The notes under the pieces are model-generated. The model was not told where the DNA came from and ran no database searches. It saw nothing but the letters and a program-made list of their open reading frames with translations. Shown in pieces: positions 1 to 64,000 of a stretch of DNA of 64,000 nucleotides. The stretch is from assembly GCF_900095385.1 (NCBI RefSeq), contig NZ_FMID01000017.1, positions 1-64,000 of the forward strand. The letters run 5' to 3'. How positions within the stretch are numbered: the stretch's first letter is position 1; every line of letters starts with the position of its first letter. The position numbers were made by a program, and so were the translations under genes. This DNA is from Methanoculleus chikugoensis (GTDB taxonomy: Archaea; Halobacteriota; Methanomicrobia; Methanomicrobiales; Methanoculleaceae).

Positions 1-120
1 CTTACAGTATAGCGTGAACAGATCGCGACCGTCAGATACGTCCCCCTGCCCATCCAGAAGAGATGGATCAAGCATCACAAAGGATTGCCGGAAGCTGTCC
101 CGCGCCTCCTGTTTATTCGG

Positions 121-213
121 CTACAGTAGCCGGACCGAGACCTCGTGGATGCGCTTCTCGACCCCGCCCTTCACCCAGGGATAGACGGCGTCGTAGACGT
201 AGGCGATCTTCAG
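121..213 (-). pseudogene. N-terminal remnant of a group 1 glycosyltransferase
   Basis: About 30 codons match the N-terminus of GT4-family glycosyltransferases ([12 protein letters not shown], then [11 protein letters not shown]), followed at once by TAG. A GGGAGG Shine-Dalgarno sequence lies at 222-227, but the codon at the expected start is CTG. The sequence after the stop (1-120, minus strand) stays open in the same frame but no longer resembles a glycosyltransferase. I read it as the 5' end of a gene truncated by a rearrangement at about position 121. Confidence 0.55.
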
Positions 214-278
214 ACGGGTAGCCTCCCGGTGAATAGGTTGTGGGGGGAGGTGGATAAGGGTATTCGTTTTGGGAACGA

Positions 279-444
279 CTTCCCCAAAGGGGAAGGGGTT
301 CAAGCACCGCAAGGTGCGAGGAACGACTGACCGAAGGGTGCGACGTTCCTCGGGAATGCAAAGGGCCGGAGCAAGAGCACAAAAGGTGCGAACGGAGTTT
401 GAGAAACCCAAAGGGTTTCGAAGAACGACGTTCCGACAGGAACG
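279..444. repeat. Cluster of short hairpins
   Basis: Consecutive short inverted repeats with purine-rich loops: 279-295 (CTTCCCC/GGGGAAG, loop AAA), 304-317 (GCACC/GGTGC), 319-350 (AGGAACG/CGTTCCT), 377-389 (GCAC/GTGC), 403-419 (GAAACCC/GGGTTTC, loop AAA), 429-444 (CGTTCC/GGAACG). The stretch between the glycosyltransferase remnant and the antitoxin gene holds no convincing gene; the open frames here are by-products of the hairpins. Confidence 0.65.
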
Positions 445-541
445 GAGCGGGCACCGGCCCTGTCGGGGGGCCATTATGGCACATTTATTCATTGTGGCAA
501 ATGTGCACACCAATAAATATCATGACGATCCACGGAGATGC

Positions 542-772
542 ATGTCTTCCGCCACAAGCGACGCCGGCAGCCAGATCAAGCGCATTCCCGTGAAAGAACC
601 CACCTGGAGGGACCTGCACGACCTCAAAGAGGCCGGAGAGAGCTATGATGAGCTGCTTGGCCGGATGATCCGGCGCGAGCGTGACTATCGCGACTGGAAG
701 ATGATCGTCGAGATTGAGGAGTCCGGCGAGTTCGTAGTCTTCGACCCGGACGACCTCCTGCAGGATGACTGA
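542..772 (+). CDS. VapB/DUF7557-like antitoxin
   Basis: A 76-residue acidic protein. Its core (IPVKEPTWRDLHDLKEAGES, then YDELLGRMI) resembles small archaeal antitoxins in which a short N-terminal DNA-binding segment precedes a toxin-binding helix. I chose ATG 542 because CGGAG lies just upstream and an AATAAATA box sits at 511-518; an upstream in-frame ATG at 476 would add a segment unlike the family. The gene lies 21 bp before a RelE-type toxin gene, so it is probably its antitoxin and an autorepressor. The antitoxin role is inferred from context and length. Confidence 0.7.
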   Translation: MSSATSDAGSQIKRIPVKEPTWRDLHDLKEAGESYDELLGRMIRRERDYRDWKMIVEIEESGEFVVFDPDDLLQDD

Positions 773-793
773 GGCACTTGGGAGCAGGAGAGC

Positions 794-1075
794 GTGTTCA
801 CCGTTCTGATCGAGAGGAAGGCACGGGAGCTCTTAAAGCGTCTCCCCAAAAAGACCCGGCGCATCGTCGTCGAAAAGATCCAGGAACTCGCGGAGGACCC
901 GTTTCCGGGAGGGAACAAAGAGAAACTTGAGTATCCCCATCCCCCTGCAGTCTACCGCCTCCATATCAGCAGATCCTTCACTGTTTTTTATATCATCGAG
1001 CATCAGGAGAGCATCGTCAAGATCGAGAAGATCGTGACGATCGAGATGGCGCACAAGGAGTATTCACGCCGGTGA
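794..1075 (+). CDS. RelE/ParE-type toxin
   Basis: A 93-residue basic protein of the RelE/ParE fold: N-terminal FTVLIERKARELLKRLPKK, a central segment with PFPGGNKEKL, and a C-terminal YRLHISRSFTVFYII strand pair followed by a KIEKIVT strand. RelE toxins cut mRNA on the ribosome and ParE toxins poison gyrase; this sequence does not decide between them. The start is GTG at 794, preceded by GGAGCAGGAG. It follows the antitoxin gene and is probably cotranscribed with it. Confidence 0.82.
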   Translation: MFTVLIERKARELLKRLPKKTRRIVVEKIQELAEDPFPGGNKEKLEYPHPPAVYRLHISRSFTVFYIIEHQESIVKIEKIVTIEMAHKEYSRR

Positions 1076-1178
1076 GACCCCGGCCGGGTGCTGGCCGCAT
1101 CCCCACCCCCACGGCAGGGGAGCGCGATCCAGCCGTACCCCTTAATTACCGCCTGCCCCCAAGATCAACGTACGACCT

Positions 1179-3617
1179 ATGGCTCCCGCTGCATTGAAAG
1201 AACATAAATCCGCCCTCACCGCCGCCGCGCTCCTCATCTTCATGCTCGTGGCGGTTCTCCTCCGCGCAATCCCCCACGCCGCGCTCGTCGACGGCTCGTT
1301 CACCAGCCTCATCGGCACCGACGCCTGGTACAACCTCCGCCAGGTCGAGGCGATCGCGGCGAACTACCCGGGCTACGCCTGGTTCGACCCCATGACCGCC
1401 TACCCGACAGGGAAAGAGGTCGCGTGGGGGCCGCTCTTCCCGCTCATCACCGCCACCCTCTGCATCGTCGCCGGGGCGGCCTCCCGGCCCGAGATCGTCT
1501 ACGTCGCCGCGTGGGTTCCCCCGCTCCTCGCCGCCGCCGTCGTCCCGGTCGTCTACCTCACCGGGAAGGCCGTCGCCGACAGGACGACCGGGCTCGTCGC
1601 CGCCGGGCTCATCGTGATCGTCTCGGCCTCGTTCTTCGCGCGGTCGATCTTCGGGTTCGTCGACCACCACGTTGCGGAGACCCTCTTCTCCACCCTCTTC
1701 TGCCTCGCCTACATCGCCGCGCTCGCGTATGCCGCCCGGCACCCGGTCACGCTCCGGGAACCTAAAACCATCCTCCCCGTCGCCCTCCTCGGCCTCGGCG
1801 CCGGGGCCGCCTACCTCCTCGGCCTCCTCGTCATGCCGACGATCATCCTCTTCGCGCTCATCGCCGGGATCTTCACGGTGCTCCAGGCCGTCCGGAACCA
1901 CCTCGACGGCACCGGGCCGGAGGGACTCCTCATCGTCAACGCCGTCACGTTCGCTCTTCCCGCAATCTTCCTGCCGCTATCCGGGTTCATGGTCGACGGG
2001 ATGTCGCTCTCGCTCTACTCCGTCGCCCACGTCTACGCCTACCTCCTCCTGATCGCCGCGACCGCACTCCTCGCCGGGATCTCGCTGGCGCTCAAAGGGA
2101 AGCAGAACGAGTACCTCGCCGCCCTTGCCGCACTCACCATCGCCGCCGTCGCCTTCCTCAACCTCACCCATATCGGGAAGGTGATGGGGAGCGGCCTGAT
2201 AACCTTCTTCGGCCGGGATATGACCGCCACCGCCATCCGGGAGATGGCCCCGTGGGATGCCGGAATCGCGTGGCAGAGTTTCAACGTCGGCCTCCTCCTC
2301 ATCCCCGCCGGGCTCGTCCTCCTCGCCCTCAGGTTCCGGCGCGAGAACCGCCCCGAACTCCTCTTCACGATCGTCTGGTCGGTCGTCATCCTGATCGCGA
2401 CCATCCAGCACCTGCGGTTCGAGTACTACCTCGCCGTGAACCTCGCGCTCCTCGCCGCGGTCGTCGTCGCGTGGGCGCTTCAATTCGGGGTCGGGAAGAC
2501 CGCCGCGTACCTCCGGGAGCCCGAGACCAAAAAGAAGAAAAAAACGGTTCCCACCGCCGAGATCGCGGCCGTCGCCATGGCGGTCCTCCTCGTCGGAACC
2601 CTCGCCGGCGCATCGGCCTCGGAGAACCTCGGCTACGCGCAGAACGGCGTTTCCCGCACCATGCTCGCCGACGACTGGCGAAACGCACTTGAATGGATGG
2701 GCGAGAACACCCCCGACCCCGGCGTGGACTACTACGCGATCTACGACCCGAATACCTTCGCCTACCCCGAAGGGTCTTACGGCGTCATGTCCTGGTGGGA
2801 CTACGGCCACTGGATCACCTTCATCGCCCAGCGGATCCCCGTCACCAACCCCTTCCAGGACAACGTCCGGAGCGCCACCGGCTTCTTCCTCGCGACGAAC
2901 GAAGAGAAGGCCAATGCAGCCGGCTCACGCTACATCGTCACCGACGGCAGGATGGCCGCCGACGGCTTCCCGTCCATCGCCTACTGGCACGACACTGCCG
3001 CACTGGTCGACCCGTACGCAGCGGGACTTCTTGTAGCGGTCCCGGGAAGAGAGGACACCTACAGCATCGAATCGTTCTACAAAGCTGCCTACTACGAGAC
3101 AATGGTGGTAAGGCTGCAGGCCTTCGACGGAACGCTTGTAGAGCCGGAGAACGCACTCTACGTCGAGTACGACACCCGGTCGGTCCCGGAGACCGGGTAT
3201 CCGCTCCTCACCGGGAGCCAAAAGATAAGCCCGGCAGAGGCAGAGGCGGCGGTCGAGGCCTACGCGGGATCGGGCAAGGCCGCGGTCTTCGGGAGCGATA
3301 TCCGCTCTCCGGCCGGAACCGTCCCGGCGCTCAAGCACTACCGGCTCGTCTACGAGTCCTCGCCGGACTCCGCGACGAGCGTGAAGATCTTTGAGCGCGT
3401 CGAGGGCGCCGCGATCCCGGGCGAGGGCGTCATCGAGGTCGCGGTCGTCACCAACACCGGCCGGGAGTTCGTCTACCGGCAGGCAAGTGAGAACGGGACG
3501 TTCATCGTTCCCTACTCCACGACCGGAAACCCCTACGACGTGAAGACGATCGGGGGATACCGGATCGGGAACGAAGAGATCACGGTGACCGAGGAGGCCG
3601 TGACGCGGAGAGCGTAG
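1179..3617 (+). CDS. aglB: Oligosaccharyltransferase AglB (STT3 family)
   Basis: An 812-residue membrane enzyme that transfers a lipid-linked glycan to asparagine in N-X-S/T sequons of secreted proteins on the outer face of the membrane. The N-terminal half has about a dozen hydrophobic helices. The first acidic motif is GTDAWYNLRQ near residue 48, the second is FVDHHVAE near 165, and the WWDYG catalytic signature is at residues 539-543. The C-terminal third is a soluble domain. The length is normal for archaeal AglB. The many N-glycosylation sequons in the secreted proteins at 25-63 kb are plausible substrates. Its end overlaps the convergent lipid synthase gene by 38 bp. Confidence 0.94.
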   Translation: MAPAALKEHKSALTAAALLIFMLVAVLLRAIPHAALVDGSFTSLIGTDAWYNLRQVEAIAANYPGYAWFDPMTAYPTGKEVAWGPLFPLITATLCIVAGAASRPEIVYVAAWVPPLLAAAVVPVVYLTGKAVADRTTGLVAAGLIVIVSASFFARSIFGFVDHHVAETLFSTLFCLAYIAALAYAARHPVTLREPKTILPVALLGLGAGAAYLLGLLVMPTIILFALIAGIFTVLQAVRNHLDGTGPEGLLIVNAVTFALPAIFLPLSGFMVDGMSLSLYSVAHVYAYLLLIAATALLAGISLALKGKQNEYLAALAALTIAAVAFLNLTHIGKVMGSGLITFFGRDMTATAIREMAPWDAGIAWQSFNVGLLLIPAGLVLLALRFRRENRPELLFTIVWSVVILIATIQHLRFEYYLAVNLALLAAVVVAWALQFGVGKTAAYLREPETKKKKKTVPTAEIAAVAMAVLLVGTLAGASASENLGYAQNGVSRTMLADDWRNALEWMGENTPDPGVDYYAIYDPNTFAYPEGSYGVMSWWDYGHWITFIAQRIPVTNPFQDNVRSATGFFLATNEEKANAAGSRYIVTDGRMAADGFPSIAYWHDTAALVDPYAAGLLVAVPGREDTYSIESFYKAAYYETMVVRLQAFDGTLVEPENALYVEYDTRSVPETGYPLLTGSQKISPAEAEAAVEAYAGSGKAAVFGSDIRSPAGTVPALKHYRLVYESSPDSATSVKIFERVEGAAIPGEGVIEVAVVTNTGREFVYRQASENGTFIVPYSTTGNPYDVKTIGGYRIGNEEITVTEEAVTRRA

Positions 3618-4182
3618 CCCCCCGGACAGCGAGGAGTCTTCGCGCCGCAGTAACGTTCGTCGCGACCGCAAGGACCACGAGCGCCGGGAGGACGAGACCC
3701 GTCACCAGCCCGGCGATGATGACCGCGATCCGCTCCGGCCGGGCAAAGAACCCGGCCCGGCACTCGATCCCGAGCCCCTCGGCGCGGGCCCGGGCGTAAC
3801 TGACCATCAGCGAGCCGATTGCGGCGAAGAAAGCAGCCTCGACGCCCCAGGGCGTCCCCGCCCCCGCGTAATACACGACGAGCCCCCCGTAGACCGCCGC
3901 CTCGGCGTAGCGGTCCAGGAACGAGTCGAGGAACGCCCCGAAGGGAGAGGCGGCGCCGGTCACCCGGGCGAGCGCCCCGTCGAGGGCGTCGAAGACGCAG
4001 GATGCGGCGACGACGAGCCCGGCGAAGAAGAACGATCCGGCGGCGCAGAGGACTCCCGCGGCAGCCATCCCGAGAAACCCGAGCAGGGTGAGGGTGTTCG
4101 GGGTCGCCCCCGTCCGGGCAACGAGGGCCGCAATCCGCGTGAGCGCCCCGTTCAGCCGTCCCCGGAGGTGCTCCTCGATCAC
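3580..4182 (-). CDS. CDP-alcohol phosphatidyltransferase (archaetidylinositol-phosphate synthase-like)
   Basis: A 200-residue membrane enzyme that would attach an alcohol-phosphate headgroup to CDP-archaeol. The family signature is complete: FDALDGALARV, then GAFLDSFLDRY, giving D-x2-DG-x2-AR-x-G-x3-D-x3-D. About six hydrophobic helices follow the usual pattern. The N-terminal RGRLNGALTRIAALVARTG and TPNTLT resemble archaeal inositol-phosphate synthases, but the substrate is not proven. Start is GTG 4182 with GGGGTGA upstream. It converges on aglB, overlapping by 38 bp. Confidence 0.85.
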   Translation of the reverse strand: MIEEHLRGRLNGALTRIAALVARTGATPNTLTLLGFLGMAAAGVLCAAGSFFFAGLVVAASCVFDALDGALARVTGAASPFGAFLDSFLDRYAEAAVYGGLVVYYAGAGTPWGVEAAFFAAIGSLMVSYARARAEGLGIECRAGFFARPERIAVIIAGLVTGLVLPALVVLAVATNVTAARRLLAVRGATLSASRPPRSP

Positions 4183-4224
4183 CGGCCCGTCACCCCGAAG
4201 AGCTGATCCGCGACCGCTGCCGAC

Positions 4225-4238
4225 CCTGCCATGGCAGG
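4225..4238. repeat. 14-bp perfect palindrome
   Basis: CCTGCCATGGCAGG lies between the divergent lipid synthase and ATPase genes. It could be a protein-binding site; nothing else supports a role. Confidence 0.3.
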
Positions 4239-4286
4239 AGATCGTCGTTCCCGGGAGATAAGGGTGTCTCCGGGTGGCGGCACCGT

Positions 4287-4323
4287 AATAATTATATTCA
4301 TAATAATTATATCTATAATCATT
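4287..4323 (+). promoter_or_regulatory. AT-rich tandem repeats before the ATPase gene
   Basis: Two adjacent 15-bp units (AATAATTATATTCAT at 4287 and AATAATTATATCTAT at 4302, 13 of 15 identical) are followed by a partial third unit that runs into the ATG at 4324. The block is almost pure A/T inside GC-rich DNA and includes TATA-like sequence. It leaves no room for a Shine-Dalgarno site, so the transcript may be leaderless. An autoregulatory role is inference. Confidence 0.5.
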
Positions 4324-5706
4324 ATGAGGTTCTACGGCAGGGAGCGGGAACTCCAGCTGATGGAGCACCTCTACGCCCGGACTCCCTCCTTCCTCGTCGT
4401 CACCGGCAGGCGAAGGGTCGGCAAGACCGAGCTCATCAAGGAGTTCTGCAAAGGAAAACCAGCCCTCTACTTCTACGTCGATGGGAACAAGAGCATCGAA
4501 GCCCTCATAGAGGAGTTCGGGAGGCTGACGGCAGAGGCGCTCAACCTCCCCGGCTACATCAGGACTGACACCCCGGAGACATTCCTTGAGTTCCTCTTCT
4601 CCTACGATCAGCCGCTGATCGTCGTCTTCGACGAATTCCAGCGATTTTTGAAGGTTCATCCCTCGTTCATCTCTCAGATGCAGCGGTTCTGGGATATGAA
4701 GGGACGGGACTCGCACCTCTTCATTATCGTCTCCGGCTCGTCGGTCGGGATGATCCGGGAGATCTTCCTTGAAGGAAACGCCCCCCTCTTCCGGCGTGCC
4801 GACAACATCCTGACGCTTCGGCCGTTCGGCCCCCGGGAGTGCCTCACAATCCTCGACGACCTGGGTGTCCGGGACCCGGCGGACCAGCTTGACCTCTACC
4901 TCCTCTTCGGTGGGACGATCTACTACTACACGTTCCTTGAGAAGTATGAGTGCACCGACCTCGAGAGCGCTCTTGACCGGCTCGTCCTCGACGACCTCGC
5001 CCCCCTCCGCCGGGAGATGAGCGATGTCGTGGTCGAGGAGTTCGGGCGGGAGCATGCGACCTACTACGAGATCCTCGCCGCCATCGCCGGGGGGAAGAGA
5101 TCCCAGAAAGAGATCGCCGACGTTGTCCGCCTTCCTCCGACCTCGCTCCCCCCGTACCTGCGTGACCTTGTTGACCTCCTCGGGGTCATCGAGTACCGGG
5201 TGCCGGTCACCGAGAGGGGAAAACGCTCGAAGATGGGCAGATACGTCTTTGTGGACAACTTTTTCCGGTTCTATGCCCACTACATCTATCGGAACATGAG
5301 TCTGTACGAGAGCGGGCGCTTCAGCCTCCTGAAAGACCGGATTCTCCGGGAGTGGAAAGGTTTCTCGGGCCGGGCCTTCGAAGAGATGCTGCGAGGCCTC
5401 CTCGCCCGGGACCTCGCGGAGAGGTACGAGGAGATCGGTCCCTGGTGGAACCGCCGGGGAGACGAGATCGACCTCCTTGCCCTCGGACCGGCAGGAAACC
5501 TCGCCGTCGAGATCAAGAATCGCGACCTCTCCCTTGCTGAGGCCCGCGGCATCCTTGCCACCCTGGAGGAGAAGATACCGCTCGTGAAGGGACTCCTACA
5601 GCCAGCAGCCACCGGCATCGCCGCCCGCACCGTCGAGGGCAAGGCGGCGCTCCGGGCAGGAGGGTTCTACGCCATGGACCTCGAAGACCTCGGGCTAAGA
5701 CGTTGA
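4324..5706 (+). CDS. Archaeal AAA-type ATPase with DUF234 nuclease-like C-terminus
   Basis: 460 residues. The N-terminal STAND/AAA-like domain has FYGRERELQLM, Walker A GRRRVGKTELI near residue 28, and a Walker B-like LIVVFDEFQRF near 100. A winged-helix segment is near residues 255-310. The C-terminal domain (about 345-460) has the PD-(D/E)XK pattern RRGDEIDLLAL with VEIKN, typical of DUF234. Such proteins (COG1672) are abundant, mobile and of unknown role in archaea; defence or element maintenance has been suggested. It stands alone between unrelated genes. Confidence 0.82.
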   Translation: MRFYGRERELQLMEHLYARTPSFLVVTGRRRVGKTELIKEFCKGKPALYFYVDGNKSIEALIEEFGRLTAEALNLPGYIRTDTPETFLEFLFSYDQPLIVVFDEFQRFLKVHPSFISQMQRFWDMKGRDSHLFIIVSGSSVGMIREIFLEGNAPLFRRADNILTLRPFGPRECLTILDDLGVRDPADQLDLYLLFGGTIYYYTFLEKYECTDLESALDRLVLDDLAPLRREMSDVVVEEFGREHATYYEILAAIAGGKRSQKEIADVVRLPPTSLPPYLRDLVDLLGVIEYRVPVTERGKRSKMGRYVFVDNFFRFYAHYIYRNMSLYESGRFSLLKDRILREWKGFSGRAFEEMLRGLLARDLAERYEEIGPWWNRRGDEIDLLALGPAGNLAVEIKNRDLSLAEARGILATLEEKIPLVKGLLQPAATGIAARTVEGKAALRAGGFYAMDLEDLGLRR

Positions 5707-5782
5707 CGCTCTCCCCCTGGCGATGGATCGGGGATTTCCTGGACCCCGGACCTGTGCCGCGATCACAAAAACAAGGAAGCGC

Positions 5783-6631
5783 CTAGGACGTCCCACCGCA
5801 CCCGCAGGTGCAACCCGCCGGTCTCCTGGCGGCGACCTTTACGCTCACGATGCTCGCTTTGAGCGACGCCATCTCGTCGGCATCGATGCCCTCGATGACC
5901 GCGGCGAGGTCCGGCTCGCTCACGATATGCTCGAGCGGGAAGACCGTCTCCCCCTGGACCGTGACCCCCGTAAAGCCTGCAGCGGCGATATGGCCGAGAT
6001 ACTCTTCCTTCGGCAGCGCTCCTGCAACGCAGCTGTTGTAGAGGAGCGCTGAGTCCCGAACCTGCTCCGGGAGCGGCGCCGCGAGCACGATATCGGAGAC
6101 CATGAGCCTCCCGCCGGGGCGGAGGACCCGAAGCGCCTCCCGAAAGACCTGCGGTTTGTCGGGAGAGAGGTTGATGACGCAGTTCGAGATGATCACGTCG
6201 ACTGAACTGTCTGCCACCGGCAGGTGCTCGATCTCGCCGAGGCGGAACTCCACGCTCGTGCGGCCGCTCTTCTTCGCGTTCTCCCGCGCTTTATCAAGCA
6301 TATCGGGCGTCATGTCGACCCCGATGACGCGGCCCGTCGGGCCGACCCGCTCCGCCGCAAGGAAAGAATCGAACCCCGCCCCCGACCCCAGGTCGAGGAC
6401 GACCTCGCCTTCCCGGAGAGAGGCGAGCGCCACCGGGTTGCCGCATCCGAGCCCCAGGTTTGCCCCCTCCGGCACCTGTTCGAGGTCTTCCTCCGAGTAG
6501 CCGAGCCCGAGACTCACCGAGTCTGCCGTCATACCGGTGCCGCAGCACCCGATACCGCACCCGCACCCACCCTGTTGGGCGATCTCTCCGTAGGCGATGC
6601 GCACCTGTTTGTGAACATCCTCTTTCTTCAT
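5783..6631 (-). CDS. arsM: Arsenite S-adenosylmethionine methyltransferase
   Basis: A 282-residue cytosolic enzyme that methylates As(III). The SAM-binding motif [15 protein letters not shown] is near residues 79-93 and the acidic second motif is GVDMTPDML. Conserved cysteines for arsenite binding lie in SNCVINL and [11 protein letters not shown], with further cysteine clusters at the N-terminus ([11 protein letters not shown]) and C-terminus (CTCGCGG). The length fits ArsM. It is cotranscribed with the AbrB-like gene 15 bp upstream, which probably regulates it. Confidence 0.92.
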
Positions 6632-6646
6632 CGCGATAACTCCTGG

Positions 6647-6916
6647 TCAGTCTTGCTCTCCTCTGCCTGCGAGATCCTCCGCCATGGGGGAGAGCAGCGT
6701 CGTCACCATGCCGTTGAAGTGGCTCGCCTTGATCAGCGTGATGCAACAGACGTCCCCTTCCTCCCCCCAGAAGACGACCGCAAGCCGGTCGCCGGGAGCG
6801 ATCCCCGCACGCTCGCGGATATCCTTCGGGAGCACCACCTGCCCCCGTGCGTCGACGCTCATGACCGCCTCGATCGTGCAGGAGGAACTCCGTTCAGCGC
6901 TCTGTGTGGGTACCAT
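6647..6916 (-). CDS. AbrB/SpoVT-like regulator upstream of arsM
   Basis: An 89-residue protein with a swapped-hairpin AbrB domain: SVDARGQVVLPKDIRERAGI, PGDRLAVVFW, then GDVCCITLIK. The paired cysteines CC after the domain could bind a metal or metalloid. Similar proteins are annotated beside arsM or hgcAB in anaerobes. Start ATG 6916 has GGTGAG upstream. It is first in the arsM operon, and a palindrome at 6966-6985 lies upstream. A role as metalloid-responsive autoregulator is inference. Confidence 0.75.
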   Translation of the reverse strand: MVPTQSAERSSSCTIEAVMSVDARGQVVLPKDIRERAGIAPGDRLAVVFWGEEGDVCCITLIKASHFNGMVTTLLSPMAEDLAGRGEQD

Positions 6917-6965
6917 ACGGCTCACCGGATAGGGTTGTCGGCGGCAGCATATCCATTTATCGGAA

Positions 6966-6985
6966 TATTCTGAATTTTCAGAATA
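6966..6985. promoter_or_regulatory. Palindromic operator upstream of the AbrB-arsM operon
   Basis: TATTCTGA-ATTT-TCAGAATA is a perfect 8-bp inverted repeat 50 bp upstream of the AbrB-like gene, in an AT-rich stretch that also contains the probable TATA region (catttat at 6953). It is the obvious candidate operator for this operon. Confidence 0.6.
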
Positions 6986-7166
6986 CCCCGTGCGATCGAG
7001 GGGCGCCGACCTCCGGCGACGATCCGGGAAGGGGGCGCTACCGCCCACAAAGCCGATCGTTCCAGTCAGGGCGGGCCCGAACCTCCATCCGCCGGCCACG
7101 GGGGCGGAGCGCGGCGCACTTATATCCCGGGAGCGACAAGAGTTTGATGATCACCAGGCCGAGACC

Positions 7167-7574
7167 ATGGATGCGAACATGCGGGAAGCAGGGCGGTGGC
7201 TGCGCCAGGGGGAGAGGGATCTCGTCAGCGCGAGGAACAGCTGCCGGTCCGGCGATTTTGAATGGGCATGCTTCCAGGCACAGCAGAGTGCAGAGAAAAC
7301 CCTGAAGGCCCTGCTCTATGCCCGGGGATACCGGAGGATCCTGACGCATTCTGTCTACGAACTGATCAGGGAGATCGGCGAGTACGAGCCCTCGTTCCTG
7401 GCGCTGAAGAGTGAGGCAAAGGCACTTGATGCCGCTTATATAACGACCCGATATCCGGACAGCATCGTGGGGAACCTGACACCATCGGAGTACTACGACC
7501 GGGAGGATGCCGAAGAATGCATCGAGCATGCGGATTCGATCTGCAGTGCCGCGAGAGAAGCGCTCGCCGGGTGA
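7167..7574 (+). CDS. HEPN-domain protein (module 1)
   Basis: A 135-residue all-helical HEPN protein: AGRWLRQGERDLVSARNS, FEWACFQAQQSAEKTLKALL, then a C-terminal TTRYPD segment. HEPN proteins paired with minimal nucleotidyltransferases are toxins, usually RNases. ATG 7167 follows a TATA-like CTTATATCC at 7119. It overlaps the nucleotidyltransferase start by one base (TGATG), so the two are translationally coupled. Confidence 0.88.
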   Translation: MDANMREAGRWLRQGERDLVSARNSCRSGDFEWACFQAQQSAEKTLKALLYARGYRRILTHSVYELIREIGEYEPSFLALKSEAKALDAAYITTRYPDSIVGNLTPSEYYDREDAEECIEHADSICSAAREALAG

Positions 7575-7861
7575 TGGAGCAGGTCCGGGTTCTCGCCCGC
7601 GAGATCCGGGCGCGCCGGCGTGTCAGCGCCATCATCCTCTACGGGTCGTTCTCACGCGGGGACTTCCACGAGGAGAGCGACGTCGACCTGATCGTCGTCG
7701 GCGACTTCCCCGAGCGTCCCCACAAACGTGCGGCCTTCATCATCGGCCTCACCGACCTCCCGGTCGAACCGCTCTGCTACACCGACGAGGAGTTCGCCGA
7801 CCTGATCCGGGAGGAGAACCCGTTCGTCCTCCAGGCACTGGCCGAAAGTACCCGGGTGTAG
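7574..7861 (+). CDS. Minimal nucleotidyltransferase (MNT, module 1)
   Basis: A 95-residue nucleotidyltransferase with the family signature GSFSRGDFHEESDVDLIVVG near residues 24-43 (GS-x-RG and D-x-D). In HEPN-MNT modules this protein acts as the antitoxin, in known cases by adding AMP to the toxin. Coupled to the HEPN gene just upstream. The order toxin then antitoxin is opposite to the second module at 28.1 kb. Confidence 0.88.
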   Translation: MEQVRVLAREIRARRRVSAIILYGSFSRGDFHEESDVDLIVVGDFPERPHKRAAFIIGLTDLPVEPLCYTDEEFADLIREENPFVLQALAESTRV

Positions 7862-7865
7862 CCCC

Positions 7866-9041
7866 TCACGTGCAGACGATCTGCTCTTCTTCCGGCTCGC
7901 CTTCGAGATACTCGTGCGCCGAGAGCGCCGCCTTCGCCCCATCGCCGGCGGCGACGATGATCTGTTTGGCCTTGACGCAGGTCGCGTCCCCGGCCGCAAA
8001 GACCCCGGAAACGCTCGTATGACCGTTTTCGTCGATGACGATCTCACCCTGCTCGTTCAGCGCCACGAGATCCTTGAGAAACCCCGTATTCGGCGCAAGC
8101 CCGATCGCGAGGAAGAGCCCCTCCACGTCGAGATCCGTCTCCTCACCGGCCTCGCTGTCGCGGATCGTGATCCCGGTCAGGCCCGCGTCCCCGTGGAGCG
8201 CCGTCACCTCGTGGTGGGAGAAGGTCTGCACCCCCGCCTTCTCTGCCCGGTCAATGTAGACCTCGTCGCAGCGGAGAGACCTCCGGGCGATCAGGGCCAC
8301 CGAACTCGTGAACTTCGTCATCTCGATCGCGGTCTGAAGCGCTGCGTTCCCGCCGCCGACGACGGCTACCGGTTTACCACGATAGAGCGGGGCGTCGCAG
8401 ATGGCGCAGATCGAGACGCCCTTCCCCATCAGCCGATCCTCACCCGGGACCCCCAGTCTCCGGGGCTCCTTGCCCGGGGCGAGGATGAGCGTCCGGGAAC
8501 GGTAGACGGTTCCCGAGGCCGTCCGGACGAGGAACGCCTCATCCTCCTTGCGGACCTCCCCGACACTGTCGAGCTCGAGACGGACCTGGAACCCCCGGAC
8601 CTGCTCCTCGAACTTCCGGACCAGTTCCTCGCCCGAGATCGTCGAAAATCCCATATAGTTCTCGATGGTCCAGCTCCAGGCCGCCTGACCGCCGACGTTC
8701 TCCGCTATGACGACGGTCTTCATGAGTTTCCGGGCGCAATAGACCGCTGCCGTCAGCCCTGCCGGACCGGCGCCCACAATGATCGTGTCGTGGACGATCT
8801 CCTCCGGCGGCGTCCCGAAGAGCTCGCGGAGCCGCTTTGCATCAAACCCGACGACCACCTCGTCGCCAAAGACCGTGACCGGCACCCCCCGCTGCCCCGA
8901 GATCGCGATCATCTCGCGGGCCGCCTCGCGGTCCTTCCCGACGTCGACGATCTCAAACTCGACGTCGTGTTTCCGGAGGAACGCCTGAACCATCCGGCAG
9001 TACGGGCAGTTCTCCGTCGTGTAGACCTTAACGCCTGCCAT
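7866..9041 (-). CDS. Glutaredoxin-thioredoxin reductase fusion
   Basis: 391 residues. Residues 1-78 form a glutaredoxin-like domain (VYTTENCPYCRMV, catalytic CPYC; GVPVTV cis-proline). Residues from 84 form an NAD(P)H thioredoxin reductase: FAD-binding IIVGAGPAGLTAAVY, redox pair CAIC, nucleotide-binding VAVVGGGNAAL, and C-terminal FAAGDATC. The fusion would pass electrons from NAD(P)H through flavin to disulfides in one chain. ATG 9041 was chosen because a TTAAATAC box lies about 25 bp upstream, giving a leaderless transcript. It sits beside rubrerythrin in the redox cluster. Confidence 0.88.
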   Translation of the reverse strand: MAGVKVYTTENCPYCRMVQAFLRKHDVEFEIVDVGKDREAAREMIAISGQRGVPVTVFGDEVVVGFDAKRLRELFGTPPEEIVHDTIIVGAGPAGLTAAVYCARKLMKTVVIAENVGGQAAWSWTIENYMGFSTISGEELVRKFEEQVRGFQVRLELDSVGEVRKEDEAFLVRTASGTVYRSRTLILAPGKEPRRLGVPGEDRLMGKGVSICAICDAPLYRGKPVAVVGGGNAALQTAIEMTKFTSSVALIARRSLRCDEVYIDRAEKAGVQTFSHHEVTALHGDAGLTGITIRDSEAGEETDLDVEGLFLAIGLAPNTGFLKDLVALNEQGEIVIDENGHTSVSGVFAAGDATCVKAKQIIVAAGDGAKAALSAHEYLEGEPEEEQIVCT

Positions 9042-9131
9042 GTGAGGGAATATCTCGGGAAGAGTATTTAACTTACGGGGGTGCGGTGCAGGAACCCCGG
9101 CCACGGCGGCACCGAGCCGAAAAGAAAGAGA

Positions 9132-9632
9132 TTATTGGATTTCGCGGAACATCCGTGCCGGAACCCCGCAGATCGGGCACTTCTCCGGCGCCGCCCCGAT
9201 CTCGAGGTTGCCGCAGACCGGGCAGAGGAAGACCTTATCCGCATCGAGGTCTTTTCCTTCCCGGACGGCCTCGAGCGCCTGGAGGTAGAGGTTCGCGTGC
9301 ACCTCTTCCGCCTTCATCGCATGGGTGAAGACGATCGATGCCTCGTTCTTCCGCTCCTCCTTCGCCTCAGCGACGAACGGGGGGTACATCTCCATGAACT
9401 CGTAGTTCTCGCCCTCCATCGCGCTCTTCAGGTTCTCCTCGGTGCTCCCGACGGCGTTCAGGATGAAGAGAAGGCGTTTCGCGTGGACGGCTTCCGCTTC
9501 GCTTGCCGCACGGAAGAGTTTTGCCACCGCGGGATACCCTTCGGCGGCTGCCTTCTCTGCAAAGACCGAGTATTTTCTGTTCGCCTGGGACTCCCCGGCG
9601 TACGCATTCTGAGCGTTCTCATCTGTCGGCAT
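9132..9632 (-). CDS. Rubrerythrin
   Basis: A 166-residue peroxide-reducing protein. The ferritin-like diiron domain supplies glutamates from YAGESQANRKY, SEAEAVHAKRL and HAMKAEEVHANLY. The C-terminal rubredoxin-like knuckles are CPVCG and CPICG. A TAATA box about 26 bp upstream of ATG 9632 suggests a leaderless transcript. It belongs to the oxygen-defence cluster. Confidence 0.93.
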   Translation of the reverse strand: MPTDENAQNAYAGESQANRKYSVFAEKAAAEGYPAVAKLFRAASEAEAVHAKRLLFILNAVGSTEENLKSAMEGENYEFMEMYPPFVAEAKEERKNEASIVFTHAMKAEEVHANLYLQALEAVREGKDLDADKVFLCPVCGNLEIGAAPEKCPICGVPARMFREIQ

Positions 9633-9717
9633 GGATGGATCATTGCGGGACGCTCGTATTAAACTTTTCACCTTGTCTCCGGAAACCCTATGCCGCCGGA
9701 GCACCTACCCCCGGTGA

Positions 9718-10584
9718 ATGCATGGCAAACGGGTGCGCCGGATCTTTCTCATCGTCCTCGCCCTGAACCTCGCCGTCGCGCTCGCCAAAATGGTCTTCGG
9801 CCTCCTCGCCGGGTCGGTGAGCATGGTAGCGGACGCGTTCCACTCGGGGTTCGACTCTCTCTCGAACGTCGTCGGTATCGTCGCCCTTTACTTCGCCGGG
9901 AAACCCCCCGACCCCGAACACCCCTACGGTCACGGCAAGATCGAGGCGCTCGGCACCCTGCTCATCGGGGTGATGCTCCTCCTGACCGCCGCCGGGATCC
10001 TCTACGAGGGCTACCAGCGGCTCGTCGAAGCCGTCGCCCCCGAGATCACCGTGGTCACCGTCGGGGTCATGGTCGGGACGCTCGTCGTCAATCTCGCCGT
10101 CTCCACCTACGAACGGAGGAAGGGCGAGGAGTACCGGAGCCAGATCCTGGTCGCCGACTCCCGGCATACGAAGAGCGACGTCTTCGTCTCTTTAGCCGTC
10201 CTCGGGGGGTTTATCGCCGTCGGGCTAGGGTTTCCGGCGGCCGACCCGGTCATCGCGTTCGCCATCGGCCTCCTCATCGCGAGGATGGGAGTCGGGGTTC
10301 TCTACGACGCCGCCCGGGTGCTCACCGACACGATGGACCTCCCCTGCGACCCGGCGCTCATCGAAGCGGTGGTGATGGATACTCCGGGGGTGACCGGCTA
10401 CCACGACTTCCGGTGCCGGGGAAAACCGGACGAGATCCTTGCCGACATTCACATCACCGTCGATCCGGCCCTCCCGGTCTCCCGGGCGCACGATATCTCC
10501 GATGAGGTGGAACGCCGGCTCAAAGGGGCGCTGCCGGGGCTCGCCGAGGTCGTCGTCCACATCGAGCCCGACGACTCAGCCTAA
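9718..10584 (+). CDS. Cation diffusion facilitator (CDF) transporter
   Basis: A 288-residue divalent-metal/proton antiporter. Six helices occupy residues 1-205, with metal-binding residues in DAFHSGFDSLSN (helix 2) and DSRHTKSDVF (helix 5). A C-terminal cytoplasmic domain (about 210-288) contains DIHITVDP. The HPYGHGKIE loop is typical. Zinc, manganese or iron could be the substrate; the redox neighbours favour iron or manganese but do not prove it. GGTGA precedes ATG 9718. Confidence 0.9.
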   Translation: MHGKRVRRIFLIVLALNLAVALAKMVFGLLAGSVSMVADAFHSGFDSLSNVVGIVALYFAGKPPDPEHPYGHGKIEALGTLLIGVMLLLTAAGILYEGYQRLVEAVAPEITVVTVGVMVGTLVVNLAVSTYERRKGEEYRSQILVADSRHTKSDVFVSLAVLGGFIAVGLGFPAADPVIAFAIGLLIARMGVGVLYDAARVLTDTMDLPCDPALIEAVVMDTPGVTGYHDFRCRGKPDEILADIHITVDPALPVSRAHDISDEVERRLKGALPGLAEVVVHIEPDDSA

Positions 10585-11166
10585 AATCTGCCCGAGTTCG
10601 TAGCCCTTCCGGTAGGCCGCCTCCATCACCTCGGGCCGTGTCCGGATGTCCCGGATGGTGTCCATGTCGTTCTGGAGCACCTCGTCCCAGTAGGGGCAGT
10701 CGATGATCTCTCCGAACGCCCGGGCGGTCATCTTCACGCCGAGAAAGACGTTCGGGATGTTCATCCCCGCGATCGATATGAAGAGCATCTTTCGTTTCTT
10801 CCGCCTCTCAGGAGAGATGAACGACCGCCCCCGGTGGTATTTTGCCATATAAAAGACCTGGAACCGATCGATGAACGATTTGAGCCTTCCGGGGATGCCC
10901 ATCGTCATCACCGGGGTGGCGATGATCAGGCCGTCCATCTCGCGGAACTTCCGAAAGACCTCCTCCATCTCATCCTGGATAAGGCAGGTTTCGCTCCCCA
11001 TGCACTGGAAGAACTCCATGCAGGGCAGAACGTCCATGTGCGCGACCTCAAGCTTCTCGACCTCGCACCCGGCCTCCTCTGCACCCCTGATGGCCTCGTC
11101 GAGGAGACGGGCGGTGTTCCCGTCGAGAATGGGGCTCCCGAGCAGCGCGACAACCTTCTTGGGCAT
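10576..11166 (-). CDS. Iron-sulfur flavoprotein / NADPH-dependent FMN reductase family
   Basis: A 196-residue flavodoxin-like protein with an N-terminal phosphate-binding loop (LLGSPILDGNTARLL) and ATPVMTMGIPGRLKSFIDRF for FMN. The cysteines CMEFFQC and C six residues later (CMGSETC) are spaced differently from the compact cluster of the two paralogs at 12.7-13.9 kb, so cluster binding is less certain. A TTTTAATA box lies 27 bp upstream of the ATG. It overlaps the convergent CDF gene by 9 bp. Confidence 0.8.
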   Translation of the reverse strand: MPKKVVALLGSPILDGNTARLLDEAIRGAEEAGCEVEKLEVAHMDVLPCMEFFQCMGSETCLIQDEMEEVFRKFREMDGLIIATPVMTMGIPGRLKSFIDRFQVFYMAKYHRGRSFISPERRKKRKMLFISIAGMNIPNVFLGVKMTARAFGEIIDCPYWDEVLQNDMDTIRDIRTRPEVMEAAYRKGYELGQILG

Positions 11167-11270
11167 GCAGCAGGGTTGCCCACGGCTCTATTAAAAGGAT
11201 CCGGATACCCGGGGCCGGAAGGGGAACTGCTAAATATCTTGTGGAGCAATTACCGCTCTGGTGAATTTCT

Positions 11271-11513
11271 ATGGCCGAACCAGAGACCAACAAGACAGCG
11301 AAAGCCGGTGAGAGGCCGGGTCCCGGCCGGTTCATCTGCATCGACTGCGGACGGGAGGTCCGGATCGACAGCACCGACGAGGACCTCGTCAAATGCCCGA
11401 CATGCGCCTGCGAGATGTACAACTGTCTCCCGATGACGCATATCAGGCCGGACATCAAGACACCCGAGGACGTCCTGAATCCGCCCAAGAGAAAGAAGAC
11501 CGGAGAGCCGTAG
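11271..11513 (+). CDS. Small zinc-ribbon protein
   Basis: 80 residues with a rubredoxin-like or zinc-ribbon knuckle pair: [10 protein letters not shown] near residues 21-30 and [10 protein letters not shown] near 41-50. The tails are polar. First gene of a plus-strand redox operon with desulforedoxin, CMD protein and peroxiredoxin. Function unknown; electron carrier or metal-binding accessory are both possible. Confidence 0.65.
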
Positions 11514-11524
11514 AGGTGAGTGAA

Positions 11525-11650
11525 ATGGTGAACGTATCGGCGAAAGGGCAGGTCTACCACTGCGAGATCTGCGGAAACGTTGTCCAGGTGCTCGAAGCCG
11601 GCGGCGGCGAACTGATCTGCTGCGGCGAGCCGATGGTGCTTGAGGAGTGA
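11525..11650 (+). CDS. Desulforedoxin-like protein
   Basis: A 41-residue protein with [10 protein letters not shown] and LICCGEPM, the C-x2-C and CC ligands of the FeS4 centre of desulforedoxin and of the N-terminal domain of desulfoferrodoxin. Here the domain stands alone without the superoxide reductase domain. GAGGTGAG lies just upstream, 11 bp after the zinc-ribbon gene. A role in electron transfer to the peroxidases nearby is inference. Confidence 0.8.
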
Positions 11651-11655
11651 TCGGT

Positions 11656-12006
11656 ATGGAAGAGAAGAAACTCGAAGAGAAGATCGGGAAGATCCCCGTG
11701 ATCTTCAAGGAACTCAAAGAGACCGACCCCGACCTCTACGGAAAGGTCATGGGGCTCGATCAGGTGATCTGGGCCGACGGCGCCCTCTCCAGGCAGACGA
11801 AGAAGGTCATCGCGATCGCGATCGCCGCGGCGCTCCGGGACGGGCACGCCGTCCGGGCGCAGATGGCCGGTGCCGCGAATCTTGGCGTATCGAAGGAAGA
11901 GATCGAGGAAGGGCTCAGGGTTGCGTTCCTGCTCGCGGGGATGCCGGCCTACGTCCACGGCAAGACCGCCCTCGAAGAGTACCTGGGCAACCGCCCGCGG
12001 AAGTGA
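11656..12006 (+). CDS. Carboxymuconolactone decarboxylase-family protein lacking the redox cysteines
   Basis: A 116-residue helical protein of the CMD/AhpD family: IWADGALSRQTKKVIAIAIA, then a segment ending MAGAANLGVSKEEIEEGL. AhpD relatives use C-x2-C-x3-H at the start of the latter helix; here the region reads ALRDGHAVRAQMAG, so the cysteines are absent. It is therefore probably not an AhpD-type peroxidase adaptor. ATG 11656 follows GAGGAG by 8 bp. It lies 3 bp before the peroxiredoxin gene. Confidence 0.8.
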   Translation: MEEKKLEEKIGKIPVIFKELKETDPDLYGKVMGLDQVIWADGALSRQTKKVIAIAIAAALRDGHAVRAQMAGAANLGVSKEEIEEGLRVAFLLAGMPAYVHGKTALEEYLGNRPRK

Positions 12007-12009
12007 TTC

Positions 12010-12654
12010 ATGGAACCTGCAGAGTTGCTCCAGATGCCGGTCATCGGTGAGAAAGCACCGGAATTCGACGCGCTGACCACTCACGGACGCCTGAAACTCT
12101 CGGACCTCAAGGGAAAGTGGGTCATCCTCTTCTCCCACCCGGCCGACTTCACGCCGGTCTGCACCACTGAGTTCATGGCGTTCGCCGCGATCGCCGACGA
12201 ACTCAAGGAACTGAACGTCCAGCTCGTCGGCCTCTCGATCGACAGCGTCCACTCGCACCTCGCGTGGGTTCGGAACATCAAGGAGAAGATGGGCGTCGAG
12301 ATCCCGTTCCCGATCATCGCCGACCTCGACATGAAGGTCGCCAAAACCTACGGGATGCTCCACCCCGGGCAGAGCACCACCTCGACGATCAGGACTGTCT
12401 TCTTCATCGATGACAAGGGCGTCATGCGTGCCATGCTCTACTACCCGATGTCCAACGGCCGCTCCATGCCCGAGATCCTCAGGATCACGAAGGCCCTCCA
12501 GACCTCAGACGCGCACGGCATCGCGACGCCGGCGAACTGGGAGCCCGGCGAGAAGGTGATCGTCCCGGCGCCGAAGACACCCGAAGAGATCGAGAAGCGG
12601 ATGAAAGAAGGCTACGAGTGCAAAGACTGGTACCTCTGCTTCAAGAACCTCTAA
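12010..12654 (+). CDS. Peroxiredoxin (Prx6-type)
   Basis: A 214-residue peroxidase with the peroxidatic cysteine in HPADFTPVCTTEF near residue 50. The later FPIIADLD and RTVFFIDDKG elements and the C-terminal YECKDWYLCFK match archaeal Prx6-type enzymes, in which extra C-terminal cysteines resolve the sulfenic acid. Last gene of the 11.27-12.65 kb operon; a T7 tract follows at 12662. Confidence 0.94.
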   Translation: MEPAELLQMPVIGEKAPEFDALTTHGRLKLSDLKGKWVILFSHPADFTPVCTTEFMAFAAIADELKELNVQLVGLSIDSVHSHLAWVRNIKEKMGVEIPFPIIADLDMKVAKTYGMLHPGQSTTSTIRTVFFIDDKGVMRAMLYYPMSNGRSMPEILRITKALQTSDAHGIATPANWEPGEKVIVPAPKTPEEIEKRMKEGYECKDWYLCFKNL

Positions 12655-12661
12655 CCTGTAC

Positions 12662-12668
12662 TTTTTTT
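12662..12668 (+). terminator. T-tract terminator after peroxiredoxin
   Basis: Seven T residues occur 8 bp after the peroxiredoxin stop and before the next start, which fits archaeal oligo-T termination. Confidence 0.5.
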
Positions 12669-12694
12669 GCCCCCGAACGGACAATACTTCCTGT

Positions 12695-13306
12695 ATGACC
12701 ATCGACGTCCTCGCGTTTGCGACCTCGCCCCGCCGTCACGGCAACTCCGAGACCCTCCTCGACTGGGTGCTCGCGGCGATGGCGGAGGAGGGGGCCGCGA
12801 CCGAGAAGATCGCCGTCACCGAGGTTGATATCAGGCCCTGCCGCGGATGCAATGTCTGCGAGACGCTCAACCGGTGCGTCCAGCGGGACTACATGGACTA
12901 CGTCTACGACCGGATCGTCGCGGCCGACTGCATCGTCCTCGCCGCCCCGATCTACTGCATGGGGCTCCCGGCACAGGCGAAGGCACTGGTCGACCGGGCG
13001 CAGGTCTTCCGGTCCCGGAAGTACGTCCTCCATCTCCCGGTCGCGGCGCCCGAGCGGAAAGGGAAGCGGGTCGGGATCTTCCTCTCGACCGCCGGGCAGA
13101 ACTGGGACTACGTCTTCGACGCGGCGATCCCGTCGGTGAAATGCTTCTTTCACGTCGCCGACGTCCGGAATAAGGATCTCCGGTACCTGATGGTGAACGG
13201 GGTCGACGAGAAGGGCGCGATCGAGCGCCACCCGACCGCGAAAGCCGACGCGGAGAGCCTCGCACGGGAGGTCGCCGCGCACCTGCGGGAGGTCGGGGCG
13301 GCATGA
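12695..13306 (+). CDS. Iron-sulfur flavoprotein (Isf family)
   Basis: 203 residues with a flavodoxin-like fold: TSPRRHGNSETLLDW phosphate loop, and the Isf cluster motif CRGCNVCETLNRC near residues 49-61. APIYCMGLPAQAKALVDR follows for FMN binding. Isf proteins of methanogens move electrons and can reduce oxygen or peroxide. It overlaps the next paralog by ATGA, so the two are coupled. Confidence 0.87.
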   Translation: MTIDVLAFATSPRRHGNSETLLDWVLAAMAEEGAATEKIAVTEVDIRPCRGCNVCETLNRCVQRDYMDYVYDRIVAADCIVLAAPIYCMGLPAQAKALVDRAQVFRSRKYVLHLPVAAPERKGKRVGIFLSTAGQNWDYVFDAAIPSVKCFFHVADVRNKDLRYLMVNGVDEKGAIERHPTAKADAESLAREVAAHLREVGAA

Positions 13307-13923
13307 CCATAAAAGTCCTCGGCATCTCCGGCAGCCCCCGGCGGCACGGAAACACCGAGACGCTGCTCGACGCCGTGCTCGAGGGGGCCCGGGAAGCAGG
13401 AGCCGACGTGGAGAAGATCGTCCTCCGGCCGCTCGAGTACGCCTCATGCCGGGGATGCAACGCCTGCCATAAAACGGGGGTCTGCGTCATCGAAGACGAC
13501 CTCACGCCGGTCTTCGAGAAGATCGCCGCCGCCGACGTCCTTGTCCTTGCTTCCCCCATCTACTCGATGGGGATCACGGCGGAGGCGAAGGGGCTGATCG
13601 ACCGCGCGCAGTATCTCTGGGCGCGCAAATTCATCCTGAAGAATCTCTACTACGCTCCCGACCGCACCCGCCGCCACAAGGGGATATTCGTCTCGACCGC
13701 GGGGCTCGGGTGGGAGAACGTCTTCGACGCGGCGTTCCCGGCGATCACCGCCTTCTTCAACACCACCGGGTTCGAGTACTGGGACAACGTCATCGCCAAC
13801 GATCTCGACCGCTACGGCGGGATCGCGGGGCACCCCACCGCGCTTGCGGAGGCGCGGGAGAAAGGGCGGGACGTGGTCGATCTCCTCGGCAGACGGCGGC
13901 TCCCGGATGACGCAAAACCCTGA
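13303..13923 (+). CDS. Iron-sulfur flavoprotein (Isf family), second copy
   Basis: 206 residues, clearly paralogous to the preceding gene: GISGSPRRHGNTETLLDAVL and CRGCNACHKTGVC, followed by SPIYSMGITAEAKGLIDRAQ. Tandem duplication followed by divergence is the simple reading; a heterodimer is possible. Role as above: electron transfer or oxygen detoxification in the redox cluster. Confidence 0.88.
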   Translation: MTIKVLGISGSPRRHGNTETLLDAVLEGAREAGADVEKIVLRPLEYASCRGCNACHKTGVCVIEDDLTPVFEKIAAADVLVLASPIYSMGITAEAKGLIDRAQYLWARKFILKNLYYAPDRTRRHKGIFVSTAGLGWENVFDAAFPAITAFFNTTGFEYWDNVIANDLDRYGGIAGHPTALAEAREKGRDVVDLLGRRRLPDDAKP

Positions 13924-13973
13924 CTCGTGTTCGTCCCGGATAGCGCCCGGCGCCCCGGGATACGACGGGTGAA

Positions 13974-14046
13974 AAAAATATTCCCCCAACACCGATCCCG
14001 TGCACGATACCCCTCTCCGCTCCCGGGCGCGCTGATGAATATTTTT
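13974..14046. repeat. Distant inverted repeat in the gap before the kinase gene
   Basis: AAAAATATTC at 13974-13983 is repeated inverted as GAATATTTTT at 14037-14046. It lies in the 220-bp non-coding gap between the Isf pair and the kinase, upstream of a TTAATA box near 14069. I see no gene in the gap. Confidence 0.35.
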
Positions 14047-14143
14047 CGTCGCCCGGCAACCAGAACAGATTAATACGTTTTGATATTCCCATATTCAATA
14101 TCAGCCCGCACGATGCATCTTGGGGCAGCAGGAGAAAACACGC

Positions 14144-17100
14144 GTGACCCCCGCCGAGCCTCCGGAGCGCCTGCACGGCGCGCAGCCGGATTACCGGATA
14201 CTGGAGGGCATGGAAGACGCTGTCCTGGTACTCGATGAGGACGCCCGCATAATCTGGGCGAACGCGGCATCCCGGAGGGTACTCGGCGTGCACGAGGGAG
14301 AAACCGGACAGGCGGGGGCGGTGATCGAACTTGCCGATAAGGCTCTTGCGGCACCCGGAAACGGGACTCTGGAGTTCAAGTGCCGGCTCAAGAGCCCGGG
14401 CGGTGAAGAACAGGGATACCGCTGCTCGGGGTGGAGAACGCCGTCCGGGAGAGGCTGGGTGCTCCGGCTCCGGGAAGCCCCGGGCACCGGGGATTACGAG
14501 GCGATCGTCGAGTATACCGGGACGGCAACGATCCTCATCGAGGAGAACGGCACCATTTCAGTGGCGAACACGGAGTTCGAGCGGCTCTCGGGATATTCCC
14601 GCGCCGAGATCGTCGGGTTAAAGCGGTTGACCGATTTCGTAGCATCCAATGATGAACGCCGTCGGCTGAAGGAGTATCATGCCCTCCGGCGAAACGATCC
14701 CGCAACCGCACCGAAGAACTACGCCATCTCGTTCATCGACCGTTCCGGCAACACCCACACCGTCGAGGCCACCATCGGCCTGATCCCGGGAACCGCCCGC
14801 TCCGTGATGTCGCTCCTCGACGTGACCGAGCGGAACCGCGCGGAGCAGGCGCTCCGGGTGAGCGAAGAACGGCTGAACCTGGCACTCTCGGCGGCGGACG
14901 ACGGGCTGGTCGACTGGGACGTCGGCACCGGGACGATCTTTTACAGTCCGCGGTGCTTCACGATGCTCGGCTACGAACCGGGAGCGTTCGTGCCCACGAT
15001 CCCCGCCATCCTCGCACTCGTCCACCCGGACGACCGCGACAGCGTCGAGGCGGCCCTCACCGGGATGACCGCAGGAGTTCGCGACCGCTGCGAGATGGAG
15101 TTCCGGATGAAGTCCGCATCGGGAGAATGGATCTACGTGCTCGACCGGCTCCAGGTGGTCGAGCGCGATGCCCGCGGGAAACCGCTCCGGATCGTGGGGG
15201 CGCATTCCGATATCACAACGAGGAAGGAAGCGGAGCGAGAGCTCCTGATCGGGAAGGTCTCGCTTGAGTCGTCGTTTGCCGCGATCGCCATAGCCGACCT
15301 CGACGGCTACATCACGCACGTCAACCCGGCGCTGCTCGCGCTGGGCGGGCTGACCGAACCCGGGGAGGTTCTCGGACGGCATCTCACGGAGTTCTGGGTG
15401 GACCCGGCCAGGGTCGAGAGGGTGCTTGCGACGTTTGCGGAGCGCGGCAGGTGCAACGGGAAACTGGTCGGCAGAAAGGCCGACGGGACGGAATTTACCG
15501 CTCATATCACCGCGACTCTCCTCAGGGACGACTCCGGAAACCCGATCTGCATCATGGCCACCGCCGTCGATATCAGCAAGGAGATGCGCATGGCGCAGGC
15601 GCTCCGGGAGAGTGAGGAACGCTACCGGACGCTTACGGAGTTTGCACCGGACGGCATCTTCCTCGTAGGCACCGACGGGGAGGTCCTCTTCGTGAACAGT
15701 GCCGGCAGCCGCCTGGTCGACGCAGACCCGGAGAGCCTGCGGGGAAAGAACATCAGGGAACTGTTCCCGCCGGATCTCGTTGATGGATGGCTTCCGGCGC
15801 TCCGGGCCGTAGCGGAGTCTCCAGGGAAGATCTTCACCGCGGAGGGACAGATTCCCGGCGATGACGGGGGGATATGGCTTGAGGCGCGCCTCATCCCGAT
15901 GGTTGAATCCGACGGCACCGCCCGGAGCCTGCTCGGGATAGGCCGCGACATCACCGAACGGAAACGGACGGAAGAGCAGCTCCGGTTCCAGGCGCAGGTG
16001 CTCTCGCAGGTGGAGGACGCCGTGATCGCGGCTGATACGGATGAGAGGATCACCTACATGAACCGGGCGGCAGAGCGGCTCTACGGCGTTCCTTCCGACG
16101 AGGCTCTCGGGAGATCCACCTCAGAACTCTTCACCACCGAGTGGCTCCGCCCGGACGACGAAGAGGGGGCGAAGAATCTCCTCCGCTCATCCGGAACCTG
16201 GCGCGGCGTCGTCGGTCACCGGAAGAAGAATGGAGAGGTTATATCCGTCGACGAGACGCTCAGCACGTTAAACGACGATTCCGGACGGGTTACCGGGACG
16301 CTCTACTCCCTCCGCGACGTGACCGGGCAGCGACGTGCCGAACTCGAACTCCGGATCAAGGATATGGCGATAGCGTCGGCACTCGAAGGCATCTCGCTTT
16401 CCGACCACGACGGTAAGATCATCTACGCCAACCGCGCCTCTCTCGCCATACACGGGTGGGAGAAGGAGGAGATCGTCGGGCAGCATGTCTCGGTGCTCTG
16501 GGGGGCTCCGGGGGAGATGAATCAGATCCGAGAGGAACTTGTCCGGAACGGCACCTGGTCGGGCGAGGTGAAATCGCGACGAAAAGACGGCTCGACCTTC
16601 CCCATGCAGCTCTCCCTCACGGTCGTCACCGATGAAGCGGGCAGGCAGATCTGCACGATGGGTTCGGGGATCGACATCACCAAACGCAAGCAGGCCGAGC
16701 AGGAACTCCGGATCAGGGATATGGCGATAGCATCGTCATTGAGCGCGTTCACCGTCGCCGACCTCGACGGCCGCCTGATCTACGTCAACCGGGCGTTTCT
16801 CTCCATGTGGGGCTACGACTCCCCGACCGAGGTGATCGGGAAGCGGGTCACGGAACTCTGGCAGAACGAGGAGGAGGCCCGGAGTGCGTTTGAGAAGGTC
16901 GTCCGCACCGGCAGGCACATCGGAGAGCGGATCGGGAGACGGCGGGATGAAACGACGTTTTATGCCATGTTCTCCGGAAGCCTGGTCAGGGACGGCGACG
17001 GAGTTCCCCTCTGCATCACGGCTTCGCTCACCGACATCACCAGCCAGAAACAGGCCGAGGCGAACATCCAGGCCCACAACCGCGAGCTCTCGGTCTTAAA

Positions 17101-18214
17101 CCGGATCATCGGGGTATCGACGTCCGCGACGGATCTCGAGGAGGCGCTGGAACGGGTGCTCGCGGCAGTCCTCTCCCTCCTCGATCTCTCCGGTGGCGGC
17201 ATCTACCTGATCGAGCCGGGGAGGGAGAGAGCGCGACTCGTCTGCGTGCAGGGTCTCCCCGAAGGCTTTCCTCCACAGCCGTGCATCCCCGACATCACCG
17301 CCCGGCCCTACGCGGAGGTGCTGGTGGCAGGAAAGCCCCTCTTCTTCGACGATCACCCGGATCTCCGCTACCCGGGGGAGGAAGAAGGAACACTGCACCA
17401 GTCCGCCAGCATCCCGATCACGGCACACGGGAGGGTCATCGGGGCGCTGAATGTGGTCTCCGGGGAGGGCAAGCGGTTCATCGCCGCCGACCGCTCCATC
17501 CTTACGGCCATCGGGAGAGAGATCGGCACCTCCGTCGAGCGCACCCTGCTGATCCGGCAGCTGGAAGTGGCCGAACGGGAGGCAAACCTCTACCTCGATA
17601 TCCTCAGCCATGACATCAGGAACGCCGAGAACGTCTCGGGTCTCTACGCCGACCTCCTCGTCGATATGCTCGAAGGGGAAGGAAGAGATTACGCACAGAG
17701 ACTCCAGAGCAGTATCCGCAAAAGCGTCGAGATCCTGCGGAACGTCTCGACAATCCGCCGGATCCACAAGGAATCGGCCGTGCTCGCGCCGGTAGACCTC
17801 GACAGGGTCATCCGGAACGAGATCAGGATCTTCCCGGGGAGCCGGATCCGTTACGGCGGTACGAGTCTTGCGGTCATGGCCGACGCGCTCCTTCCCGAGG
17901 TCCTCACGAACCTCATCGGCAACAGCATAAAGTTCGGGGGGCCGGAGGTCGAGGTCACCATCCGGGTGGAGGAGAACGACGGCGAGGTCGTGGTCGTTGT
18001 CGAGGACACCGGGCCGGGGATTCACGACAGGATGAAAGACGCCATATTCATGCGGTTCGGGCAGAGCCGGAGCCGCAAAAGCGGCCAGGGTCTCGGACTC
18101 TACATCACCCGGATGCTGATTACGCGTTACGGCGGCCGGGTATGGGTCGACGACCGGGTGCCGGGCCGTCCGGAATGCGGTGCGGCGTTCCGGTTCACCC
18201 TGAAGAAGGCCTGA
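14144..18214 (+). CDS. Multi-PAS/GAF sensor histidine kinase
   Basis: About 1356 residues, cytoplasmic, with no membrane helices. Eight PAS repeats fill residues 1-965, each recognisable by a D-G-x-I-x-Y-V/A-N core (for example DGRLIYVNRA) and PAC tails ending in DIT. A GAF domain follows (about 985-1140, starting NRIIGVSTSATDLEE). The phosphoacceptor is H1156 in ILSHDIRNAEN. The ATPase boxes are LTNLIGNSIKFGG, VEDTGPGI and GQGLGLYI. PAS7 and PAS8 begin with near-identical DMAIAS segments, a sign of internal duplication. GTG 14144 has AGGAGA 9 bp upstream; TTG 14120 is an alternative without a ribosome site. No response regulator gene is nearby. Confidence 0.9.
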   Translation: MTPAEPPERLHGAQPDYRILEGMEDAVLVLDEDARIIWANAASRRVLGVHEGETGQAGAVIELADKALAAPGNGTLEFKCRLKSPGGEEQGYRCSGWRTPSGRGWVLRLREAPGTGDYEAIVEYTGTATILIEENGTISVANTEFERLSGYSRAEIVGLKRLTDFVASNDERRRLKEYHALRRNDPATAPKNYAISFIDRSGNTHTVEATIGLIPGTARSVMSLLDVTERNRAEQALRVSEERLNLALSAADDGLVDWDVGTGTIFYSPRCFTMLGYEPGAFVPTIPAILALVHPDDRDSVEAALTGMTAGVRDRCEMEFRMKSASGEWIYVLDRLQVVERDARGKPLRIVGAHSDITTRKEAERELLIGKVSLESSFAAIAIADLDGYITHVNPALLALGGLTEPGEVLGRHLTEFWVDPARVERVLATFAERGRCNGKLVGRKADGTEFTAHITATLLRDDSGNPICIMATAVDISKEMRMAQALRESEERYRTLTEFAPDGIFLVGTDGEVLFVNSAGSRLVDADPESLRGKNIRELFPPDLVDGWLPALRAVAESPGKIFTAEGQIPGDDGGIWLEARLIPMVESDGTARSLLGIGRDITERKRTEEQLRFQAQVLSQVEDAVIAADTDERITYMNRAAERLYGVPSDEALGRSTSELFTTEWLRPDDEEGAKNLLRSSGTWRGVVGHRKKNGEVISVDETLSTLNDDSGRVTGTLYSLRDVTGQRRAELELRIKDMAIASALEGISLSDHDGKIIYANRASLAIHGWEKEEIVGQHVSVLWGAPGEMNQIREELVRNGTWSGEVKSRRKDGSTFPMQLSLTVVTDEAGRQICTMGSGIDITKRKQAEQELRIRDMAIASSLSAFTVADLDGRLIYVNRAFLSMWGYDSPTEVIGKRVTELWQNEEEARSAFEKVVRTGRHIGERIGRRRDETTFYAMFSGSLVRDGDGVPLCITASLTDITSQKQAEANIQAHNRELSVLNRIIGVSTSATDLEEALERVLAAVLSLLDLSGGGIYLIEPGRERARLVCVQGLPEGFPPQPCIPDITARPYAEVLVAGKPLFFDDHPDLRYPGEEEGTLHQSASIPITAHGRVIGALNVVSGEGKRFIAADRSILTAIGREIGTSVERTLLIRQLEVAEREANLYLDILSHDIRNAENVSGLYADLLVDMLEGEGRDYAQRLQSSIRKSVEILRNVSTIRRIHKESAVLAPVDLDRVIRNEIRIFPGSRIRYGGTSLAVMADALLPEVLTNLIGNSIKFGGPEVEVTIRVEENDGEVVVVVEDTGPGIHDRMKDAIFMRFGQSRSRKSGQGLGLYITRMLITRYGGRVWVDDRVPGRPECGAAFRFTLKKA

Positions 18215-18220
18215 AAAAAA
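18214..18220 (-). terminator. T-tract terminator for the M50 protease gene
   Basis: On the minus strand CACCC is followed by seven T residues just after the M50 gene. The same CACCC-T7 arrangement follows lon at 57884, which supports a real terminator. Confidence 0.5.
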
Positions 18221-18230
18221 GGGTGGTTGC

Positions 18231-18821
18231 TCAGAGGAGGAGCGACCAGAAGAGGAGCCCGGCAGAGGCGACGATCAGCACGGCAAAGACGACCGGGTTC
18301 CAGGCGAGGACTTTGCGCCCGTCGAGGACGCTGATCGGGAGCATGTTGAAGGTCGCGATCATCGCGTTGACCCGGAGCCCGACGAGGCCGACGAGAGCGA
18401 GGAGCCCGCCGCCGGAGAGAAGCATCAGCGCCGCGAAGGGTATGCAGAGGAGGAGGTTCGTGATCGGGCCCGCAGCCGATATCCGCCCGTTCTCCGCCCG
18501 TGTCGCGTTCCCGTAGACGTAGGTCGCTCCCGGCGCCGCAAAGACAACCCCGACGAGTGCCGCCATCACCACGGCGACGAGGAGCATCTGGTTGTCCTTC
18601 TGGAACTCGGCCCAGTAGCCGTAGCGCATCGCGGCGAACTTGTGGGCCAGCTCATGCAGGACGAAGGCGACGCCCACCGTGACGAGCGACATCACGAAGA
18701 AGAAGACGAACCCGGTAGGGTTCACGCCGCCCCGGATGTAGATCAGGGTGAAGGCAATCGAGATGGCAAGCCACGCGATCAGGAGATCCCGGCGTTCGCG
18801 TAGCGGTATTCGTTCGAGCAT
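18231..18821 (-). CDS. M50-family (site-2 protease-like) membrane metallopeptidase
   Basis: A 196-residue protein with about six hydrophobic segments. The zinc-binding HELAH lies in FVLHELAHKF near residue 56, and the third-ligand motif is NMLPISVLDG near 163. It belongs to the short archaeal site-2 protease group, which cuts substrates within the membrane. No PDZ or CBS domain is present. The substrate is unknown. It converges with the kinase gene. Confidence 0.9.
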   Translation of the reverse strand: MLERIPLRERRDLLIAWLAISIAFTLIYIRGGVNPTGFVFFFVMSLVTVGVAFVLHELAHKFAAMRYGYWAEFQKDNQMLLVAVVMAALVGVVFAAPGATYVYGNATRAENGRISAAGPITNLLLCIPFAALMLLSGGGLLALVGLVGLRVNAMIATFNMLPISVLDGRKVLAWNPVVFAVLIVASAGLLFWSLLL

Positions 18822-18916
18822 ATTCGGTACCAGGTTTGTCCCGGCACGATAATATCCTTCGCCTCACCGGGCGCGACCCGTCAGGTTTATTCCCCGGCCG
18901 CGGTCAATCATGTAGT

Positions 18917-19201
18917 ATGACTCTAGATGCCGTCAGGAACGAGATCCGCGAGATCGACGAGAGAATCATCGATCTGGTTGCGGAACGGCAGAGACTTGCG
19001 GCGAGGATCGCCCGGATCAAGCAAGAGGAGGGGCTTTCCATCCACGATCCGGCGCAGCGAAAGGTTGTCCTCGACCGGGTCTTCACCTACGCCGTCGAGA
19101 GCCGGATCGACCCGGTCGCCGTCAGGAGTGTCTTTGAGATCCTGGTCGGTATGAGCGAGGAGCGACAGCGGGAGTGCAGCGGCGACGGCAACCTGCCGTG
19201 A
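18917..19201 (+). CDS. Chorismate mutase, AroQ type
   Basis: A 94-residue helical protein: VRNEIREIDERIIDLVAERQ, then RIARIKQEEGLSIHDPAQRK, with the R, K, R and E residues used by AroQ enzymes to turn chorismate into prephenate. It is a stand-alone domain, as is common in archaea. ATG 18917 follows a GTTTATTC box by about 25 bp, so the transcript is probably leaderless. No other aromatic pathway gene is in the window. Confidence 0.9.
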   Translation: MTLDAVRNEIREIDERIIDLVAERQRLAARIARIKQEEGLSIHDPAQRKVVLDRVFTYAVESRIDPVAVRSVFEILVGMSEERQRECSGDGNLP

Positions 19202-19258
19202 GAGGAAAGGTACGGGCTTCCGGGGTCCAAAGACAAGCCTCAGGTCCTGCGATACGGT

Positions 19259-19320
19259 CTCACGCGAAGACGCGAAAGCCGCGAAGATGAGGGGAGCGTT
19301 TATCACGGCCTTCGCGTGAG
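19259..19320. repeat. Inverted repeat between chorismate mutase and argB
   Basis: CTCACGCGAAG at 19259-19269 is repeated inverted at 19310-19320, enclosing two more copies of CGCGAA. It may be a bidirectional terminator for the convergent genes or a dispersed intergenic repeat. Confidence 0.4.
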
Positions 19321-19340
19321 TTGAACATGAAGGAAAGGGG

Positions 19341-20210
19341 TTAGAGGGTGAGCATCGTCCCGACGCCCTGGTCGGTAAAGAGCTCGAGGAGCAGGTTGTG
19401 CTCCTTGTTGCCGTTCACAACATGAGCGCTCGTAACGCCGCTCCTGACCGCCTTCATGCACCCGTCGAGTTTCGGGATCATCCCGCCGGCGATGATCCCC
19501 TCGCCGATCATCGCCTCCGCCTCAGTGAGCGAGAGGCGGTGGTAGACCATCGTCCGGTCGGCGTTCATCACGCCGTCGACGTCGGTGAGGTTGACCAGTT
19601 TGAATGCCCCAAGAGCGATCGCGATCTCGGCGGCCGCCGTGTCGGCGTTGATGTTCAGGCTCCGCCCCTGCCGATCGATGGCGATCGGGGCCACGACCGG
19701 GATGTAGTTCTGGGCGAGGAGACAGTGGAGCACCTCGGGGTCGACCTCCTCGATCTCACCGACCTGGCCGAGATCCACCTCCTCGATGACCTCCCCGACC
19801 TTCACCCGCTGCGGCTCCATCTTCCGGGCGATGAGGAGGTTGCCGTCGTTGCCGGAGATCCCGACGGAACGGGTGCCGCAGTTCGCGATGAGGGAGACTA
19901 TGCCGTCGTTGATCTTGCCCACAAGGACCATCTGGGCGATCTCGAGCGTCTCGGCGTCGGTGATCCGAAGCCCCCCGACGAATTTGGGTTCTTTTCCCAT
20001 CGCCTGCATCTTCGCGGTGATCTCCGGGCCCCCGCCGTGGACCAGGACGACCTTCATCCCGACGTAGCGGAGAAGAACGGCGTCCCGGATCACCGTCTCG
20101 AGGATGCCCTGATCGACCATCGCGTGGCCGCCGAGTTTGATCACGATCGTCTTGCCGTAAAACTTCTGAATGTAAGGGAGTGCCTCCATCAGCACGTCTT
20201 CTCGTTTCAT
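19341..20210 (-). CDS. argB: Acetylglutamate kinase
   Basis: A 289-residue amino acid kinase that phosphorylates N-acetylglutamate, the second step of arginine synthesis. Conserved segments are [38 protein letters not shown] and [14 protein letters not shown] 20210 overlaps the argJ stop as ATGA. It is last in the operon argC, CBS, argJ, argB. Confidence 0.96.
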
Positions 20211-21346
20211 GTCGTATACTTCCCGTTGATCTCTACGTACTTCTCGGTGAGGTCGCACCCCCACGCCGTCGCGATGCCCTCGCCCGCGGCAAGGTCGAGG
20301 TCGAACGCGACGGTCTTCCCCCGCATCGCGGCCTTCGCCGCTCCGAGGTCGGCAACGATCTCGCCGCGGCGGACGAGCGGTATCTCCCCGACCGAGAGCG
20401 AGACGGCGTAGGGGTCGAATTCCACGCCGGCCCTCCCCGCCGCCGCGACCACCCGGCCCCAGTTCGGGTCTTCGCCGTAGATGGCGGTCTTGACGAGCGG
20501 GGAGGCGACGACCGTCCGCGCCACAGCGGCGGCGGCGTCCTCGTCGGGGGCGCCGCGGACGGTCACCTCGAGGAGTTTCGTCGCCCCTTCGCCGTCCCGG
20601 GCGATCTGGACGGCAAGGTCGCGGCAGACGGCCTCGACGGCCCGTGCAAGTTCATCGCGGTCAACCCGTCCCGCGGCGCCGGTCGCGGTGCAGAAGGCGA
20701 CGTCGTTCGTGCTCGTGTCCCCGTCGACGACAACCCGGTTGAACGACCGCCGGGTCGCCTCGCGGAGGATATCCCCGAGGACCGGAGCCTCGACCTGGGC
20801 GTCCGTGTAGATGAACGCGAGCATCGTCCCCATATTCGGGGCGATCATCCCGCTCCCCTTGGTGATCCCGCCGACGGCGAACGACTCCGTCTCGACGAGA
20901 GCGTGTTTTGGGAAGGTGTCGGTCGTCATGATCGCCTTCGCCGCCGCGTCCTCGGCCTCACCGCTCCGGGCAAGGAGCGGTGCGACCCGCCCGCATTGAT
21001 CCGTTATGAGCGGGAGATCGAGGTAGCGCCCGATCACCCCGGTGCTCGCGACACCGACCGACTCCGGTGCAAGGCCGAGGGCTCCGCCCGCGATCTCGCA
21101 CATCCCGACGGCGTCGCGGTAGCCCCGCTCGCCGGTGTAGGCGTTCGCGCACCCGCTGTTGACGACGACGGCATCGAGGGTCCCCCGGCGCATCCGCTCC
21201 ATCATCACCTCGACCGGGGCCGCCCGCATCCTGTTCGACGTGAAGACCCCGGCCGCGGTTCCGCTTGCCCGGATCAGGGCGAGCCCGAACTTTCCTTCCT
21301 TGATTCCCCAGGCACTGACGCCTTCGACTCCGCAGATACTCTTCAC
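20207..21346 (-). CDS. argJ: Glutamate N-acetyltransferase / ornithine acetyltransferase
   Basis: A 379-residue enzyme that recycles the acetyl group between acetylornithine and glutamate. The self-cleavage motif is [15 protein letters not shown], with the nucleophile threonine after the glycine; KGSGM and the oxyanion-hole segment ASTGVIG are present. It overlaps both neighbours by four bases, so the operon is tightly coupled. Confidence 0.96.
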
Positions 21347-21834
21347 GACCTTTCCTCCGAAGACATCCCGATGCCCCGGACGATATCCGCCCGGGTGACG
21401 ATCCCGACCAGCCGCCCGTCGCGGAGGACCGGGAGGCGGGCGATCCCCTCGTGGAGCATCTGGGCTGCCGCATCGGTGATATCGGCATCCTCGTCGATGG
21501 CGACGACCGGGCTGCTCATCACGCGCCGGACCTCCAGGCTCCCGATATCGGTGAGCGCTCGCTTCGTCTTCTCCCAGTTGATGAACTCCCTGACCGGGAC
21601 CTCGATGATCTCGAGCGGCGAGGGGAGCCAGAGGTCGTCGGAGATCTCGCCGACGTCGAGGAGCGAGAGGATGTCCGTCTCGGTGACGATTCCCGCCACC
21701 CGGTCGCCGTCCATCACGGGAAGCCCGCCGATATGGTACTTCCTGAGCAGTCCCGCCGCCTCGCTGACCAGCGAGTCGACCCGGACGGTCACCGGGTCCG
21801 GGGTCATGACATTCCTGACCTGCACCACCTTCAT
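21343..21834 (-). CDS. CBS-domain protein in the arginine operon
   Basis: 163 residues made of two CBS domains: VMTPDPVTVRVDSLVSEAAG with VAGIVTETDIL, and VMSSPVVAIDEDADITDAAA with GIVTRADIV. CBS pairs bind adenine nucleotides or SAM. GAGGTG lies just before ATG 21834, four bases after the argC stop. Its place between argC and argJ suggests it senses energy state for arginine synthesis; this is inference. Confidence 0.88.
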   Translation of the reverse strand: MKVVQVRNVMTPDPVTVRVDSLVSEAAGLLRKYHIGGLPVMDGDRVAGIVTETDILSLLDVGEISDDLWLPSPLEIIEVPVREFINWEKTKRALTDIGSLEVRRVMSSPVVAIDEDADITDAAAQMLHEGIARLPVLRDGRLVGIVTRADIVRGIGMSSEERS

Positions 21835-21838
21835 CACC

Positions 21839-22825
21839 TCAGGGGAGCATCCCGGCGGAGCGCAGACCCGTGTCTTCCGCAAACCCGCACATCAGGTTCA
21901 TGTTCTGGATCGCCTGGCCGCTTGCGCCCTTGACCAGGTTGTCGATCGCCGAGACCGCGACGACCCGGTCGCCCTCGCTCTCGACGGCGACGTCGCAGAA
22001 GTTCGTCCCGCGGACGGCCGCGAGGGTCGGCCGCTGGTAGCGGACGAAGAACTCGTCGGCGTAGAACTTCTGATACAGCGCCTCGACCTCGTCCTGCTCC
22101 ATCGGTTCGTTGAGGAGGATGTGCGCCGTCGTCAGGATGCCCCGGTTCACCGGGAGGAGGTGCGGCGTGAAGTAGCACCGGGCGGTCGAGCCGAGCCGGG
22201 CGGCTTCCTGCTTCATCTCCGCGAGGTGGCGGTGGGTCGTCCACTTGTAGGCGCTGAAGTTGTCGCCGACGTTTGGGTAGTGGGTGGTCGCGGAGGGGGT
22301 GTTCCCCGCGCCCGAGACCCCGGTCTTCGAGTCGTAGATGATGGTATGGGCGAGTTTCGCGAGCGGTGCCGCCGCAAGCGTCGCACCGGTCGGGAAGCAG
22401 CCCGGGTTCGCGACGAAAGCGGCTCCCCTGACCTCGTCCCGGTGGAGTTCGGGGATGCCGTAGGGCGCCTCGAAGTAGGCCGTATGGGTCACGCCGTAGG
22501 TCTTCTCGTAGACATCCTTCGCAAGACGGTAGTCGGCCGAGAGGTCGACGGTCTTTATCCCCCGCTCTGCAAGCGTCCCGGCAACCTTCATCGCTGCCGT
22601 GTGGGGGACAGCGAGGAAGGCGAAGTCGGCATCGATATCGCCGGCCTCGGTGTTCCGGAAGACGAGATCGGTCAGTCCCCGGAGATGGGGGTGCACCGAG
22701 GCGACGGGGGTGCCGTCCAGTTTCCGGGACGTCGCGGCGACGACGTCTGCGGACGGGTGGTGCAGCAGGAGCCGCATCAACTCGCCGCCGGTGTATCCGG
22801 ATGCACCGATAATCGCAATTTCCAT
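21839..22825 (-). CDS. argC: N-acetyl-gamma-glutamyl-phosphate reductase
   Basis: A 328-residue NADPH-dependent enzyme for the third step of arginine synthesis. The Rossmann motif [12 protein letters not shown] is at the N-terminus and the catalytic cysteine lies in [10 protein letters not shown] near residue 146. First gene of the argC-CBS-argJ-argB operon. The solo tnpB element lies just upstream of its promoter region. Confidence 0.96.
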
Positions 22826-22987
22826 AAGAAAGAGGTGTCGTTCTAGAATCTTAACTTTTGGGGCTGAAGGGGCGAAGCGGGAAGTTCCCGGCCTTTAGGC
22901 CGGGGATGAAAGCGGAGCCATCCTTCTTCCACTTTCGCCCTGCACGGATCACGTATATCTTCTTTCAGATAAACTCTCTTGTTGTCT

Positions 22988-24087
22988 ATGCTTATTTCCT
23001 ACAAGTATCGAGCGTATCCAGATGCAACCGCTGAGGCGCGATTGAATACCGCACTCGATACCTGTCGGTGGCTCTACAATAAACTCCTCGAAGAGTGCAC
23101 TACCGCACGAGAGGCCTGGATCGCTCCGACGATACGAGGAATGCAGGCGCGGATCGTCACGCTGAAAGAGGAGAACCCGTTCCTGAAGGATGTGTACTCC
23201 AAAGTGCTTCAGATGGTGAACTACACTCTCTGGAGTAACATCCGTGCTCTGTCGCAGACAAAGAAGAGAGGACGCACGATCGGCAAACTCCGGTTCAAGA
23301 GCGCATCCCGGTACCGCACACTCAACTACAACCAGTCCGGGTTCAAGATCGACCGGGAGCATAGTAGGATTATCTTCTCGAAGATCGGGACAGTCCCATT
23401 CAAGATGCACCGACCATACTCGGGGGAGGTGAAGGGCGTCCTGATCACCCGTTCTGGTGATAGATGGTACGTGATCATCCAGGCAGAGCGGGGGGCTTCT
23501 GAATCAAAGCGTGAAGGACGGTCTGTCGGGATCGATGTCGGTCTGAACGCATTTGCGGTCGATAGTGACGGCGCGGTGATTGAGAACCCCCGGTTCTATG
23601 AGCACTCACGTGACCGGTTCAGGAAGTTACAGCAGAGTATTGCCCGGAAACAACGGTTCTCGAAAAACTGGAAGAAGACAAAAAGAAAACTGGAGGAGGC
23701 GTATGAGCATATCACGAACCAGAAGAACGATTTCCTGCACAAACTCTCCCGTCAGTATGTTGACACCTACGCAACGATCTGCGTCGAAGACCTGAATATC
23801 AAGTATCTGAAAGAGAACGGCAAATCGCGCGGGCTCCGGAGAAGTATCCTCAGTGCATCATGGGGACGATTCTTTTCGTATCTCTCGTACAAGGCTGAAA
23901 GTGCCGGTACGAACTTCATTCAAATCAATCCCGGAATACGACGCAGATGTGCGCAAACTGCGGAAGTATTGTAAAGAAGGATCTCTCGGTGAGAGTCCAC
24001 GATTGCCCATATTGTGGGTTTGTTGCCGATAGAGATTACAATGCTGCGGTGAATATCCACCGCGTGGGGATGGAACAGCCCCTTTGA
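22988..24087 (+). pseudogene. tnpB: TnpB RNA-guided nuclease, one-base frameshift
   Basis: The catalytic RuvC-like residues are present: D183 in GIDVGLN, E267 in CVEDLN, and the last aspartate in DRDYNAAVN. The zinc finger CANCG/CPYCG lies after a frameshift near 23930-23933. There the sequence has three C residues, where a fourth would restore N-P-R-N-T-T-Q-M-C. With it the protein would have about 366 residues, normal for TnpB. The loss is either recent inactivation or a sequencing error in a C run. Confidence 0.88.
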
Positions 24088-24097
24088 GCCTGTGGAA

Positions 24098-24180
24098 CCA
24101 ATACCGCTACATCACGTTTCTGTGATGCAAGTATTGGCCATGAAGCAGGAAGCCCCGCCCGAGAGCGCGGGGTAGTTCAC
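24098..24180 (+). ncRNA. Candidate omega RNA (guide RNA scaffold) of TnpB
   Basis: Directly after tnpB a long hairpin pairs CCAATAC (24098) with GTATTGG (24131) and CATCAC (24110) with GTGATG (24122). A second hairpin at 24153-24172 is followed by GTAGTTCA. This is the known layout of the tnpB 3' RNA, whose guide is the flanking DNA beyond the right end. Here the guide would be the sequence from about 24180, inside the 3' end of the neighbouring gene. Confidence 0.6.
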
Positions 24181-25082
24181 GGCTTTGTGGTGCAGCGTTC
24201 GTAGAGGCGGGCGGCCACGGACTCGATCTCGCCTCTTCCCTCGAGTCCATCGAGGAGATCCGGCGGGAGGGCGGATCTCCCGTAGACGGCGCCCGCGTAT
24301 GCCCCGCAGATGAACGCGATGGTGTCGGTGTTCCCCCCGACGTGCGCCGCGGTGGTGAGGAGAACCATGATGTCTTTGATCCGGCTGATCAGGAAGAACG
24401 CGAGCGGGACGGTCTGGTAGACGGTGACGTCGTTGCCGATCACCGAGAGCGCGCTCTCCAGGCTGATCCCCTCGTTTGCGAGGCGGACGGCGTCACGGAT
24501 CTTGTTGCCGAGGGCGACGTCTTCGAGGGTGGCGTGCTTCCCGGCAAGAGCGAGGGCGTCCGGGCGGCCGCGGACGGCGTGGTGGACGAGCATCGCGACG
24601 GTGACTGCTCCCGCGTGGGCCGCCGGATGGGTGTGGGTGACGCTGCAGGCCTGGACCACCCGCTCGGTGACGTCGATGGGGTCGCCGTAGAGGAGGCCGA
24701 ACGGGACGGAGATCCCGGTGCAGCCTGCGGTGTTGGAGGAGACGCCGCCCGATCGTTCGCCGGAAAGGAGGAGGTGCCGGCACGCGGCGTCCACGGCAGC
24801 GTCGGGGAACCGGAGTTCCTCGTGCATGTACATCTTGGCAAGGGCGGCCGCGTATGCCGGCTCCGAGTAGGTGCCGTCGGCGAGCATCCCGGCGACGAGG
24901 AGCATCATCTGGGTGTCGTCGGTGAACTGTCCGGGTTTCAGCCCGGCGTTCGGGTGTCCCCGCCAGGCACGGCGGTAGCCCTCGTGGAGGCGCTGGAAGT
25001 CGGGCGGCGTGCTCTCCCGCGCCATGCCGAGCGCGTCCCCGATGGCGGCCCCGAGGAGGCAGCCCTTGAACTGATCGAGCAT
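24177..25082 (-). CDS. ADP-ribosylglycohydrolase (DraG family)
   Basis: A 301-residue dimetal hydrolase that removes ADP-ribose from proteins or nucleic acids. The metal ligands are in GQFTDDTQMML near residue 53 and HVGGNTDTIAF near 254. The N-terminal GCLLGAAIGDALG is typical. Its stop codon coincides with the right end of the tnpB element, so its last residues may differ from relatives without the insertion. A 19-bp palindrome lies directly upstream of the ATG. Confidence 0.9.
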   Translation of the reverse strand: MLDQFKGCLLGAAIGDALGMARESTPPDFQRLHEGYRRAWRGHPNAGLKPGQFTDDTQMMLLVAGMLADGTYSEPAYAAALAKMYMHEELRFPDAAVDAACRHLLLSGERSGGVSSNTAGCTGISVPFGLLYGDPIDVTERVVQACSVTHTHPAAHAGAVTVAMLVHHAVRGRPDALALAGKHATLEDVALGNKIRDAVRLANEGISLESALSVIGNDVTVYQTVPLAFFLISRIKDIMVLLTTAAHVGGNTDTIAFICGAYAGAVYGRSALPPDLLDGLEGRGEIESVAARLYERCTTKP

Positions 25083-25101
25083 TTACGTAGTATCTACGTA
25101 A
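25083..25101. promoter_or_regulatory. Palindrome at the DraG gene start
   Basis: TTACGTAG-TAT-CTACGTAA is a perfect inverted repeat directly upstream of ATG 25082. A protein bound here would block initiation. Confidence 0.5.
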
Positions 25102-25157
25102 GGTTGGTCTTAAGGGTTGTTGTTCGGCGCGCGGGGGAGAACGGGGGCGGGCCAGGT

Positions 25158-25745
25158 TTATCTCCGGCCCTCCGTTTTATGCCTATCCAGACTGCGCATC
25201 ACGATGCCCACAATCAGGCAGATGACCGCTGTACCGAAGAAAACCTCCAGGTACAGCCCGGCCTGCAACCCTAAAGAGAAGAAACTCTCATACCCGGGCA
25301 CCCCGGCCGTCCCGATCGCTTCTGCAAGGGCATCGAAGAGTATGCCGAGGACGGGCAGTTTCTCCGCGAAGACTGGCGGTGCGGAGCCGGGCAGTCTGTC
25401 CGGGCCTATGAACAGGGCAATCAGGAACGGCACCTGGAGCAGTGACCCGGCTGCAGCACATAGTCTTCTACCACTCGTAGCAACGTTCCCGAACAGAAAA
25501 TACGCCGTCGCCACGGCAGATGCCGAGACCGTAACCATCGAGAGCAATATTATCCCGGATACCAGCGGGGTAGCGGGAGCGCCTGCGTAAACCGTAGCGA
25601 TCGTGCCGGACGCCACCGCCATGATTCCTATCCCGAGCGAAACCGCCGGGCGCCGCTTTTCCTGTCCCAGCTTCCCGACCAGGGTTATGAGAGCGAACGG
25701 CCACGCGAGGACGAAGGCGGCGGCCGGAAAGAAGAGCAGACTCAC
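25158..25745 (-). CDS. Hypothetical integral membrane protein
   Basis: 195 residues with about five hydrophobic helices and no recognised motif (first helix LLFFPAAAFVLAWPFALITL). GTG 25745 overlaps the stop of the upstream membrane protein gene (GTGA), so the two are coupled. Both are served by the shared promoter element at 26103. Function unknown. Confidence 0.65.
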   Translation of the reverse strand: MSLLFFPAAAFVLAWPFALITLVGKLGQEKRRPAVSLGIGIMAVASGTIATVYAGAPATPLVSGIILLSMVTVSASAVATAYFLFGNVATSGRRLCAAAGSLLQVPFLIALFIGPDRLPGSAPPVFAEKLPVLGILFDALAEAIGTAGVPGYESFFSLGLQAGLYLEVFFGTAVICLIVGIVMRSLDRHKTEGRR

Positions 25746-26050
25746 GGTGCGTCCTTCCCGCGGGACCTCCGGATAAGGACGTACCCCACCGCGAGCACGA
25801 TCACGGCCCCGAGAGCGCACGCGAGGTGCACGGGGTTGTAGAAGATGCTGAACGCACTCCCGGATCCCTGATACGTCGTCGTATCTGCGGGCTCGCCGAG
25901 CACGGCCTCCCGGCCCTTCCCCGCATCGGCCTGGGGTTCTCCGCCCGGAGATGCGCACGCTATACCGCTGCCGGCCAGGATGAAGAGTAGCAGGGCGATA
26001 CAGATCAGCCCTCCCCGGCCGGTACCGTTTATGAATTGTTTTTCGTTCAT
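25742..26050 (-). CDS. Secreted/membrane-anchored small protein
   Basis: 102 residues: a signal segment ICIALLLFILAGSGIACAS, a short polar extracytoplasmic part, a C-terminal helix LGAVIVLAVGYVLI, and a basic tail RRSRGK. The IACAS cysteine could be a lipobox but the context is weak. First gene behind promoter element copy 1. Function unknown. Confidence 0.65.
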   Translation of the reverse strand: MNEKQFINGTGRGGLICIALLLFILAGSGIACASPGGEPQADAGKGREAVLGEPADTTTYQGSGSAFSIFYNPVHLACALGAVIVLAVGYVLIRRSRGKDAP

Positions 26051-26102
26051 CGATATTCACCTGCCGGTGCGCCCCCGGATACCGATCCCGGTGCTCACGA
26101 TG

Positions 26103-26157
26103 GAGACGTCGACACTCGTCTATAAACCTTTTCTGTCACGATCGTCTACACGTCGAG
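26103..26157 (-). promoter_or_regulatory. Shared 55-bp promoter element, copy 1
   Basis: Read on the plus strand it has GTCGACACTCGT, CTATAAAC, TTTCTGTCACG, ATCGTCTACACGTCGAG. On the transcribed minus strand the TATA box is GTTTATAG, with the conserved TGTAGACGATCGTGACAG upstream. It precedes the membrane protein pair at 25.2-26.1 kb. Confidence 0.8.
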
Positions 26158-26293
26158 GATTCGGGGACCGATCCTCGGCTCAGAAACAGCCGTGGGGGCC
26201 GGGAGCGGGCGCCGCGCCGAACGACTTACACGGCGGCGAGAGCAGGTAGCCGGGTTGTTGAACAACAAAAAGAAGGCATCCATAACTCCGGTC

Positions 26294-27151
26294 CTATCCC
26301 CGTCTCCGGCACAGAGCAAAACCCGCCCCGACACCGATAACCACGAAGGCCGCCCCAAACCCCGGTGCCGTCGTCCGAAGCGACTGCCCGGGCGCCAGAT
26401 TCGAGGGGATCTGCACGATGTCGGTCTTCTGACCGGTTCGAACGGTAATCTCCCAGACGGTCCGGTCGCCACCGTAGATCTTCAGCACGATGTTCTCGAC
26501 GCGGGCGCCCGGGAACTGCCCGGAGAGGGCCTGCGCCTCCGCTTCGGCTCTCCCGACCGTGAGGTTCTCCTCCGAGACGTAGGTGGTGGAGGCGATCTCT
26601 CTTCCCGAAAGGACGACAATGTACTCCGTGAATACGCCGGTGTCGCTGATGAAATAGATCTGCGTCCGCGAAGGTTTGGACGTAGCCTCCTCGTAGCGAT
26701 TCGGGGATTGATTCTCGATGTACGATCGCAACCCGTCGTCGTTACTGAGTGCCGGGAACTTCGCAAAGATCTTCGGGAACCGGAGCTCCGCGGCCAGGGG
26801 CATCGCCTCGTCGCGGCCGATGATCCAGATGCGTTCGATAGACGGTTCGCCGCCGTGTTCATCGGCTATCCGGTTTAAGTAGACGAGCTGTTCTTCGCAG
26901 GCATTCGCTGGCACAATGTACACGTACTTGTGGGTGTGATCGTACGTGCCCTCATGCCATCGGATCTCCCCGTGTTCGGCTATGAATGAAGTGATCGTCT
27001 CGTTGGTCTTCGCATTCGGGTGAACCCCGAACAGAATCCAGGTTTGGTTTCCCTGGCCGGGGAGGGGGGTCACGACTGCGCCTGCAGGGATGTTGCAGAT
27101 GAGCGCCGCAACGGTGAGACCGAGCACCAGAAGGGGGATACTTCTCGACAT
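26294..27151 (-). CDS. Secreted surface protein with PGF-CTERM anchor
   Basis: 285 residues. A signal peptide occupies residues 1-25. The body has no recognised catalytic motif. The C-terminus is TAPGFGAAFVVIGVGAG followed by FALCRRRG, which matches the PGF-CTERM signal: PGF, hydrophobic helix, basic end. Such proteins are processed by archaeosortase A and attached to lipid. N-glycosylation sequons (NQTW, NETI, NLTV) are consistent with a surface location. Confidence 0.75.
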   Translation of the reverse strand: MSRSIPLLVLGLTVAALICNIPAGAVVTPLPGQGNQTWILFGVHPNAKTNETITSFIAEHGEIRWHEGTYDHTHKYVYIVPANACEEQLVYLNRIADEHGGEPSIERIWIIGRDEAMPLAAELRFPKIFAKFPALSNDDGLRSYIENQSPNRYEEATSKPSRTQIYFISDTGVFTEYIVVLSGREIASTTYVSEENLTVGRAEAEAQALSGQFPGARVENIVLKIYGGDRTVWEITVRTGQKTDIVQIPSNLAPGQSLRTTAPGFGAAFVVIGVGAGFALCRRRG

Positions 27152-27170
27152 AAAAATGGGTTAGTTGTAC

Positions 27171-27189
27171 CTCGGAACTCCTCCGAGGA
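27171..27189. repeat. Hairpin upstream of the PGF-CTERM gene
   Basis: CCTCGGA/TCCGAGG with a five-base loop lies 20 bp upstream of ATG 27151 and could be a leader hairpin or operator. The 250-bp gap between the two minus-strand genes here (27152-27408) otherwise holds only an unconvincing open frame ending at 27161. Confidence 0.35.
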
Positions 27190-27408
27190 AAATCTGTGCT
27201 CTGAAGCCTTCATACCAGGAAATACCATCGTCGATCGGATCGTTCGGATCCGGAGCGAAGGCAATACGCAGGTTCCGACGCGCCTGCACATCGAGTCTAC
27301 CTGATCGGCCCCGCGCTAAAAGTGGTCTCGAGCGGGCCCGGAACCGGGGCCGCGCCGAGCAGCAGATATAGGATCTCCGCTCCGGCAGGCCCACGGCCGT
27401 TCCGGTCA

Positions 27409-27891
27409 TCACTCGCCGATCACCGATGCAGCGACCTTCGTTATCTCACCCTCGGGGAGGCTCCCCGTCATGCAGAAAGATTCGTCGTTCCAGCCCCACC
27501 GGAGCAACCAGAGGGAACCTTCCGAACGGTCGTCGTTATCAAAGACCAACCGGCCCAGGATACCGTCGCCCTGGATGGTCCACTCTTTGCTCCCGACGAC
27601 TGTCGGACCGGGGCACGGGGCGTCCGCGGACGAAAGCCTCGTTATCTGGAGGTCGCCGGCGGTGCTGGTGTAGGTGAGCGTGATGCTGCCGTCAGGAGAG
27701 CGGGTGGCGTTTTCGAAGGTGTAACCGTCCGGGAGGTAGGACGGTTCGGGGATATCGGGGCCGAATATCTCGCGGGCCACATCGAGCGTATCCGCGTACT
27801 CGGGCGTGATCGTGGCCTGCTCCGTGCCGGTGCACCCGGCAGCGGCCAGGAAGCAGCAGAGCAGGAGAAACGCGGGGATAGTTTTCTTCAT
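27409..27891 (-). CDS. Lipoprotein, hypothetical
   Basis: 160 residues with signal and lipobox LLCCFLAAAGCTG near residue 20, followed by a beta-rich domain containing YLPDGYTFENATRS and LRWGWNDESFCM. The pattern (predicting the slope of a trait from DGYTF) resembles DUF4367-like outer domains but I cannot assign it. GAGGA precedes ATG 27891. Driven by promoter element copy 2. Confidence 0.75.
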   Translation of the reverse strand: MKKTIPAFLLLCCFLAAAGCTGTEQATITPEYADTLDVAREIFGPDIPEPSYLPDGYTFENATRSPDGSITLTYTSTAGDLQITRLSSADAPCPGPTVVGSKEWTIQGDGILGRLVFDNDDRSEGSLWLLRWGWNDESFCMTGSLPEGEITKVAASVIGE

Positions 27892-27929
27892 GATGGTTCC
27901 TCGGGACAACGATCCCGGTATTCACGATG

Positions 27930-27984
27930 GAGACGTCGACGCTCGTCTATAAACCCTTTCTGTGCCGCGCGTCTACACATCGAG
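27930..27984 (-). promoter_or_regulatory. Shared 55-bp promoter element, copy 2
   Basis: Plus-strand blocks: GTCGACGCTCGT, CTATAAAC, CTTTCTGTG, CGTCTACACATCGAG. About 40 bp upstream of the lipoprotein ATG at 27891. Confidence 0.8.
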
Positions 27985-28101
27985 TCCATCCGATCGATTC
28001 CGAGCCCGGAACAATCGCAACAGGCCGGAACCCGGGCTGAGCCGGAGAGGAACCCTTCATCCCGGTAGCCACCCGCCGACCGGAACCCTGATACCGGGGA
28101 C

Positions 28102-28139
28102 TGTCCAATATTCTGGACATATGTCTAAAATATTGGACA
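28102..28139. promoter_or_regulatory. 38-bp palindrome over the MNT start codon
   Basis: TGTCCAATATT (28102) and AATATTGGACA (28129) are outer arms, and GACATATGTC (28116-28125) is the inner palindrome; all share one centre at 28120.5. The ATG at 28121 lies inside. It is probably the autorepression site of the HTH-MNT antitoxin. Confidence 0.7.
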
Positions 28140-28705
28140 TTCGAGAGGACCACCTCAGGATCCTCTCCCTCTTCGCCCGGGGCTACGATCGCGAGATGTA
28201 CATCCGGGAAGCCGCCAGATACCTTTCCATCAGCCATGGAACGGCCCAGACGGCCCTTGAATACCTTGAGGCAAAGCAGGTCCTCCGTTCTGTCACCAGA
28301 GGCAGGACACGGTTGTTCTCCCTGCGCCGGGGCGATCACGCGCGGGACTTCTGCACCCTTGCAGAGGTCTACCGGAGGATCCGCTTTGGGGAGGAGGAAC
28401 CCTTCCTCGCCGGAGTTCTCAGCCGGATCGTCCCCCATATCGAGGGAAGCGGTGCAGTCTTCGGGAGCCACGCCGAGGGGACCGCGGACGAGGAGTCCGA
28501 CCTCGACCTTTTCGTTGCCGGTGAATGCCGGGTGGAGGAGATCGAGAGAATCGGGAAGACCTACGGCATCAAGATTCACCTCACCGTCTACCCACTGGAT
28601 ATCTTTAACCGTGACCTCCATACGGATCCCTTCCTCCAGGAGGTGCTCCGGAACCACGTGCTGATCAAAGGCACCGAACATTTCGTCGAGATGGCGGTGG
28701 GATGA
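28121..28705 (+). CDS. HTH-nucleotidyltransferase antitoxin (MNT module 2)
   Basis: 194 residues. A winged helix (about 1-70: YIREAARYLSISHGTAQTAL, then LRSVTRGRTRLFSL) precedes a minimal nucleotidyltransferase with GSHAEGTADEESDLDLFVAG, the GS and D-x-D motif. The HTH suggests it represses its own promoter through the palindrome over its start. It overlaps the HEPN toxin gene by ATGA. Confidence 0.85.
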   Translation: MSKILDIREDHLRILSLFARGYDREMYIREAARYLSISHGTAQTALEYLEAKQVLRSVTRGRTRLFSLRRGDHARDFCTLAEVYRRIRFGEEEPFLAGVLSRIVPHIEGSGAVFGSHAEGTADEESDLDLFVAGECRVEEIERIGKTYGIKIHLTVYPLDIFNRDLHTDPFLQEVLRNHVLIKGTEHFVEMAVG

Positions 28706-29187
28706 TGGACCAGCTCGTATGGTGCGGCCGGATCAAGAACGGCATCTCCCTTACCGCCCCGAACGAGACCCTGGCGTCGGCATACCTGAAGAAGGCCGAA
28801 GAGGCCCTTGAGACGATGCAGACGATCACCGCTCACGACTGGAGGATAACGACCGCGTATTACGCGATGTACTTCTCCCTATACGCGGTCCTCACGCGGA
28901 TTGGAATACGGTGCGAAAACCATTCCTGCACCATCCTGCTCATGGAACGGCTTCTCTCCGATTATTTCGCTCCTGCCGAGGCGATACTCGTGGAAAAGGC
29001 AAGGGGAGCACGGGTCGATGCCCAGTACTACGTCTCGCGAGAGATTCCCGACCTTTTCTGCGAAGAACTTATCCGGGCCGCCCCTCGATTTCTGGTGAAA
29101 TGCACTGGCATCGTCGACGGGATGAGCGAGAAGGCCATCGGGACTCTGAGGGGACGCCTGGCGGAGGCGTTACGGGAGGAAGGGTGA
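28702..29187 (+). CDS. HEPN-domain toxin (module 2)
   Basis: 161 residues, helical: NETLASAYLKKAEEALETMQ, then TTAYYAMYFSLYAVLTRIGI, and an R-x-H type site in IRCENHS. It is coupled to the preceding MNT gene. The order antitoxin then toxin differs from the 7.2-kb module. Confidence 0.83.
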   Translation: MMDQLVWCGRIKNGISLTAPNETLASAYLKKAEEALETMQTITAHDWRITTAYYAMYFSLYAVLTRIGIRCENHSCTILLMERLLSDYFAPAEAILVEKARGARVDAQYYVSREIPDLFCEELIRAAPRFLVKCTGIVDGMSEKAIGTLRGRLAEALREEG

Positions 29188-29215
29188 GGGGGACCGCCTA
29201 AAACGAGAGAGAACC

Positions 29216-30940
29216 ATGAGACTATCATTACTACTGAGAGGCGCCGCCGTGCTCCTGGTGGTGCTCGCCGGGACTGCGCCGGTGGCTGCCCTTGACGACC
29301 TCACGGCCGATCCTGCACGGATCGAGGAGATGACGTATGACCTCTGCACGTTCGAGCGGGCATTAGGATCGGAGGAGAGAACAGCGGCGGCGACCTATAT
29401 CGCCACCGCGATGGAGGAGCGCGGGCTCTCGGTCAGGACCGGGAGGTTTTCGTACAGCAACTGCTACTTCGATCCACCGCTTGCCCTCTCCTCAAACATC
29501 ATCGGTGTAAGGGAGGGGGCGAGCGACCGGATCGTCATCATCTCCGCGCACTACGACACCGCCGTCCCGGAGACCCCCGGCGCCGACGACAACGCCGCGG
29601 GCGTCGCAACGATGCTCGAGGTCGCCGGGATCCTCAACGACACCCCCCTGAACCATACCGTCTACTTCATCGCCTTCAGCGGTGAGGAGACCGGGCTTGA
29701 AGGGAGCACACGATGGCTCGCCGACAACCCGGACCTCCACGACCGGATCGTCGCCGCGATCAACCTCGACTGCATCGCCTCCGGGGACCGGCTGCTCGCG
29801 TCGACGCTCCCCCAGCACCGGTGGATCCTTGGCGCGCTCCCGCCGTCGGCGTGTATCGAGGAGACGCCGGAGCAGCTGCTCGACGCTGCACGGGGAGACG
29901 AACACGCCTTCCGTGCCGCCGGGATACCGGCGCTCCGGCTCTACGAGCGCGACAGTCATGCAATCATCCATACCGCCGACGACCGGCCGGAGAGGCTCAA
30001 CTACACCCTTGCCGCGGAGTGCGCACGGATCGTCGCCGGGACGATTGTGGGGATCGATACGGCCGGAGAGGCCCCGGAGGTCGATCTCAGGATTGAGGAT
30101 GGGAAGGTCGTCTTCAGAACATCGGAAGATACGCCGGTCGAGGTGCTCGTCGACGGCACCAGCCTCGGGGTGCTCCCGTCCGGGTCGGTCACCCTCCCGG
30201 GAGGACCCCACGTCGTGCAGGTGGTCACCTACGGCCCCACCGGGGCGAAAGCGGTCGCGACGGTCATGGGGGAGGGGGTAGAGATCGTGCCGCCGGCGGC
30301 ATCCGGGAACGCCGTCACCATCCCCTGGGGAGCTGACCCTGGCGAAGACCCAATGATCCACCTCACCTTTGCGGCCGTCCCGCTCTCCTACCGCCTCGAC
30401 CGGCCTGAAGAGGTTGTCCGGGTCGACGGTTACTTTGACGGGATCCTGATCCGGGATCTTGAAGACGGTCATGCGATAATCCCGACCCCGGGGCCGCACT
30501 CCTTCGCGGTCGTGGCCCACGGACCGGACGATGCGGTCCTCGGGGCCGACCGGGCCGACTTCTCCATCTCGAGCTACGGGATGGTCGACCTCGACGGGGG
30601 AATTTTGCAGGTCGATGAGCCCGGCGGCGTTACCTGTTCCGCGTCGGCCCACACCTACACCTACAATTACACCCCCGGCGAGCGCTACCACATCACAGTG
30701 GGGTGCGACTACAGAGATACCGCGGATGCGTTCCTGCAGACGGCGGAGTTCCGGGTGGAAGGCCCCGGCGACCTGAAGTCCGACCGCCGCTTCTTTGACG
30801 TGCCGGTTCTCAACGACTCCCGGCGAGAGGAGATCGGGTTCTGGCTGGAGCCGGAGGGGCCGGGCACCTATAACTGGACTATCTTCTCCAGTGAGGGCGA
30901 TCGGGAGGCTACGGGGACCGGGAGCCTCGTCCTCCGGTAA
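29216..30940 (+). CDS. Secreted M28-family metallopeptidase
   Basis: 574 residues. After a signal peptide (1-25) the M28 domain supplies zinc ligands in ISAHYDT, PGADDNAAG, FSGEETGLEG and INLDCI, and the last histidine in the HAIIHTADD segment. Residues 290-574 are beta-rich domains with sequons (NYTP, NWTI) of unknown role. M28 enzymes are aminopeptidases or carboxypeptidases. The only clearly complete secreted protease of the island apart from the caspase-like pair. Confidence 0.88.
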   Translation: MRLSLLLRGAAVLLVVLAGTAPVAALDDLTADPARIEEMTYDLCTFERALGSEERTAAATYIATAMEERGLSVRTGRFSYSNCYFDPPLALSSNIIGVREGASDRIVIISAHYDTAVPETPGADDNAAGVATMLEVAGILNDTPLNHTVYFIAFSGEETGLEGSTRWLADNPDLHDRIVAAINLDCIASGDRLLASTLPQHRWILGALPPSACIEETPEQLLDAARGDEHAFRAAGIPALRLYERDSHAIIHTADDRPERLNYTLAAECARIVAGTIVGIDTAGEAPEVDLRIEDGKVVFRTSEDTPVEVLVDGTSLGVLPSGSVTLPGGPHVVQVVTYGPTGAKAVATVMGEGVEIVPPAASGNAVTIPWGADPGEDPMIHLTFAAVPLSYRLDRPEEVVRVDGYFDGILIRDLEDGHAIIPTPGPHSFAVVAHGPDDAVLGADRADFSISSYGMVDLDGGILQVDEPGGVTCSASAHTYTYNYTPGERYHITVGCDYRDTADAFLQTAEFRVEGPGDLKSDRRFFDVPVLNDSRREEIGFWLEPEGPGTYNWTIFSSEGDREATGTGSLVLR

Positions 30941-31079
30941 CCCGGCGGCATTCGCCCCGGATTCGGGGGCTGATGCCAGGACTGTCCAGCACCCCGGGCC
31001 AGCCCGGGAGACCCCCTCTCTTCCACCCGGGATCACGGACAGGGATTACATGTCGGATGCACCGGTGACCCCTCCGGCG

Positions 31080-31904
31080 CTAGGTCCTCCCCGGCCCCAT
31101 AACGTCCATCAGGCTCTTTACGGGACCGGCGAGCCGGTGCAGGCCGCGGAGGGCGTCGTCCCGCTCGTCATAGACGACGTGCACGACTTTGTGCTCCCCG
31201 CCGACCTCGACGGTCCCGGCCTGCTCAATGACGAGCGACGTCGAGCCGCACCGGACCGTCCCGAGGATCACGTCGCCGCCGACCGTGAACGCGGCGGAAC
31301 TCCCGGGCTCCCCTGCGACTGTCCCCTCGAAGAACCACATGCGGGGCGGGGCGACTTCAAACGTGCCCGACTCGTTCTTGACGAAGGCCCGGGCGTCGTC
31401 GGCGACGGGACCCGGCATCGGTTCGAGGTCGAGCACGAACTCCCGGCCGGGGAGCCGGAGCGTCACCGGGCTCCCTGAACCCGCGTCGGCGACGAACGCC
31501 GCCGGGGCGGCGGTCACGAGGTCGTAGTTCCGGAGGGGCGGAAGGTTGGTGAGGTTCACTTCACCGGTCGGTTGAACCGGGCTGAAGTAAGCGGGATCAG
31601 CCACGAGGACCTGCGTCGTGGGGCCGGACGGCAACCCCGGCGCCGCCACGCACCCGGCGTCGGGAAACGTCACGTTCTCCCCGAGCAGGATCATGCCGGG
31701 GTGCTGCCGTGCGATCTCCTCGGTGATCGGAACCCTCTGTGGGGTTTCGATGACCGGGGTGTACATCGACATATCTCTCGGCTCAACCCAGTGGTCGAAC
31801 GTATCGAGCCAGTTCGTGTATCCCCCGGTGGAGGGCGCCGGAGCGGCAGCGGAACCCGCCGGGAGGAGGAGCGCCAATATCAGGAGTATTTTGATTACCC
31901 GCAT
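31080..31904 (-). CDS. Secreted protein with M12B-propeptide-like domain, no protease
   Basis: 274 residues with signal peptide (1-20). Residues 145-250 resemble the propeptide of reprolysin-type peptidases: FFEGTVAGEPGSSAAF, GGDVILGTVRCG, then VVHVVYDERDD. No HEXXH is present and the chain stops 25 residues later. A second protein at 53.2 kb has the same segment (FTGTLSG, SGDVLRGYF, VLHYLFSSAD). It may be an inhibitor-like or truncated protein. Behind promoter element copy 3. Confidence 0.6.
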   Translation of the reverse strand: MRVIKILLILALLLPAGSAAAPAPSTGGYTNWLDTFDHWVEPRDMSMYTPVIETPQRVPITEEIARQHPGMILLGENVTFPDAGCVAAPGLPSGPTTQVLVADPAYFSPVQPTGEVNLTNLPPLRNYDLVTAAPAAFVADAGSGSPVTLRLPGREFVLDLEPMPGPVADDARAFVKNESGTFEVAPPRMWFFEGTVAGEPGSSAAFTVGGDVILGTVRCGSTSLVIEQAGTVEVGGEHKVVHVVYDERDDALRGLHRLAGPVKSLMDVMGPGRT

Positions 31905-31928
31905 AGCCGGTCACCTCATTGGTTGAGA

Positions 31929-31983
31929 GAGATCTCGACATTCTTCTATAAACGATTTCTGTGGCGCGCGTCTACGCGTTGGA
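31929..31983 (-). promoter_or_regulatory. Shared 55-bp promoter element, copy 3
   Basis: Plus-strand blocks: TCTCGACATTCTT, CTATAAACGATTTCTGTG, CGTCTACGCGT. The TATA box is about 45 bp upstream of ATG 31904. Confidence 0.78.
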
Positions 31984-32028
31984 CCGGCCGGATCGGTTCC
32001 ACGTCAGAAATCGGTACCCTCACCCGCA

Positions 32029-33135
32029 TCAGTACTTCATGTACATCCCAAGCACCGCCGATCCACCATCGGACGTCGGGATGAGGGCCACAACCCTGCT
32101 GTACTCGTCCAGCCGCTGCGTCGACGTCCATGACGCGGCTCCGTCCTCATCGAACCTCTCCACCCGGAGCAGGGCACCGCCGTAGTCGTTTTCGGCGAGG
32201 ACCGCCGAGAGGTATCCGCCATCGGGAGTCCAGGTTACGGGAGCGGAGGCGTTGATCGTGCTCCGCCGGAGGATGCTCCCGTCCTCGCCGAGCGAGACCT
32301 CCAGAACTCCCGCCGGCTCCCCATCCGTGACCCCGGCAAGGAGGCTGTAGCCGCCGGTCGCATCCTGCCGCACCGCCGAGAGGAGGTACCGCTCTCCGGG
32401 GCCGCCCTGGACTGTCGTGTTCCAGACCGGTGCGCCCCGGTCGTCGAACTTCACCGCTATTATGGCTCCGGGCGCCTCTGCAGCCTCTCCGGAGACGAGG
32501 AACCCTCCCATCGGGTCCGGGACGATGATCGGGATCGAATCCGGACTCACGCCCCCGGCCGGCTGCTGCCAGGCGACGGTGCCGTTAGCGTCGATCCTCG
32601 CAACCCGGTCGCCACCAGCCACAATCCAGCCTCCGGCACTCGAGGGTGCGATCGCCCAGTACTCCCCCTCCGCGGCAAGGTCCGTGCGGTGCCGTTCGCT
32701 CCCTTCCGTGTCCGTCAGGATGACGAGGCCGCGGGAGGCCGCGGCGGCGAACCCCCGTGCATCGATATATGCGATCCCTGTCCCGCGGCGGTCGTCCGGC
32801 GTCGGGTAGGTCGTATCCCATATGACCGTCCCTTCCCGATCCAGGAGAATACCCCTTGGCACGGGGTGGAAGTCACCTGTCTCCGAGACCGACCCGGCGA
32901 TCGCGTAGCCGTTGGGAATCTCGACGATGGAGAATGCCTCGTCGAACTTCCCGCTGTCGATGACGGTGAACCACTCCCGGTCCCCGGCATCGTCCAGTTT
33001 CAGCACCCAGACGTCCCCCTCCAGCGTGCGGTGGCCCGGTGTCAGCGGCCGATCGAAGCACCCGGCGGCGACGGTCAACAGGATGAGCGCGGCGACCACT
33101 GCCAAGGTCCGGATTTTCCCCTGAGCTGTTTTCAT
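32029..33135 (-). CDS. Beta-propeller lipoprotein A
   Basis: 368 residues with lipobox LLTVAAGCFDR near residue 26. The body is a run of about seven blade-like repeats of the form W-x-x-x-L-D-x-x-G, for example DVWVLKLDDAGDREW, with DGGYLSAV turns. It resembles archaeal PQQ-like or WD40-like surface lipoproteins of unknown function. Paralogs at 33.2 and 60.8 kb; a decayed copy at 35.8 kb. Confidence 0.78.
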   Translation of the reverse strand: MKTAQGKIRTLAVVAALILLTVAAGCFDRPLTPGHRTLEGDVWVLKLDDAGDREWFTVIDSGKFDEAFSIVEIPNGYAIAGSVSETGDFHPVPRGILLDREGTVIWDTTYPTPDDRRGTGIAYIDARGFAAAASRGLVILTDTEGSERHRTDLAAEGEYWAIAPSSAGGWIVAGGDRVARIDANGTVAWQQPAGGVSPDSIPIIVPDPMGGFLVSGEAAEAPGAIIAVKFDDRGAPVWNTTVQGGPGERYLLSAVRQDATGGYSLLAGVTDGEPAGVLEVSLGEDGSILRRSTINASAPVTWTPDGGYLSAVLAENDYGGALLRVERFDEDGAASWTSTQRLDEYSRVVALIPTSDGGSAVLGMYMKY

Positions 33136-33188
33136 CGAATCATGCTCCTCGGGGGTTGTAAAAAGGTGTAGTATGGAATATAAAGCGC

Positions 33189-34331
33189 TCAGAAATCATA
33201 TACGCTCCCGAGGACTGCAACCCCATCGTCCGACGTCCGGATGATCGAGACAACCGATCTATCATCTCCGATGTCGTACGATGCATCCCATGCGACCATT
33301 CCCTCGTCATCGAGCCTGACGACGTGAAGGGGGGATCCCGGATAGCCCTGCGGCTGGAGTCCGATAAACTCGGGAACGATAAAACCGGCATATGCGTATC
33401 CACCGTCTTCCGTCGCGACGACGACCCGGGAGGCATTCAATGGTCTTTCCCCGATCAACCTGCCGTCCACCGCGGCAAGAGAGGCTTCGGTCGTCTCCGT
33501 AAACCGCCCGTCAGCCGTTTCATTCCCTGCATCCTGGACGGTGCCATAGACGAGATCGTAGGTTCCGGCAGGAGAGATGCGGACAACGTAGAGGTCATCG
33601 CGCGACCTGCTCCCGAGCGTCTCATCCCAGACGGTATTTCCCCCGGCATCGAGTCTCGCAACCCATACATCCGCTCTGGCGGTCCCTCCTGCGATGAAAC
33701 CTCCCGAGGGTATCGCGGCGATCGTATCAACGTTCCGGTCGGTTTCAAACGCTGCAGTCCATGCGATCTTCCCGTCCTCGCCTACCCTGACGATCCTGGC
33801 ATCCCCGGCTGCGGCATACCCCCCGCCCGGCGCTCCGACGACCTTCCACCAGTCGCTCCCCCCGCCGAGCGGCGTGCTCCAGAGGGTGTTCCTATTTTCA
33901 TCCACCCGTGTTAGAAACCCAGAATACGTGGCAACGACGTATCCGCCGTCCGGTGCCTCGACCAGCGAGCTGCCGTAATCCGGCGACGTACCGAAGGTCA
34001 TGGTTGATATGACATTCCCGTCTCTGTCGAGAGTAACGATGCGGGGGACCGGGCCGTTCACATCGGCGTTCGTTCCCGTGCCCGTGATTGCGTACCCGCC
34101 GTCGCGGGTCTGAATCATCGCCTGCCCTCTGCCGTTCGGGTCGCCGTCGACGAACGCAGTCCACTGGAGGGATCCGTCCGAATTGGTCTTGAGGATCCAT
34201 GTGTCCAGAGTGAGGTCTCTATGCCCCCTATCAGTGCATCCGGCAAAGAACGGTATGGTTAACGCTAAAAGAAGAATGAGTATTACATATTTTGCACTTC
34301 TTCGGGGATAGTGAAAGGTTGTGGTCTCCAT
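33189..34331 (-). CDS. Beta-propeller lipoprotein B
   Basis: 380 residues, lipobox TIPFFAGCTDR near residue 31. Blade repeats such as LDTWILKTNSDGSLQW and TRDGGYAITGTG match lipoprotein A in order and length. ATG 34331 was chosen over TTG 34352 because a TTTAAT box lies upstream and the signal peptide starts there. About 50 bp separate it from lipoprotein A. Confidence 0.78.
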   Translation of the reverse strand: METTTFHYPRRSAKYVILILLLALTIPFFAGCTDRGHRDLTLDTWILKTNSDGSLQWTAFVDGDPNGRGQAMIQTRDGGYAITGTGTNADVNGPVPRIVTLDRDGNVISTMTFGTSPDYGSSLVEAPDGGYVVATYSGFLTRVDENRNTLWSTPLGGGSDWWKVVGAPGGGYAAAGDARIVRVGEDGKIAWTAAFETDRNVDTIAAIPSGGFIAGGTARADVWVARLDAGGNTVWDETLGSRSRDDLYVVRISPAGTYDLVYGTVQDAGNETADGRFTETTEASLAAVDGRLIGERPLNASRVVVATEDGGYAYAGFIVPEFIGLQPQGYPGSPLHVVRLDDEGMVAWDASYDIGDDRSVVSIIRTSDDGVAVLGSVYDF

Positions 34332-34381
34332 GATTACAGCCTGTTTTCCCAATTTCTCATTTACTCGAATTAAAAAAGAGG

Positions 34382-35329
34382 TTACTGTTGAATGTAGGGC
34401 ACCGACATGACAAGCTGCCCGATATTCGGGTTGCTGTTGTAAATGTCGATATCATGGTTCCAGATATTGCTGGTGTAGATCACGGAGGTCATGGGCCTGT
34501 ACTGATACCCATGAATTCCGTAGAGCCAGGCATACGTGTAACCATCATTCCAACAATAATTGAAGTAGATCTGGGAGCCCGTGACATCAAACAGGGCACG
34601 GTCTTCAAGGGTCCCGTAGTATAAAAGCCTGAAAGCGTCATACTCGATGTCCGTCACCGGGCTCGGGTGATCCTCGTCGTAATAGCGCAGCTGATACGTG
34701 GTCGGGCTGCCAGGCCAGACACCCACCTCATAGAGGTTATTGCCTCCATTTACCGAGTAAGGTAGGTTTGCACCGTCAAGTCCGGTTCCGCCGTACACAT
34801 CCGGCGAGCACTGGGCCAGGATGAAGGTATCCCACCGGTCTGTTCCTGCTAGCATCTTATCCATATCTTCCTGACAATCCGCAACACCAAGGATCTGCGG
34901 CTGGACGATCACAGCGTCCTCCTCCCGAAGATCACGCTGTTCCATCAGTATTTCGTCGCACACTCGTCTGAAATGCTCACCGACAATCACTTCCTTCAGA
35001 ACGGTTCGGTCCTTCTCGTCAGGTTGAACATCTGTGGCCTTCTCCAGAATGGAGATAATGTCCTCAAGGTTTTGGTCATATTTCTCCATGATTTCCGATA
35101 ACAATTCAGAACATCTCACTGAACTCGCACGATCGGATACCACCAAATTCTCTGCGGCAATCACACGGATGTCTTCGTCGACAGGTTCGAATAATCCCTG
35201 GACTTTGGCTTGATCTTCGATACAGATCGGATCGTTTTCCGTCCAGGCACTCACTGCAGGCACCACCACGCTCACCAGCATTACTGCCAAGAGTATAGAG
35301 AGAGCTCGCATTCCGATTCTTTTTCCCAT
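34382..35329 (-). CDS. Secreted hypothetical protein behind the duplicated leader
   Basis: 315 residues with signal peptide (1-28, ending VSAW). The N-terminal half is acidic and helical with regularly spaced cysteines; the C-terminal half is rich in Y, N and W (WNDGYTYAWLYG). I recognise no family. It shares its 230-bp upstream region with the caspase-like gene at 37.9 kb, so the two are probably coregulated. Confidence 0.72.
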   Translation of the reverse strand: MGKRIGMRALSILLAVMLVSVVVPAVSAWTENDPICIEDQAKVQGLFEPVDEDIRVIAAENLVVSDRASSVRCSELLSEIMEKYDQNLEDIISILEKATDVQPDEKDRTVLKEVIVGEHFRRVCDEILMEQRDLREEDAVIVQPQILGVADCQEDMDKMLAGTDRWDTFILAQCSPDVYGGTGLDGANLPYSVNGGNNLYEVGVWPGSPTTYQLRYYDEDHPSPVTDIEYDAFRLLYYGTLEDRALFDVTGSQIYFNYCWNDGYTYAWLYGIHGYQYRPMTSVIYTSNIWNHDIDIYNSNPNIGQLVMSVPYIQQ

Positions 35330-35361
35330 GTTTTCTACCCCTCTGCTCGTTTTGGTTTCCA

Positions 35362-35592
35362 GAGGCAGGAGAGGCACATGTTTAAGTACGCAGAACGCTT
35401 ACGTTCGCATTGCCTCCGGGCTTGCGGGGCGCGTCATCCGGGCGTCAGACCTGAGGATGGGCGACCCCCGCACACAAACGGGTACCGCACGCGGCACCCG
35501 ATGCGATTCTGGGTCTTCAGAACATATAAAATCAGCAGGCACCGTTCGGCTGGAACCGAACACATCATAAACCTTCTTATGGCAGGACAATA
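35362..35592 (-). promoter_or_regulatory. Duplicated 230-bp upstream region, copy A
   Basis: Nearly identical to 38714-38942. In transcription order it holds the palindrome GTTCGG-N6-CCGAAC (35544-35561), a TATA box ATTTTATATG (RC of 35523-35532), about 120 bp of conserved GC-rich sequence, and a second TATA-like CTTAAACA near 35379. Transcripts from the first box would carry a leader of roughly 170 nt. Confidence 0.75.
35544..35561. promoter_or_regulatory. GTTCGG-N6-CCGAAC operator, site 1
   Basis: A perfect 6-bp inverted repeat with a 6-bp spacer, 12 bp upstream of a TATA box read on the minus strand. The same site and spacing occur at 38895 and 39043. Confidence 0.72.
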
Positions 35593-35718
35593 ATCCCTGC
35601 CCCTGGATGCAGGATCCACCCTGGATTCCCGGTAACACCTAACGAGCTCGATCAATCCGCATCATTATCATCCACTAAACCCCAATCACTCTTTAAAATC
35701 GACGCAATTAATTTACTC

Positions 35719-35744
35719 CTCGTTATGTGTAAACGCATAACGAG
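35719..35744. repeat. Inverted repeat in the 35.6-36.0 kb gap
   Basis: CTCGTTATG and CATAACGAG are separated by 8 bp; a further CTCGTTATGAG lies near 35815. The AT-rich gap from 35593 to 35834 holds no gene that I can see. Confidence 0.4.
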
Positions 35745-35834
35745 CCAGTTTGTGCTTATCAACAAAACTCATCCTTTTCGAATTTCAGTTAAAATGCAGC
35801 CATTTTGAGCACAACTCGTTATGAGTTCTGGGAA

Positions 35835-36020
35835 TGTAGGATCCACTGTCGGGCACCGGGATAATGACCACGGCCCCGCCACGCTCGTCGAACCTCCCCC
35901 CACGGAACCGGGCACCGTCGCAGTTGTTCCCGGCAAGGACCGCCGGGAGATATTCCCCCGGGAGCTCAAGTTCCCGGAGCAAAGGCGTTGATCGTGTTCT
36001 GCCGGTCGGACAGGTCTATT
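35835..36020 (-). pseudogene. Decayed fragment of a beta-propeller lipoprotein gene
   Basis: The sequence matches the 3' part of lipoprotein A at DNA level (ACGATCAACGCC, GGCGGTCCTTGCCGG, GAGGTTCGA) and in pieces of translation (EYLPAVLAGNN, GRFDERGGA), with a stop and frameshifts. About 14 codons near the end are deleted. It is a remnant of a fourth paralog. Confidence 0.6.
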
Positions 36021-36336
36021 TTGAGGAGAGGAAAATGCGGTTATATGCCGTTGGATTGCCCACGTTGTCAGGAAGCGCAGGATCGGGCAGATGCGGGTCG
36101 ACCGGGTCCCGGAGTTCGTCGTGGCCAAGTGAAGCGCCCCAGACCCCGCAACCGTCCCCCAGCCGCGTGATGATCATGTTCTCCTGCTGGTCCTCGAGAT
36201 CCAGAAAGAAGACCGCTTCGTCTATAGGGATCTCCCGTGGCGACCCATCGATGACATAACTCGTCTCGAATGTCGTTGGAACCGGGAAATGCATCGCGAC
36301 ATAGGTGCCGTTCCAGGCCGAGAGGTCGTCACGCAT
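36016..36336 (-). CDS. Hypothetical protein coupled to a membrane protein
   Basis: 106 residues, acidic, soluble, with SYVIDGSPREIPIDEAVFFL and ENMIITRLGDGCGVWG. ATG 36336 overlaps the upstream membrane protein gene by 8 bp. Its 3' end abuts the lipoprotein remnant, so the C-terminus may be altered. No family recognised. Confidence 0.5.
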   Translation of the reverse strand: MRDDLSAWNGTYVAMHFPVPTTFETSYVIDGSPREIPIDEAVFFLDLEDQQENMIITRLGDGCGVWGASLGHDELRDPVDPHLPDPALPDNVGNPTAYNRIFLSSK

Positions 36337-36883
36337 CCTGCCGCCGCTTTCGGGCGCTTCCGATCTGCCGGAGTGGAACAAGAACCCCGATGACCGGGAG
36401 CAGGACGTCGAGCCCGAGTATATACGCCCAGACCTCGATTGCCGGGAAGAACGAGCCGTGCACCTGGAACAGGGCGAAGGCGACGGTGCCGAACCAGAAT
36501 AGAATCAGTAGCGGCAGGCAGAAGACGACCACGACGAGCCAGGCATACTCCCGCACCGGGATGCTCCCCCCGGCGAAGAACGGCCGAAAGAACCAGACGA
36601 GGAGAGCGGCGGTGAAGAGGGCCGCAAGGGTAGAGATCCCCCACAGGGAGAGGCGGAGCCAGCGAAGCAGGACCGGCATGGAGAGGAGGACGATGACGAA
36701 GGCAATCAGGGCATACTCCTTTGTCGCGATCCGTCCCCGGTCCCGGCCGGTGAGGCGGGGCCAGGCGTACCAGAGAAGGAGAATGACAGCGGATGTGCCG
36801 AGGAGATAGAGATAAACCGGACCCAGGGAAACTACGGTCTCCAGGGTCATAAGAACCGCCTGAGTAAAGCCGAATTCGGTCAT
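36329..36883 (-). CDS. Five-helix membrane protein
   Basis: 184 residues with about five hydrophobic helices (LYLLGTSAVILLLWYAW, YALIAFVIVLLSMPVLL, STLAALFTAALLVWFF and two more) and a basic C-terminus RKRRQDA. I recognise no family. Coupled to the following small acidic protein. Confidence 0.7.
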   Translation of the reverse strand: MTEFGFTQAVLMTLETVVSLGPVYLYLLGTSAVILLLWYAWPRLTGRDRGRIATKEYALIAFVIVLLSMPVLLRWLRLSLWGISTLAALFTAALLVWFFRPFFAGGSIPVREYAWLVVVVFCLPLLILFWFGTVAFALFQVHGSFFPAIEVWAYILGLDVLLPVIGVLVPLRQIGSARKRRQDA

Positions 36884-36959
36884 GCCGGTGCTCCGAGGTC
36901 TTCGTTCATGGGCGGTGCCCGGCTACAAACATCTAAAAATATGAGAGGGGGAGCAGGTT

Positions 36960-37904
36960 TCACCGTTTCCCCTCATCAGCAAAGACATATTCGACATACG
37001 GCTCCTCTACACCGTCCCGGAGTGCAGTTCCGGAAAACGCATAAACCGGCCGGACCAGATCCTGCACGAAACCCCTTGGCTCCATCCAGTAACCGATCGC
37101 GACGTGCTCGATCGTGATCCGGTCGTACTCTTGCCCCGTGTGAGGGCGGACAGTCCATGCTGCACGAAGATCCTCATACGCCTCCTCGGGAGACCGGAGG
37201 CTGACATTCCCGTCCGGCGCCACCTCCCGCCAGGTCTTCACGAGCCCGACGACCTCACCGCCGTCACCCAGGATCGCCGCGAATTCGTCGCCATAGACCG
37301 GCAACCCGTCGAGCGACCGGCCGAACCTGACTGCCTTGGTGATGTCGTACGACACCTTCGGCTCGGTGGCACCTGCTTCCCAGACCTCCTGCTTCTGGTT
37401 CACCTCGGTCTTCACGACCCGGGCGTCCGGCGATTGCATACCGGTCTTCTCAAGGAATGCGAGAGCAATCTTCTCCGCGTCCGCGTCCGAGGGAAGATCA
37501 GGCTGCTCGGTCACTTCGGTCGGGAACTCTCTGTCAAGGATGTGGTAAGCCACCCCGCCGGAATGCGCATACACCGACATATGCTCCTCCGGCTCCTTCG
37601 AGACGTCGACAAGGAAGAACTCCCCGGTCACCTCGCTGACCGCTTTCGGTTCTCCCGAGAGCCCGAATCGCTCCGCAATCTCCCGGACCCGATCCTCCGT
37701 GACGGTAACCGGGACCACCCGGTAGAGCGTATACGAGCCCTGCACTTCCGGGAACTCTGCGGCGAGAGAGTATGTACCTTCACCTGCGCCCGCCACGGCG
37801 GGGAGAGGAGTCACGGGAACCTGACCCGGACCAAAAACCCACATGCACCCGACTGCGACCGCCAGAGCAAGACAGACGAGTGCACCAACCATCTTTAATG
37901 CCAT
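36960..37904 (-). CDS. Secreted PepSY-like protein paired with a caspase-like protease
   Basis: 314 residues with an N-terminal hydrophobic segment (7-24). Repeated alpha/beta units resemble PepSY or FTP propeptide domains: VTEDRVREIAERFGL, SDADAEKIALAFLEK, SPEEAYEDLRAAW, each followed by strands such as FFLVDVS and VYGDEF. It lies 14 bp after the caspase-like gene in one operon. A role as extracellular chaperone or inhibitor is inference from the pairing, seen again at 39.1-40.6 kb. Confidence 0.65.
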   Translation of the reverse strand: MALKMVGALVCLALAVAVGCMWVFGPGQVPVTPLPAVAGAGEGTYSLAAEFPEVQGSYTLYRVVPVTVTEDRVREIAERFGLSGEPKAVSEVTGEFFLVDVSKEPEEHMSVYAHSGGVAYHILDREFPTEVTEQPDLPSDADAEKIALAFLEKTGMQSPDARVVKTEVNQKQEVWEAGATEPKVSYDITKAVRFGRSLDGLPVYGDEFAAILGDGGEVVGLVKTWREVAPDGNVSLRSPEEAYEDLRAAWTVRPHTGQEYDRITIEHVAIGYWMEPRGFVQDLVRPVYAFSGTALRDGVEEPYVEYVFADEGKR

Positions 37905-37918
37905 ACTAAGACCTCAGT

Positions 37919-38686
37919 TTAGTTGCACTGGAATAACCACCGGTAGATCTCACTGTCAACAGGTGGATCGGTGATCACAGATCCCTCTCCCCAGATGCGA
38001 TCGTCACCACAAGCGGCGTTCTCACCAATGATACCGATCCAAACGTTGCTCTGGTGGGTCTCATCCAACGCATGATACCACGCGTGACGCACCTTATAAT
38101 TGTTAAAGAGTTTGTTTGCGACGGCCGCTCCATCCTCGGCATAGTCGTAGCCGACCGTGTCGAACCCGCAAACCAGATGAGCGCCATTCAAAGCCCAATG
38201 TGGCCACGCTTTGAATTCTCCGGGGACCTGAGCGGTATGGCACGAATGTAGCAAGATCCATTCCAGATCCTGATCGCCCCAATTACAGTCATGAAAGTAT
38301 ACCCAGGCGAGAACAAGCGGGAGACCATCCAGAAGGATGCAACTGTCGTCACCGTGTCCTGCCCAGAAGACGAGGTCTACGCTATCGACATGGGCTGCAT
38401 CTGAATCCCAGTCCCACCGTTGGATGTCTCTATCCCAGTCGCCTATATAGAAGTTACACCCCCACCCGGCATTATCGAACACTTCATAGAAGCCTTCGGC
38501 AATGGCGGGTGAGTTTGGCAGGTTGTTCCCGGTGTTATAGTTCTGTTTGTACTCCACCCCGAATTCCGGGAAGATCGCGTCGGAATCGTCGCCCGTCCCG
38601 GCACTGACCGGGGCCATGCATGCCATCCCCATGAAAGCCGTTACCAGGAGCACAGAGAGCGCCCGCGCTCCGATGTTTCTGTTCAT
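37919..38686 (-). CDS. Secreted caspase-fold (clan CD, DUF6345-like) cysteine protease 1
   Basis: 255 residues with signal peptide (1-29). VDLVFWAGHGDDS places H111 before a glycine, and LEWILLHSCHTAQ places C149 after a hydrophobic strand, the His-Gly and Cys dyad of caspases, gingipains and clostripain. DUF6345 proteins show the same pattern; activity is not proven. ATG 38686 has GGAGGA upstream. Next in the operon is a PepSY-like gene. Confidence 0.72.
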   Translation of the reverse strand: MNRNIGARALSVLLVTAFMGMACMAPVSAGTGDDSDAIFPEFGVEYKQNYNTGNNLPNSPAIAEGFYEVFDNAGWGCNFYIGDWDRDIQRWDWDSDAAHVDSVDLVFWAGHGDDSCILLDGLPLVLAWVYFHDCNWGDQDLEWILLHSCHTAQVPGEFKAWPHWALNGAHLVCGFDTVGYDYAEDGAAVANKLFNNYKVRHAWYHALDETHQSNVWIGIIGENAACGDDRIWGEGSVITDPPVDSEIYRWLFQCN

Positions 38687-38713
38687 TGTCGTTTTCCTCC
38701 AACCTTTTCCCCG

Positions 38714-38942
38714 GAGGCAGAAGAAGCACACGTTTAAGTATGCAGAACGCTTACGTTCGCATTGCCTCCGGGCTTGCGGGGCGCGTCATCCGGGGCGTCA
38801 ACCGGGGATGGGCGACCCCCGCACACAAACGGGTACCGCACGCGGCACCCGATGCGGTTCTGGGTCGTTAGAACATATAAAATCAGCAGCCATCGTTCGG
38901 TTTTTTCCGAATTCATCATAAATCTTCTTATGGCAGGACAAT
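38714..38942 (-). promoter_or_regulatory. Duplicated 230-bp upstream region, copy B
   Basis: Matches copy A at 35362-35592 with few changes. It holds the palindrome at 38895, a TATA box ATTTTATATG (RC of 38874-38883) and a second TATA-like CTTAAACG near 38733. It serves the caspase-like/PepSY operon. Confidence 0.75.
38895..38912. promoter_or_regulatory. GTTCGG-N6-CCGAAC operator, site 2
   Basis: GTTCGG-TTTTTT-CCGAAT, one mismatch from the palindrome, 12 bp upstream of the minus-strand TATA box. Confidence 0.68.
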
Positions 38943-39042
38943 GGTCCCGACCCTTGAAGACAAGACCCGACAAAACTTCAGAGTCCCGAACAGCCGCACC
39001 TTTACCCATCCACCACGCAGCAGATCGCAAGGTTTAAGATTT

Positions 39043-39060
39043 GTTCGGCCAGAACCGAAC
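39043..39060. promoter_or_regulatory. GTTCGG-N6-CCGAAC operator, site 3
   Basis: GTTCGG-CCAGAA-CCGAAC lies 12-13 bp upstream of the plus-strand TATA box CTTTATAAG at 39073. It serves the second caspase-like gene. The rest of the gap 38943-39147 shows no gene. Confidence 0.72.
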
Positions 39061-39147
39061 GACGACGGCGGGCTTTATAAGATTCTCCCTCGAATTCGGG
39101 TTTAGTTCCGGGTGCAGGAACGCCCGGGCGCACCTTGAGGGATACTT

Positions 39148-39840
39148 ATGAAACGATGGATCTACATGCTGGCAGCACTCTTCCTGCTCGCGGCTCTGCC
39201 TGCCGCCGCCAGCGCCGCACCACTCACGCACAACTATGACTGTTCGGACACGACGCCGACGGCCTACGACGCACGGGTGGATCAGGCAGCGATGTACTAC
39301 TCCAGCTCGTCATCCACGAATGCACACGCATCGACGGCTTACAGTCAGTTCAGGTCGGATGCTGTATTCTTCTTCAACGGTCACGGCCTCTACTACGACG
39401 ACTCGCATAAAGGCGGTGGGATAAAGTTCTCCTCGGAATCCTGGATACTTGCCGACACCGACGGTCATTACCCGGGAACCGACCGGTACTACATAACTGA
39501 TTACGGAACCGACATCAGGGATGTCCTGCTCGCGGTCTACCTCGCCTGCCATTCGTCCCATTACAACCCTTACAACGGAGATCTTCTCCAGCAGACCATG
39601 AACAAAGGCGCAGACATCTGCCTGGGGTTCGACGGCGAGGTCGAGGTCGAAAACGGAAAGTGCTGGTCCGGGAGTTTCTGGGACCGGTTGCGAAACGGGG
39701 AGACCGTTGCAAGCGCCGCAAGCAATGCAAAGGACGACTGCTACTTGCACTGGCCGTTCGGTTACCACGGAGTGGACACCTATGAGATCTCCGGCAGTTA
39801 CAACAGTTGTCTCACTCCCGCTCGCTACGGAGTCTATTAA
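39148..39840 (+). CDS. Secreted caspase-fold-like cysteine protease 2
   Basis: 230 residues with signal peptide (1-24). DAVFFFNGHGLYY places H79 before glycine and LLAVYLACHSSHY places C134, again the clan CD dyad. Outside these blocks it is only distantly related to protease 1. GAGGGA precedes the ATG. It is followed 15 bp later by a PepSY-like gene, repeating the arrangement at 37-38.7 kb. Confidence 0.72.
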   Translation: MKRWIYMLAALFLLAALPAAASAAPLTHNYDCSDTTPTAYDARVDQAAMYYSSSSSTNAHASTAYSQFRSDAVFFFNGHGLYYDDSHKGGGIKFSSESWILADTDGHYPGTDRYYITDYGTDIRDVLLAVYLACHSSHYNPYNGDLLQQTMNKGADICLGFDGEVEVENGKCWSGSFWDRLRNGETVASAASNAKDDCYLHWPFGYHGVDTYEISGSYNSCLTPARYGVY

Positions 39841-39855
39841 TGAGGTGATTCAATC

Positions 39856-40632
39856 ATGAAACGGATACACATTGTTGCAATGCTATGCCTCGTCGTCGCG
39901 GTCTCGGTCGTGTCGGCGGCCGGCGCCAGCGCTCCGATCGGGGTGGATACTGCGAAAGAAAGAGCACAGGACTTTCTCAACGCACCCGACGTAACCGTCC
40001 AGTACCAGAAGACCGAACGCCTGAATCTGGGAGAGTACTATGTCTTTGGTACCGGAGACGGACAGATTTACGTCAACGCCCGGACCGGGGTGATCGAACG
40101 TGCCACGTTCGACTCCGCACGGAAGGATTGCCGCGATGTCCGGCTGGATCGGGCCGCAGCCGAAGCAACGGCAAGGGCCTACGCCGAAGAGAAGTACAGC
40201 GGCTTTGCGAAGAAGAGTATGCAGCTTACCAGATCGAACCTGGTCTCTCACGGCGATGCGGGCAGCGAGTATTCGTACATCTGGAGAGAAGAGAGCAGTG
40301 GCGTCCTCACGCCGAACACGGTCGTCGTGAACCTTAACCCGAGCACTGGCGAGATCGTCTCGTACATCGGGATCCAGCGGGAGATCGAATGCCCGCTTGA
40401 GCCGAAACTTTCCCGGGACGAGGCGCTGAAGATCGCAGCCGGGCAGTTCCCGGGAATCCGGGTGACCAGTGCAACGGCCGACCTCTCCGTTGAGTACACC
40501 CGACCGGACGCACAAACGCTGACCTGGGTGATTACGATGAGAGGCGAGCCAGAGGACCACGTTCTCCAGGGAGGGCTTGTCGTCATCGACGCACAGACCG
40601 GAGAAGTGCTGATGGTGAGTCCATACCTCTAA
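39856..40632 (+). CDS. Secreted PepSY-domain protein paired with caspase-like protease 2
   Basis: 258 residues with signal peptide (1-27). Two or three PepSY-like units are visible: VDTAKERAQDFLN, LDRAAAEATARAYAEEKY, and SRDEALKIAAGQFPGI followed by LTWVITM and GGLVVIDAQTGEVL, the last being the classical PepSY ending. GAGGTGA precedes the ATG. PepSY domains inhibit or chaperone secreted peptidases; the partner here would be protease 2. Confidence 0.78.
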   Translation: MKRIHIVAMLCLVVAVSVVSAAGASAPIGVDTAKERAQDFLNAPDVTVQYQKTERLNLGEYYVFGTGDGQIYVNARTGVIERATFDSARKDCRDVRLDRAAAEATARAYAEEKYSGFAKKSMQLTRSNLVSHGDAGSEYSYIWREESSGVLTPNTVVVNLNPSTGEIVSYIGIQREIECPLEPKLSRDEALKIAAGQFPGIRVTSATADLSVEYTRPDAQTLTWVITMRGEPEDHVLQGGLVVIDAQTGEVLMVSPYL

Positions 40633-40658
40633 ATCACCCCTTTTCCTAATGTGATACA

Positions 40659-41456
40659 ATGCACTCGAAGACGTGGGTATGGCTCGGTATCGGTGTCGTT
40701 CTCATCCTTGCTGCGGCAAACCTCGCCATACTTGCGGCCTTTCCCCCGGGGCACCAGCACGTGCAGGAACCGCTCAAACGGGTGGAATGGATACTGCCGT
40801 TCGGGCCGGGGTTCGAATACCGCGGCCCCTACGAGAGCCCGCTGATCGTCTACGACGGGACGAACGAGACCTGGCACCTGCAAAACGCCACAGCCTGGAA
40901 CAGGACCATCTCCCTCGATGACCGCTACAGCCTTGACCCGGCGCATCCGGAGGACATCCGCTACACCCCCGATATCGCAATCGAGGGCGACAAAATCAGC
41001 CTCGACTTCTTCGTCCGGAACCTCGCTGGTGAAGACTGCGCCCGGGCCGATCTCACCGTGACGACGGGGATTGAGCGCCTGAACGCCACCACGGGATCGC
41101 CGGAGGGGGATGTCCTCCGCAACGCCATGACTATGCTGCCTGTCAACGATCTCGCTGCCGGGGAGTGGCGCGAAGTGCGGGTGACGGCGGACCTCCCGCG
41201 GCCCGGCCCGGAGGAACTCCTCTACCTGACGATCGATCTTGCCGCCCCGTATACCCTCACGACCCCGAACGGCACGTCGGTCACTTTCGATCCCCGGGAG
41301 ATGAGCAGCGTCGTCTCCGGCCCCTCTCACACCGGAGGGGGCACGAACGACCCCAGATATAATCGGGCTCACCTGCCCCGGGCGTCGGCGACGTTCGTCG
41401 TAGCGGGGAGAGATGTACCGGAACTGATTCCACCGCCGACTATCCGGGCGGAGTGA
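40659..41456 (+). CDS. Membrane-anchored extracytoplasmic protein
   Basis: 265 residues: an N-terminal anchor (WLGIGVVLILAAANLAILAA) and an outer domain with several sequons (NETW, NATA, NRTI). No family recognised. It ends 71 bp before the membrane-bound HTH regulator gene and may belong to the same transcript as the protease/PepSY pair. Confidence 0.68.
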   Translation: MHSKTWVWLGIGVVLILAAANLAILAAFPPGHQHVQEPLKRVEWILPFGPGFEYRGPYESPLIVYDGTNETWHLQNATAWNRTISLDDRYSLDPAHPEDIRYTPDIAIEGDKISLDFFVRNLAGEDCARADLTVTTGIERLNATTGSPEGDVLRNAMTMLPVNDLAAGEWREVRVTADLPRPGPEELLYLTIDLAAPYTLTTPNGTSVTFDPREMSSVVSGPSHTGGGTNDPRYNRAHLPRASATFVVAGRDVPELIPPPTIRAE

Positions 41457-41527
41457 GTTTTGCGGAGCTGTTTAGGAACGTTTTTAATCCTCCTGCAGGA
41501 GAGTATCTGATTGTTTCAGGCCAGACC

Positions 41528-42001
41528 ATGGAAGACGTCACGCTCGACCGGGACGATATCGTCGCTCTCTCCTCCGACGCCCGGGTCGCAATCCTCAAAT
41601 CGCTCGATACCCGGCCCATGACGATGAGCGAGCTCGCCGACGGGCTCGGTCTTGCCAGGTCGACCGTTCATGAGCACCTCAGTGTTCTCGCCGACGCGGA
41701 TCTCGTGACTCACGAGAATGCCCGGAAATGGCGGGACTACGCCCTGACGAAGAGGGGGCGACGGATCCTTCATCCCGGGAGGGACCACCGGATCGTCTTC
41801 CTCCTCGGCACGTCCCTCGCTGTCATGACGGCCGGGGTGCTCTGCGTGACATCGTATCTCCACGGTTTCGCCGTCCAGGGGGGAAGCGTCGTCAGGGACC
41901 CCCTCCTCCTCTACGCGGGCGAGGCGCTCCTCGGTGTGACGATCACGCTCTGGTACATAGCTCTGCGATGCCGGCGAGGAATCTCCCCCATACCGGAGTA
42001 G
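41528..42001 (+). CDS. Membrane-anchored ArsR-like winged-helix regulator
   Basis: 157 residues. The N-terminal winged helix (about 10-80) has ALSSDARVAILKSLDTRPMT, then MSELADGLGLARSTVHEHLS. Two C-terminal helices (IVFLLGTSLAVMTAGVLC and LLLYAGEALLGVTITLWYIA) tie it to the membrane. Such regulators are common in archaea. Its place next to the protease island makes it a candidate controller of that region. Confidence 0.82.
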   Translation: MEDVTLDRDDIVALSSDARVAILKSLDTRPMTMSELADGLGLARSTVHEHLSVLADADLVTHENARKWRDYALTKRGRRILHPGRDHRIVFLLGTSLAVMTAGVLCVTSYLHGFAVQGGSVVRDPLLLYAGEALLGVTITLWYIALRCRRGISPIPE

Positions 42002-42128
42002 TTTCTCTCCCGTCCGCACACGAGCCCGTTAAACCACCCTCCGAATCATCTCCGCCTTCTCCACCCCGAGCAGAACCGTAAAGGGGTACCGGCGCCCACC
42101 TTGATGAACCGGACGGAGCGGTGCCCTT

Positions 42129-43061
42129 ATGAACGGTGCGGTCATGGATTTCCTGGTAGTCGCGGACCAGATCTTCATCCTGGTCCTCCTGATTGCCGCA
42201 GGCTACGTCGCCGTCTCGACGAAGATCGTCGACCCCCGGGCCACCCGGGGGCTCTCGGGGCTCCTCGTCAACATCACCATCCCGGCGCTGATCGTTGCCT
42301 CGATGCAGGTGCCCTTCACCCCCGAGCGCCTCGTCGGCGCCGAGATCCTGATCCTCGCGACCGGAATGCTCTACGTCTTCTCGTTCGCCCTCGCCTGGGC
42401 GGTCTCGAAGGCCATGCGGGTCCCGGCCGCAGAGGAAGGCGTCCTCCAGTTCGCGATCGTCTTCGGGAACGTCGGGTTCATGGGGTTCCCGGTCGCCCTG
42501 ACGCTTTTTGGAGAGGAGTCGCTCTTCTACGTCGCGATCTTCAACCTCGTCTTCAACGTCCTCGTCTTCTCGGTCGGGATCGCGATGCTGACCGAGGGGA
42601 GGGGGAAGGGGTTCGACCCAAAACTGCTCGTAAACCCCGGGATCGCGGCCTCCATCGTCGGGCTCGCTCTCTTCCTCGGCTCGGTCGAGATCCCGTCGCC
42701 CTTCATCGACTCGATCGAACTCCTCGGGGGGGTGACGACGCCGCTCGCCATGATCATCGTCGGGGCGATGCTCGCGACGTTCCCGGCCCGGGAGATGGTC
42801 GGGAACTGGCGGATCTGGGCGGCGAGCGCCGTCCTCCTCCTCGCCGTCCCGGCGGCCTACTGCTACCTCCTCGCCCCGATCTTTGCCGACCCCTACATCA
42901 ACGGGATCATGATCACGATGGCCGCGATGCCCGCCGCAGCAAACACCGTCATCTTCGCGGAGCAGTACGGCGCCGATTCCCGGCTCGCGTCGCAGATCGT
43001 CTTCGTCTCGACGATCGGGTCGCTCGTCACCATCCCGCTGATCGCGACGTTGATGTTGTAG
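42129..43061 (+). CDS. AEC (auxin efflux carrier) family transporter
   Basis: 310 residues with about ten helices. The family features include LVNITIPALIVASM in the first half and the matching MPAAANTVIFAEQYG near residue 258, with GNVGFMGFPVAL in between. AEC carriers export small organic anions; the substrate is unknown. GGAG lies upstream of ATG 42129. Confidence 0.9.
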   Translation: MNGAVMDFLVVADQIFILVLLIAAGYVAVSTKIVDPRATRGLSGLLVNITIPALIVASMQVPFTPERLVGAEILILATGMLYVFSFALAWAVSKAMRVPAAEEGVLQFAIVFGNVGFMGFPVALTLFGEESLFYVAIFNLVFNVLVFSVGIAMLTEGRGKGFDPKLLVNPGIAASIVGLALFLGSVEIPSPFIDSIELLGGVTTPLAMIIVGAMLATFPAREMVGNWRIWAASAVLLLAVPAAYCYLLAPIFADPYINGIMITMAAMPAAANTVIFAEQYGADSRLASQIVFVSTIGSLVTIPLIATLML

Positions 43062-43096
43062 GGCAGGAGCGAGAGCGACCCGAACGCCGACTGCAG

Positions 43097-43537
43097 TTAT
43101 GGGGCCGTCCCGGCTCCCTCGGTTGCCTCAATCAGGTAGTACCCGAGTCTCCTGAGCAGGTCATCCTGCTCTCCTTGCGAAAGCGTTGACTCCCCGGCGT
43201 AGATCTCTCTGACGTCTGTAACAAACCGGGTCTTCTCTTCCTCTGAGAGATTTGTGGCCGCATCCCTGATAAAAGCCCAATCCTCCTCGCTCGGTTCACA
43301 TTTCTCCGGTTCGATATCCCTCCACGATGAGGGGATCGGGACGGCCTGCGGGAGTCTCGAATCCCCGGCCACCAGGATGACGGTCAGGTTCCCGGCCCTC
43401 CCGGGCTCTTTTGTCGTGGCGGGCTCCTCTACCGGGTCCTGCACGGCGCCCGTGCCCGGTGCGTGGAGGAGGAGCAGGGCCGCGAGCAGCGCTGCCGAAA
43501 GAGAGAGGAGGAGCCATATTAACGATCTTCTCTTCAT
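43097..43537 (-). CDS. Membrane-anchored hypothetical protein
   Basis: 146 residues: N-terminal anchor SLIWLLLSLSAALLAALLLL, a P/E-rich linker, then a helical acidic outer domain (NLSEEEKTRFVTDVREIYAG, then LLRRLGYYLIEA). GGAGGATG precedes ATG 43537. Function unknown. Confidence 0.65.
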   Translation of the reverse strand: MKRRSLIWLLLSLSAALLAALLLLHAPGTGAVQDPVEEPATTKEPGRAGNLTVILVAGDSRLPQAVPIPSSWRDIEPEKCEPSEEDWAFIRDAATNLSEEEKTRFVTDVREIYAGESTLSQGEQDDLLRRLGYYLIEATEGAGTAP

Positions 43538-43694
43538 CTGAGCATCCTCCGCAGACCGCGCTTGCCCTGTATCATAGGCCTTCTCTCCCCCGCACACGAA
43601 CACGGCAACAGGTTTCCGTAACAGGTCGTCAAGAATCTCCCAACAGCGGCAAGAGCCGTCACCGTAATCCCGTAGAGACATACAGCCCTGATCC

Positions 43695-44414
43695 TCATGA
43701 GAAGTCGATACCTCCTGCGATAACCCGGTAGTCAGCCGGAACCGGGACGAACCCGGACTCAGTGCTCATAACGGCCGTATTCACCGTTGTCGTCCAGGTA
43801 TTCTCTCTCATCAAGCGTTTCGTGCCCCCCACTCCCCGGTAGTCGAGGCTGAACGTGACCACCGCTACATCCTCCGGCGGTGGGACGAAGCCATCGAGGA
43901 ACACGACGGTGGTGTAGGTCCCGCTCGATAACCGGCTGAACTCAGCGACGCTCATGTTATCGGGGGTCGCAAGCACGGGCACGAGCAGCCGCGGCTCCCT
44001 CTTCATCTCCCATGAGGTCAGGTTGGTAGGCCGCTGGTGCAGGGGCAAGCGTTGCAGCTCGTCTGCCGTCTGCAGCACCTCAAACGATACGGAGATATCG
44101 GGCGCGTATCCCCCCGTCGTCGTGAACGCGAGCATCTTTCCGTACGGCGTCTCCCGGACCTCTGCCTGCCACCCCGTGACCTGGCCGCCGACGAACGCCC
44201 CCTCAGAGATCACCGGTTCACCCGTTGCGTTCGCCGGGATCGGGACCATGACCGTGGCGGTGCCGTTCACGGCAGGATCGGGTAGATCGGTGATCTCGAT
44301 CGCGTAGGAGTTGCCCGGCAGGATGGTCTCGGAGAACACAGGAGCAAAGAGGAACAGGAAGACAACCACGGCAAGAACGGCAGTGATCGCCTTGAGAACA
44401 TAATCGACCTTCAT
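43695..44414 (-). CDS. Membrane-anchored surface protein, paralog of the 62.0-kb gene
   Basis: 239 residues with an N-terminal anchor (AITAVLAVVVFLFLFAPVF) and a beta-rich outer domain. Long blocks are shared with the protein at 61983-62654: NGTATVMVPIPANA, GKMLAFTTT, EPRLLVPVLATPDN, SGTYTTVVFLDGFVPP and STESGFVPVPADY. Function unknown. Behind promoter element copy 4. Confidence 0.75.
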   Translation of the reverse strand: MKVDYVLKAITAVLAVVVFLFLFAPVFSETILPGNSYAIEITDLPDPAVNGTATVMVPIPANATGEPVISEGAFVGGQVTGWQAEVRETPYGKMLAFTTTGGYAPDISVSFEVLQTADELQRLPLHQRPTNLTSWEMKREPRLLVPVLATPDNMSVAEFSRLSSGTYTTVVFLDGFVPPPEDVAVVTFSLDYRGVGGTKRLMRENTWTTTVNTAVMSTESGFVPVPADYRVIAGGIDFS

Positions 44415-44490
44415 ACGGACCTCGCGACGTGCTGTCGGGCGTCTAACCCGGGTATGGACTGCACATGACCGGATATCGGTATCTACGGGT

Positions 44491-44545
44491 GAGAGGTCAA
44501 CGTTCTGACATATACCTTTTCTGTGACGCCCGTCTACTCATCGAG
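44491..44545 (-). promoter_or_regulatory. Shared 55-bp promoter element, copy 4
   Basis: Plus-strand blocks: GAGAGGTCAACGTTC, CATATACC, TTTTCTGTGACG, CGTCTACTCATCGAG. The TATA box on the minus strand is GGTATATG. Confidence 0.75.
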
Positions 44546-44592
44546 CTTCAGGACGGGCTCCAGATGAGAGGTCGACCATCACGTCTCCTGCC

Positions 44593-45186
44593 CTACCACG
44601 CCGCCGTCCGGAGGGTCGCGAGAAGAAAGACCAGCCCCCCGAGGCCGGTGTTGACGAAAGGCAGGTACCAGTAGACCCGGTCGATTGAGAGGCCTTCACG
44701 GAGGAGGAGGGCGAGGGAGACGGCCGGGTAGACCAGGACGAGCAGGCTTGCCGGGTGAAGACCGGAGAGCCGGATGACGAGGGCGGCAAGCCCCGACCAG
44801 AAGGCCAGGCAGAGGAGGAGCGAGCGTCGCCTTCCGAGGACGACGGCCGTCGTCGTCATCCCCGCGGTCGCATCGAAGCCGATATCGGGGATCGCGGAGA
44901 AGAGATGCATCGCAGAGATATGGAGGTAGCCGGCGAGGACGAGAGCCGGCGGCGGGAGGACGCCGCCCGCGATGTAGTAGCCGAGGATTCCCGGAACCAC
45001 ATAGAGCATGTTCGAGGAGAAGTCGAGGACCGGGATCTCCTTGAACCGGAGCGGCGGAGCGCTGTAGAAGTAGGAGAGGAAGAGAAACGAGAGGAGGAGC
45101 GCCTGCCCGACAGCATCGAGCGCAGCGAGGAGCGCGAGGCTGACGGCGCCCGCAAGAGCGAGGAGGAGGAGGAGGAGGAGGAGGAG
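44593..45186 (-). pseudogene. C-terminal part of a UbiA-family prenyltransferase
   Basis: The open frame contains SYFYSAPPLRFKEIPVLDF and IPDIGFDATAGMTTTAVVLG, the second half of UbiA prenyltransferases including the second DxxxD motif. The first half with the N-D-x-x-D motif is missing. The frame begins inside a CTC repeat and is not in phase with the upstream carotenoid-gene fragment. Archaeal lycopene elongases belong to this family; that assignment is inference. Confidence 0.68.
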
Positions 45187-45187
45187 G
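45161..45187. repeat. (AGG)9 trinucleotide repeat at a gene fusion point
   Basis: Nine perfect AGG units, read as CTC/TCC on the coding strand, lie where a CruF-like frame ends and a UbiA frame begins. Slippage or recombination at this repeat could explain the chimera. Confidence 0.9.
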
Positions 45188-45188
45188 C

Positions 45189-45593
45189 TCCGGCCGGGAT
45201 CAGCCGGCTCCAGGAGGTTCCGGCGGCGGACGCGGCAAGGGTCACGGCGCCGAGGAGCATCGGGAGGTAGGCGAAGGCGACCGTCCAGGGGACATGATCG
45301 AAGACGCGGTAGCCGAGGTCGGCCGAATACGTGAATCGGCCATACGGGACGCCGGTCGCGACGGCATACGCCTCGACGGCGAGCGGGAGGATGCTCAGGA
45401 GGAGGAGGAGCGCGATGCCGCGGGCGGGGCCGAGCCAGCGGACGAGGGCGATATACGAGGGGAGGGCGAGGGCGACCATGAAGATCATGGGGACGGCGGG
45501 CGGGACCGCCGGGTCGTCGAACCGAACCACCAGGTAGGCGGCGAGGAAGAGGGCAAAGGCGGTGAGGAGGAGCGCCGCCCGGGTGATGCGCAT
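45189..45593 (-). pseudogene. N-terminal part of a CruF-like carotenoid hydratase
   Basis: 135 codons with several helices and the family-like segment GVPYGRFTYSADLGYRVF followed by DHVPWTVAFAYLP. CruF proteins have about twice this length; the second half is missing and the frame runs into polyserine from the AGG repeat and then out-of-frame UbiA sequence. CruF and UbiA-type enzymes act together in archaeal C50 carotenoid synthesis, so the original locus probably held both genes complete. Confidence 0.65.
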
Positions 45594-45654
45594 GGGCGAT
45601 GGGGATAAAGGTTGACCGGTATGACCGGATCTGCCGTGCCCCGATCGGCTCCGG

Positions 45655-45810
45655 CTACGCCCAGGTCCGTCCCGCGACGTCGCTCGCGACCAGGATCAGC
45701 GCCACCACCGCGACGATGATGAGCATCAGGATCCACTGGTAGGTGAGGGCTGTATACAGGCCGGCCGCGATGCCGACGGCCAGCAACGCGATGAGGTATT
45801 TGCGTTCCAT
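45655..45810 (-). CDS. Small two-helix membrane protein 1
   Basis: 51 residues: KYLIALLAVGIAAGLYTAL and WILMLIIVAVVALILVA. The TATA box of promoter element copy 5 lies only about 27 bp upstream of ATG 45810, so the transcript is probably leaderless. Function unknown. Confidence 0.65.
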   Translation of the reverse strand: MERKYLIALLAVGIAAGLYTALTYQWILMLIIVAVVALILVASDVAGRTWA

Positions 45811-45819
45811 GTATGTAAT

Positions 45820-45873
45820 GACCTGGACGTTCGGGGATATACCTTTTCTGTCACGTTCGTCTACACGTCCGGG
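45820..45873 (-). promoter_or_regulatory. Shared 55-bp promoter element, copy 5
   Basis: Plus-strand blocks: TGGACGTTCGG, GATATACC, TTTTCTGTCACG, TTCGTCTACACGTCC. Confidence 0.75.
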
Positions 45874-45998
45874 AGTTGTTACCGAAGATAAAGAGCCTTG
45901 ATCTCCACAATGGATTAAGAGAGACGCACGCATCCAGGTTGATTGATCCCGGAACGGATCTCCCTGTGCGGAGAAGAACTCTACCCGGATAACTGCCG

Positions 45999-46229
45999 TC
46001 ATCCTCCATGGCAAAGGCCGTACAGATGCCGGCCGATCATCAGCACCAGGCCGATGATGCAGAATACCATGAGCGCCAGGAGAACGAGACCGATAGCCTG
46101 ACCGGAGAGCATGAGGAGAGGGTCGAGCGCCGGATGGAGCCCCCTGATAGGGTCGTAGAAGAGCAAGAGAAGGAGCAGCGCGATGAAGAGTCCCGTTAAG
46201 AGTGTGTCCATCGATATCTTTCGCCGCAT
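45999..46229 (-). CDS. Small two-helix membrane protein 2
   Basis: 76 residues with helices LLTGLFIALLLLLLFY and GLVLLALMVFCIIGLVLMIG and basic ends. Not obviously related in sequence to its small neighbours. Behind promoter element copy 6. Confidence 0.65.
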   Translation of the reverse strand: MRRKISMDTLLTGLFIALLLLLLFYDPIRGLHPALDPLLMLSGQAIGLVLLALMVFCIIGLVLMIGRHLYGLCHGG

Positions 46230-46257
46230 GCTTCGCCCACCTCGCTACGGTAACAAA

Positions 46258-46311
46258 GATCTGAACGTCTGCTCATTTACGTCTTCTGTCCAACTTCTTT
46301 ACACGTTCAAC
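46258..46311 (-). promoter_or_regulatory. Shared 55-bp promoter element, copy 6 (most diverged)
   Basis: Plus-strand blocks: GATCTGAACGTCTG, CATTTACG, TCTTCTGTCC, TCTTTACACGTTCAA. The spacing is kept although many bases differ. Confidence 0.6.
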
Positions 46312-46393
46312 ACGGGTGGTGACGCTACACCTCCCGAGTGAACACCCGCTCCACGCCAGTAGCGGTCCGGGAATGCGGCGCTTGCACCCCCAA

Positions 46394-46624
46394 TCACCTG
46401 ATGGATTTAACTTCCTTTGCGGTACTGATGCTCCGCATCTTCAGGCCGAAATAGACGAACGACAGGGTCAACGCCGTGGCATAAACTGCCCCGATCAAAG
46501 CTCGCGGATCCGGTACAATTGCGATCGGTATCAGAAAAACGATCACCAACAGGGGAAAAAAGGCCAGGACGATGACCGGCACCGACAGGGCCCCTAAGAG
46601 TTGATTGAATTTTTCTTCGTCCAT
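46394..46624 (-). CDS. Small two-helix membrane protein 3
   Basis: 76 residues with helices VPVIVLAFFPLLVIVFLIPI and LIGAVYATALTLSFVYFG, an acidic N-terminus MDEEKF and a basic C-terminus. Function unknown. Behind promoter element copy 7. The gap from here to 46829 holds only that promoter. Confidence 0.65.
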   Translation of the reverse strand: MDEEKFNQLLGALSVPVIVLAFFPLLVIVFLIPIAIVPDPRALIGAVYATALTLSFVYFGLKMRSISTAKEVKSIR

Positions 46625-46672
46625 AAAGGCTCCTCCAGAGGTGTGAACAGGTTTGCACCGGAATCCACGCTT

Positions 46673-46727
46673 GAGTGGTCAACGTTCTTCCATATACCTT
46701 TTCTGTGCCGCGCAGCTACACATCGGC
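46673..46727 (-). promoter_or_regulatory. Shared 55-bp promoter element, copy 7
   Basis: Plus-strand blocks: GAGTGGTCAACGTTC, CATATACC, TTTTCTGTGCCG, AGCTACACATCGG. Confidence 0.75.
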
Positions 46728-46829
46728 TGACGGATGGCTTTGAGGCAAAAAAACAGTAGTCCGGGGTTCAGAAACGGTGCCGCGCCAAACAGTGGAAGAA
46801 GTTACAATACAGGCGTGTCGGGGGGCGCC

Positions 46830-47951
46830 TCACCCCCGAAGCCCCCGCACGAACCGCTCCCGGATCTCGGCCGGGGCGAGCGGGATATTCGGGACCGCGG
46901 CATTCCCCGGCTTCAGGACGACGTGAATGAAGTTCGGTCCCCGCCCCCGGTTCTCCCAGGCTTCGCCAAGCTCCCGCTCATCCTGCACCTTGCAGGTCTG
47001 CCGGATCCCGGCGGCACGGGCGAGGAGTTCCATGTCCACGAGCCCGGAGGCCGGGGTGGGCTGGTTCCCCGTGCTCCCGAAGGCCCCGTTGTCCAGGCAG
47101 ACGATCGTGAGGTTCTCCGGGGCCTCTGCCGCCACCACCGGGAGGGCGGCGGTCCCGAGAAGGCTCCCGTCGCCGTCGAGGACGACGATGTCTCTATCCG
47201 TCGCGATGGCAAGCCCGAGCCCGATCGGCGTCGCCTGGGTGTAACTCCCGAGCATGTAGAAGTTCAGGTCCCGGTCGCGAGCTGCGTAGAGCTCTTTTGA
47301 GGGGACCCCGATGTTCGCGACGACCGCCTCGCCGTCGAGGGCGGTAACAATCGCCCTTATCGCGTCGTTCCGGGTCATCACCGGCTCCCGAAAGGTTCGC
47401 CGGTACTCGATCACCGACTCGCGGGCCCGGGTCGGGAAGACCTGCTCCGGCAGGCAGGCCTCCTCCGTCCCCTCCCAGAACGAAGGGAGGATCAGTCCCA
47501 CGTGCGGCCGCATGGAGGCGTAGGCGTCCCGGACGACCTCATCGATCAACTCCTCATCCCCGGGTTCTCGGATGACGGTATACGGGATCCCGAGCGCCGC
47601 GAGGACCTCCGGGACCGCCCGGTTGAACGGTACCTGGGCCGGGATCGCCTCCCGGTAGACCCCCCGCCAGCTCGCGAGGATCGGGAGGGGGAGGCCGAAG
47701 GTGACGGTGAGGGACATGATGGCATTCAAAGAGTTCCCGAGCCCCGAACTCTGCATGTGGAGCACCGGCCGCCCCCCGGCCATCGCGAGCCCGGCGCAGA
47801 TCCCGACGCCGTCCTCCTCCCGGGTGAGGTTCACGGAACGGAACCGCTCCGGGATGAGGGCGCAGAACTCCTGCGTCCGGTCGCAGGGAAGACTCGCGAC
47901 GGTATCGACCCCGAGAGCGGAGAGGCGGTCGAGGACGGATCCTTCACGCAC
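46830..47951 (-). CDS. comDE: Sulfopyruvate decarboxylase (fused ComDE)
   Basis: 373 residues combining the alpha part (1-165, VASLPCDRTQEF, REEDGVGICAGLAMAGGRP) and the beta part with the thiamine diphosphate motif LDGDGSLLGTAALPV and CLDN. It converts sulfopyruvate to sulfoacetaldehyde in coenzyme M synthesis. Start is GTG 47951, 8 bp inside the cysteate synthase gene. Last gene of the operon. Confidence 0.9.
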   Translation of the reverse strand: MREGSVLDRLSALGVDTVASLPCDRTQEFCALIPERFRSVNLTREEDGVGICAGLAMAGGRPVLHMQSSGLGNSLNAIMSLTVTFGLPLPILASWRGVYREAIPAQVPFNRAVPEVLAALGIPYTVIREPGDEELIDEVVRDAYASMRPHVGLILPSFWEGTEEACLPEQVFPTRARESVIEYRRTFREPVMTRNDAIRAIVTALDGEAVVANIGVPSKELYAARDRDLNFYMLGSYTQATPIGLGLAIATDRDIVVLDGDGSLLGTAALPVVAAEAPENLTIVCLDNGAFGSTGNQPTPASGLVDMELLARAAGIRQTCKVQDERELGEAWENRGRGPNFIHVVLKPGNAAVPNIPLAPAEIRERFVRGLRG

Positions 47952-49236
47952 GGACCGCCACCCCCTGCTCGGCGAGCCAGTCTCTGACGGCGTCCCGCAC
48001 ATCCCCCGCGAAGGCCTCGCCGGCCCGGACCCGGAGGGAGGGCTCGACCGGGTAGCGGTCGAGGTCTTCTGCCGCACGCTGATACCCCCCGCCGGTCACG
48101 TTCAGGAGGATGTGGTCATCCGGACCGACGAGCCCCTCCCCCACCGCCCGGACGAGCGAGGCGACCGCGACCGCGGCGGCCGGGTCGAGGTCGATCTCCT
48201 CCGTCTCCGTAAATAGCCTCCCGGCACTCCGGGCGTCGTCGTTAGCGACCGCATACATCCGGCCGCCGGAGGCCGCGAGGGCGTCGTAGACCCCGCCCCG
48301 GATCCCCCAGGGAGGGTGGCGGTTCGTCAGGACGTCGGCGGAGACCCGGGCGATAGAGACCTCGGTATCGGGCATATCCACTTCAGGAACGATCTCCCGC
48401 CGTCCCGCCTCCCAGGCCCGGACCATCGGGACGAAGGGGAGGTTCTGGGAGAGGTGGAGAGCCGGGAGGCGGGTGCCGAACCGGCCGTCGGCGATGAGCC
48501 GCTCCGCCGCTTCCCACGCGGCGATCCCCCCGGTCCCGCTCCCTACCGCCTGGAAGTAGCAGTCGGGGAGCCGCCCGGCAGAGAGTGCCCCGTCGAGCAC
48601 CACCGTTCCCATCCCGTCCCGCCGGGCGACGTTCTTCGCCCCGCCCCCCGGAACGATCCCGGGCAGCGTGCAGACCTCCCGCCCGAACGCGATGGAGTCG
48701 GAGTAGTCCCCGTCCACCGTGATGAGGCAGACGTTCGGGGCCTCGACGGTTGTCCAGAGCCGACCGGCGGCGGCCGCCGGGACCACCACCACGACCGGTG
48801 CCCCGGTCAGGCCCGAGACCTGGCAGAAGGCCCGGCCGGTGTTCCCCGCCGACGAGACCTGGAGGACGCCGGCACCCTTCTCCCGGAGGCGGAGAACCGT
48901 CGGCTGCGCCTCGAGCTCCTTGAAGGAGCAGGTCTCCATCCGCCCGCCCCGCTCGGGCCAGTAGCCCGAGAAGGTGACGGTGAGGTGGGAGAGTCCGAGT
49001 TCCCGGGCGAGGCCGGCACTCTCGTAGGAGACCGGGCCGGCGTCAAGCCGGAGGTGGCCCTCGATGGGGAGCCACCCCGTGTAGCGAAAGACCCCCGGGA
49101 GGTTCCGGAGGGTGAGGCGGCGATTGGCGTAGACCGTCCGGAGGAGGGCGTCGCACCCCGAGGGGCAGTCGAGGGTGTAGCGGTCGGGGAACGACCGGCC
49201 GCACCCCGGGCAGTGGATGAGGTACTTCTCCCTCAC
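47944..49236 (-). CDS. Cysteate synthase
   Basis: 430 residues of the threonine synthase-like PLP fold. The N-terminal zinc-knuckle-like CPGCGRSF and CPSGC, the probable PLP lysine in METCSFKELEA, the glycine-rich SSAGNTGRAF and the phosphate-binding VGSGTGGIAAW are visible. It makes L-cysteate from phosphoserine and sulfite, the first step of this coenzyme M route. The gene directly precedes comDE, which excludes ordinary threonine synthase. Confidence 0.88.
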   Translation of the reverse strand: MREKYLIHCPGCGRSFPDRYTLDCPSGCDALLRTVYANRRLTLRNLPGVFRYTGWLPIEGHLRLDAGPVSYESAGLARELGLSHLTVTFSGYWPERGGRMETCSFKELEAQPTVLRLREKGAGVLQVSSAGNTGRAFCQVSGLTGAPVVVVVPAAAAGRLWTTVEAPNVCLITVDGDYSDSIAFGREVCTLPGIVPGGGAKNVARRDGMGTVVLDGALSAGRLPDCYFQAVGSGTGGIAAWEAAERLIADGRFGTRLPALHLSQNLPFVPMVRAWEAGRREIVPEVDMPDTEVSIARVSADVLTNRHPPWGIRGGVYDALAASGGRMYAVANDDARSAGRLFTETEEIDLDPAAAVAVASLVRAVGEGLVGPDDHILLNVTGGGYQRAAEDLDRYPVEPSLRVRAGEAFAGDVRDAVRDWLAEQGVAVRA

Positions 49237-50474
49237 CGCCCCCCGCCTCCGGTGAAGGTGAAACGGAAATCGAGGACCATCTCTTTTAAGTCCCGACAGA
49301 GGTCTTCGGCAAGCGTCCGGCCGGACTGGCGCAGCGTGATCGGCACCTTCCTTCCCCGGACCCGGAGCGACCCCTCGCCGGCCTCAAGCGCGTCGTTCGG
49401 GCAGGCGGCAAGGCAGGCGGTGCAGGCGAGGCAGCGGTCGCGGTCGATCCCGGTCTCGCGGGCAAACGCGCCCGTCGGGCAGATTGCGGCCGCGGCACAG
49501 GCCGAACATTCCTCGCACCACTCGGAATGGTAGGTCACCTCCCTATCGGGCCGCTGCCAGAGATCGGCGTAGGTCGCCGTATCAAGGACGTTGCGGGTGT
49601 TGATATCGGCGACCGGAAGGGGGATCTCCTCGTCGAGGACGCGGAGGGCCGCGATCTGCCGGTCGTCGAGGACCGGGATCGCGACGCCGAGGCTCGTGAT
49701 GCACTCGGGGCCTGCAGAGGTCCTGAATCCGCCCATGTAGCGGGGCTGCATCCCGGCCATATCGGCGATGACCGTGAGGTTCGGCCGCGAAGGAGTGCTC
49801 CGGGTCCCCTCCCCGGTCACCAGCCCGGCCGAACCGTTCAGGAGAACCGGCGTCCCATCCCGGATCGCGAGTCGTGCGGGGTCGTTCTGGAGGGGATTGA
49901 TCTCGCCGCACCCGCTGACCGAGACCTCCCGGCAGGGTCCCTCGAGCCCCGTGACGGAGAAGATCGTCGTCACCCGGGTCGGCCGGGTGTTGAGGTAGGC
50001 GGTGTAGTTTTTGTAGGCGCTCCGGGTGGTGAAGATCCGGGCGTAGGCGAGGTCGTCGATGGTCACCCGCGCCTCGATCGAGCGGTCGGCGGCCTCCACC
50101 AGCACCTCGATCTCCCGGCCCTCGACGATATCGCGGAAGAGGTGGCCGCCCCCGTAGCCCGCCCCGGCGTGGGCGGTTCCGGAGACGATCAGGTCGACGA
50201 GCCCGAGGCGCTCGTTCGGGCAGGGGCCGGGCATGCAGGGGACACCGTTCAGCCAGGCCCGATCCGCCCGCTCGAACTCTCCCGGCGCCGCCACCGGGAC
50301 CGAGAGGATCGCCGCGGTCCCCGACATCACCCCGCAGGTTCCCGTGGTGACCACGTCGACGTCGGCGGCCGTGACCTCCACACCCTCGCGGACGAGGCGC
50401 TTGAACTCCGCGGCCGTGTAGACGACCACCGAACCGTTCCGGATCTTCTCGTCGATCTCTGTTATCGTCTTCAT
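49233..50474 (-). CDS. Methanogenesis marker 16 metalloprotein (DUF39/COG1900 plus ferredoxin domain)
   Basis: 413 residues. The DUF39 part (1-320) has TTGTCGVMSGTAAIL, PCMPGPCPNERLG and VSGCGEINPL. The C-terminal part carries two ferredoxin clusters (CEECSACAAAAICP, CLACTACLAACP). COG1900 proteins make homocysteine from aspartate semialdehyde by sulfur transfer. Beside cysteate synthase and ComDE, the parallel reaction on sulfoacetaldehyde to give coenzyme M is an attractive role, by inference. It overlaps both neighbours by ATGA. Confidence 0.88.
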   Translation of the reverse strand: MKTITEIDEKIRNGSVVVYTAAEFKRLVREGVEVTAADVDVVTTGTCGVMSGTAAILSVPVAAPGEFERADRAWLNGVPCMPGPCPNERLGLVDLIVSGTAHAGAGYGGGHLFRDIVEGREIEVLVEAADRSIEARVTIDDLAYARIFTTRSAYKNYTAYLNTRPTRVTTIFSVTGLEGPCREVSVSGCGEINPLQNDPARLAIRDGTPVLLNGSAGLVTGEGTRSTPSRPNLTVIADMAGMQPRYMGGFRTSAGPECITSLGVAIPVLDDRQIAALRVLDEEIPLPVADINTRNVLDTATYADLWQRPDREVTYHSEWCEECSACAAAAICPTGAFARETGIDRDRCLACTACLAACPNDALEAGEGSLRVRGRKVPITLRQSGRTLAEDLCRDLKEMVLDFRFTFTGGGGR

Positions 50475-51088
50475 AACCTGATATCCTCCACCCGCACATG
50501 GAGACCCGGGGACTGTGCGAGAATCATATTCACGACACCCGTGTGCGTAAGGTTCATCATGCAGTAGCCGGGCAGAAACCGCTGCCGCATCCCGAAGACG
50601 GGTTCGCGCCGCACCGTCCGGGCAATCCCCTCGAAACCGACGATGTGGTACGCCTCAACGTCCTTAAATTCTCCGCCCCGCGATACTTCCGGCCCGACGA
50701 CCAGGCAGGTGAGGAGGCCGCTCACCGGGCTGGCGTGAAGGACCGAGAGGACGTGCTGGACCGGGCAGCCCGCACCGGCCGGCCTCCCGACGACGATATC
50801 CCCGGCCGCGATCCCCCACTTCTCCACCAGGTCCGGCCGGAAGGGGAGGATGATCTTCCGGGCCGAGACCTCGCCGGGGAGGGGATCGAGGACGAAGTCG
50901 TACTCGCCGCCGAGAATGTCCCGGCCGGAACGGAGGACCTCGCCATCGAACCGGGGGGCTGCATTCCCCGCGTGGTAGAAGACGCAGTCCCCGAGTTCCT
51001 TCTCCCCCCGACGGACCCGCTCGAGAAACGCTTCGCAGGTCGGGGCGCCGCAGGCCCCGCAGTCCCTCCCCGGCGGTTGCCATGCCAC
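50471..51088 (-). CDS. 4Fe-4S protein of the coenzyme M operon
   Basis: 205 residues. The N-terminal motif DCGACGAPTCEAFLE with a later cysteine (GDCVFYH) binds a 4Fe-4S cluster as in corrinoid/acetyl-CoA synthase-like subunits. The rest has VVGRPAGAGCPVQHVLSVLH and GLLTCLVVGPE. GTG 51088 was chosen because it lies 4 bp after the GTPase stop. Exact function unknown; probably a maturation or electron-supply factor. Confidence 0.75.
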   Translation of the reverse strand: MAWQPPGRDCGACGAPTCEAFLERVRRGEKELGDCVFYHAGNAAPRFDGEVLRSGRDILGGEYDFVLDPLPGEVSARKIILPFRPDLVEKWGIAAGDIVVGRPAGAGCPVQHVLSVLHASPVSGLLTCLVVGPEVSRGGEFKDVEAYHIVGFEGIARTVRREPVFGMRQRFLPGYCMMNLTHTGVVNMILAQSPGLHVRVEDIRL

Positions 51089-51092
51089 CGTG

Positions 51093-51800
51093 CTAGTCCC
51101 CCCGGAAGAGATAGTCGGCATCCTCGAGCCTCCGGACGACCCCGAAGTGATGCTGCCACCCGATCTCGGTCTTCCCGATGCAGACGGTGCAGACCCCGAG
51201 CGGCGGCGCACACCGGAGGACGATTGTATCGGGATCGGTTATCTGCGGATATTCTTCGATCGCCCTGAGGAGGTAGCGCATCCCGGTCCCCTGGACGGCG
51301 TTCGTCTCGACGATATCGAGGTCAGGGTTCACCTCCCGGATCCGCTCCCGGAAGACCTCTTTTTCGGCCTGGGAGACGAGGTCGATCCGGGTCACGACCG
51401 CGATATCGGCGAGCGCCAGCATCGCGGCCATCTTCAGGGGCGTGTTCGTGCCGGAGACCGCGGAGAGGACAACGATCCCGAGCCCCTGCGTCGTGTAGGG
51501 GGAACAGCGGAGGCAGAGCCCGGCGCTCTCGACCAGGAGGAGGTCGGCGCCCTCCCCTTCGGCCCAGGCGACGGCGTCCCGCATCACCATCACCCCGGCG
51601 TGGTCCGGGCAGAGATCACCGGAGCAGACCTTCCGCGCCGGGATCCCGAACTCGGCCGCGAGCTCCTCGTCCTCGAACGCCCGGACGACGTCAATTTTCA
51701 AGTAGGCGATCCGGTGCCGGTCCAGGAGAGAGCGGATGGTCTGCCGAACGACAGCGGTCTTCCCGGCGGACGGCGGACCGGCAACGACGGCGAGCCTCAT
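51093..51800 (-). CDS. HypB/CobW-like GTPase
   Basis: 235 residues with P-loop GPPSAGKTAVV near residue 8, LLVESAGL as switch, and specificity-like TRIDLV. Extra cysteine pairs (CSGDLC, CLRC, CTVC) could bind metal. Such GTPases load metals into enzymes. It overlaps the ABC ATPase gene upstream by ATGA. Confidence 0.8.
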   Translation of the reverse strand: MRLAVVAGPPSAGKTAVVRQTIRSLLDRHRIAYLKIDVVRAFEDEELAAEFGIPARKVCSGDLCPDHAGVMVMRDAVAWAEGEGADLLLVESAGLCLRCSPYTTQGLGIVVLSAVSGTNTPLKMAAMLALADIAVVTRIDLVSQAEKEVFRERIREVNPDLDIVETNAVQGTGMRYLLRAIEEYPQITDPDTIVLRCAPPLGVCTVCIGKTEIGWQHHFGVVRRLEDADYLFRGD

Positions 51801-52576
51801 GCCCCGACCGGTCCCGTGATCAGGTTTCCGGCCCGGATCTCCTCCCGCATCCGGCGGAGGATGCCGTCGAGGCGGAGAGCCTCCCGGAGAGCCTCGTTCT
51901 CGCGATCCAGCGGCTCGATCACCCGCTCGACCCCCCCGTCCCGCATGACGATCCGCCGGGCGGAGAGGAGGGAGACCAGGGGATCGTGCGTGACGAAGAT
52001 GACCGCCTTCCCCCCGGCCCGGAGGACCTCGATCACCCGCTCCTTGAAGATTCCGGCGTTCTCCACCTCGTCGAGGAGGAGGACCGGTGCCGCAGCGATG
52101 AGGACCGCGTCCGCCACGAGAAGCGACCGGGTCTGCCCCCCGGAGAGCGCGGTCATCCGGGCACCGGCCCGGATCTCTTCACCCGTAAACTCGTTTGCGA
52201 GGGCGATCGTTCTCTCGACGATCCCGTCGTCGGCGATCTTGCGGGACCGGACGTGCATCGCAAGGAACTCTGCAACCGTAAGATCGGCGAGGCACCGGGT
52301 GTTCTGGGTGATCAGGGCGACGGGTTTATAGGCCGGGTCGCGGACGAACTCTTCGGGAGGGAATTCGCCGTTGACGAGGACCGTACGCCCCGTCGCGGTG
52401 TCGTTCCGGGCGAAGACCTCGATATCGTTGATGAGGGCGCTCTTTCCCGAACCGGTGGGGCCGACTATGGATATTGTGTCGCCCGGGCGGATGCTGATGG
52501 CCTCGAACCGCTCCGGCGCGCCACGCCGGTTCCGGCCGGGTAGGATCGTGATCTCCCGGGTGGGTGAGGTGTCCAT
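51797..52576 (-). CDS. ABC-type ATPase without a permease
   Basis: 259 residues: Walker A VGPTGSGKSALIND, signature ALSGGQTRSL, Walker B VLLLDEVENAG, and H-loop FVTHD. There is no membrane partner in the window. Together with the GTPase and the Fe-S protein it probably forms an energy-driven maturation system for the operon's enzymes; this is inference. First gene of the operon. Confidence 0.82.
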   Translation of the reverse strand: MDTSPTREITILPGRNRRGAPERFEAISIRPGDTISIVGPTGSGKSALINDIEVFARNDTATGRTVLVNGEFPPEEFVRDPAYKPVALITQNTRCLADLTVAEFLAMHVRSRKIADDGIVERTIALANEFTGEEIRAGARMTALSGGQTRSLLVADAVLIAAAPVLLLDEVENAGIFKERVIEVLRAGGKAVIFVTHDPLVSLLSARRIVMRDGGVERVIEPLDRENEALREALRLDGILRRMREEIRAGNLITGPVGA

Positions 52577-52663
52577 GAAGGAGGATTGTCATACGGGAAG
52601 ATAAGGGTTGTTCTCAACAGCAGAATTCTTAACCAAATCAGGAAAAACATTATCTTAATGATG

Positions 52664-52675
52664 CTACTATAGTAG
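52664..52675. promoter_or_regulatory. 12-bp palindrome before the HTH regulator
   Basis: CTACTATAGTAG lies 4 bp upstream of the regulator's ATG in the AT-rich gap shared with the divergent coenzyme M operon. It is a candidate operator for both promoters. Confidence 0.5.
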
Positions 52676-52679
52676 AACA

Positions 52680-53165
52680 ATGCTCTCGCGAAAGATCTTT
52701 GAAGTAGAGTTTGCCGACGCGCTCCAGGAGGAACTCGCCCGGCAGGATATGAGCATCCGCGACCTCGCGGAACGGGCCGGGATCCCGCCCGCAACCCTCT
52801 ACAAGCTCACGTCGGGCAGGGCGGACCCGCGCCTCTCGACCGTCCGGCGGATCGTCAACGTCCTCGAGCCCCGGGAGAAGAGTTTCATCGCGGTGATCGC
52901 GGCCCGGTTCCTGCTCGACGAGATCGACAACCGCAACCTCCCCATCGGCGGGAGGCAGTACCACATCCGGGGTTACGCGGCCGATTCCCTTGAAGAGTGC
53001 ATCATCGCCGCCGTCCGGGCGGACAAGGAAGGAGCGCTCGGGATCATCTGCGCCCCCATCCTCGCCCCGATTGTGGAGAAGATCGTCGACTGTCCGGTCG
53101 CGATCATCAAACCGCAGCAGCAGACGATTATTGAAGCGATCGAGACGATAGCAAAGAGGGTTTAG
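52680..53165 (+). CDS. HTH transcriptional regulator (COG1709-like)
   Basis: 161 residues. The Xre-type HTH covers about 20-60 (DLAERAGIPPATLYKLTSGR). The C-terminal domain (80-161) has AADSLEECIIAAVRADKEGA and LAPIVEKIVDCPVAIIKP, resembling the ligand domain of COG1709 regulators. It is divergent from the coenzyme M operon by 103 bp, so it is the probable regulator of that operon. Confidence 0.8.
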   Translation: MLSRKIFEVEFADALQEELARQDMSIRDLAERAGIPPATLYKLTSGRADPRLSTVRRIVNVLEPREKSFIAVIAARFLLDEIDNRNLPIGGRQYHIRGYAADSLEECIIAAVRADKEGALGIICAPILAPIVEKIVDCPVAIIKPQQQTIIEAIETIAKRV

Positions 53166-53179
53166 GGAACCGTCACAGC

Positions 53180-53992
53180 CTAACTTTCGAAGAAGTCGAT
53201 CACGTAGTAGTTCCCGCGGTACTCCGCGATCTTCCCCCGATAGCCCTTTACGATGCGCATCGTCTCGTTCTCGGAGAGCGGAACCTCCATAAAGCCGGTG
53301 CGGAGGGTCTCGTTCACCCTGGGGAGGCCGACGAGATCGGCATCGGTGAGCGGGACGATCTCGTGTCCGGCCTTCAAAAAGTCGGCTCTCGTCCAGTCTG
53401 CAGGGTACCCGGAATCCTTTAGATCCCCGTTGCTGATGTTGTAGAGTGTGAGGTAGCAGCCGCTCAGCCCTTTCACGTCGGCGGAGGAGAAGAGGTAGTG
53501 GAGGACGTTCCCGGGGGATTTGCCGTCGTACCGGCCGGTGCTCTCCACGTGGTACGCGACACCGCCAATCTCGAAATAGCCGCGAAGGACATCGCCGCTG
53601 ACGGTCAGATGCGCCCTGCCGTCCCCGGATAGGGTGCCGGTGAAGGAGCCGGTGTCGCGCGGCATCTCCTGCAGGTCCGCCGTGTAGGGCTGCCCGGCGA
53701 TATGCACCGCCAGCGGTTCGCCGGAAAGCAGGCTATCCCGGATGCCCTCTGTATCGTAGACCGCGAGCTCGTAGCGCAGGATCGAGGAGAGGATATCCAC
53801 GCCTTCGACCGGGGCGTCCCTCTTCTCCGTGAAGAAGTCGATATGGACCAGGGCCTGGTCCTCCGGGGCAATCGGCTCCTGCGGGGTTATGGTGACCTCC
53901 GTGACGGGCGCGAGAGCCGCAAAACCCGCCGCCAGCGCCGTGACTGCGGCGGTGAGGAGGAGCGCCGGGATCACCGAGCCTTTCCCTCTCAT
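53180..53992 (-). CDS. Secreted protein with M12B-propeptide-like domain, second copy
   Basis: 270 residues with N-terminal signal or anchor (8-30). Residues 70-175 match the same domain as the 31.1-kb protein: ILRYELAVYD, GSFTGTLSGDGRAHLTV, GDVLRGYFEIGG, VLHYLFSSAD. No HEXXH is present. It lies one base after the PGF-CTERM gene in the same operon. Confidence 0.62.
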   Translation of the reverse strand: MRGKGSVIPALLLTAAVTALAAGFAALAPVTEVTITPQEPIAPEDQALVHIDFFTEKRDAPVEGVDILSSILRYELAVYDTEGIRDSLLSGEPLAVHIAGQPYTADLQEMPRDTGSFTGTLSGDGRAHLTVSGDVLRGYFEIGGVAYHVESTGRYDGKSPGNVLHYLFSSADVKGLSGCYLTLYNISNGDLKDSGYPADWTRADFLKAGHEIVPLTDADLVGLPRVNETLRTGFMEVPLSENETMRIVKGYRGKIAEYRGNYYVIDFFES

Positions 53993-53993
53993 C

Positions 53994-55100
53994 TCACCGC
54001 CTCTTCCGGCCGATGAGGAGGAACGCCCCCGTGAGCGAGAGAACGGCGAGCGCGGAACCGAACCCCGGGACCGTCCGGCTCGACGGTTCCAGTTCCAGGT
54101 CGAGATCGTTCGTCAGGTTCTCAAAGATGAACTCCTCCCGGAGGGGCGAGTAACCCTCCTTCTCGACCGTGACGGTCTGCCGGTAGCCGAGGGCATCTTC
54201 TACCAGGTAGCAGCCGTCCTCTCCAGTCACGGCCGTCCCCGCAATGGATTCGCCATCCAGATCAAACACCGACTCGAACCGCACCAGTGCACCGGGGACC
54301 GGGTTGCCGCCGGTATCCGTCACCCGGCCCGAGACGGTGATCAACGGCGGCGGCGGGATGCCGCTATGGGCGGTCATGTTCACGGTCTTCGCGGCCCGGT
54401 TCCCGTGGTTGTCCGTTGCCACGACGGTGATCGTATTCTTCCCGAAAGAGACCGGTACCGAGCAGGCGAACTCCGCTGCGTTCCCGCACGGGACCTCCAC
54501 CGAGCCGCTCCGGACAACCACGCTGTGCACCCCTGCAGGGGCATGCACCTCCCCGACGACGGCGACATGGGCCGGGGCGACGTCGATCCAGGCCACGCCG
54601 CCCTCATGCAGGGAGGTGATGTTGATGGCGATCGGCTCCTCGTCGGGCTTCGGGCTCTCGTCGATGATGGTGAGGATGGGGGGTTCCCCGGCCGTGCCGA
54701 AGACGAAGGTCACGTTGTCGTAGTGATAGACCCGGGAGTCGTTCGGGAGCGGGTGCACCCGGATGCAGGGCTTCTCGACGCCTGCAGGGGTGGGGATTTT
54801 TGCAGAGAGTTCGTCATCGATGGAGAAGAGGTGGTTGCCGTCGCGATCAAAGATCAGCGTCGTCGCATTGGCCGTATGAACCATGACCGCGCCGAACGGT
54901 ATCCCGGCGGTCACGCTCCCATCCCATTCCGGCTGAAGGCTCAACTCCGCGGAGATGGTGATCGTCTCGATCGACTCGTTCACCTTCAGTTCCGGAATCA
55001 GGTGCTGATTGGGACCGAGATCTGCACCCGCCGCCGGGACGGCCGCGAGCAACAGCGCGAGGAGGAAGGAGAGTGTCCATGTTCTGGTTGTTCCGTTCAT
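53994..55100 (-). CDS. PGF-CTERM surface protein with carboxypeptidase-like regulatory domain
   Basis: 368 residues with signal peptide (1-26). A bacterial Ig-like region (about 165-255) has VRSGSVEVPCG and TITVVATDNHGN. It is followed by a carboxypeptidase regulatory-like domain (SGRVTDTGGNPVPGALVRFE, then GTAVTGEDGCYLV). The C-terminus TVPGFGSALAVLSLTGAFLL plus GRKRR is a PGF-CTERM signal. GAGGGA precedes ATG 55100. Confidence 0.8.
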   Translation of the reverse strand: MNGTTRTWTLSFLLALLLAAVPAAGADLGPNQHLIPELKVNESIETITISAELSLQPEWDGSVTAGIPFGAVMVHTANATTLIFDRDGNHLFSIDDELSAKIPTPAGVEKPCIRVHPLPNDSRVYHYDNVTFVFGTAGEPPILTIIDESPKPDEEPIAINITSLHEGGVAWIDVAPAHVAVVGEVHAPAGVHSVVVRSGSVEVPCGNAAEFACSVPVSFGKNTITVVATDNHGNRAAKTVNMTAHSGIPPPPLITVSGRVTDTGGNPVPGALVRFESVFDLDGESIAGTAVTGEDGCYLVEDALGYRQTVTVEKEGYSPLREEFIFENLTNDLDLELEPSSRTVPGFGSALAVLSLTGAFLLIGRKRR

Positions 55101-55117
55101 TCTCAATCCCTCACTGT

Positions 55118-55585
55118 TCAGTCCCGGTAAATCGTCCCGACCCGGTAATAACGGCCCTCGTACTCGAAGTACTTCTGCTTGCCGGTCTCGCTATCGAAGA
55201 TGTAGGTGTCGATCGTTCCCCGGTGGATCTTCTCCGGGTACTCCACGCTCCCCACCAGCCGGATGTCCCCGGGCATATACGGGTCCCCTTCGTCCTCATG
55301 CCCCTCACCCCGGAGGATCGCGTCCAGGACGGGCAGGTTCCGGAACATCTCCTCGTCGAGAGGGATGACAATACCTTCCCGGGCCCTCTCCTCCGTGACT
55401 TCGTAGAGCAGGAGTTCGTCGGGCGGGATGGTCGCGGCGATGTAGGTGGCGACAGCGACGTAGCAGCCGAACAGGAGGAGCCCGGCGACCGCGACCGCGA
55501 TGAGGTATCGCTTCAGCCGGGTGCTCTTCTCATGACCTGACGGAGTCATCGACTTCCCCGCAAGAACACCGACATCTTCGTCCAT
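55118..55585 (-). CDS. Anchored surface protein, IPLDxxMF family member 1
   Basis: 155 residues with an anchor helix (YLIAVAVAGLLLFGCYVAVA). The outer part has VIPLDEEMFRNLPVLDAILR and ends KYFEYEGRYYRVGTIYRD. The same layout occurs in the genes at 56.8 and 57.3 kb. GGAGGGGG precedes ATG 55585. First gene of an operon with the PGF-CTERM and M12B-propeptide-like genes. Confidence 0.72.
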   Translation of the reverse strand: MDEDVGVLAGKSMTPSGHEKSTRLKRYLIAVAVAGLLLFGCYVAVATYIAATIPPDELLLYEVTEERAREGIVIPLDEEMFRNLPVLDAILRGEGHEDEGDPYMPGDIRLVGSVEYPEKIHRGTIDTYIFDSETGKQKYFEYEGRYYRVGTIYRD

Positions 55586-55668
55586 TCCCCCTCCGCCGGG
55601 GTGCCGGCCAGGTTTTGGTGCGGGTCGCACGACCGGATCCGCACCCCGGGATATCGATATCCATGCGG

Positions 55669-55723
55669 GAGAGGTCGACGTTCTCCTATAAACGATTTCT
55701 GTGACAAACGTCTACACGTCGGG
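55669..55723 (-). promoter_or_regulatory. Shared 55-bp promoter element, copy 8
   Basis: Plus-strand blocks: GAGAGGTCGACGTTC, CTATAAACGATTTCTGTG, ACGTCTACACGTCGG. The flanking CCGATCGATTTTAGA resembles the flank of copy 2. Confidence 0.82.
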
Positions 55724-55791
55724 CCTTCCCGATCGATTTTAGACCCGAACAAAGCCGCCGCGAGCCGGGAAGCCAGGGGCGCGCCCGTCCT

Positions 55792-56778
55792 TCAGAGGGC
55801 GAGCACCACGTCGCCGTCGTGGATGATATAGGTCACATTATCGACCGTACGGGAGAGATACCCGGGCGGAACCTCGACGGTGGTCCTCTCGATGCACATG
55901 CAGTCGATGTTGACGAGGTAGTCGATCGTCATCTCCCCGTACCTGACGCGGACCGCAGGGTAGCATCCCGGGCCTCCCGGTTCGGACGCGGCGGACGGCG
56001 GGCAGACGACAACGACGCCCGCGATCTCGCCTCCGTCGGAGAGGAGCCGGCCGGCGGCGGGGTCCTCCCGGACGAGGTCGAAGAGCCCGCCGACGGTCTC
56101 GATGAACTCCCCGGTCTTCGAGTAATCTTCGCAGGGTTCACGGGTGGGACCGGTTCCGGTGTCCCCGGACGGGTGGGCCGCCCGGTACCGCGCCACGATC
56201 CCGTCGAGGTCGGAGAGGTCTTCTGCCCGCCCGGAAGAGCAGCCGTACGACTCGTTCAGGTACAGGAGCGACGTCCCGTTGTAGGTCATAATCGGGGCGT
56301 CCCCCAGGTAGACGGTATCGGTCCCGGTCGAGAGGTCGCGGGTCTTGTAATATGTCCGGGAGGGTGTATTCGGCACGAGTGCAGAGCCGCCGAGCACCGT
56401 CCCGGCCGTCTCGTCGACGGTGACCGCAAACCGGATCTCCCCGTAGCGGATGATGAGGCTCGGGTTCCGGTTGCAGTATGGGTCGTTTCGCGGGCACGAG
56501 TGGAAGAGCACGGCAACCGATTCGGGTTTACCGCCGTGCCGGACGAGAACCCGTGCCCGTTCGTCGCCGAGCGCAATCCCGGCGATGTATGAGCCGTTTG
56601 TCCTGATCAACTCCGGGGTGGCTACAGGGATCTCCGATACGTTGATCTCAGGATACTGTTGCGCCGGTGTCTCCTGCGTGCCGCCGGGAGGGGCTGGATC
56701 GGCCGTTTCGTCGGTGCAGCAACCCGCGATACAGACCGAGACAATCAGCAGAAAAACGGCGGATGCGATCTTCATCAT
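55792..56778 (-). CDS. Lipoprotein, hypothetical
   Basis: 328 residues with lipobox LLIVSVCIAGCC near residue 17 and a proline-rich linker. The outer domain has scattered cysteines (HSCPRNDPYCN, DCMCIE), sequons (NGTS, NVTY) and ends in a strand-rich tail. No family recognised. GGAG precedes ATG 56778. Third gene behind promoter element copy 9. Confidence 0.75.
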   Translation of the reverse strand: MMKIASAVFLLIVSVCIAGCCTDETADPAPPGGTQETPAQQYPEINVSEIPVATPELIRTNGSYIAGIALGDERARVLVRHGGKPESVAVLFHSCPRNDPYCNRNPSLIIRYGEIRFAVTVDETAGTVLGGSALVPNTPSRTYYKTRDLSTGTDTVYLGDAPIMTYNGTSLLYLNESYGCSSGRAEDLSDLDGIVARYRAAHPSGDTGTGPTREPCEDYSKTGEFIETVGGLFDLVREDPAAGRLLSDGGEIAGVVVVCPPSAASEPGGPGCYPAVRVRYGEMTIDYLVNIDCMCIERTTVEVPPGYLSRTVDNVTYIIHDGDVVLAL

Positions 56779-56834
56779 CTTTCGGTCTCCCCGACCGCCG
56801 ACACGTAACCCGATCACCGCAGGATCCCCTCGTG

Positions 56835-57275
56835 TCACGGCCACGTCGTCACCACCAGATAGTACGCCCCCTCGTACTCCAGGTGCGGGTAGACCCACGT
56901 CTCCCGGTCGGGGCCGTAAGTGTCCTGGAGCGCTTTGCTCTCCGCGTACGAGACGTTGGTTCCCCCGATGAAGCGCCGGTCGCCGGCGCCCCACTCCCAC
57001 GCCGACGGGTTGCGTTCTTCTCCCCGGATGACCGCGTCGAGCGCCGGGTGGTCGGCAAAGTCCTTCTCGGTCAGGGGGACGACCACGTTCTCTCCCGGCT
57101 CCGTCCTCTCCATGACGTAGAGCATCGGCTGCCCGCCCGAACCTTCCATTGCATAGATGAGGAGGGCATCGGCGAGCATGAAGCCGAGCGCGACCGCGGC
57201 GATCCCGGCAAGGGCGCACGCGACGACGAGCCCCGCCGTTCTGAGCCGGTTGCCGGGTTTCTTACCTTCTTCCAT
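56835..57275 (-). CDS. Anchored surface protein, family member 2
   Basis: 146 residues: anchor AGLVVACALAGIAAVALGF, then VVVPLTEKDFADHPALDAVI, and a C-terminal YPHLEYEGAYYLVVTTWP. Clearly related to the genes at 55.1 and 57.3 kb. GAGGTG precedes ATG 57275, 25 bp after the preceding stop. Confidence 0.72.
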   Translation of the reverse strand: MEEGKKPGNRLRTAGLVVACALAGIAAVALGFMLADALLIYAMEGSGGQPMLYVMERTEPGENVVVPLTEKDFADHPALDAVIRGEERNPSAWEWGAGDRRFIGGTNVSYAESKALQDTYGPDRETWVYPHLEYEGAYYLVVTTWP

Positions 57276-57300
57276 TCTGCACCTCTTCAAGCATCCGGCC

Positions 57301-57696
57301 CTAATGGAGCAGAACGCGGGTGGAGTAGGATACTCCGTCGTATTCGAGGTACGGCGCATTCGCTGTATGCACACCGAAGGACTCGGTGAGGGCGAGGCAC
57401 TCGACCCCCGTCATCGGGACCGACGCGGATACGCCCGGGTCGCTGCCGGCCGCCCGGATCGCGGTGGCAAGCACCGGGTGCTGCTGCAGATCCCGGTCGG
57501 TCAGGTGGACGACGGATGTGTTCTGTAGATCCTCTACCCCGACTACCTCCACGGTCAACTCCTGCGGAAGACCGTCGATTCCCGTGACCAGGGTAACGAG
57601 GGTCGTAAATCCGAACACGACCGCCGCGACGAGGACGACGACGCCGATGAAGGCGATGATTCCTATGATGATCAGGCGCTTTATGTCAGGTTCCAT
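57301..57696 (-). CDS. Anchored surface protein, family member 3
   Basis: 131 residues: anchor LIIIGIIAFIGVVVLVAAVV, then VVHLTDRDLQQHPVLATAIR, and the C-terminal PYLEYDGVSYSTRVLLH. ATG 57696 has GGGGAAG upstream; an in-frame ATG at 57741 would add MCGICPVCAETGEDC, a cysteine-rich head that could be real. First gene behind promoter element copy 9. Confidence 0.7.
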   Translation of the reverse strand: MEPDIKRLIIIGIIAFIGVVVLVAAVVFGFTTLVTLVTGIDGLPQELTVEVVGVEDLQNTSVVHLTDRDLQQHPVLATAIRAAGSDPGVSASVPMTGVECLALTESFGVHTANAPYLEYDGVSYSTRVLLH

Positions 57697-57769
57697 GCAA
57701 TCTTCCCCGGTTTCGGCGCAGACCGGACAGATCCCGCACATCGGGGCACCGATTCCGGCAACTATCGGT

Positions 57770-57824
57770 GAGAGCTCGACGTCCCTCTATAAACGATTTC
57801 TGTCACGATCCTCTACTCCCCGGG
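57770..57824 (-). promoter_or_regulatory. Shared 55-bp promoter element, copy 9
   Basis: Plus-strand blocks: GAGAGCTCGACGTCC, CTATAAACGATTTCTGTCA, CGATCCTCTACTCCCCGG. Confidence 0.8.
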
Positions 57825-57883
57825 TACTTCGAGCCAATTTGCTTGCTGGGCAAGGCGCGGGGGATAAAATGGAGGTAGGAGAG

Positions 57884-57890
57884 AAAAAAA
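57884..57890 (-). terminator. T-tract terminator after lon
   Basis: On the minus strand CACCC is followed by seven T residues just downstream of the lon stop, as after the M50 gene at 18.2 kb. Confidence 0.5.
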
Positions 57891-57896
57891 GGGTGT

Positions 57897-60272
<2,376 letters not shown>

Positions 60273-60288
60273 GATGTCTCCGGGTTGT

Positions 60289-60309
60289 TTAGTTCGCATT
60301 TACCTAACT
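60289..60309. promoter_or_regulatory. MarR-type operator upstream of lon
   Basis: TTAGTT-CGCATTT-ACCTAACT; it matches the site at 60761-60781 at 16 of 21 positions, including both arms (TTAGTT and ACCTAACT). It lies 17 bp upstream of the lon ATG. Confidence 0.68.
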
Positions 60310-60321
60310 GTTTTGCCGGCC

Positions 60322-60328
60322 AAAAAAA
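60322..60328 (-). terminator. T-tract terminator after the MarR gene
   Basis: Seven T residues on the minus strand begin directly after the MarR stop and before the lon operator, so lon is probably transcribed from its own promoter. Confidence 0.45.
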
Positions 60329-60748
60329 TCATCCGACCTTCTTCAAGATCTCCACCAGGAGATCCACTTCGTTCTCATCGAGCGTCCGCACCACCCTCTC
60401 GATCATCCGGTGGAGCGCGTTCCGCTCGGCGTTTGCCAGCATCCGGCCCTTCTCGGTCAGCCGGATGTAGGTGACCCTCCCGTCGTCGGGGGACTTCTGG
60501 CGGTAGGCACACTCCATCCGGACGAACCGATCGACCATCTCCGTGACGGTGGGTTTCGAGTTCCTGGTGATCTCGGCGAGTCTGCTGAACGTCACTTCGC
60601 CGTGCTCGTCGATCGTCTTCAGGTAGGCGACCTGCTTCACCGTCAAACGGCTGAGCCCGCATTCGGAGAAGATCTCGGAGGAACATTCGTTCTTGATGGC
60701 GATCAGGCGATCAAACACTTCGAACAGGTGCTCATGTCTCGCCGCCAT
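60329..60748 (-). CDS. MarR-family regulator
   Basis: 139 residues with the winged-helix core VTFSRLAEITRNSKPTVTEM and the wing SPDDGRVTYIRLTEKGR. MarR dimers bind palindromes and often release them on binding small ligands or on oxidation. A near-identical site lies directly before this gene and before lon, so it probably represses both. Confidence 0.88.
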   Translation of the reverse strand: MAARHEHLFEVFDRLIAIKNECSSEIFSECGLSRLTVKQVAYLKTIDEHGEVTFSRLAEITRNSKPTVTEMVDRFVRMECAYRQKSPDDGRVTYIRLTEKGRMLANAERNALHRMIERVVRTLDENEVDLLVEILKKVG

Positions 60749-60760
60749 GGTTGATACCCA

Positions 60761-60781
60761 TTAGTTTGGGTTGACCTAACT
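60761..60781. promoter_or_regulatory. MarR-type operator upstream of the MarR gene
   Basis: TTAGTT-TGGGTTG-ACCTAACT, semi-palindromic, directly downstream of the TATA box CTTTATAG (minus strand). Binding here would block transcription. Confidence 0.68.
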
Positions 60782-60834
60782 ATAAAGATTGTGATGGCGG
60801 CCGGCACCGGGAGAGCATACGGGCTCTTGAGGGT

Positions 60835-61983
60835 TCAGGTCTTCGTAGACCCACCAAGCACCGCAAACCCCCCATCCGGGGTCTGCACGATATTCGTGAC
60901 GATTTCCGTCTCCGCCTCCGTGCCGGCTCCAACCCGGACAATCTCACCGCGATCGTCACATTTCATCACGTGAATCGGCGACCCGAGATGATTCCCCATG
61001 GTGTAACCGTCGCCCTCGGAACTCTCGAGGGCGGCACAGGCGTAACCGCCGCCGGAGGCCCGGGTAACCGGGCAGGGCATATAGAACTCCGTTACGCTCA
61101 TGTCCGAACCGTCCCGGGCGAGGGTCAGGTCGACCGTGACCGATCCTCCGGCACCCTCTCCTTTCAGGGCCCGGCCGACCTTATAGAGCAGTTCCACGCT
61201 GCCGTCTGGCTTCTCTTGCACCGAATATACACGGTGAAGCATGACCCCGATAAACTCAGGCCCTTCCTCGAAGGTGCGGGTCCAGGTGACGTTGCCTTCC
61301 CCATCGAGCCGCATCACCCAGAACGGATGGCTGTCCGTCGTCCCTGCAACGATGCACCCCCCGTCCGATGCCGAAGCGACCCCCAGAGCCCGCCCCCGGC
61401 CGAGATCCGGGTAGGTCCGTTCCCGGAGGAGCGAACAACCCGTATCGTTCGCGACCGCCACCCAGACATCCCCACCGTGCTTGCTCCCTGCAGCCACGAT
61501 GCCTCCGTCCGGCAGACCGGAGACTCCAAGCACGGACCCCGAAACCTGGCTGCTCCAGACCGGTGTCCCGTCGCCGGCCACCCGGAATAGAGAGCCGTCA
61601 CCCGTCCCGGCGGTGAAACTGCCGTCAGGGTGGGAGACGACTGCCTCAACGCCATACCGTGTCGGGAACGACCGGTTCCACTCGATCCGGCCGTTCTCCG
61701 CGATCTTGAGCAGCAGGGCGTGCTCTTCGCTTCCCGGAGATTGTTTGACCGACCCTCCAACAAGCAGGCCGCCGTCCGAAACCGGCAACAGGACGGTGCC
61801 GTATTCGTCGCCCCCTCCATCAAAAGTGGTATGCCAGATCTCGGTGCCGGCGGCGTCGGTTCGGGTGACGGAGAGAGCATGACGGTCGGCGACGAAGTCG
61901 CTTGAGAGGCAGCCCGGTGCAAAAACAAGGGCGATGAGGGATAAAAGAGCGAAGGAGATCGCCCGGTTATGAATCTCGTCCAT
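60835..61983 (-). CDS. Beta-propeller lipoprotein C
   Basis: 382 residues with lipobox LVFAPGCLSSD near residue 24. Blade repeats such as DAAGTEIWHTTF, DGGLLVGGSVK and LDGEGNVTWTRTF match lipoproteins A and B. Its ATG overlaps the stop of the preceding anchored protein gene by one base (TGATG). Confidence 0.78.
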   Translation of the reverse strand: MDEIHNRAISFALLSLIALVFAPGCLSSDFVADRHALSVTRTDAAGTEIWHTTFDGGGDEYGTVLLPVSDGGLLVGGSVKQSPGSEEHALLLKIAENGRIEWNRSFPTRYGVEAVVSHPDGSFTAGTGDGSLFRVAGDGTPVWSSQVSGSVLGVSGLPDGGIVAAGSKHGGDVWVAVANDTGCSLLRERTYPDLGRGRALGVASASDGGCIVAGTTDSHPFWVMRLDGEGNVTWTRTFEEGPEFIGVMLHRVYSVQEKPDGSVELLYKVGRALKGEGAGGSVTVDLTLARDGSDMSVTEFYMPCPVTRASGGGYACAALESSEGDGYTMGNHLGSPIHVMKCDDRGEIVRVGAGTEAETEIVTNIVQTPDGGFAVLGGSTKT

Positions 61984-62654
61984 CAGAGATGGAGCCCCCC
62001 GGCAGTGACATGGTATCCGGCCGGCACCGGAACGAATCCCGACTCTGTGCTCGGAACGGCCGTGTTCACCGTCGCCGTCCAGACGTTCTCCTTTATCAGG
62101 TATTTCACGCCCCCGCCGCCCTGATACCTGAGATCGAACGAGATCGTTGTGGCGTTCTCCGGCGGAACAAAACCGTCGAGGAAGACGACCGTGGTGTAAG
62201 TCCCGCCCGATCGTCGGCTGAACTCGGCGACGCTCGCGTTGTCCGGGGTTGCGAGGACCGGCACGAGCAGCCGCGGCTCTTCCTTCGTCTCGAACTCACC
62301 GGATGGTACGAAGATATCCTGCGCGTAGTCCTCCGTCGTCGTGAACGCGAGCATCTTCCCGTACTGCGTCTCCCGGATCGCCGTCCGCCACCCGGCGGGC
62401 TGGCGAGCGCTGGACGCCTCGAAGATCACCAGCTCGCCCTTCGCGTTCGCCGGGACCGGGATCATGACCGTGGCGGTGCCGTTCACGGCAAGACCGGAGA
62501 GACCGGTGATCTCGATCATATAGGAGTCGTTCGGCATGGTCGTCGAGACGAATGCAGGACCAAGGAAGAGCAGGAAGACCACCACGGCGAGGATGGTGAC
62601 CGCTATGAGCAGATTTCGCAGGGTTTTTCTGGTATTGGTATGTTTCTCGTCCAT
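61983..62654 (-). CDS. Membrane-anchored surface protein, paralog of the 43.7-kb gene
   Basis: 223 residues with anchor LIAVTILAVVVFLLFLGPAF and an outer domain closely matching the 43.7-kb protein (NGTATVMIPVPANA, EPRLLVPVLATPDN, STESGFVPVPAGY). GGTGAGGAG precedes ATG 62654. Behind promoter element copy 10 and cotranscribed with lipoprotein C. Confidence 0.77.
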   Translation of the reverse strand: MDEKHTNTRKTLRNLLIAVTILAVVVFLLFLGPAFVSTTMPNDSYMIEITGLSGLAVNGTATVMIPVPANAKGELVIFEASSARQPAGWRTAIRETQYGKMLAFTTTEDYAQDIFVPSGEFETKEEPRLLVPVLATPDNASVAEFSRRSGGTYTTVVFLDGFVPPENATTISFDLRYQGGGGVKYLIKENVWTATVNTAVPSTESGFVPVPAGYHVTAGGLHL

Positions 62655-62705
62655 CTCCTCACCATTGTCCGGCCGGGTGGGCCCCGCCTTCCGGGATCTA
62701 TGCAT

Positions 62706-62760
62706 GAGAACTCAACGTTCCCCTATAAACGATTTCTGTCACGATCCTCTACACGTCGAG
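62706..62760 (-). promoter_or_regulatory. Shared 55-bp promoter element, copy 10
   Basis: Plus-strand blocks: GAGAACTCAACGTTC, CTATAAACGATTTCTGTCA, CGATCCTCTACACGTCGAG. It differs from copy 9 mainly at the last positions. Confidence 0.82.
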
Positions 62761-62924
62761 CCGGATCCGTTCGTTTTGCTCCGGAGGGTTCAGGGACACT
62801 CACTGGACTGGTCGATACCGAACCCGGACTGTGGAGGTGACCGGTTACCGGAAGACACACAGACGTGCGATGGGGGATAACAGAATAGCACCGTTTTTAT
62901 ACTCCCGACCACCTGATCTCTTTA

Positions 62925-63659
62925 ATGCGGCATCAACTCCCTCTCGCGAGGACTGCTCTGCTCCTCCTCGCCCTTCTGCTTATAATCGCCCCGGGGAGTG
63001 CTGCCGGCACCATATCAAGTGAGGAGGAGTTTCCGGAGACGATACCGGACGATCCGGCCCCGGTATATATCTGGAACGTGCCGCTCAAACTGCTCCTGCT
63101 CGACTTCGTCTTCACGACCGCACCCCTGCTCTTCCTCCCGGTTCAGTTCCTCATATCAGTAACCGTATGGCTCATTCTCGGCCAGAGGTGGATCTCCAGA
63201 AAGAATGTTCTCGAACACGACACCCGCCGTGCGGCATACCGCTGCATCCGGGAGAACCCCGGGATCAACCACGCTTCCCTCTCACGCAGGCTGGGGGTTA
63301 ACATTGGAACGCTCCGGTACCACCTTGCAACCCTCTGCGAGACCGGACAGATAGTAGCTGAGCGCGATCACGGATTCTTGCGGTACTATGCGAACGGCAG
63401 ACCAGCCAGTGAGGGAGAGGGCTACCCCATCAATGGGACACGAAAGCAGATCCTCGATCTCCTTGCACAGGACCCGGGAATGGCGCGGAAAGAAGTCGCA
63501 TCCGCGCTCGGGATCTCCGGCGCATCGGTGACCTGGCATATGGCGCTGCTCATCCGGGGCGGTGCCGTACGGAGCGAGAAGGACGGGAGGCTGGTGCGCT
63601 ATTTCCCCCGGCGGGATATCGTATTCCGGGCGGATAGGAGCGCAGACGCAACCGGTTAG
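62925..63659 (+). CDS. Membrane-anchored double winged-helix regulator
   Basis: 244 residues: an N-terminal signal or helix, a second helix (LLLLDFVFTTAPLLFLPVQF), then two winged helices (about 95-155: GINHASLSRRLGVNIGTLRYHL; about 165-235: MARKEVASALGISGASVTWH). A TTTTTATAC box about 25 bp before ATG 62925 suggests a leaderless transcript. It is divergent from promoter element copy 10, so it is a candidate regulator of the element family. Confidence 0.82.
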   Translation: MRHQLPLARTALLLLALLLIIAPGSAAGTISSEEEFPETIPDDPAPVYIWNVPLKLLLLDFVFTTAPLLFLPVQFLISVTVWLILGQRWISRKNVLEHDTRRAAYRCIRENPGINHASLSRRLGVNIGTLRYHLATLCETGQIVAERDHGFLRYYANGRPASEGEGYPINGTRKQILDLLAQDPGMARKEVASALGISGASVTWHMALLIRGGAVRSEKDGRLVRYFPRRDIVFRADRSADATG

Positions 63660-63718
63660 GTCGCCCGGGGGCGGTTTGGGCTGGAGACGATGAACGAGTC
63701 CCGGTTCTCGACGCTCAC

Positions 63719-64000
63719 CTATCCGTAGACTACGGACTCGGCTACCGCGAGATCCTGCCGGGTGAACGCAATAAGAACCTCTTCTGGAGATGGCGGGGAT
63801 CCCGGGCTCCGGTGGGGAGTGATCGTGATGGTGTACCAGCACGCGTCCGGGCCGAACGTCACTTCTTTCACCGGGCAAAACATTCCGCCCGAGACCTCGT
63901 AGAGCCTTCCCGGGGTCCCGTTATAGTGGTCCCCGTACGCGTTCGGGTTTACAAGAAGCCTCATACCCCGGTCCCGGAAGGGGATCTCCTCCAAGACGAT
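63719..64000 (-). CDS. C-terminal part of a hypothetical protein (cut by the window edge)
   Basis: The frame is open from the right edge to TAG at 63719 (about 93 codons): LLVNPNAYGDHYNGTPGRLY, CPVKEVTFGPDACWYTITIT, then PEEVLIAFTRQDL. It looks like the end of a larger secreted protein of the surface island; the start is outside the window. No family recognised. Confidence 0.55.
   Translation of the reverse strand: MVLEEIPFRDRGMRLLVNPNAYGDHYNGTPGRLYEVSGGMFCPVKEVTFGPDACWYTITITPHRSPGSPPSPEEVLIAFTRQDLAVAESVVYG

Follow-up and report, generated by a model that had tools for sequence, protein, structure and literature searches.

Candidate exported caspase-fold cysteine peptidases genetically coupled to PepSY-like partners in Methanoculleus chikugoensis

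At one locus of the methanogenic archaeon Methanoculleus chikugoensis, two candidate secreted proteases of clan CD type are each followed by a PepSY-like protein, and the question is whether such pairs constitute extracellular protease-inhibitor systems, as a sequence-only reading of the locus had proposed. The locus lies in a 64,000-nucleotide stretch of contig NZ_FMID01000017.1, referred to here as the window. Coordinates and strands derived anew agree with that reading for all four genes (Table 1), and the two operons diverge, as it had described, from a shared region of 461 bp, each with a copy of the palindrome TTCGG-N6-CCGAA. The term “secreted” is used for the module proteins on the basis of N-terminal signal sequences, as read by us. 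The third gene of the B operon lies 3' of the partner gene in 14/14 named relatives. PADLOC defence models match none of the four module proteins.

Table 1. Positions of genes and promoter elements of the two modules and of the additional operator-controlled gene in the window.
Feature	Position	Strand	Description
Additional operator-controlled gene	34385..35329	-	Exported protein; leader as in A, signal sequence A-like
Third operator palindrome	35544..35561	.	Precedes the exported-protein gene 34385-35329
Partner of A	36960..37904	-	PepSY/YycI-like protein, predicted N-terminal membrane anchor; candidate inhibitor or chaperone
Protein A	37919..38686	-	255 aa, ATG at 38686; exported DUF6345 protein, candidate caspase-fold cysteine peptidase, H111/C149
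TATA box of A	38876..38882	-	Begins 13 bp past operator
Operator palindrome before A	38895..38912	.	TTCGG-N6-CCGAA
Operator palindrome before B	39043..39060	.	TTCGG-N6-CCGAA; conserved in L104-L115
TATA box of B	39074..39079	+	Begins 14 bp past operator
Protein B	39148..39840	+	230 aa; exported caspase/CHAT-like cysteine peptidase candidate, H79/C134
Partner of B	39856..40632	+	Exported PepSY protein; weak resemblance to Spi/I69 and YcdB
B operon gene 3	40659..41456	+	Conserved membrane-anchored exported protein
Candidate regulator	41528..42001	+	ArsR-type winged-helix domain; HTH_20 E 5.3e-12

Protein A belongs to DUF6345 (PF19872), with 120.1 bits against a gathering cut-off of 26.9 (E 1.2e-34), and all 33 of its aligned relatives match the same family; its distribution is patchy. 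Searches of PDB sequences with the single protein and with the A profile gave no relative. The AlphaFold model (pLDDT 86, pTM 0.83) has a caspase fold by Foldseek comparison: the best match is the SAVED-CHAT protease 8tl0 (E 3e-7), followed by caspases at E 1.5e-4 and weaker, and the secreted C11 protease 6n9j is also found. The 50 matches listed are CHAT proteases, caspases, and a C11 protease, with moderate TM values of about 0.4-0.54. The residues that had been picked out as the catalytic pair, H111 and C149, are invariant in 33/33 relatives.

Protein B has no Pfam family; the DUF6345 gathering cut-off is missed, and 4/25 of its relatives give weak matches (best E 0.0028). The single protein finds no relative among PDB sequences, matches being obtained with B profiles only. 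Profile homology supports a caspase fold for B as well: its profile matches the 8tl0 CHAT protease (E 3.4e-6) with the HG and AC motifs in register, and in hhalign both of its catalytic residues line up with those of the A family (97.6%, E 2.6e-12). H79 is kept in all 24 relatives that cover the position and C134 in 23/25, the exceptions being two tandem paralogues with C134F (L071, L074); some members are therefore not enzymes. This loss of the cysteine, together with the Pfam listing of DUF6345 as function unknown, would fit non-catalytic surface proteins that merely resemble clan CD peptidases. Such a reading is hardly credible, however, when the A alignment, with a mean column identity of 29% over 33 sequences, has only five invariant positions and the His and Cys are among these. 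The caspase fold and the conserved dyad that the sequence-only reading had anticipated were thus found for both proteins, from a predicted structure for A and from profiles for B.

Conserved pairing elsewhere had also been anticipated, and protease and partner are genetically coupled. Among 74 dereplicated protease loci with enough room to judge the partner, 69 have a partner of the matching type, 66 adjacent and three fused; protease and partner types are never mixed (38 A-A, 31 B-B). The three fusions place the protease first and the partner after it in a single chain of 845-1862 amino acids. Three loci (L193, L194, L195) have a single protease with five, four, and five tandem partners, respectively, which share 63-84% likeness with one another. 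Orphan partners with no close protease nearby also occur (L109/L198, L111/L199) and are under purifying selection (dN/dS about 0.22-0.26). At the place expected for A, L109, L111, and L198 have a 262-amino acid membrane protein, with a C39-like fragment before it in L111; no remnant of A was found, and the idea of a decayed A gene next to the orphans was given up. Partner arrays and orphans had not appeared in the sequence-only reading, nor had the third palindrome copy and the wider regulon described below.

Arrays and orphans are what polymorphic toxin-immunity systems between archaea might leave behind, with the caspase-fold domain as a weapon and the arrays as immunity against foreign variants. 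In some long exported proteins the protease domain is C-terminal or nearly so, in L196 a remnant C-terminal protease fragment is flanked by two partners, and A is patchily distributed, all of which would suit such a system. Nevertheless, it is quite improbable that the modules serve this way: protease and partner share one chain in the fusions, unlike toxins and immunity proteins, B is highly conserved across most of the genus (84-97%) rather than polymorphic, and the operator drives ordinary exopeptidases as well. A non-systematic look revealed no trafficking domain kept constant while the tips are exchanged. Apparent internal deletions of the L196 protease domain were discarded as evidence, the gaps being runs of N in the record.

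The statement that a secreted PepSY-like protein follows each protease holds for the adjacency, with gaps of 14 bp after protein A and 15 bp after protein B, and for the partner of B, which passes the PepSY (PF03413) cut-off (50.9 bits against 24, E 2e-13); the Spi inhibitor family I69 (PF13734) reaches 22.2 bits on this protein, under the cut-off of 25. It holds for the partner of A with regard to fold but probably not to release, since that protein looks membrane-anchored rather than freely secreted. No Pfam family is matched over cut-off by the partner of A: FTP (PF07504) reaches 13.9 bits against 21, PepSY (PF03413) likewise stays below its cut-off, and FTP is matched at E 0.1 or better by 13/32 relatives of the protein (best 4e-5). 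The predicted fold is what suggests its likeness to PepSY/FTP, the AlphaFold model (pLDDT 88) matching YycI (2o3o), the MCP-02 propeptide (3nqz), and the fungalysin propeptide (4k90_B) in Foldseek. Both partner profiles give weak sequence matches to M4/M36 propeptides. Compared with each other by profile, the two partner families show a weak connection (64%, E 6.5e-5), and a sister relation is not claimed.

PepSY/FTP propeptides of M4 and M36 enzymes are intramolecular chaperones, and the partners may serve as chaperones as well. An alternative in which the partner chiefly assists folding, as a propeptide acting in trans, or secretion, with inhibition secondary or absent, would explain both the match of the A partner fold to propeptides of this type and the position of the partner directly C-terminal of the enzyme in the fusions. 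It is considered unlikely, since orphan partners without a close protease remain under purifying selection, and four to five diverged partners per enzyme are not readily explained by folding alone. CHAT proteases such as TPR-CHAT work with genetically linked proteins, and the membrane-anchored A partners share their fold with the sensor regulator YycI; the partner could by analogy with the neighbour genes of some CHAT proteases be a dedicated substrate, cleaved to free a signal or effector. That role seems very improbable, given that the A partner model is compact and of high confidence with no exposed linker noted, that propeptide-like folds are typical inhibitors, and that protease and partner domains coexist in fused chains.

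The palindrome ties the two operons to further genes. It occurs exactly three times in the window (35545, 38896, 39044) against 0.18 expected, a number reached in 0/100 shuffles. With outer G/C included, the whole genome has two exact matches, both at this locus, and eight places with one mismatch, of which the A promoter is one. A TATA box lies 13-14 bp past the operator at 29/29 sites in this genome and relatives, with the opposite direction as control. The third copy precedes a gene whose promoter and leader are a duplicate of those of A (86-94%); a Pfam search of its product gave no match. Elsewhere the same operator precedes genes for secreted M12-type metallopeptidases, C39-like proteins, and Transglut_core (transglutaminase-like) proteins. 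Since TTCGG-N6-CCGAA in relatives also governs further genes for exported peptidases, the modules probably belong to an exoprotease regulon. The ArsR-like protein whose gene closes the B operon, and which probably has a hydrophobic, two-helix membrane tail as judged from its sequence, is most likely the regulator acting through the operator. Its gene is near B in 13/14 named relatives, and within the genus at least two exact operators are present in 12/17 genomes with a close homologue of it compared to 2/18 without (p 5e-4, phylogeny and assembly gaps being ignored).

No earlier account of a caspase-like enzyme with such a partner was found, in agreement with the proposal that the pairing is undescribed; among the papers searched, none names DUF6345 and none joins PepSY, archaea, and caspase. 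Co-transcribed cysteine proteases and inhibitors are known as SpeB-Spi, staphopain-staphostatin, and Bacteroides C10, and in Bacteroides C10 the inhibitors are lipoproteins or periplasmic forms and one paralogue lacks the catalytic Cys (PMC3462683). The modules resemble SpeB-Spi and Bacteroides C10 in encoding an exported cysteine protease with a partner, here a presumed inhibitor, and the Spi match of the B partner is sub-threshold; the papain fold of those enzymes (C10, C47) contrasts with the caspase fold predicted for the enzymes here, and the partners here are PepSY/YycI-like and larger than those inhibitors. As in M4/M36 enzymes with FTP-PepSY propeptides, a propeptide-like PepSY domain accompanies an exported peptidase, and the A partner fold matches the propeptides themselves; however, the M4/M36 propeptide is N-terminal in a metallopeptidase, whereas the enzymes here are of the clan CD cysteine kind and their partners are mostly encoded by a gene of their own, downstream. 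Orthocaspases, SAVED-CHAT, and TPR-CHAT share the fold and the His-Cys dyad, and among solved structures 8tl0 is the one nearest to A and to B. SAVED-CHAT and TPR-CHAT are known as intracellular proteins, while A and B have signal sequences and lack SAVED/TPR parts. Sediment archaea (Thermoprofundales, Bathyarchaeota) export gingipain-like C25 peptidases (PMC6752024). The modules share with sediment-archaeal C25/C11 enzymes the export of clan CD peptidases by archaea, but the module proteins have no Pfam C25 or C11 match, and the PepSY partner and the operator are novel. The proteases belonging to archaeal PepSY proteins were described as still to be found (PMC6393860); in comparison with the DPANN double-PepSY cluster cls.004634, linkage and fusion here identify a likely target.

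The modules probably, though with considerable reserve, encode exported peptidases of caspase fold, each with an inhibitor or folding partner dedicated to it, in an exoprotease regulon. Each would consist of an exported clan CD cysteine endopeptidase with a His-Cys dyad and a co-transcribed PepSY/propeptide-like protein working in trans. The partner would most likely bind the enzyme while it is exported or afterwards, keeping it inactive until needed, and might also aid its folding in the manner of a propeptide. In module A the partner seems to be anchored on the outer side of the producer's cell membrane, where it could shield that cell; in module B enzyme and partner may both be released. 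Transcription would be controlled through TTCGG-N6-CCGAA, 13-14 bp before the TATA box.

A wider reading, which must be regarded as a long shot, is that exported caspase-fold proteases form a broad family in Halobacteriota and act against sister cells, as weapons or for remodelling, each with a PepSY-fold immunity protein; arrays would then stockpile immunity and a single operator would coordinate these genes with other exopeptidases. If the modules are read as peptidases, each with its own inhibitor or folding partner, DUF6345 and the unnamed sister family of B acquire a probable function, and the exported cysteine proteases that are genetically coupled to a partner would gain a further kind, now with a caspase fold. 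Archaeal PepSY proteins likewise gain a concrete candidate target. A methanogen regulon of exported peptidases under so precisely defined an operator lends itself to direct testing, and one is led to ask what these archaea break down, or fight, in their surroundings.

The sequence-only reading had taken two exported proteins of the window, A and B, for clan CD-like proteases, and a structural comparison of A and profile comparisons of B point the same way. A belongs to DUF6345 (PF19872; Pfam E 1.2e-34); B matched no Pfam family. The best structural match of the AlphaFold model of A (pLDDT 86, pTM 0.83) is the SAVED-CHAT filament protease 8tl0 (E 3e-7), followed by caspases-3, -6, -7, and -1 and the secreted C11 protease 6n9j, and a sequence search with the B profile also leads to 8tl0 (E 3.4e-6), and GHG and AC line up in the match. 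The A and B profiles align to each other (97.6%, E 2.6e-12) such that the catalytic residues of one fall on those of the other. In the A alignment (33 relatives, mean column identity 29%), just five residues never vary, H111 and C149 among them; H79 of B is kept in all rows covering the position, and C134 in all relatives except two tandem paralogues with F. Tandem second copies of B with this replacement, probably pseudoenzymes, adjoin the B-partner pair at L200, L071, and L074. Several weak DUF6345-like matches in genome G042, which has seven in all, extend over 58 kb and possibly represent a family expansion.

Searching 345 genomes of the phylum with protease profiles gave relatives of A in 44 and of B in 19. 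The flanks in the resulting loci were long enough to judge 74 dereplicated proteases. For 66 of these, a partner lies downstream on the same strand at a distance of up to 450 bp, and three more are fused to it; related species are among those counted, and the numbers are not independent. The proposed pairing is conserved, with a type-matched partner, adjacent or fused, for 69 of 74 (38 A-A, 31 B-B, none mixed). The five exceptions are two C134F copies of B, L046 (partner about 800 bp on), L068 (no partner within 1464 bp), and L097 (partner-like match on the opposite strand). Single chains with protease then partner are of A type at L203 (845 and 1862 aa) and of B type at L205 (972 aa) and L206 (1204 aa), and because such fusions occur, protease and partner are suggested to act together.

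The partner of B has a PepSY match above the Pfam cut-off, the sole PF03413 match genome-wide at E <= 0.001, and weak YcdB and Spi matches. The partner of A has no Pfam match above cut-off; its model (pLDDT 88, mostly >94 past residue 50) matches an uncharacterised Eubacterium protein and YycI, with weaker matches to the vibriolysin MCP-02 and fungalysin propeptides, and its relatives weakly match FTP, YcdB, and YycI. By eye, A, B, and the partner of B appear to carry cleavable signal sequences and the partner of A an uncleaved N-terminal anchor. The earlier description of both partners as PepSY-like stands, by Pfam for that of B and by the YycI/propeptide-like model for that of A, which appears to be held in the membrane instead of being freely secreted. 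One A protease is followed by five, four, and five partner genes (63-84% alike) at L193, L194, and L195, respectively. Orphan partners, 82-85% identical to the window's partner of A and without an adjoining A protease, comprise two distinct sequences (L109 = L198; L111 = L199) with dN/dS of about 0.22-0.26. Arrays and orphans look like immunity genes and fit an inhibitor role for the partner better than a chaperone role. The same resemblance would suit a toxin (the protease) with immunity proteins (the partners), but we consider this improbable because B is highly conserved and enzyme and partner sometimes share one chain.

The window's genome comprises 2.65 Mb in 70 contigs, and full-length B is 84-96% identical in named Methanoculleus records. 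As had been read from the sequence, the two operons diverge from a common region (461 bp) and share a palindrome, TTCGG-N6-CCGAA, with three copies in the window vs 0.18 expected. Each of the 29 sites of this operator in the window and in L104-L115 is followed, in one direction and not the other, by a TATA box that starts after 13-14 bp; the arms are kept and the six central bases drift. The operator lies 88 bp upstream of the start of B in Methanoculleus and 81 bp in L113; for most other genes under it the distance is about 195-215 bp, and they have a common leader, in which A and the 34385-35329 gene are 86-94% identical. The latter encodes an exported protein without Pfam match whose signal sequence resembles that of A, and its promoter and leader duplicate those of A. 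Among the genes that it drives in relatives are those of HExxH-bearing M12-type metallopeptidases, of a transglutaminase-like protein, and of a C39-like fragment. Because the operator precedes exported peptidase genes there, A and B would be regulated in the manner of exported peptidases, which gives independent support for their nature. The divergent or nearby slot of the metallopeptidase candidates varies by species, as if exchanged. Two operator-driven exported proteins without Pfam match (L104, L110) are, by eye, possibly neprosin-like. The start (WLDTFD) of the exported 31083-31904 protein is similar to the transglutaminase-like protein of L106; no operator was seen adjoining its gene.

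B has the winged-helix gene after it in 13 of the 14 named relatives; in the remaining one the contig ends before that point. At least two exact operators occur in 12 of 17 genus genomes with a close regulator homologue vs 2 of 18 without (p 5e-4, phylogeny ignored). Operators and regulator stay near each other without B in G046 and G108, and a second regulator copy (76%) in G034 lies 1.1 kb from another operator copy. Since the co-occurrence test ignores phylogeny, this protein is a strong candidate only for the operator's regulator.

Features of the window and of related loci (L) and genomes (G)
Location	Coordinates	Feature
Window	37919-38686 (-)	A, 255 aa; 14 bp before its partner
Window	36960-37904 (-)	Partner of A, 314 aa
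Window	39148-39840 (+)	B, 230 aa
Window	39856-40632 (+)	PepSY partner of B, 258 aa
Window	40659-41456 (+)	Membrane-anchored exported protein
Window	41528-42001 (+)	ArsR-type winged-helix protein, hydrophobic tail
Window	35544-35561; 38895-38912 (A); 39043-39060 (B)	Operators
Window	34385-35329	Exported protein, same operator
Window	35320-35620	Its promoter and leader
Window	31083-31904	Exported protein
L193	7362-14048	Partner array
L194	4515-9703	Partner array
L195	3401-10234	Partner array
L105	4176-5636	Exported metallopeptidase candidate (HExxH, Reprolysin-like), operator-driven
L106	4272-5594; 9960-11294	Same
L108	1154-2464	Same
L114	4283-5596	Same
L106	1799-3103	Transglutaminase-like protein
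L104	4547-5494	Exported protein, 316 aa
L110	10219-11220	Exported protein, 334 aa
L200	5624-6358	Second B copy, Cys to F
G034 C1	128626-130218	Second regulator copy
G042 C1	1403794-1461304	DUF6345-like matches

The modules would work on the principle of SpeB-Spi and of the Bacteroides C10 operons (PMC3462683); as their enzyme has another fold, they are not members of that group. They also resemble M4 enzymes with PepSY propeptides; however, enzyme class and gene order differ. PMC3501461 reports metacaspases from just 5 genomes of archaea out of 114. The literature covered, with few subscription papers, gave no account of DUF6345 or of this protease-partner pairing. The pairing supplies a likely target for PepSY proteins in other archaea.

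Follow-up and report, generated by a model that had tools for sequence, protein, structure and literature searches.

What do an ATPase, a GTPase and an iron-sulfur (FeS) protein contribute to an operon for coenzyme M (CoM) biosynthesis? The question was raised by a locus in a 64,000-nucleotide stretch of Methanoculleus chikugoensis DNA (contig NZ_FMID01000017.1, positions 1 to 64,000; the window), in which six nearly contiguous minus-strand genes followed the order ABC ATPase, GTPase, FeS protein, methanogenesis marker 16, cysteate synthase and ComDE (Table 1). Overlaps of 4 nt were found between the ABC and GTPase genes, the FeS and marker 16 genes, and the marker 16 and cysteate synthase genes. 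The same gene order was seen again in many genomes, showing that the arrangement is far beyond chance. Marker 16 passed its family cut-off (TIGR03287, 498.6 bits; cut-off 364), as did cysteate synthase (TIGR03844, 663 bits; cut-off 325), and the fused ComDE protein matched TIGR03846 (249 bits) and TIGR03845 (213 bits), each above its cut-off. An earlier, sequence-only reading had described six overlapping or nearly touching genes in one operon and had named cysteate synthase and ComDE; the coordinates and the matches above curated cut-offs bore this out. Cysteate synthase forms cysteate from phosphoserine and sulfite, cysteate is converted to sulfoacetaldehyde by a general transaminase and ComDE, and marker 16 (ComF) converts sulfoacetaldehyde to CoM. 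With these family matches, the operon is predicted to make CoM by the known cysteate route. Comparison with homologues placed the start of ComDE most likely at a GTG at 47951 and that of the FeS protein likely at a GTG at 51088. The divergent HTH_3-type regulator occupied the same place beside the triad in other loci (L112-L121, L123, L124, L126, L128, L130, L132, L134, L137 and L138); conserved in this position in Methanomicrobiales, it is a candidate regulator of the operon.

Table 1. Genes of the coenzyme M operon and the adjacent regulator (positions in the window).
Feature	Position	Strand	Basis
ABC-type ATPase, soluble, triad gene 1 (259 aa)	51797..52576	-	PF00005, conserved alignment
HypB/UreG-like GTPase, triad gene 2 (235 aa)	51093..51800	-	PF02492
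FeS protein, triad gene 3	50471..51088	-	PF04060; ORF open from 51211
Methanogenesis marker 16 = CoM synthase ComF (413 aa)	49233..50474	-	TIGR03287
Cysteate synthase (430 aa)	47944..49236	-	TIGR03844
Sulfopyruvate decarboxylase, fused ComD-ComE	46830..47951	-	TIGR03845, TIGR03846; ORF open from 48077
Divergent HTH_3-type regulator (161 aa)	52680..53165	+	PF01381, 37 bits

The assignment of marker 16 as the last enzyme of CoM synthesis, also made in the sequence-only reading, was right but already published. In 2025, Chadwick et al. (PMC12068725) established by genetics that marker 16 is the primary CoM synthase in M. acetivorans; a deletion mutant had a CoM-dependent growth defect and was a CoM auxotroph without sulfide. 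In the legend of their Fig 2, an ATPase, a Ni-binding GTPase and a COG2000 Fe-S protein (the triad FeS protein) are named as frequent neighbours of CoM genes, their 'role unknown'. The function of marker 16 is already known, and the analysis of the triad is what is new here.

The first triad protein matched PF00005 (ABC_tran, 50 bits) and carried a Walker A motif (GPTGSGKS), a signature motif (LSGGQ) and a Walker B motif (LLLDEVENAG). No permease partner was present in the window operon, and among the loci read no permease was a recurrent neighbour of the triad. The GTPase had a G domain of the CobW/HypB/UreG type (PF02492, 50 bits; cut-off 20.7), and its score against the HypB equivalog family TIGR00073 (71 bits) was under the cut-off of 121.2. 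Its relatives in the PDB were 4hi0, 2wsm and 2hf8. Across 117 sequences CPDH (64-67), CxRC (96-99), C204xxC207 and H218 were invariant; C64 lies near the HypB KECH motif and C96/C99 near NLICP, with different spacing (CPDH, CxRC). The FeS protein (PF04060, 44 bits) had an N-terminal four-cysteine FeS motif (C21, C24, C29 and C46, in the 216-aa numbering starting at 51121). Its C-terminal domain was all-beta, and C119, H123, C187 and H193 were invariant there; these conserved residues were present in 114/114 sequences. Structure models reached a pLDDT of 82 for the whole protein and 94.5 for the C-terminal domain alone. Foldseek searches with the whole protein and with the separately modelled C-terminal domain returned no PDB match at E < 0.001, and searches of PDB and Pfam with the C-terminal sequence gave nothing useful. 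The best VIA-align match (Z 5.6, 64 residues, rmsd 2.5) was to the barrel of the A-type ATP synthase B subunit, which was rejected as a relative and read as a common beta-barrel arrangement only.

The triad was found well beyond CoM operons. Genomes were scanned with the GTPase alignment, the FeS alignment being short of conserved stretches. In 80/80 loci the ABC gene immediately preceded the GTPase gene; downstream lay the FeS gene in 61, a NifS-type gene and then the FeS gene in 17, and a contig end in 2. It is thus well supported that the triad is a fixed ABC-GTPase-FeS unit, separate and mobile, which occurs in many bacteria without CoM genes. Bacterial loci often contained a NifS-type cysteine desulfurase inside the operon (TIGR03402, 463 bits, under the 531 cut-off) and an Rrf2-type regulator in front of it; a cysteine desulfurase gene was absent from the window operon. 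Triads beside CoM genes occupied three positions in the tree of the GTPase (Methanomicrobiales, Methanosarcinaceae and the ANME locus L169), and plasmids yielded a single distant match (39% identity, Fusobacterium). A paralogous GTPase-ABC pair was found beside DUF364/DUF4213 'heavy-metal chelation' proteins or FecCD-like metal-type ABC transporters. Literature searches for an ATPase-GTPase-desulfurase cluster found nothing relevant, and the libraries and literature consulted gave no function for the ATPase-GTPase-FeS(-NifS) system.

Sulfonate synthesis was the best-supported partner of the triad. Among 148 archaeal genomes, ComE was present in 33/34 with the triad and in 42/114 others (p=6e-11); in 199 genomes of one clostridial phylum, ComA was present in 16/17 with the triad and in 60/182 others (p=8e-7), whereas the paralogous GTPase class had no such association (2/12, p=0.14). 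All co-occurrence p values given here are from raw genome counts with kinship ignored, which counts against the sulfur role proposed below. Directly upstream of the triad, ComA was found in L151 and ComA-ComB in L149, and ComA was placed there by coordinates in genome G362. Further, loci without marker 16 kept the triad beside cysteate synthase (L104, L122, L125, L128 and L134). ATP sulfurylase was rare among ComA genomes with the triad, 1/16 compared with 28/60 without it (p=0.003). However, this test weakened to a borderline result when CysD/CysH-like genes were added (4/16 against 33/60, p=0.048). ComA was absent from 24/37 bacterial carriers, including many Omnitrophota, Chloroflexota, Acidobacteriota and the Gallionella group, indicating that the link between triad and sulfonates is not general; both results were counted against the proposal. 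Sulfite is the substrate common to cysteate synthase and ComA. Its in situ source in ANME and methanogens has been called unclear, and sulfite reductase running backwards is cited as a proposed source (PMC6286981). An exact-phrase literature search on where the sulfite comes from returned no paper.

We tentatively propose, as a reading that is quite possible but short of probable, that sulfonate formation draws on sulfur made ready by the triad in the form of sulfite or a sulfite precursor. The GTPase and ATPase would load and energise the FeS/Cys-His protein. This protein would handle sulfur from sulfide in methanogens, or from cysteine persulfide in the NifS form, and the sulfur would be delivered as sulfite or a precursor to cysteate synthase in these archaea or to ComA in clostridia. 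That metal is loaded, that sulfur is handled and that sulfite is formed are all steps that we infer. The connection with sulfur is drawn from the desulfurase inside the bacterial operon and the Rrf2 regulator before it. Against the proposal stand the metal-type neighbours (DUF364, FecCD-like) of the paralogous pair, which point to metal and not to sulfur, the lack of a confident structural relative for the FeS C-terminal domain, and 33 archaeal genomes with marker 16 and ComE in which the triad is absent. A bolder form, which we regard as unlikely, is that the triad, with NifS in bacteria, acts as a nucleotide-driven machine that turns sulfide or persulfide into sulfite or a bound sulfite precursor without oxygen. 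If true, it would explain the sulfite that anaerobes use for CoM and sulfolactate.

A role in metal trafficking is the alternative that survives best, although it is doubtful. The GTPase and ABC ATPase would then serve to insert a metal (nickel, cobalt or iron), either at the Cys2-His2 site of the FeS protein or in a different enzyme, and the sulfonate-gene neighbourhood would reflect a metalloenzyme yet to be found. The nearest PDB relatives of the GTPase, HypB and UreG, the placing of Cys/His residues near HypB metal ligands, the invariant CPDH, CxRC, CxxC and H, and the neighbours of the paralogous pair are consistent with this role. However, the conserved neighbours of the triad itself in the listed bacterial loci were NifS and Rrf2, with no metal transporter or nickel enzyme among them, and the ComA association was not common to the paralogous pair.

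Accessory Fe-S cluster assembly, in the manner of SUF/ISC/NIF with a different ATPase and scaffold, would explain the triad in CoM operons by marker 16 being itself an Fe-S protein. The desulfurase and the IscR/CymR-like Rrf2 regulator of the bacterial form fit this function, as does the FeS motif of the third protein. It is nevertheless distinctly unlikely: no IscU/NifU or SufBD-type scaffold was seen in the operons read (neighbours read by eye in a subset of loci), the neighbouring cysteate synthase and ComA are not known to be Fe-S enzymes, and the 33 genomes with marker 16 and ComE manage without the triad. An IscU-like gene was noted some kilobases from the L109 triad.

The sequence-only reading took the triad for a maturation or energy-supply system of marker 16. 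That the triad serves marker 16 in this way, by maturing it or by providing reducing power for thiol insertion, we now consider highly improbable. The two share one operon, in the same order, in Methanomicrobiales; among the 148 archaeal genomes, marker 16 was present in 31/34 with the triad and in 38/114 others; Methanosarcina-type loci (L141-L143) kept both without cysteate synthase beside them; and the triad faces marker 16 in L169. However, 33/148 archaeal genomes had marker 16 over its cut-off together with ComE and no triad, and in one archaeal genus the triad was decaying (nonsense codons in the FeS gene) while marker 16 and ComE were kept. Conversely, Methanoregula-type operons (L104, L125, L128 and L134) combined the triad with cysteate synthase and ComDE in the absence of marker 16, and the whole genome G056 retained the triad and lacked marker 16; a literature search on the CoM requirement of Methanoregula boonei found nothing. 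The M. jannaschii marker-16 protein is also reported to function when carried on a plasmid in E. coli (PMC12068725). The triad is dispensable for marker 16, and maturation of marker 16 as its main role was rejected on genome co-occurrence and the decay of the FeS gene. The triad proved largely to lie outside the pathway in bacteria, where 0/37 carriers reached the ComE cut-off and one came close. A COG1900-wide role was likewise rejected, a COG1900 gene (PF01837) being present in only 9/37 bacterial carriers and absent from 28.

CoM is essential for biological methane and its last enzyme is now known. As a conserved module whose occurrence tracks sulfonate synthesis both in archaea and in clostridia, the triad offers a concrete candidate for the origin of sulfonate sulfur, and even if sulfite is not the product, it represents a widespread ATPase-GTPase-FeS(-NifS) system.

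The window operon has the same genes as the CoM gene cluster of methanogens in Chadwick et al. 2025 (PMC12068725); the bacterial distribution, the NifS form and the ComA link are additions made here that do not appear in the passages of that paper which were read. The sulfolactate pathway through ComA-ComB consumes sulfite, as cysteate synthase does, and in some clostridia the triad follows immediately after ComA or ComA-ComB. However, ComA-ComB is absent from the window operon, in which the sulfite-consuming enzyme is cysteate synthase. With the HypB/UreG nickel-insertion GTPases, the triad GTPase shares the CobW/HypB/UreG domain, and some of its cysteines lie close to the Cys-His and Cys metal ligands of HypB; it differs in CPDH, CxRC and a C-terminal CxxC/H, in a P-loop that is almost N-terminal, and in its partners, an ABC ATPase and an FeS protein. 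The bacterial form has a NifS-type desulfurase and an Rrf2-type regulator in common with NIF/ISC/SUF operons, and its ABC ATPase is soluble, as is SufC; unlike them, the triad operons read had a GTPase and a COG2000 protein and showed no IscU/NifU/SufBD-type scaffold, and the window form is without NifS. The four-cysteine motif of the FeS protein matches the large subunit of the corrinoid/iron-sulfur protein (4djd chain C, 34.7 bits), but the match covers the first ~45 residues, and the remainder is a different, all-beta domain.

The sequence-only reading had placed six genes in one coenzyme M (CoM) operon, and this was borne out by family matches to six adjoining minus-strand genes, with 4-base overlaps at three junctions. 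Marker 16 (COG1900 family), cysteate synthase and both halves of the fused sulfopyruvate decarboxylase ComDE scored above curated cut-offs. An HTH_3-type regulator gene (52680-53165, plus strand) was divergent from the operon, a position kept in many Methanomicrobiales. The same reading took marker 16 for the last CoM enzyme, which was right but already published: a 2025 study (PMC12068725), using a deletion in Methanosarcina acetivorans, identified marker 16 as the primary CoM synthase and another route as a conditional backup. Its Figure 2 legend describes the ATPase, Ni-binding GTPase and COG2000 FeS protein (here, the triad) as often colocalised with CoM genes, with role unknown.

Coordinates of the operon genes in the window and of the deletion scar in a related genome
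Feature	Position	Strand
ABC ATPase	51797-52576	minus
HypB/UreG-like GTPase	51093-51800	minus
FeS protein	50471 to likely start 51088	minus
Marker 16	49233-50474	minus
Cysteate synthase	47944-49236	minus
Fused ComDE	46830 to likely start 47951	minus
Deletion scar (L103), GTPase N-terminal half + ComE C-terminal part	G003:C1:613878-614516	

Strong matches were counted in 148 archaeal genomes from the window's phylum. The FeS gene was full length in 34, with the GTPase and ABC genes nearly always ahead of it. With kinship ignored, ComE was present in 33 of the 34 triad genomes versus 42 of 114 others (p=6e-11), and marker 16 in 31 versus 38 (p=1e-9). The idea that the triad matures or energizes marker 16 was unsupported, since the triad was missing from 33 genomes that held both marker 16 and ComE, and marker 16 was missing from three triad genomes, including single-contig G056. 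The two are separable in archaea, a separation new here. Cysteate synthase directly followed the triad in Methanoregula-type loci and one Methanogenium locus. One archaeal genus had nonsense codons in the FeS gene, and its better genome (G011) retained marker 16 and ComE. These in-frame codons differed between two genomes of one archaeal genus (TAG near 1626 in L017; TGA near 4900 in L110). An SsuA-type sulfonate-binding protein (TIGR01728, 77.8 bits, below cut-off) was encoded near the triad in archaeal loci L104 (2101-3042), L110 (1808-2767), L109 (10060-10989), L128 and L134, with no adjoining permease noted there. Adjoining the triad in L110 (5745-7940) were genes for a LarE-type sacrificial sulfur transferase and for a radical SAM protein; members of the latter's family also lay upstream of the L142 and L143 triads.

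The whole operon can be lost. In single-contig G003, from the window's genus, the GTPase broke off after residue ~108 and continued in frame as the C-terminal part of ComE, the ABC gene was frameshifted, and neither marker 16 nor the FeS gene had a full match; the HTH_3-type regulator was still present (94% identity). Locus L103 is a natural deletion scar, and G003 is likely a CoM auxotroph. The triad was not retained in this lineage after pathway loss, which fits a dedicated role there; alternatively, its loss may be collateral of one deletion.

A GTPase-profile scan over named genomes gave at least 579 loci, of which the best 80 were analysed. Among these 80, the window GTPase's closest named relatives were from Methanoculleus. 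The ABC gene lay immediately upstream of the GTPase in all 80; downstream came the FeS gene (61/80) or a cysteine desulfurase (NifS)-type gene and then the FeS gene (17/80), and two loci ended too early. By title, 44 of the 80 were bacterial, two apparently mis-binned loci left out, with carriers in Heliobacteria, other clostridia, Omnitrophota, Bacteroidota, Acidobacteriota, Chloroflexota, and Gallionella and Burkholderiales relatives. A frequent bacterial order was Rrf2 regulator, ABC, GTPase, NifS, FeS, and the NifS form also occurred in one archaeal family (L109). New here is the triad as a module of both domains that also has a NifS form. Loci L136, L142 and L132 (titled Bacilli, Nitrospirae and Nanohalarchaeota) carried methanogen-type CoM operons and look mis-binned.

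The triad is not CoM-specific. None of 37 bacterial triad genomes passed the ComE cut-off, and 28 lacked a COG1900 gene. The nearest ComE score was 219 bits (cut-off 221.5) in deltaproteobacterial G175, with ComA nearby; a bacterial CoM or sulfoacetaldehyde pathway is possible there. This genome had a NifS-form triad (L179) and a COG1900 gene, and another contig (C258) carried the ComE-like gene (6994-7524) and ComA (8707-9429) at close range. Because most of the sampled triad genomes from Omnitrophota, Chloroflexota, Acidobacteriota and the Gallionella group had neither ComA nor ComE, the module has at least one other use.

In clostridia, Pfam-confirmed genes of the sulfolactate pathway lay immediately upstream of the triad (ComA in L151; ComA and ComB in L149), and coordinates placed ComA likewise in G362. 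Across 199 genomes of one clostridial phylum, ComA was present in 16 of 17 triad genomes versus 60 of 182 others (p=8e-7, kinship ignored); genomes in this set with only a paralogous GTPase had no such link (2/12). In a quick GTPase tree with some long branches, ComA-adjoining clostridial triads sat beside those of Methanomicrobiales, and two other groups of triads adjoining CoM genes, Methanosarcinaceae (by comD-comE) and ANME locus L169 (by marker 16), were placed elsewhere; with a tree of this kind the exact number of independent recruitments is uncertain. The triad is associated with sulfite-using sulfonate synthesis, an association new here.

Sulfite is the common substrate of cysteate synthase and ComA (PMC12713407, PMC3087415), and its origin for CoM has been called unclear (PMC6286981). 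We therefore propose that the triad may prepare sulfur for the sulfonate-forming step. If so, ComA genomes with the triad should tend to be without sulfate activation. ATP sulfurylase was found in 1 of 16 ComA genomes with the triad versus 28 of 60 without (p=0.003), and with CysD/CysH-like genes added the counts were 4 and 33 (p=0.048), kinship ignored in both. This scarcity is suggestive and fits a sulfur-preparation role, although it is not proof.

C21, C24, C29, C46, C119, H123, C187 and H193 were invariant in 114 FeS proteins, as were CPDH, CxRC, C204, C207 and H218 in 117 GTPases. The window's own genome had a second GTPase-ABC pair (L105, G000:C10:1563-4052), its ABC protein carrying an additional N-terminal domain; next came genes for a DUF4213/DUF364 heavy-metal chelation protein and a FecCD-like transporter, and a related class occurs in other archaea and clostridia. 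The FeS protein's C-terminal domain gave a good model, yet no confident structural relative in searches made with it. Its N-terminus matched corrinoid/iron-sulfur protein, and among solved structures HypB and UreG were closest to the triad GTPase.
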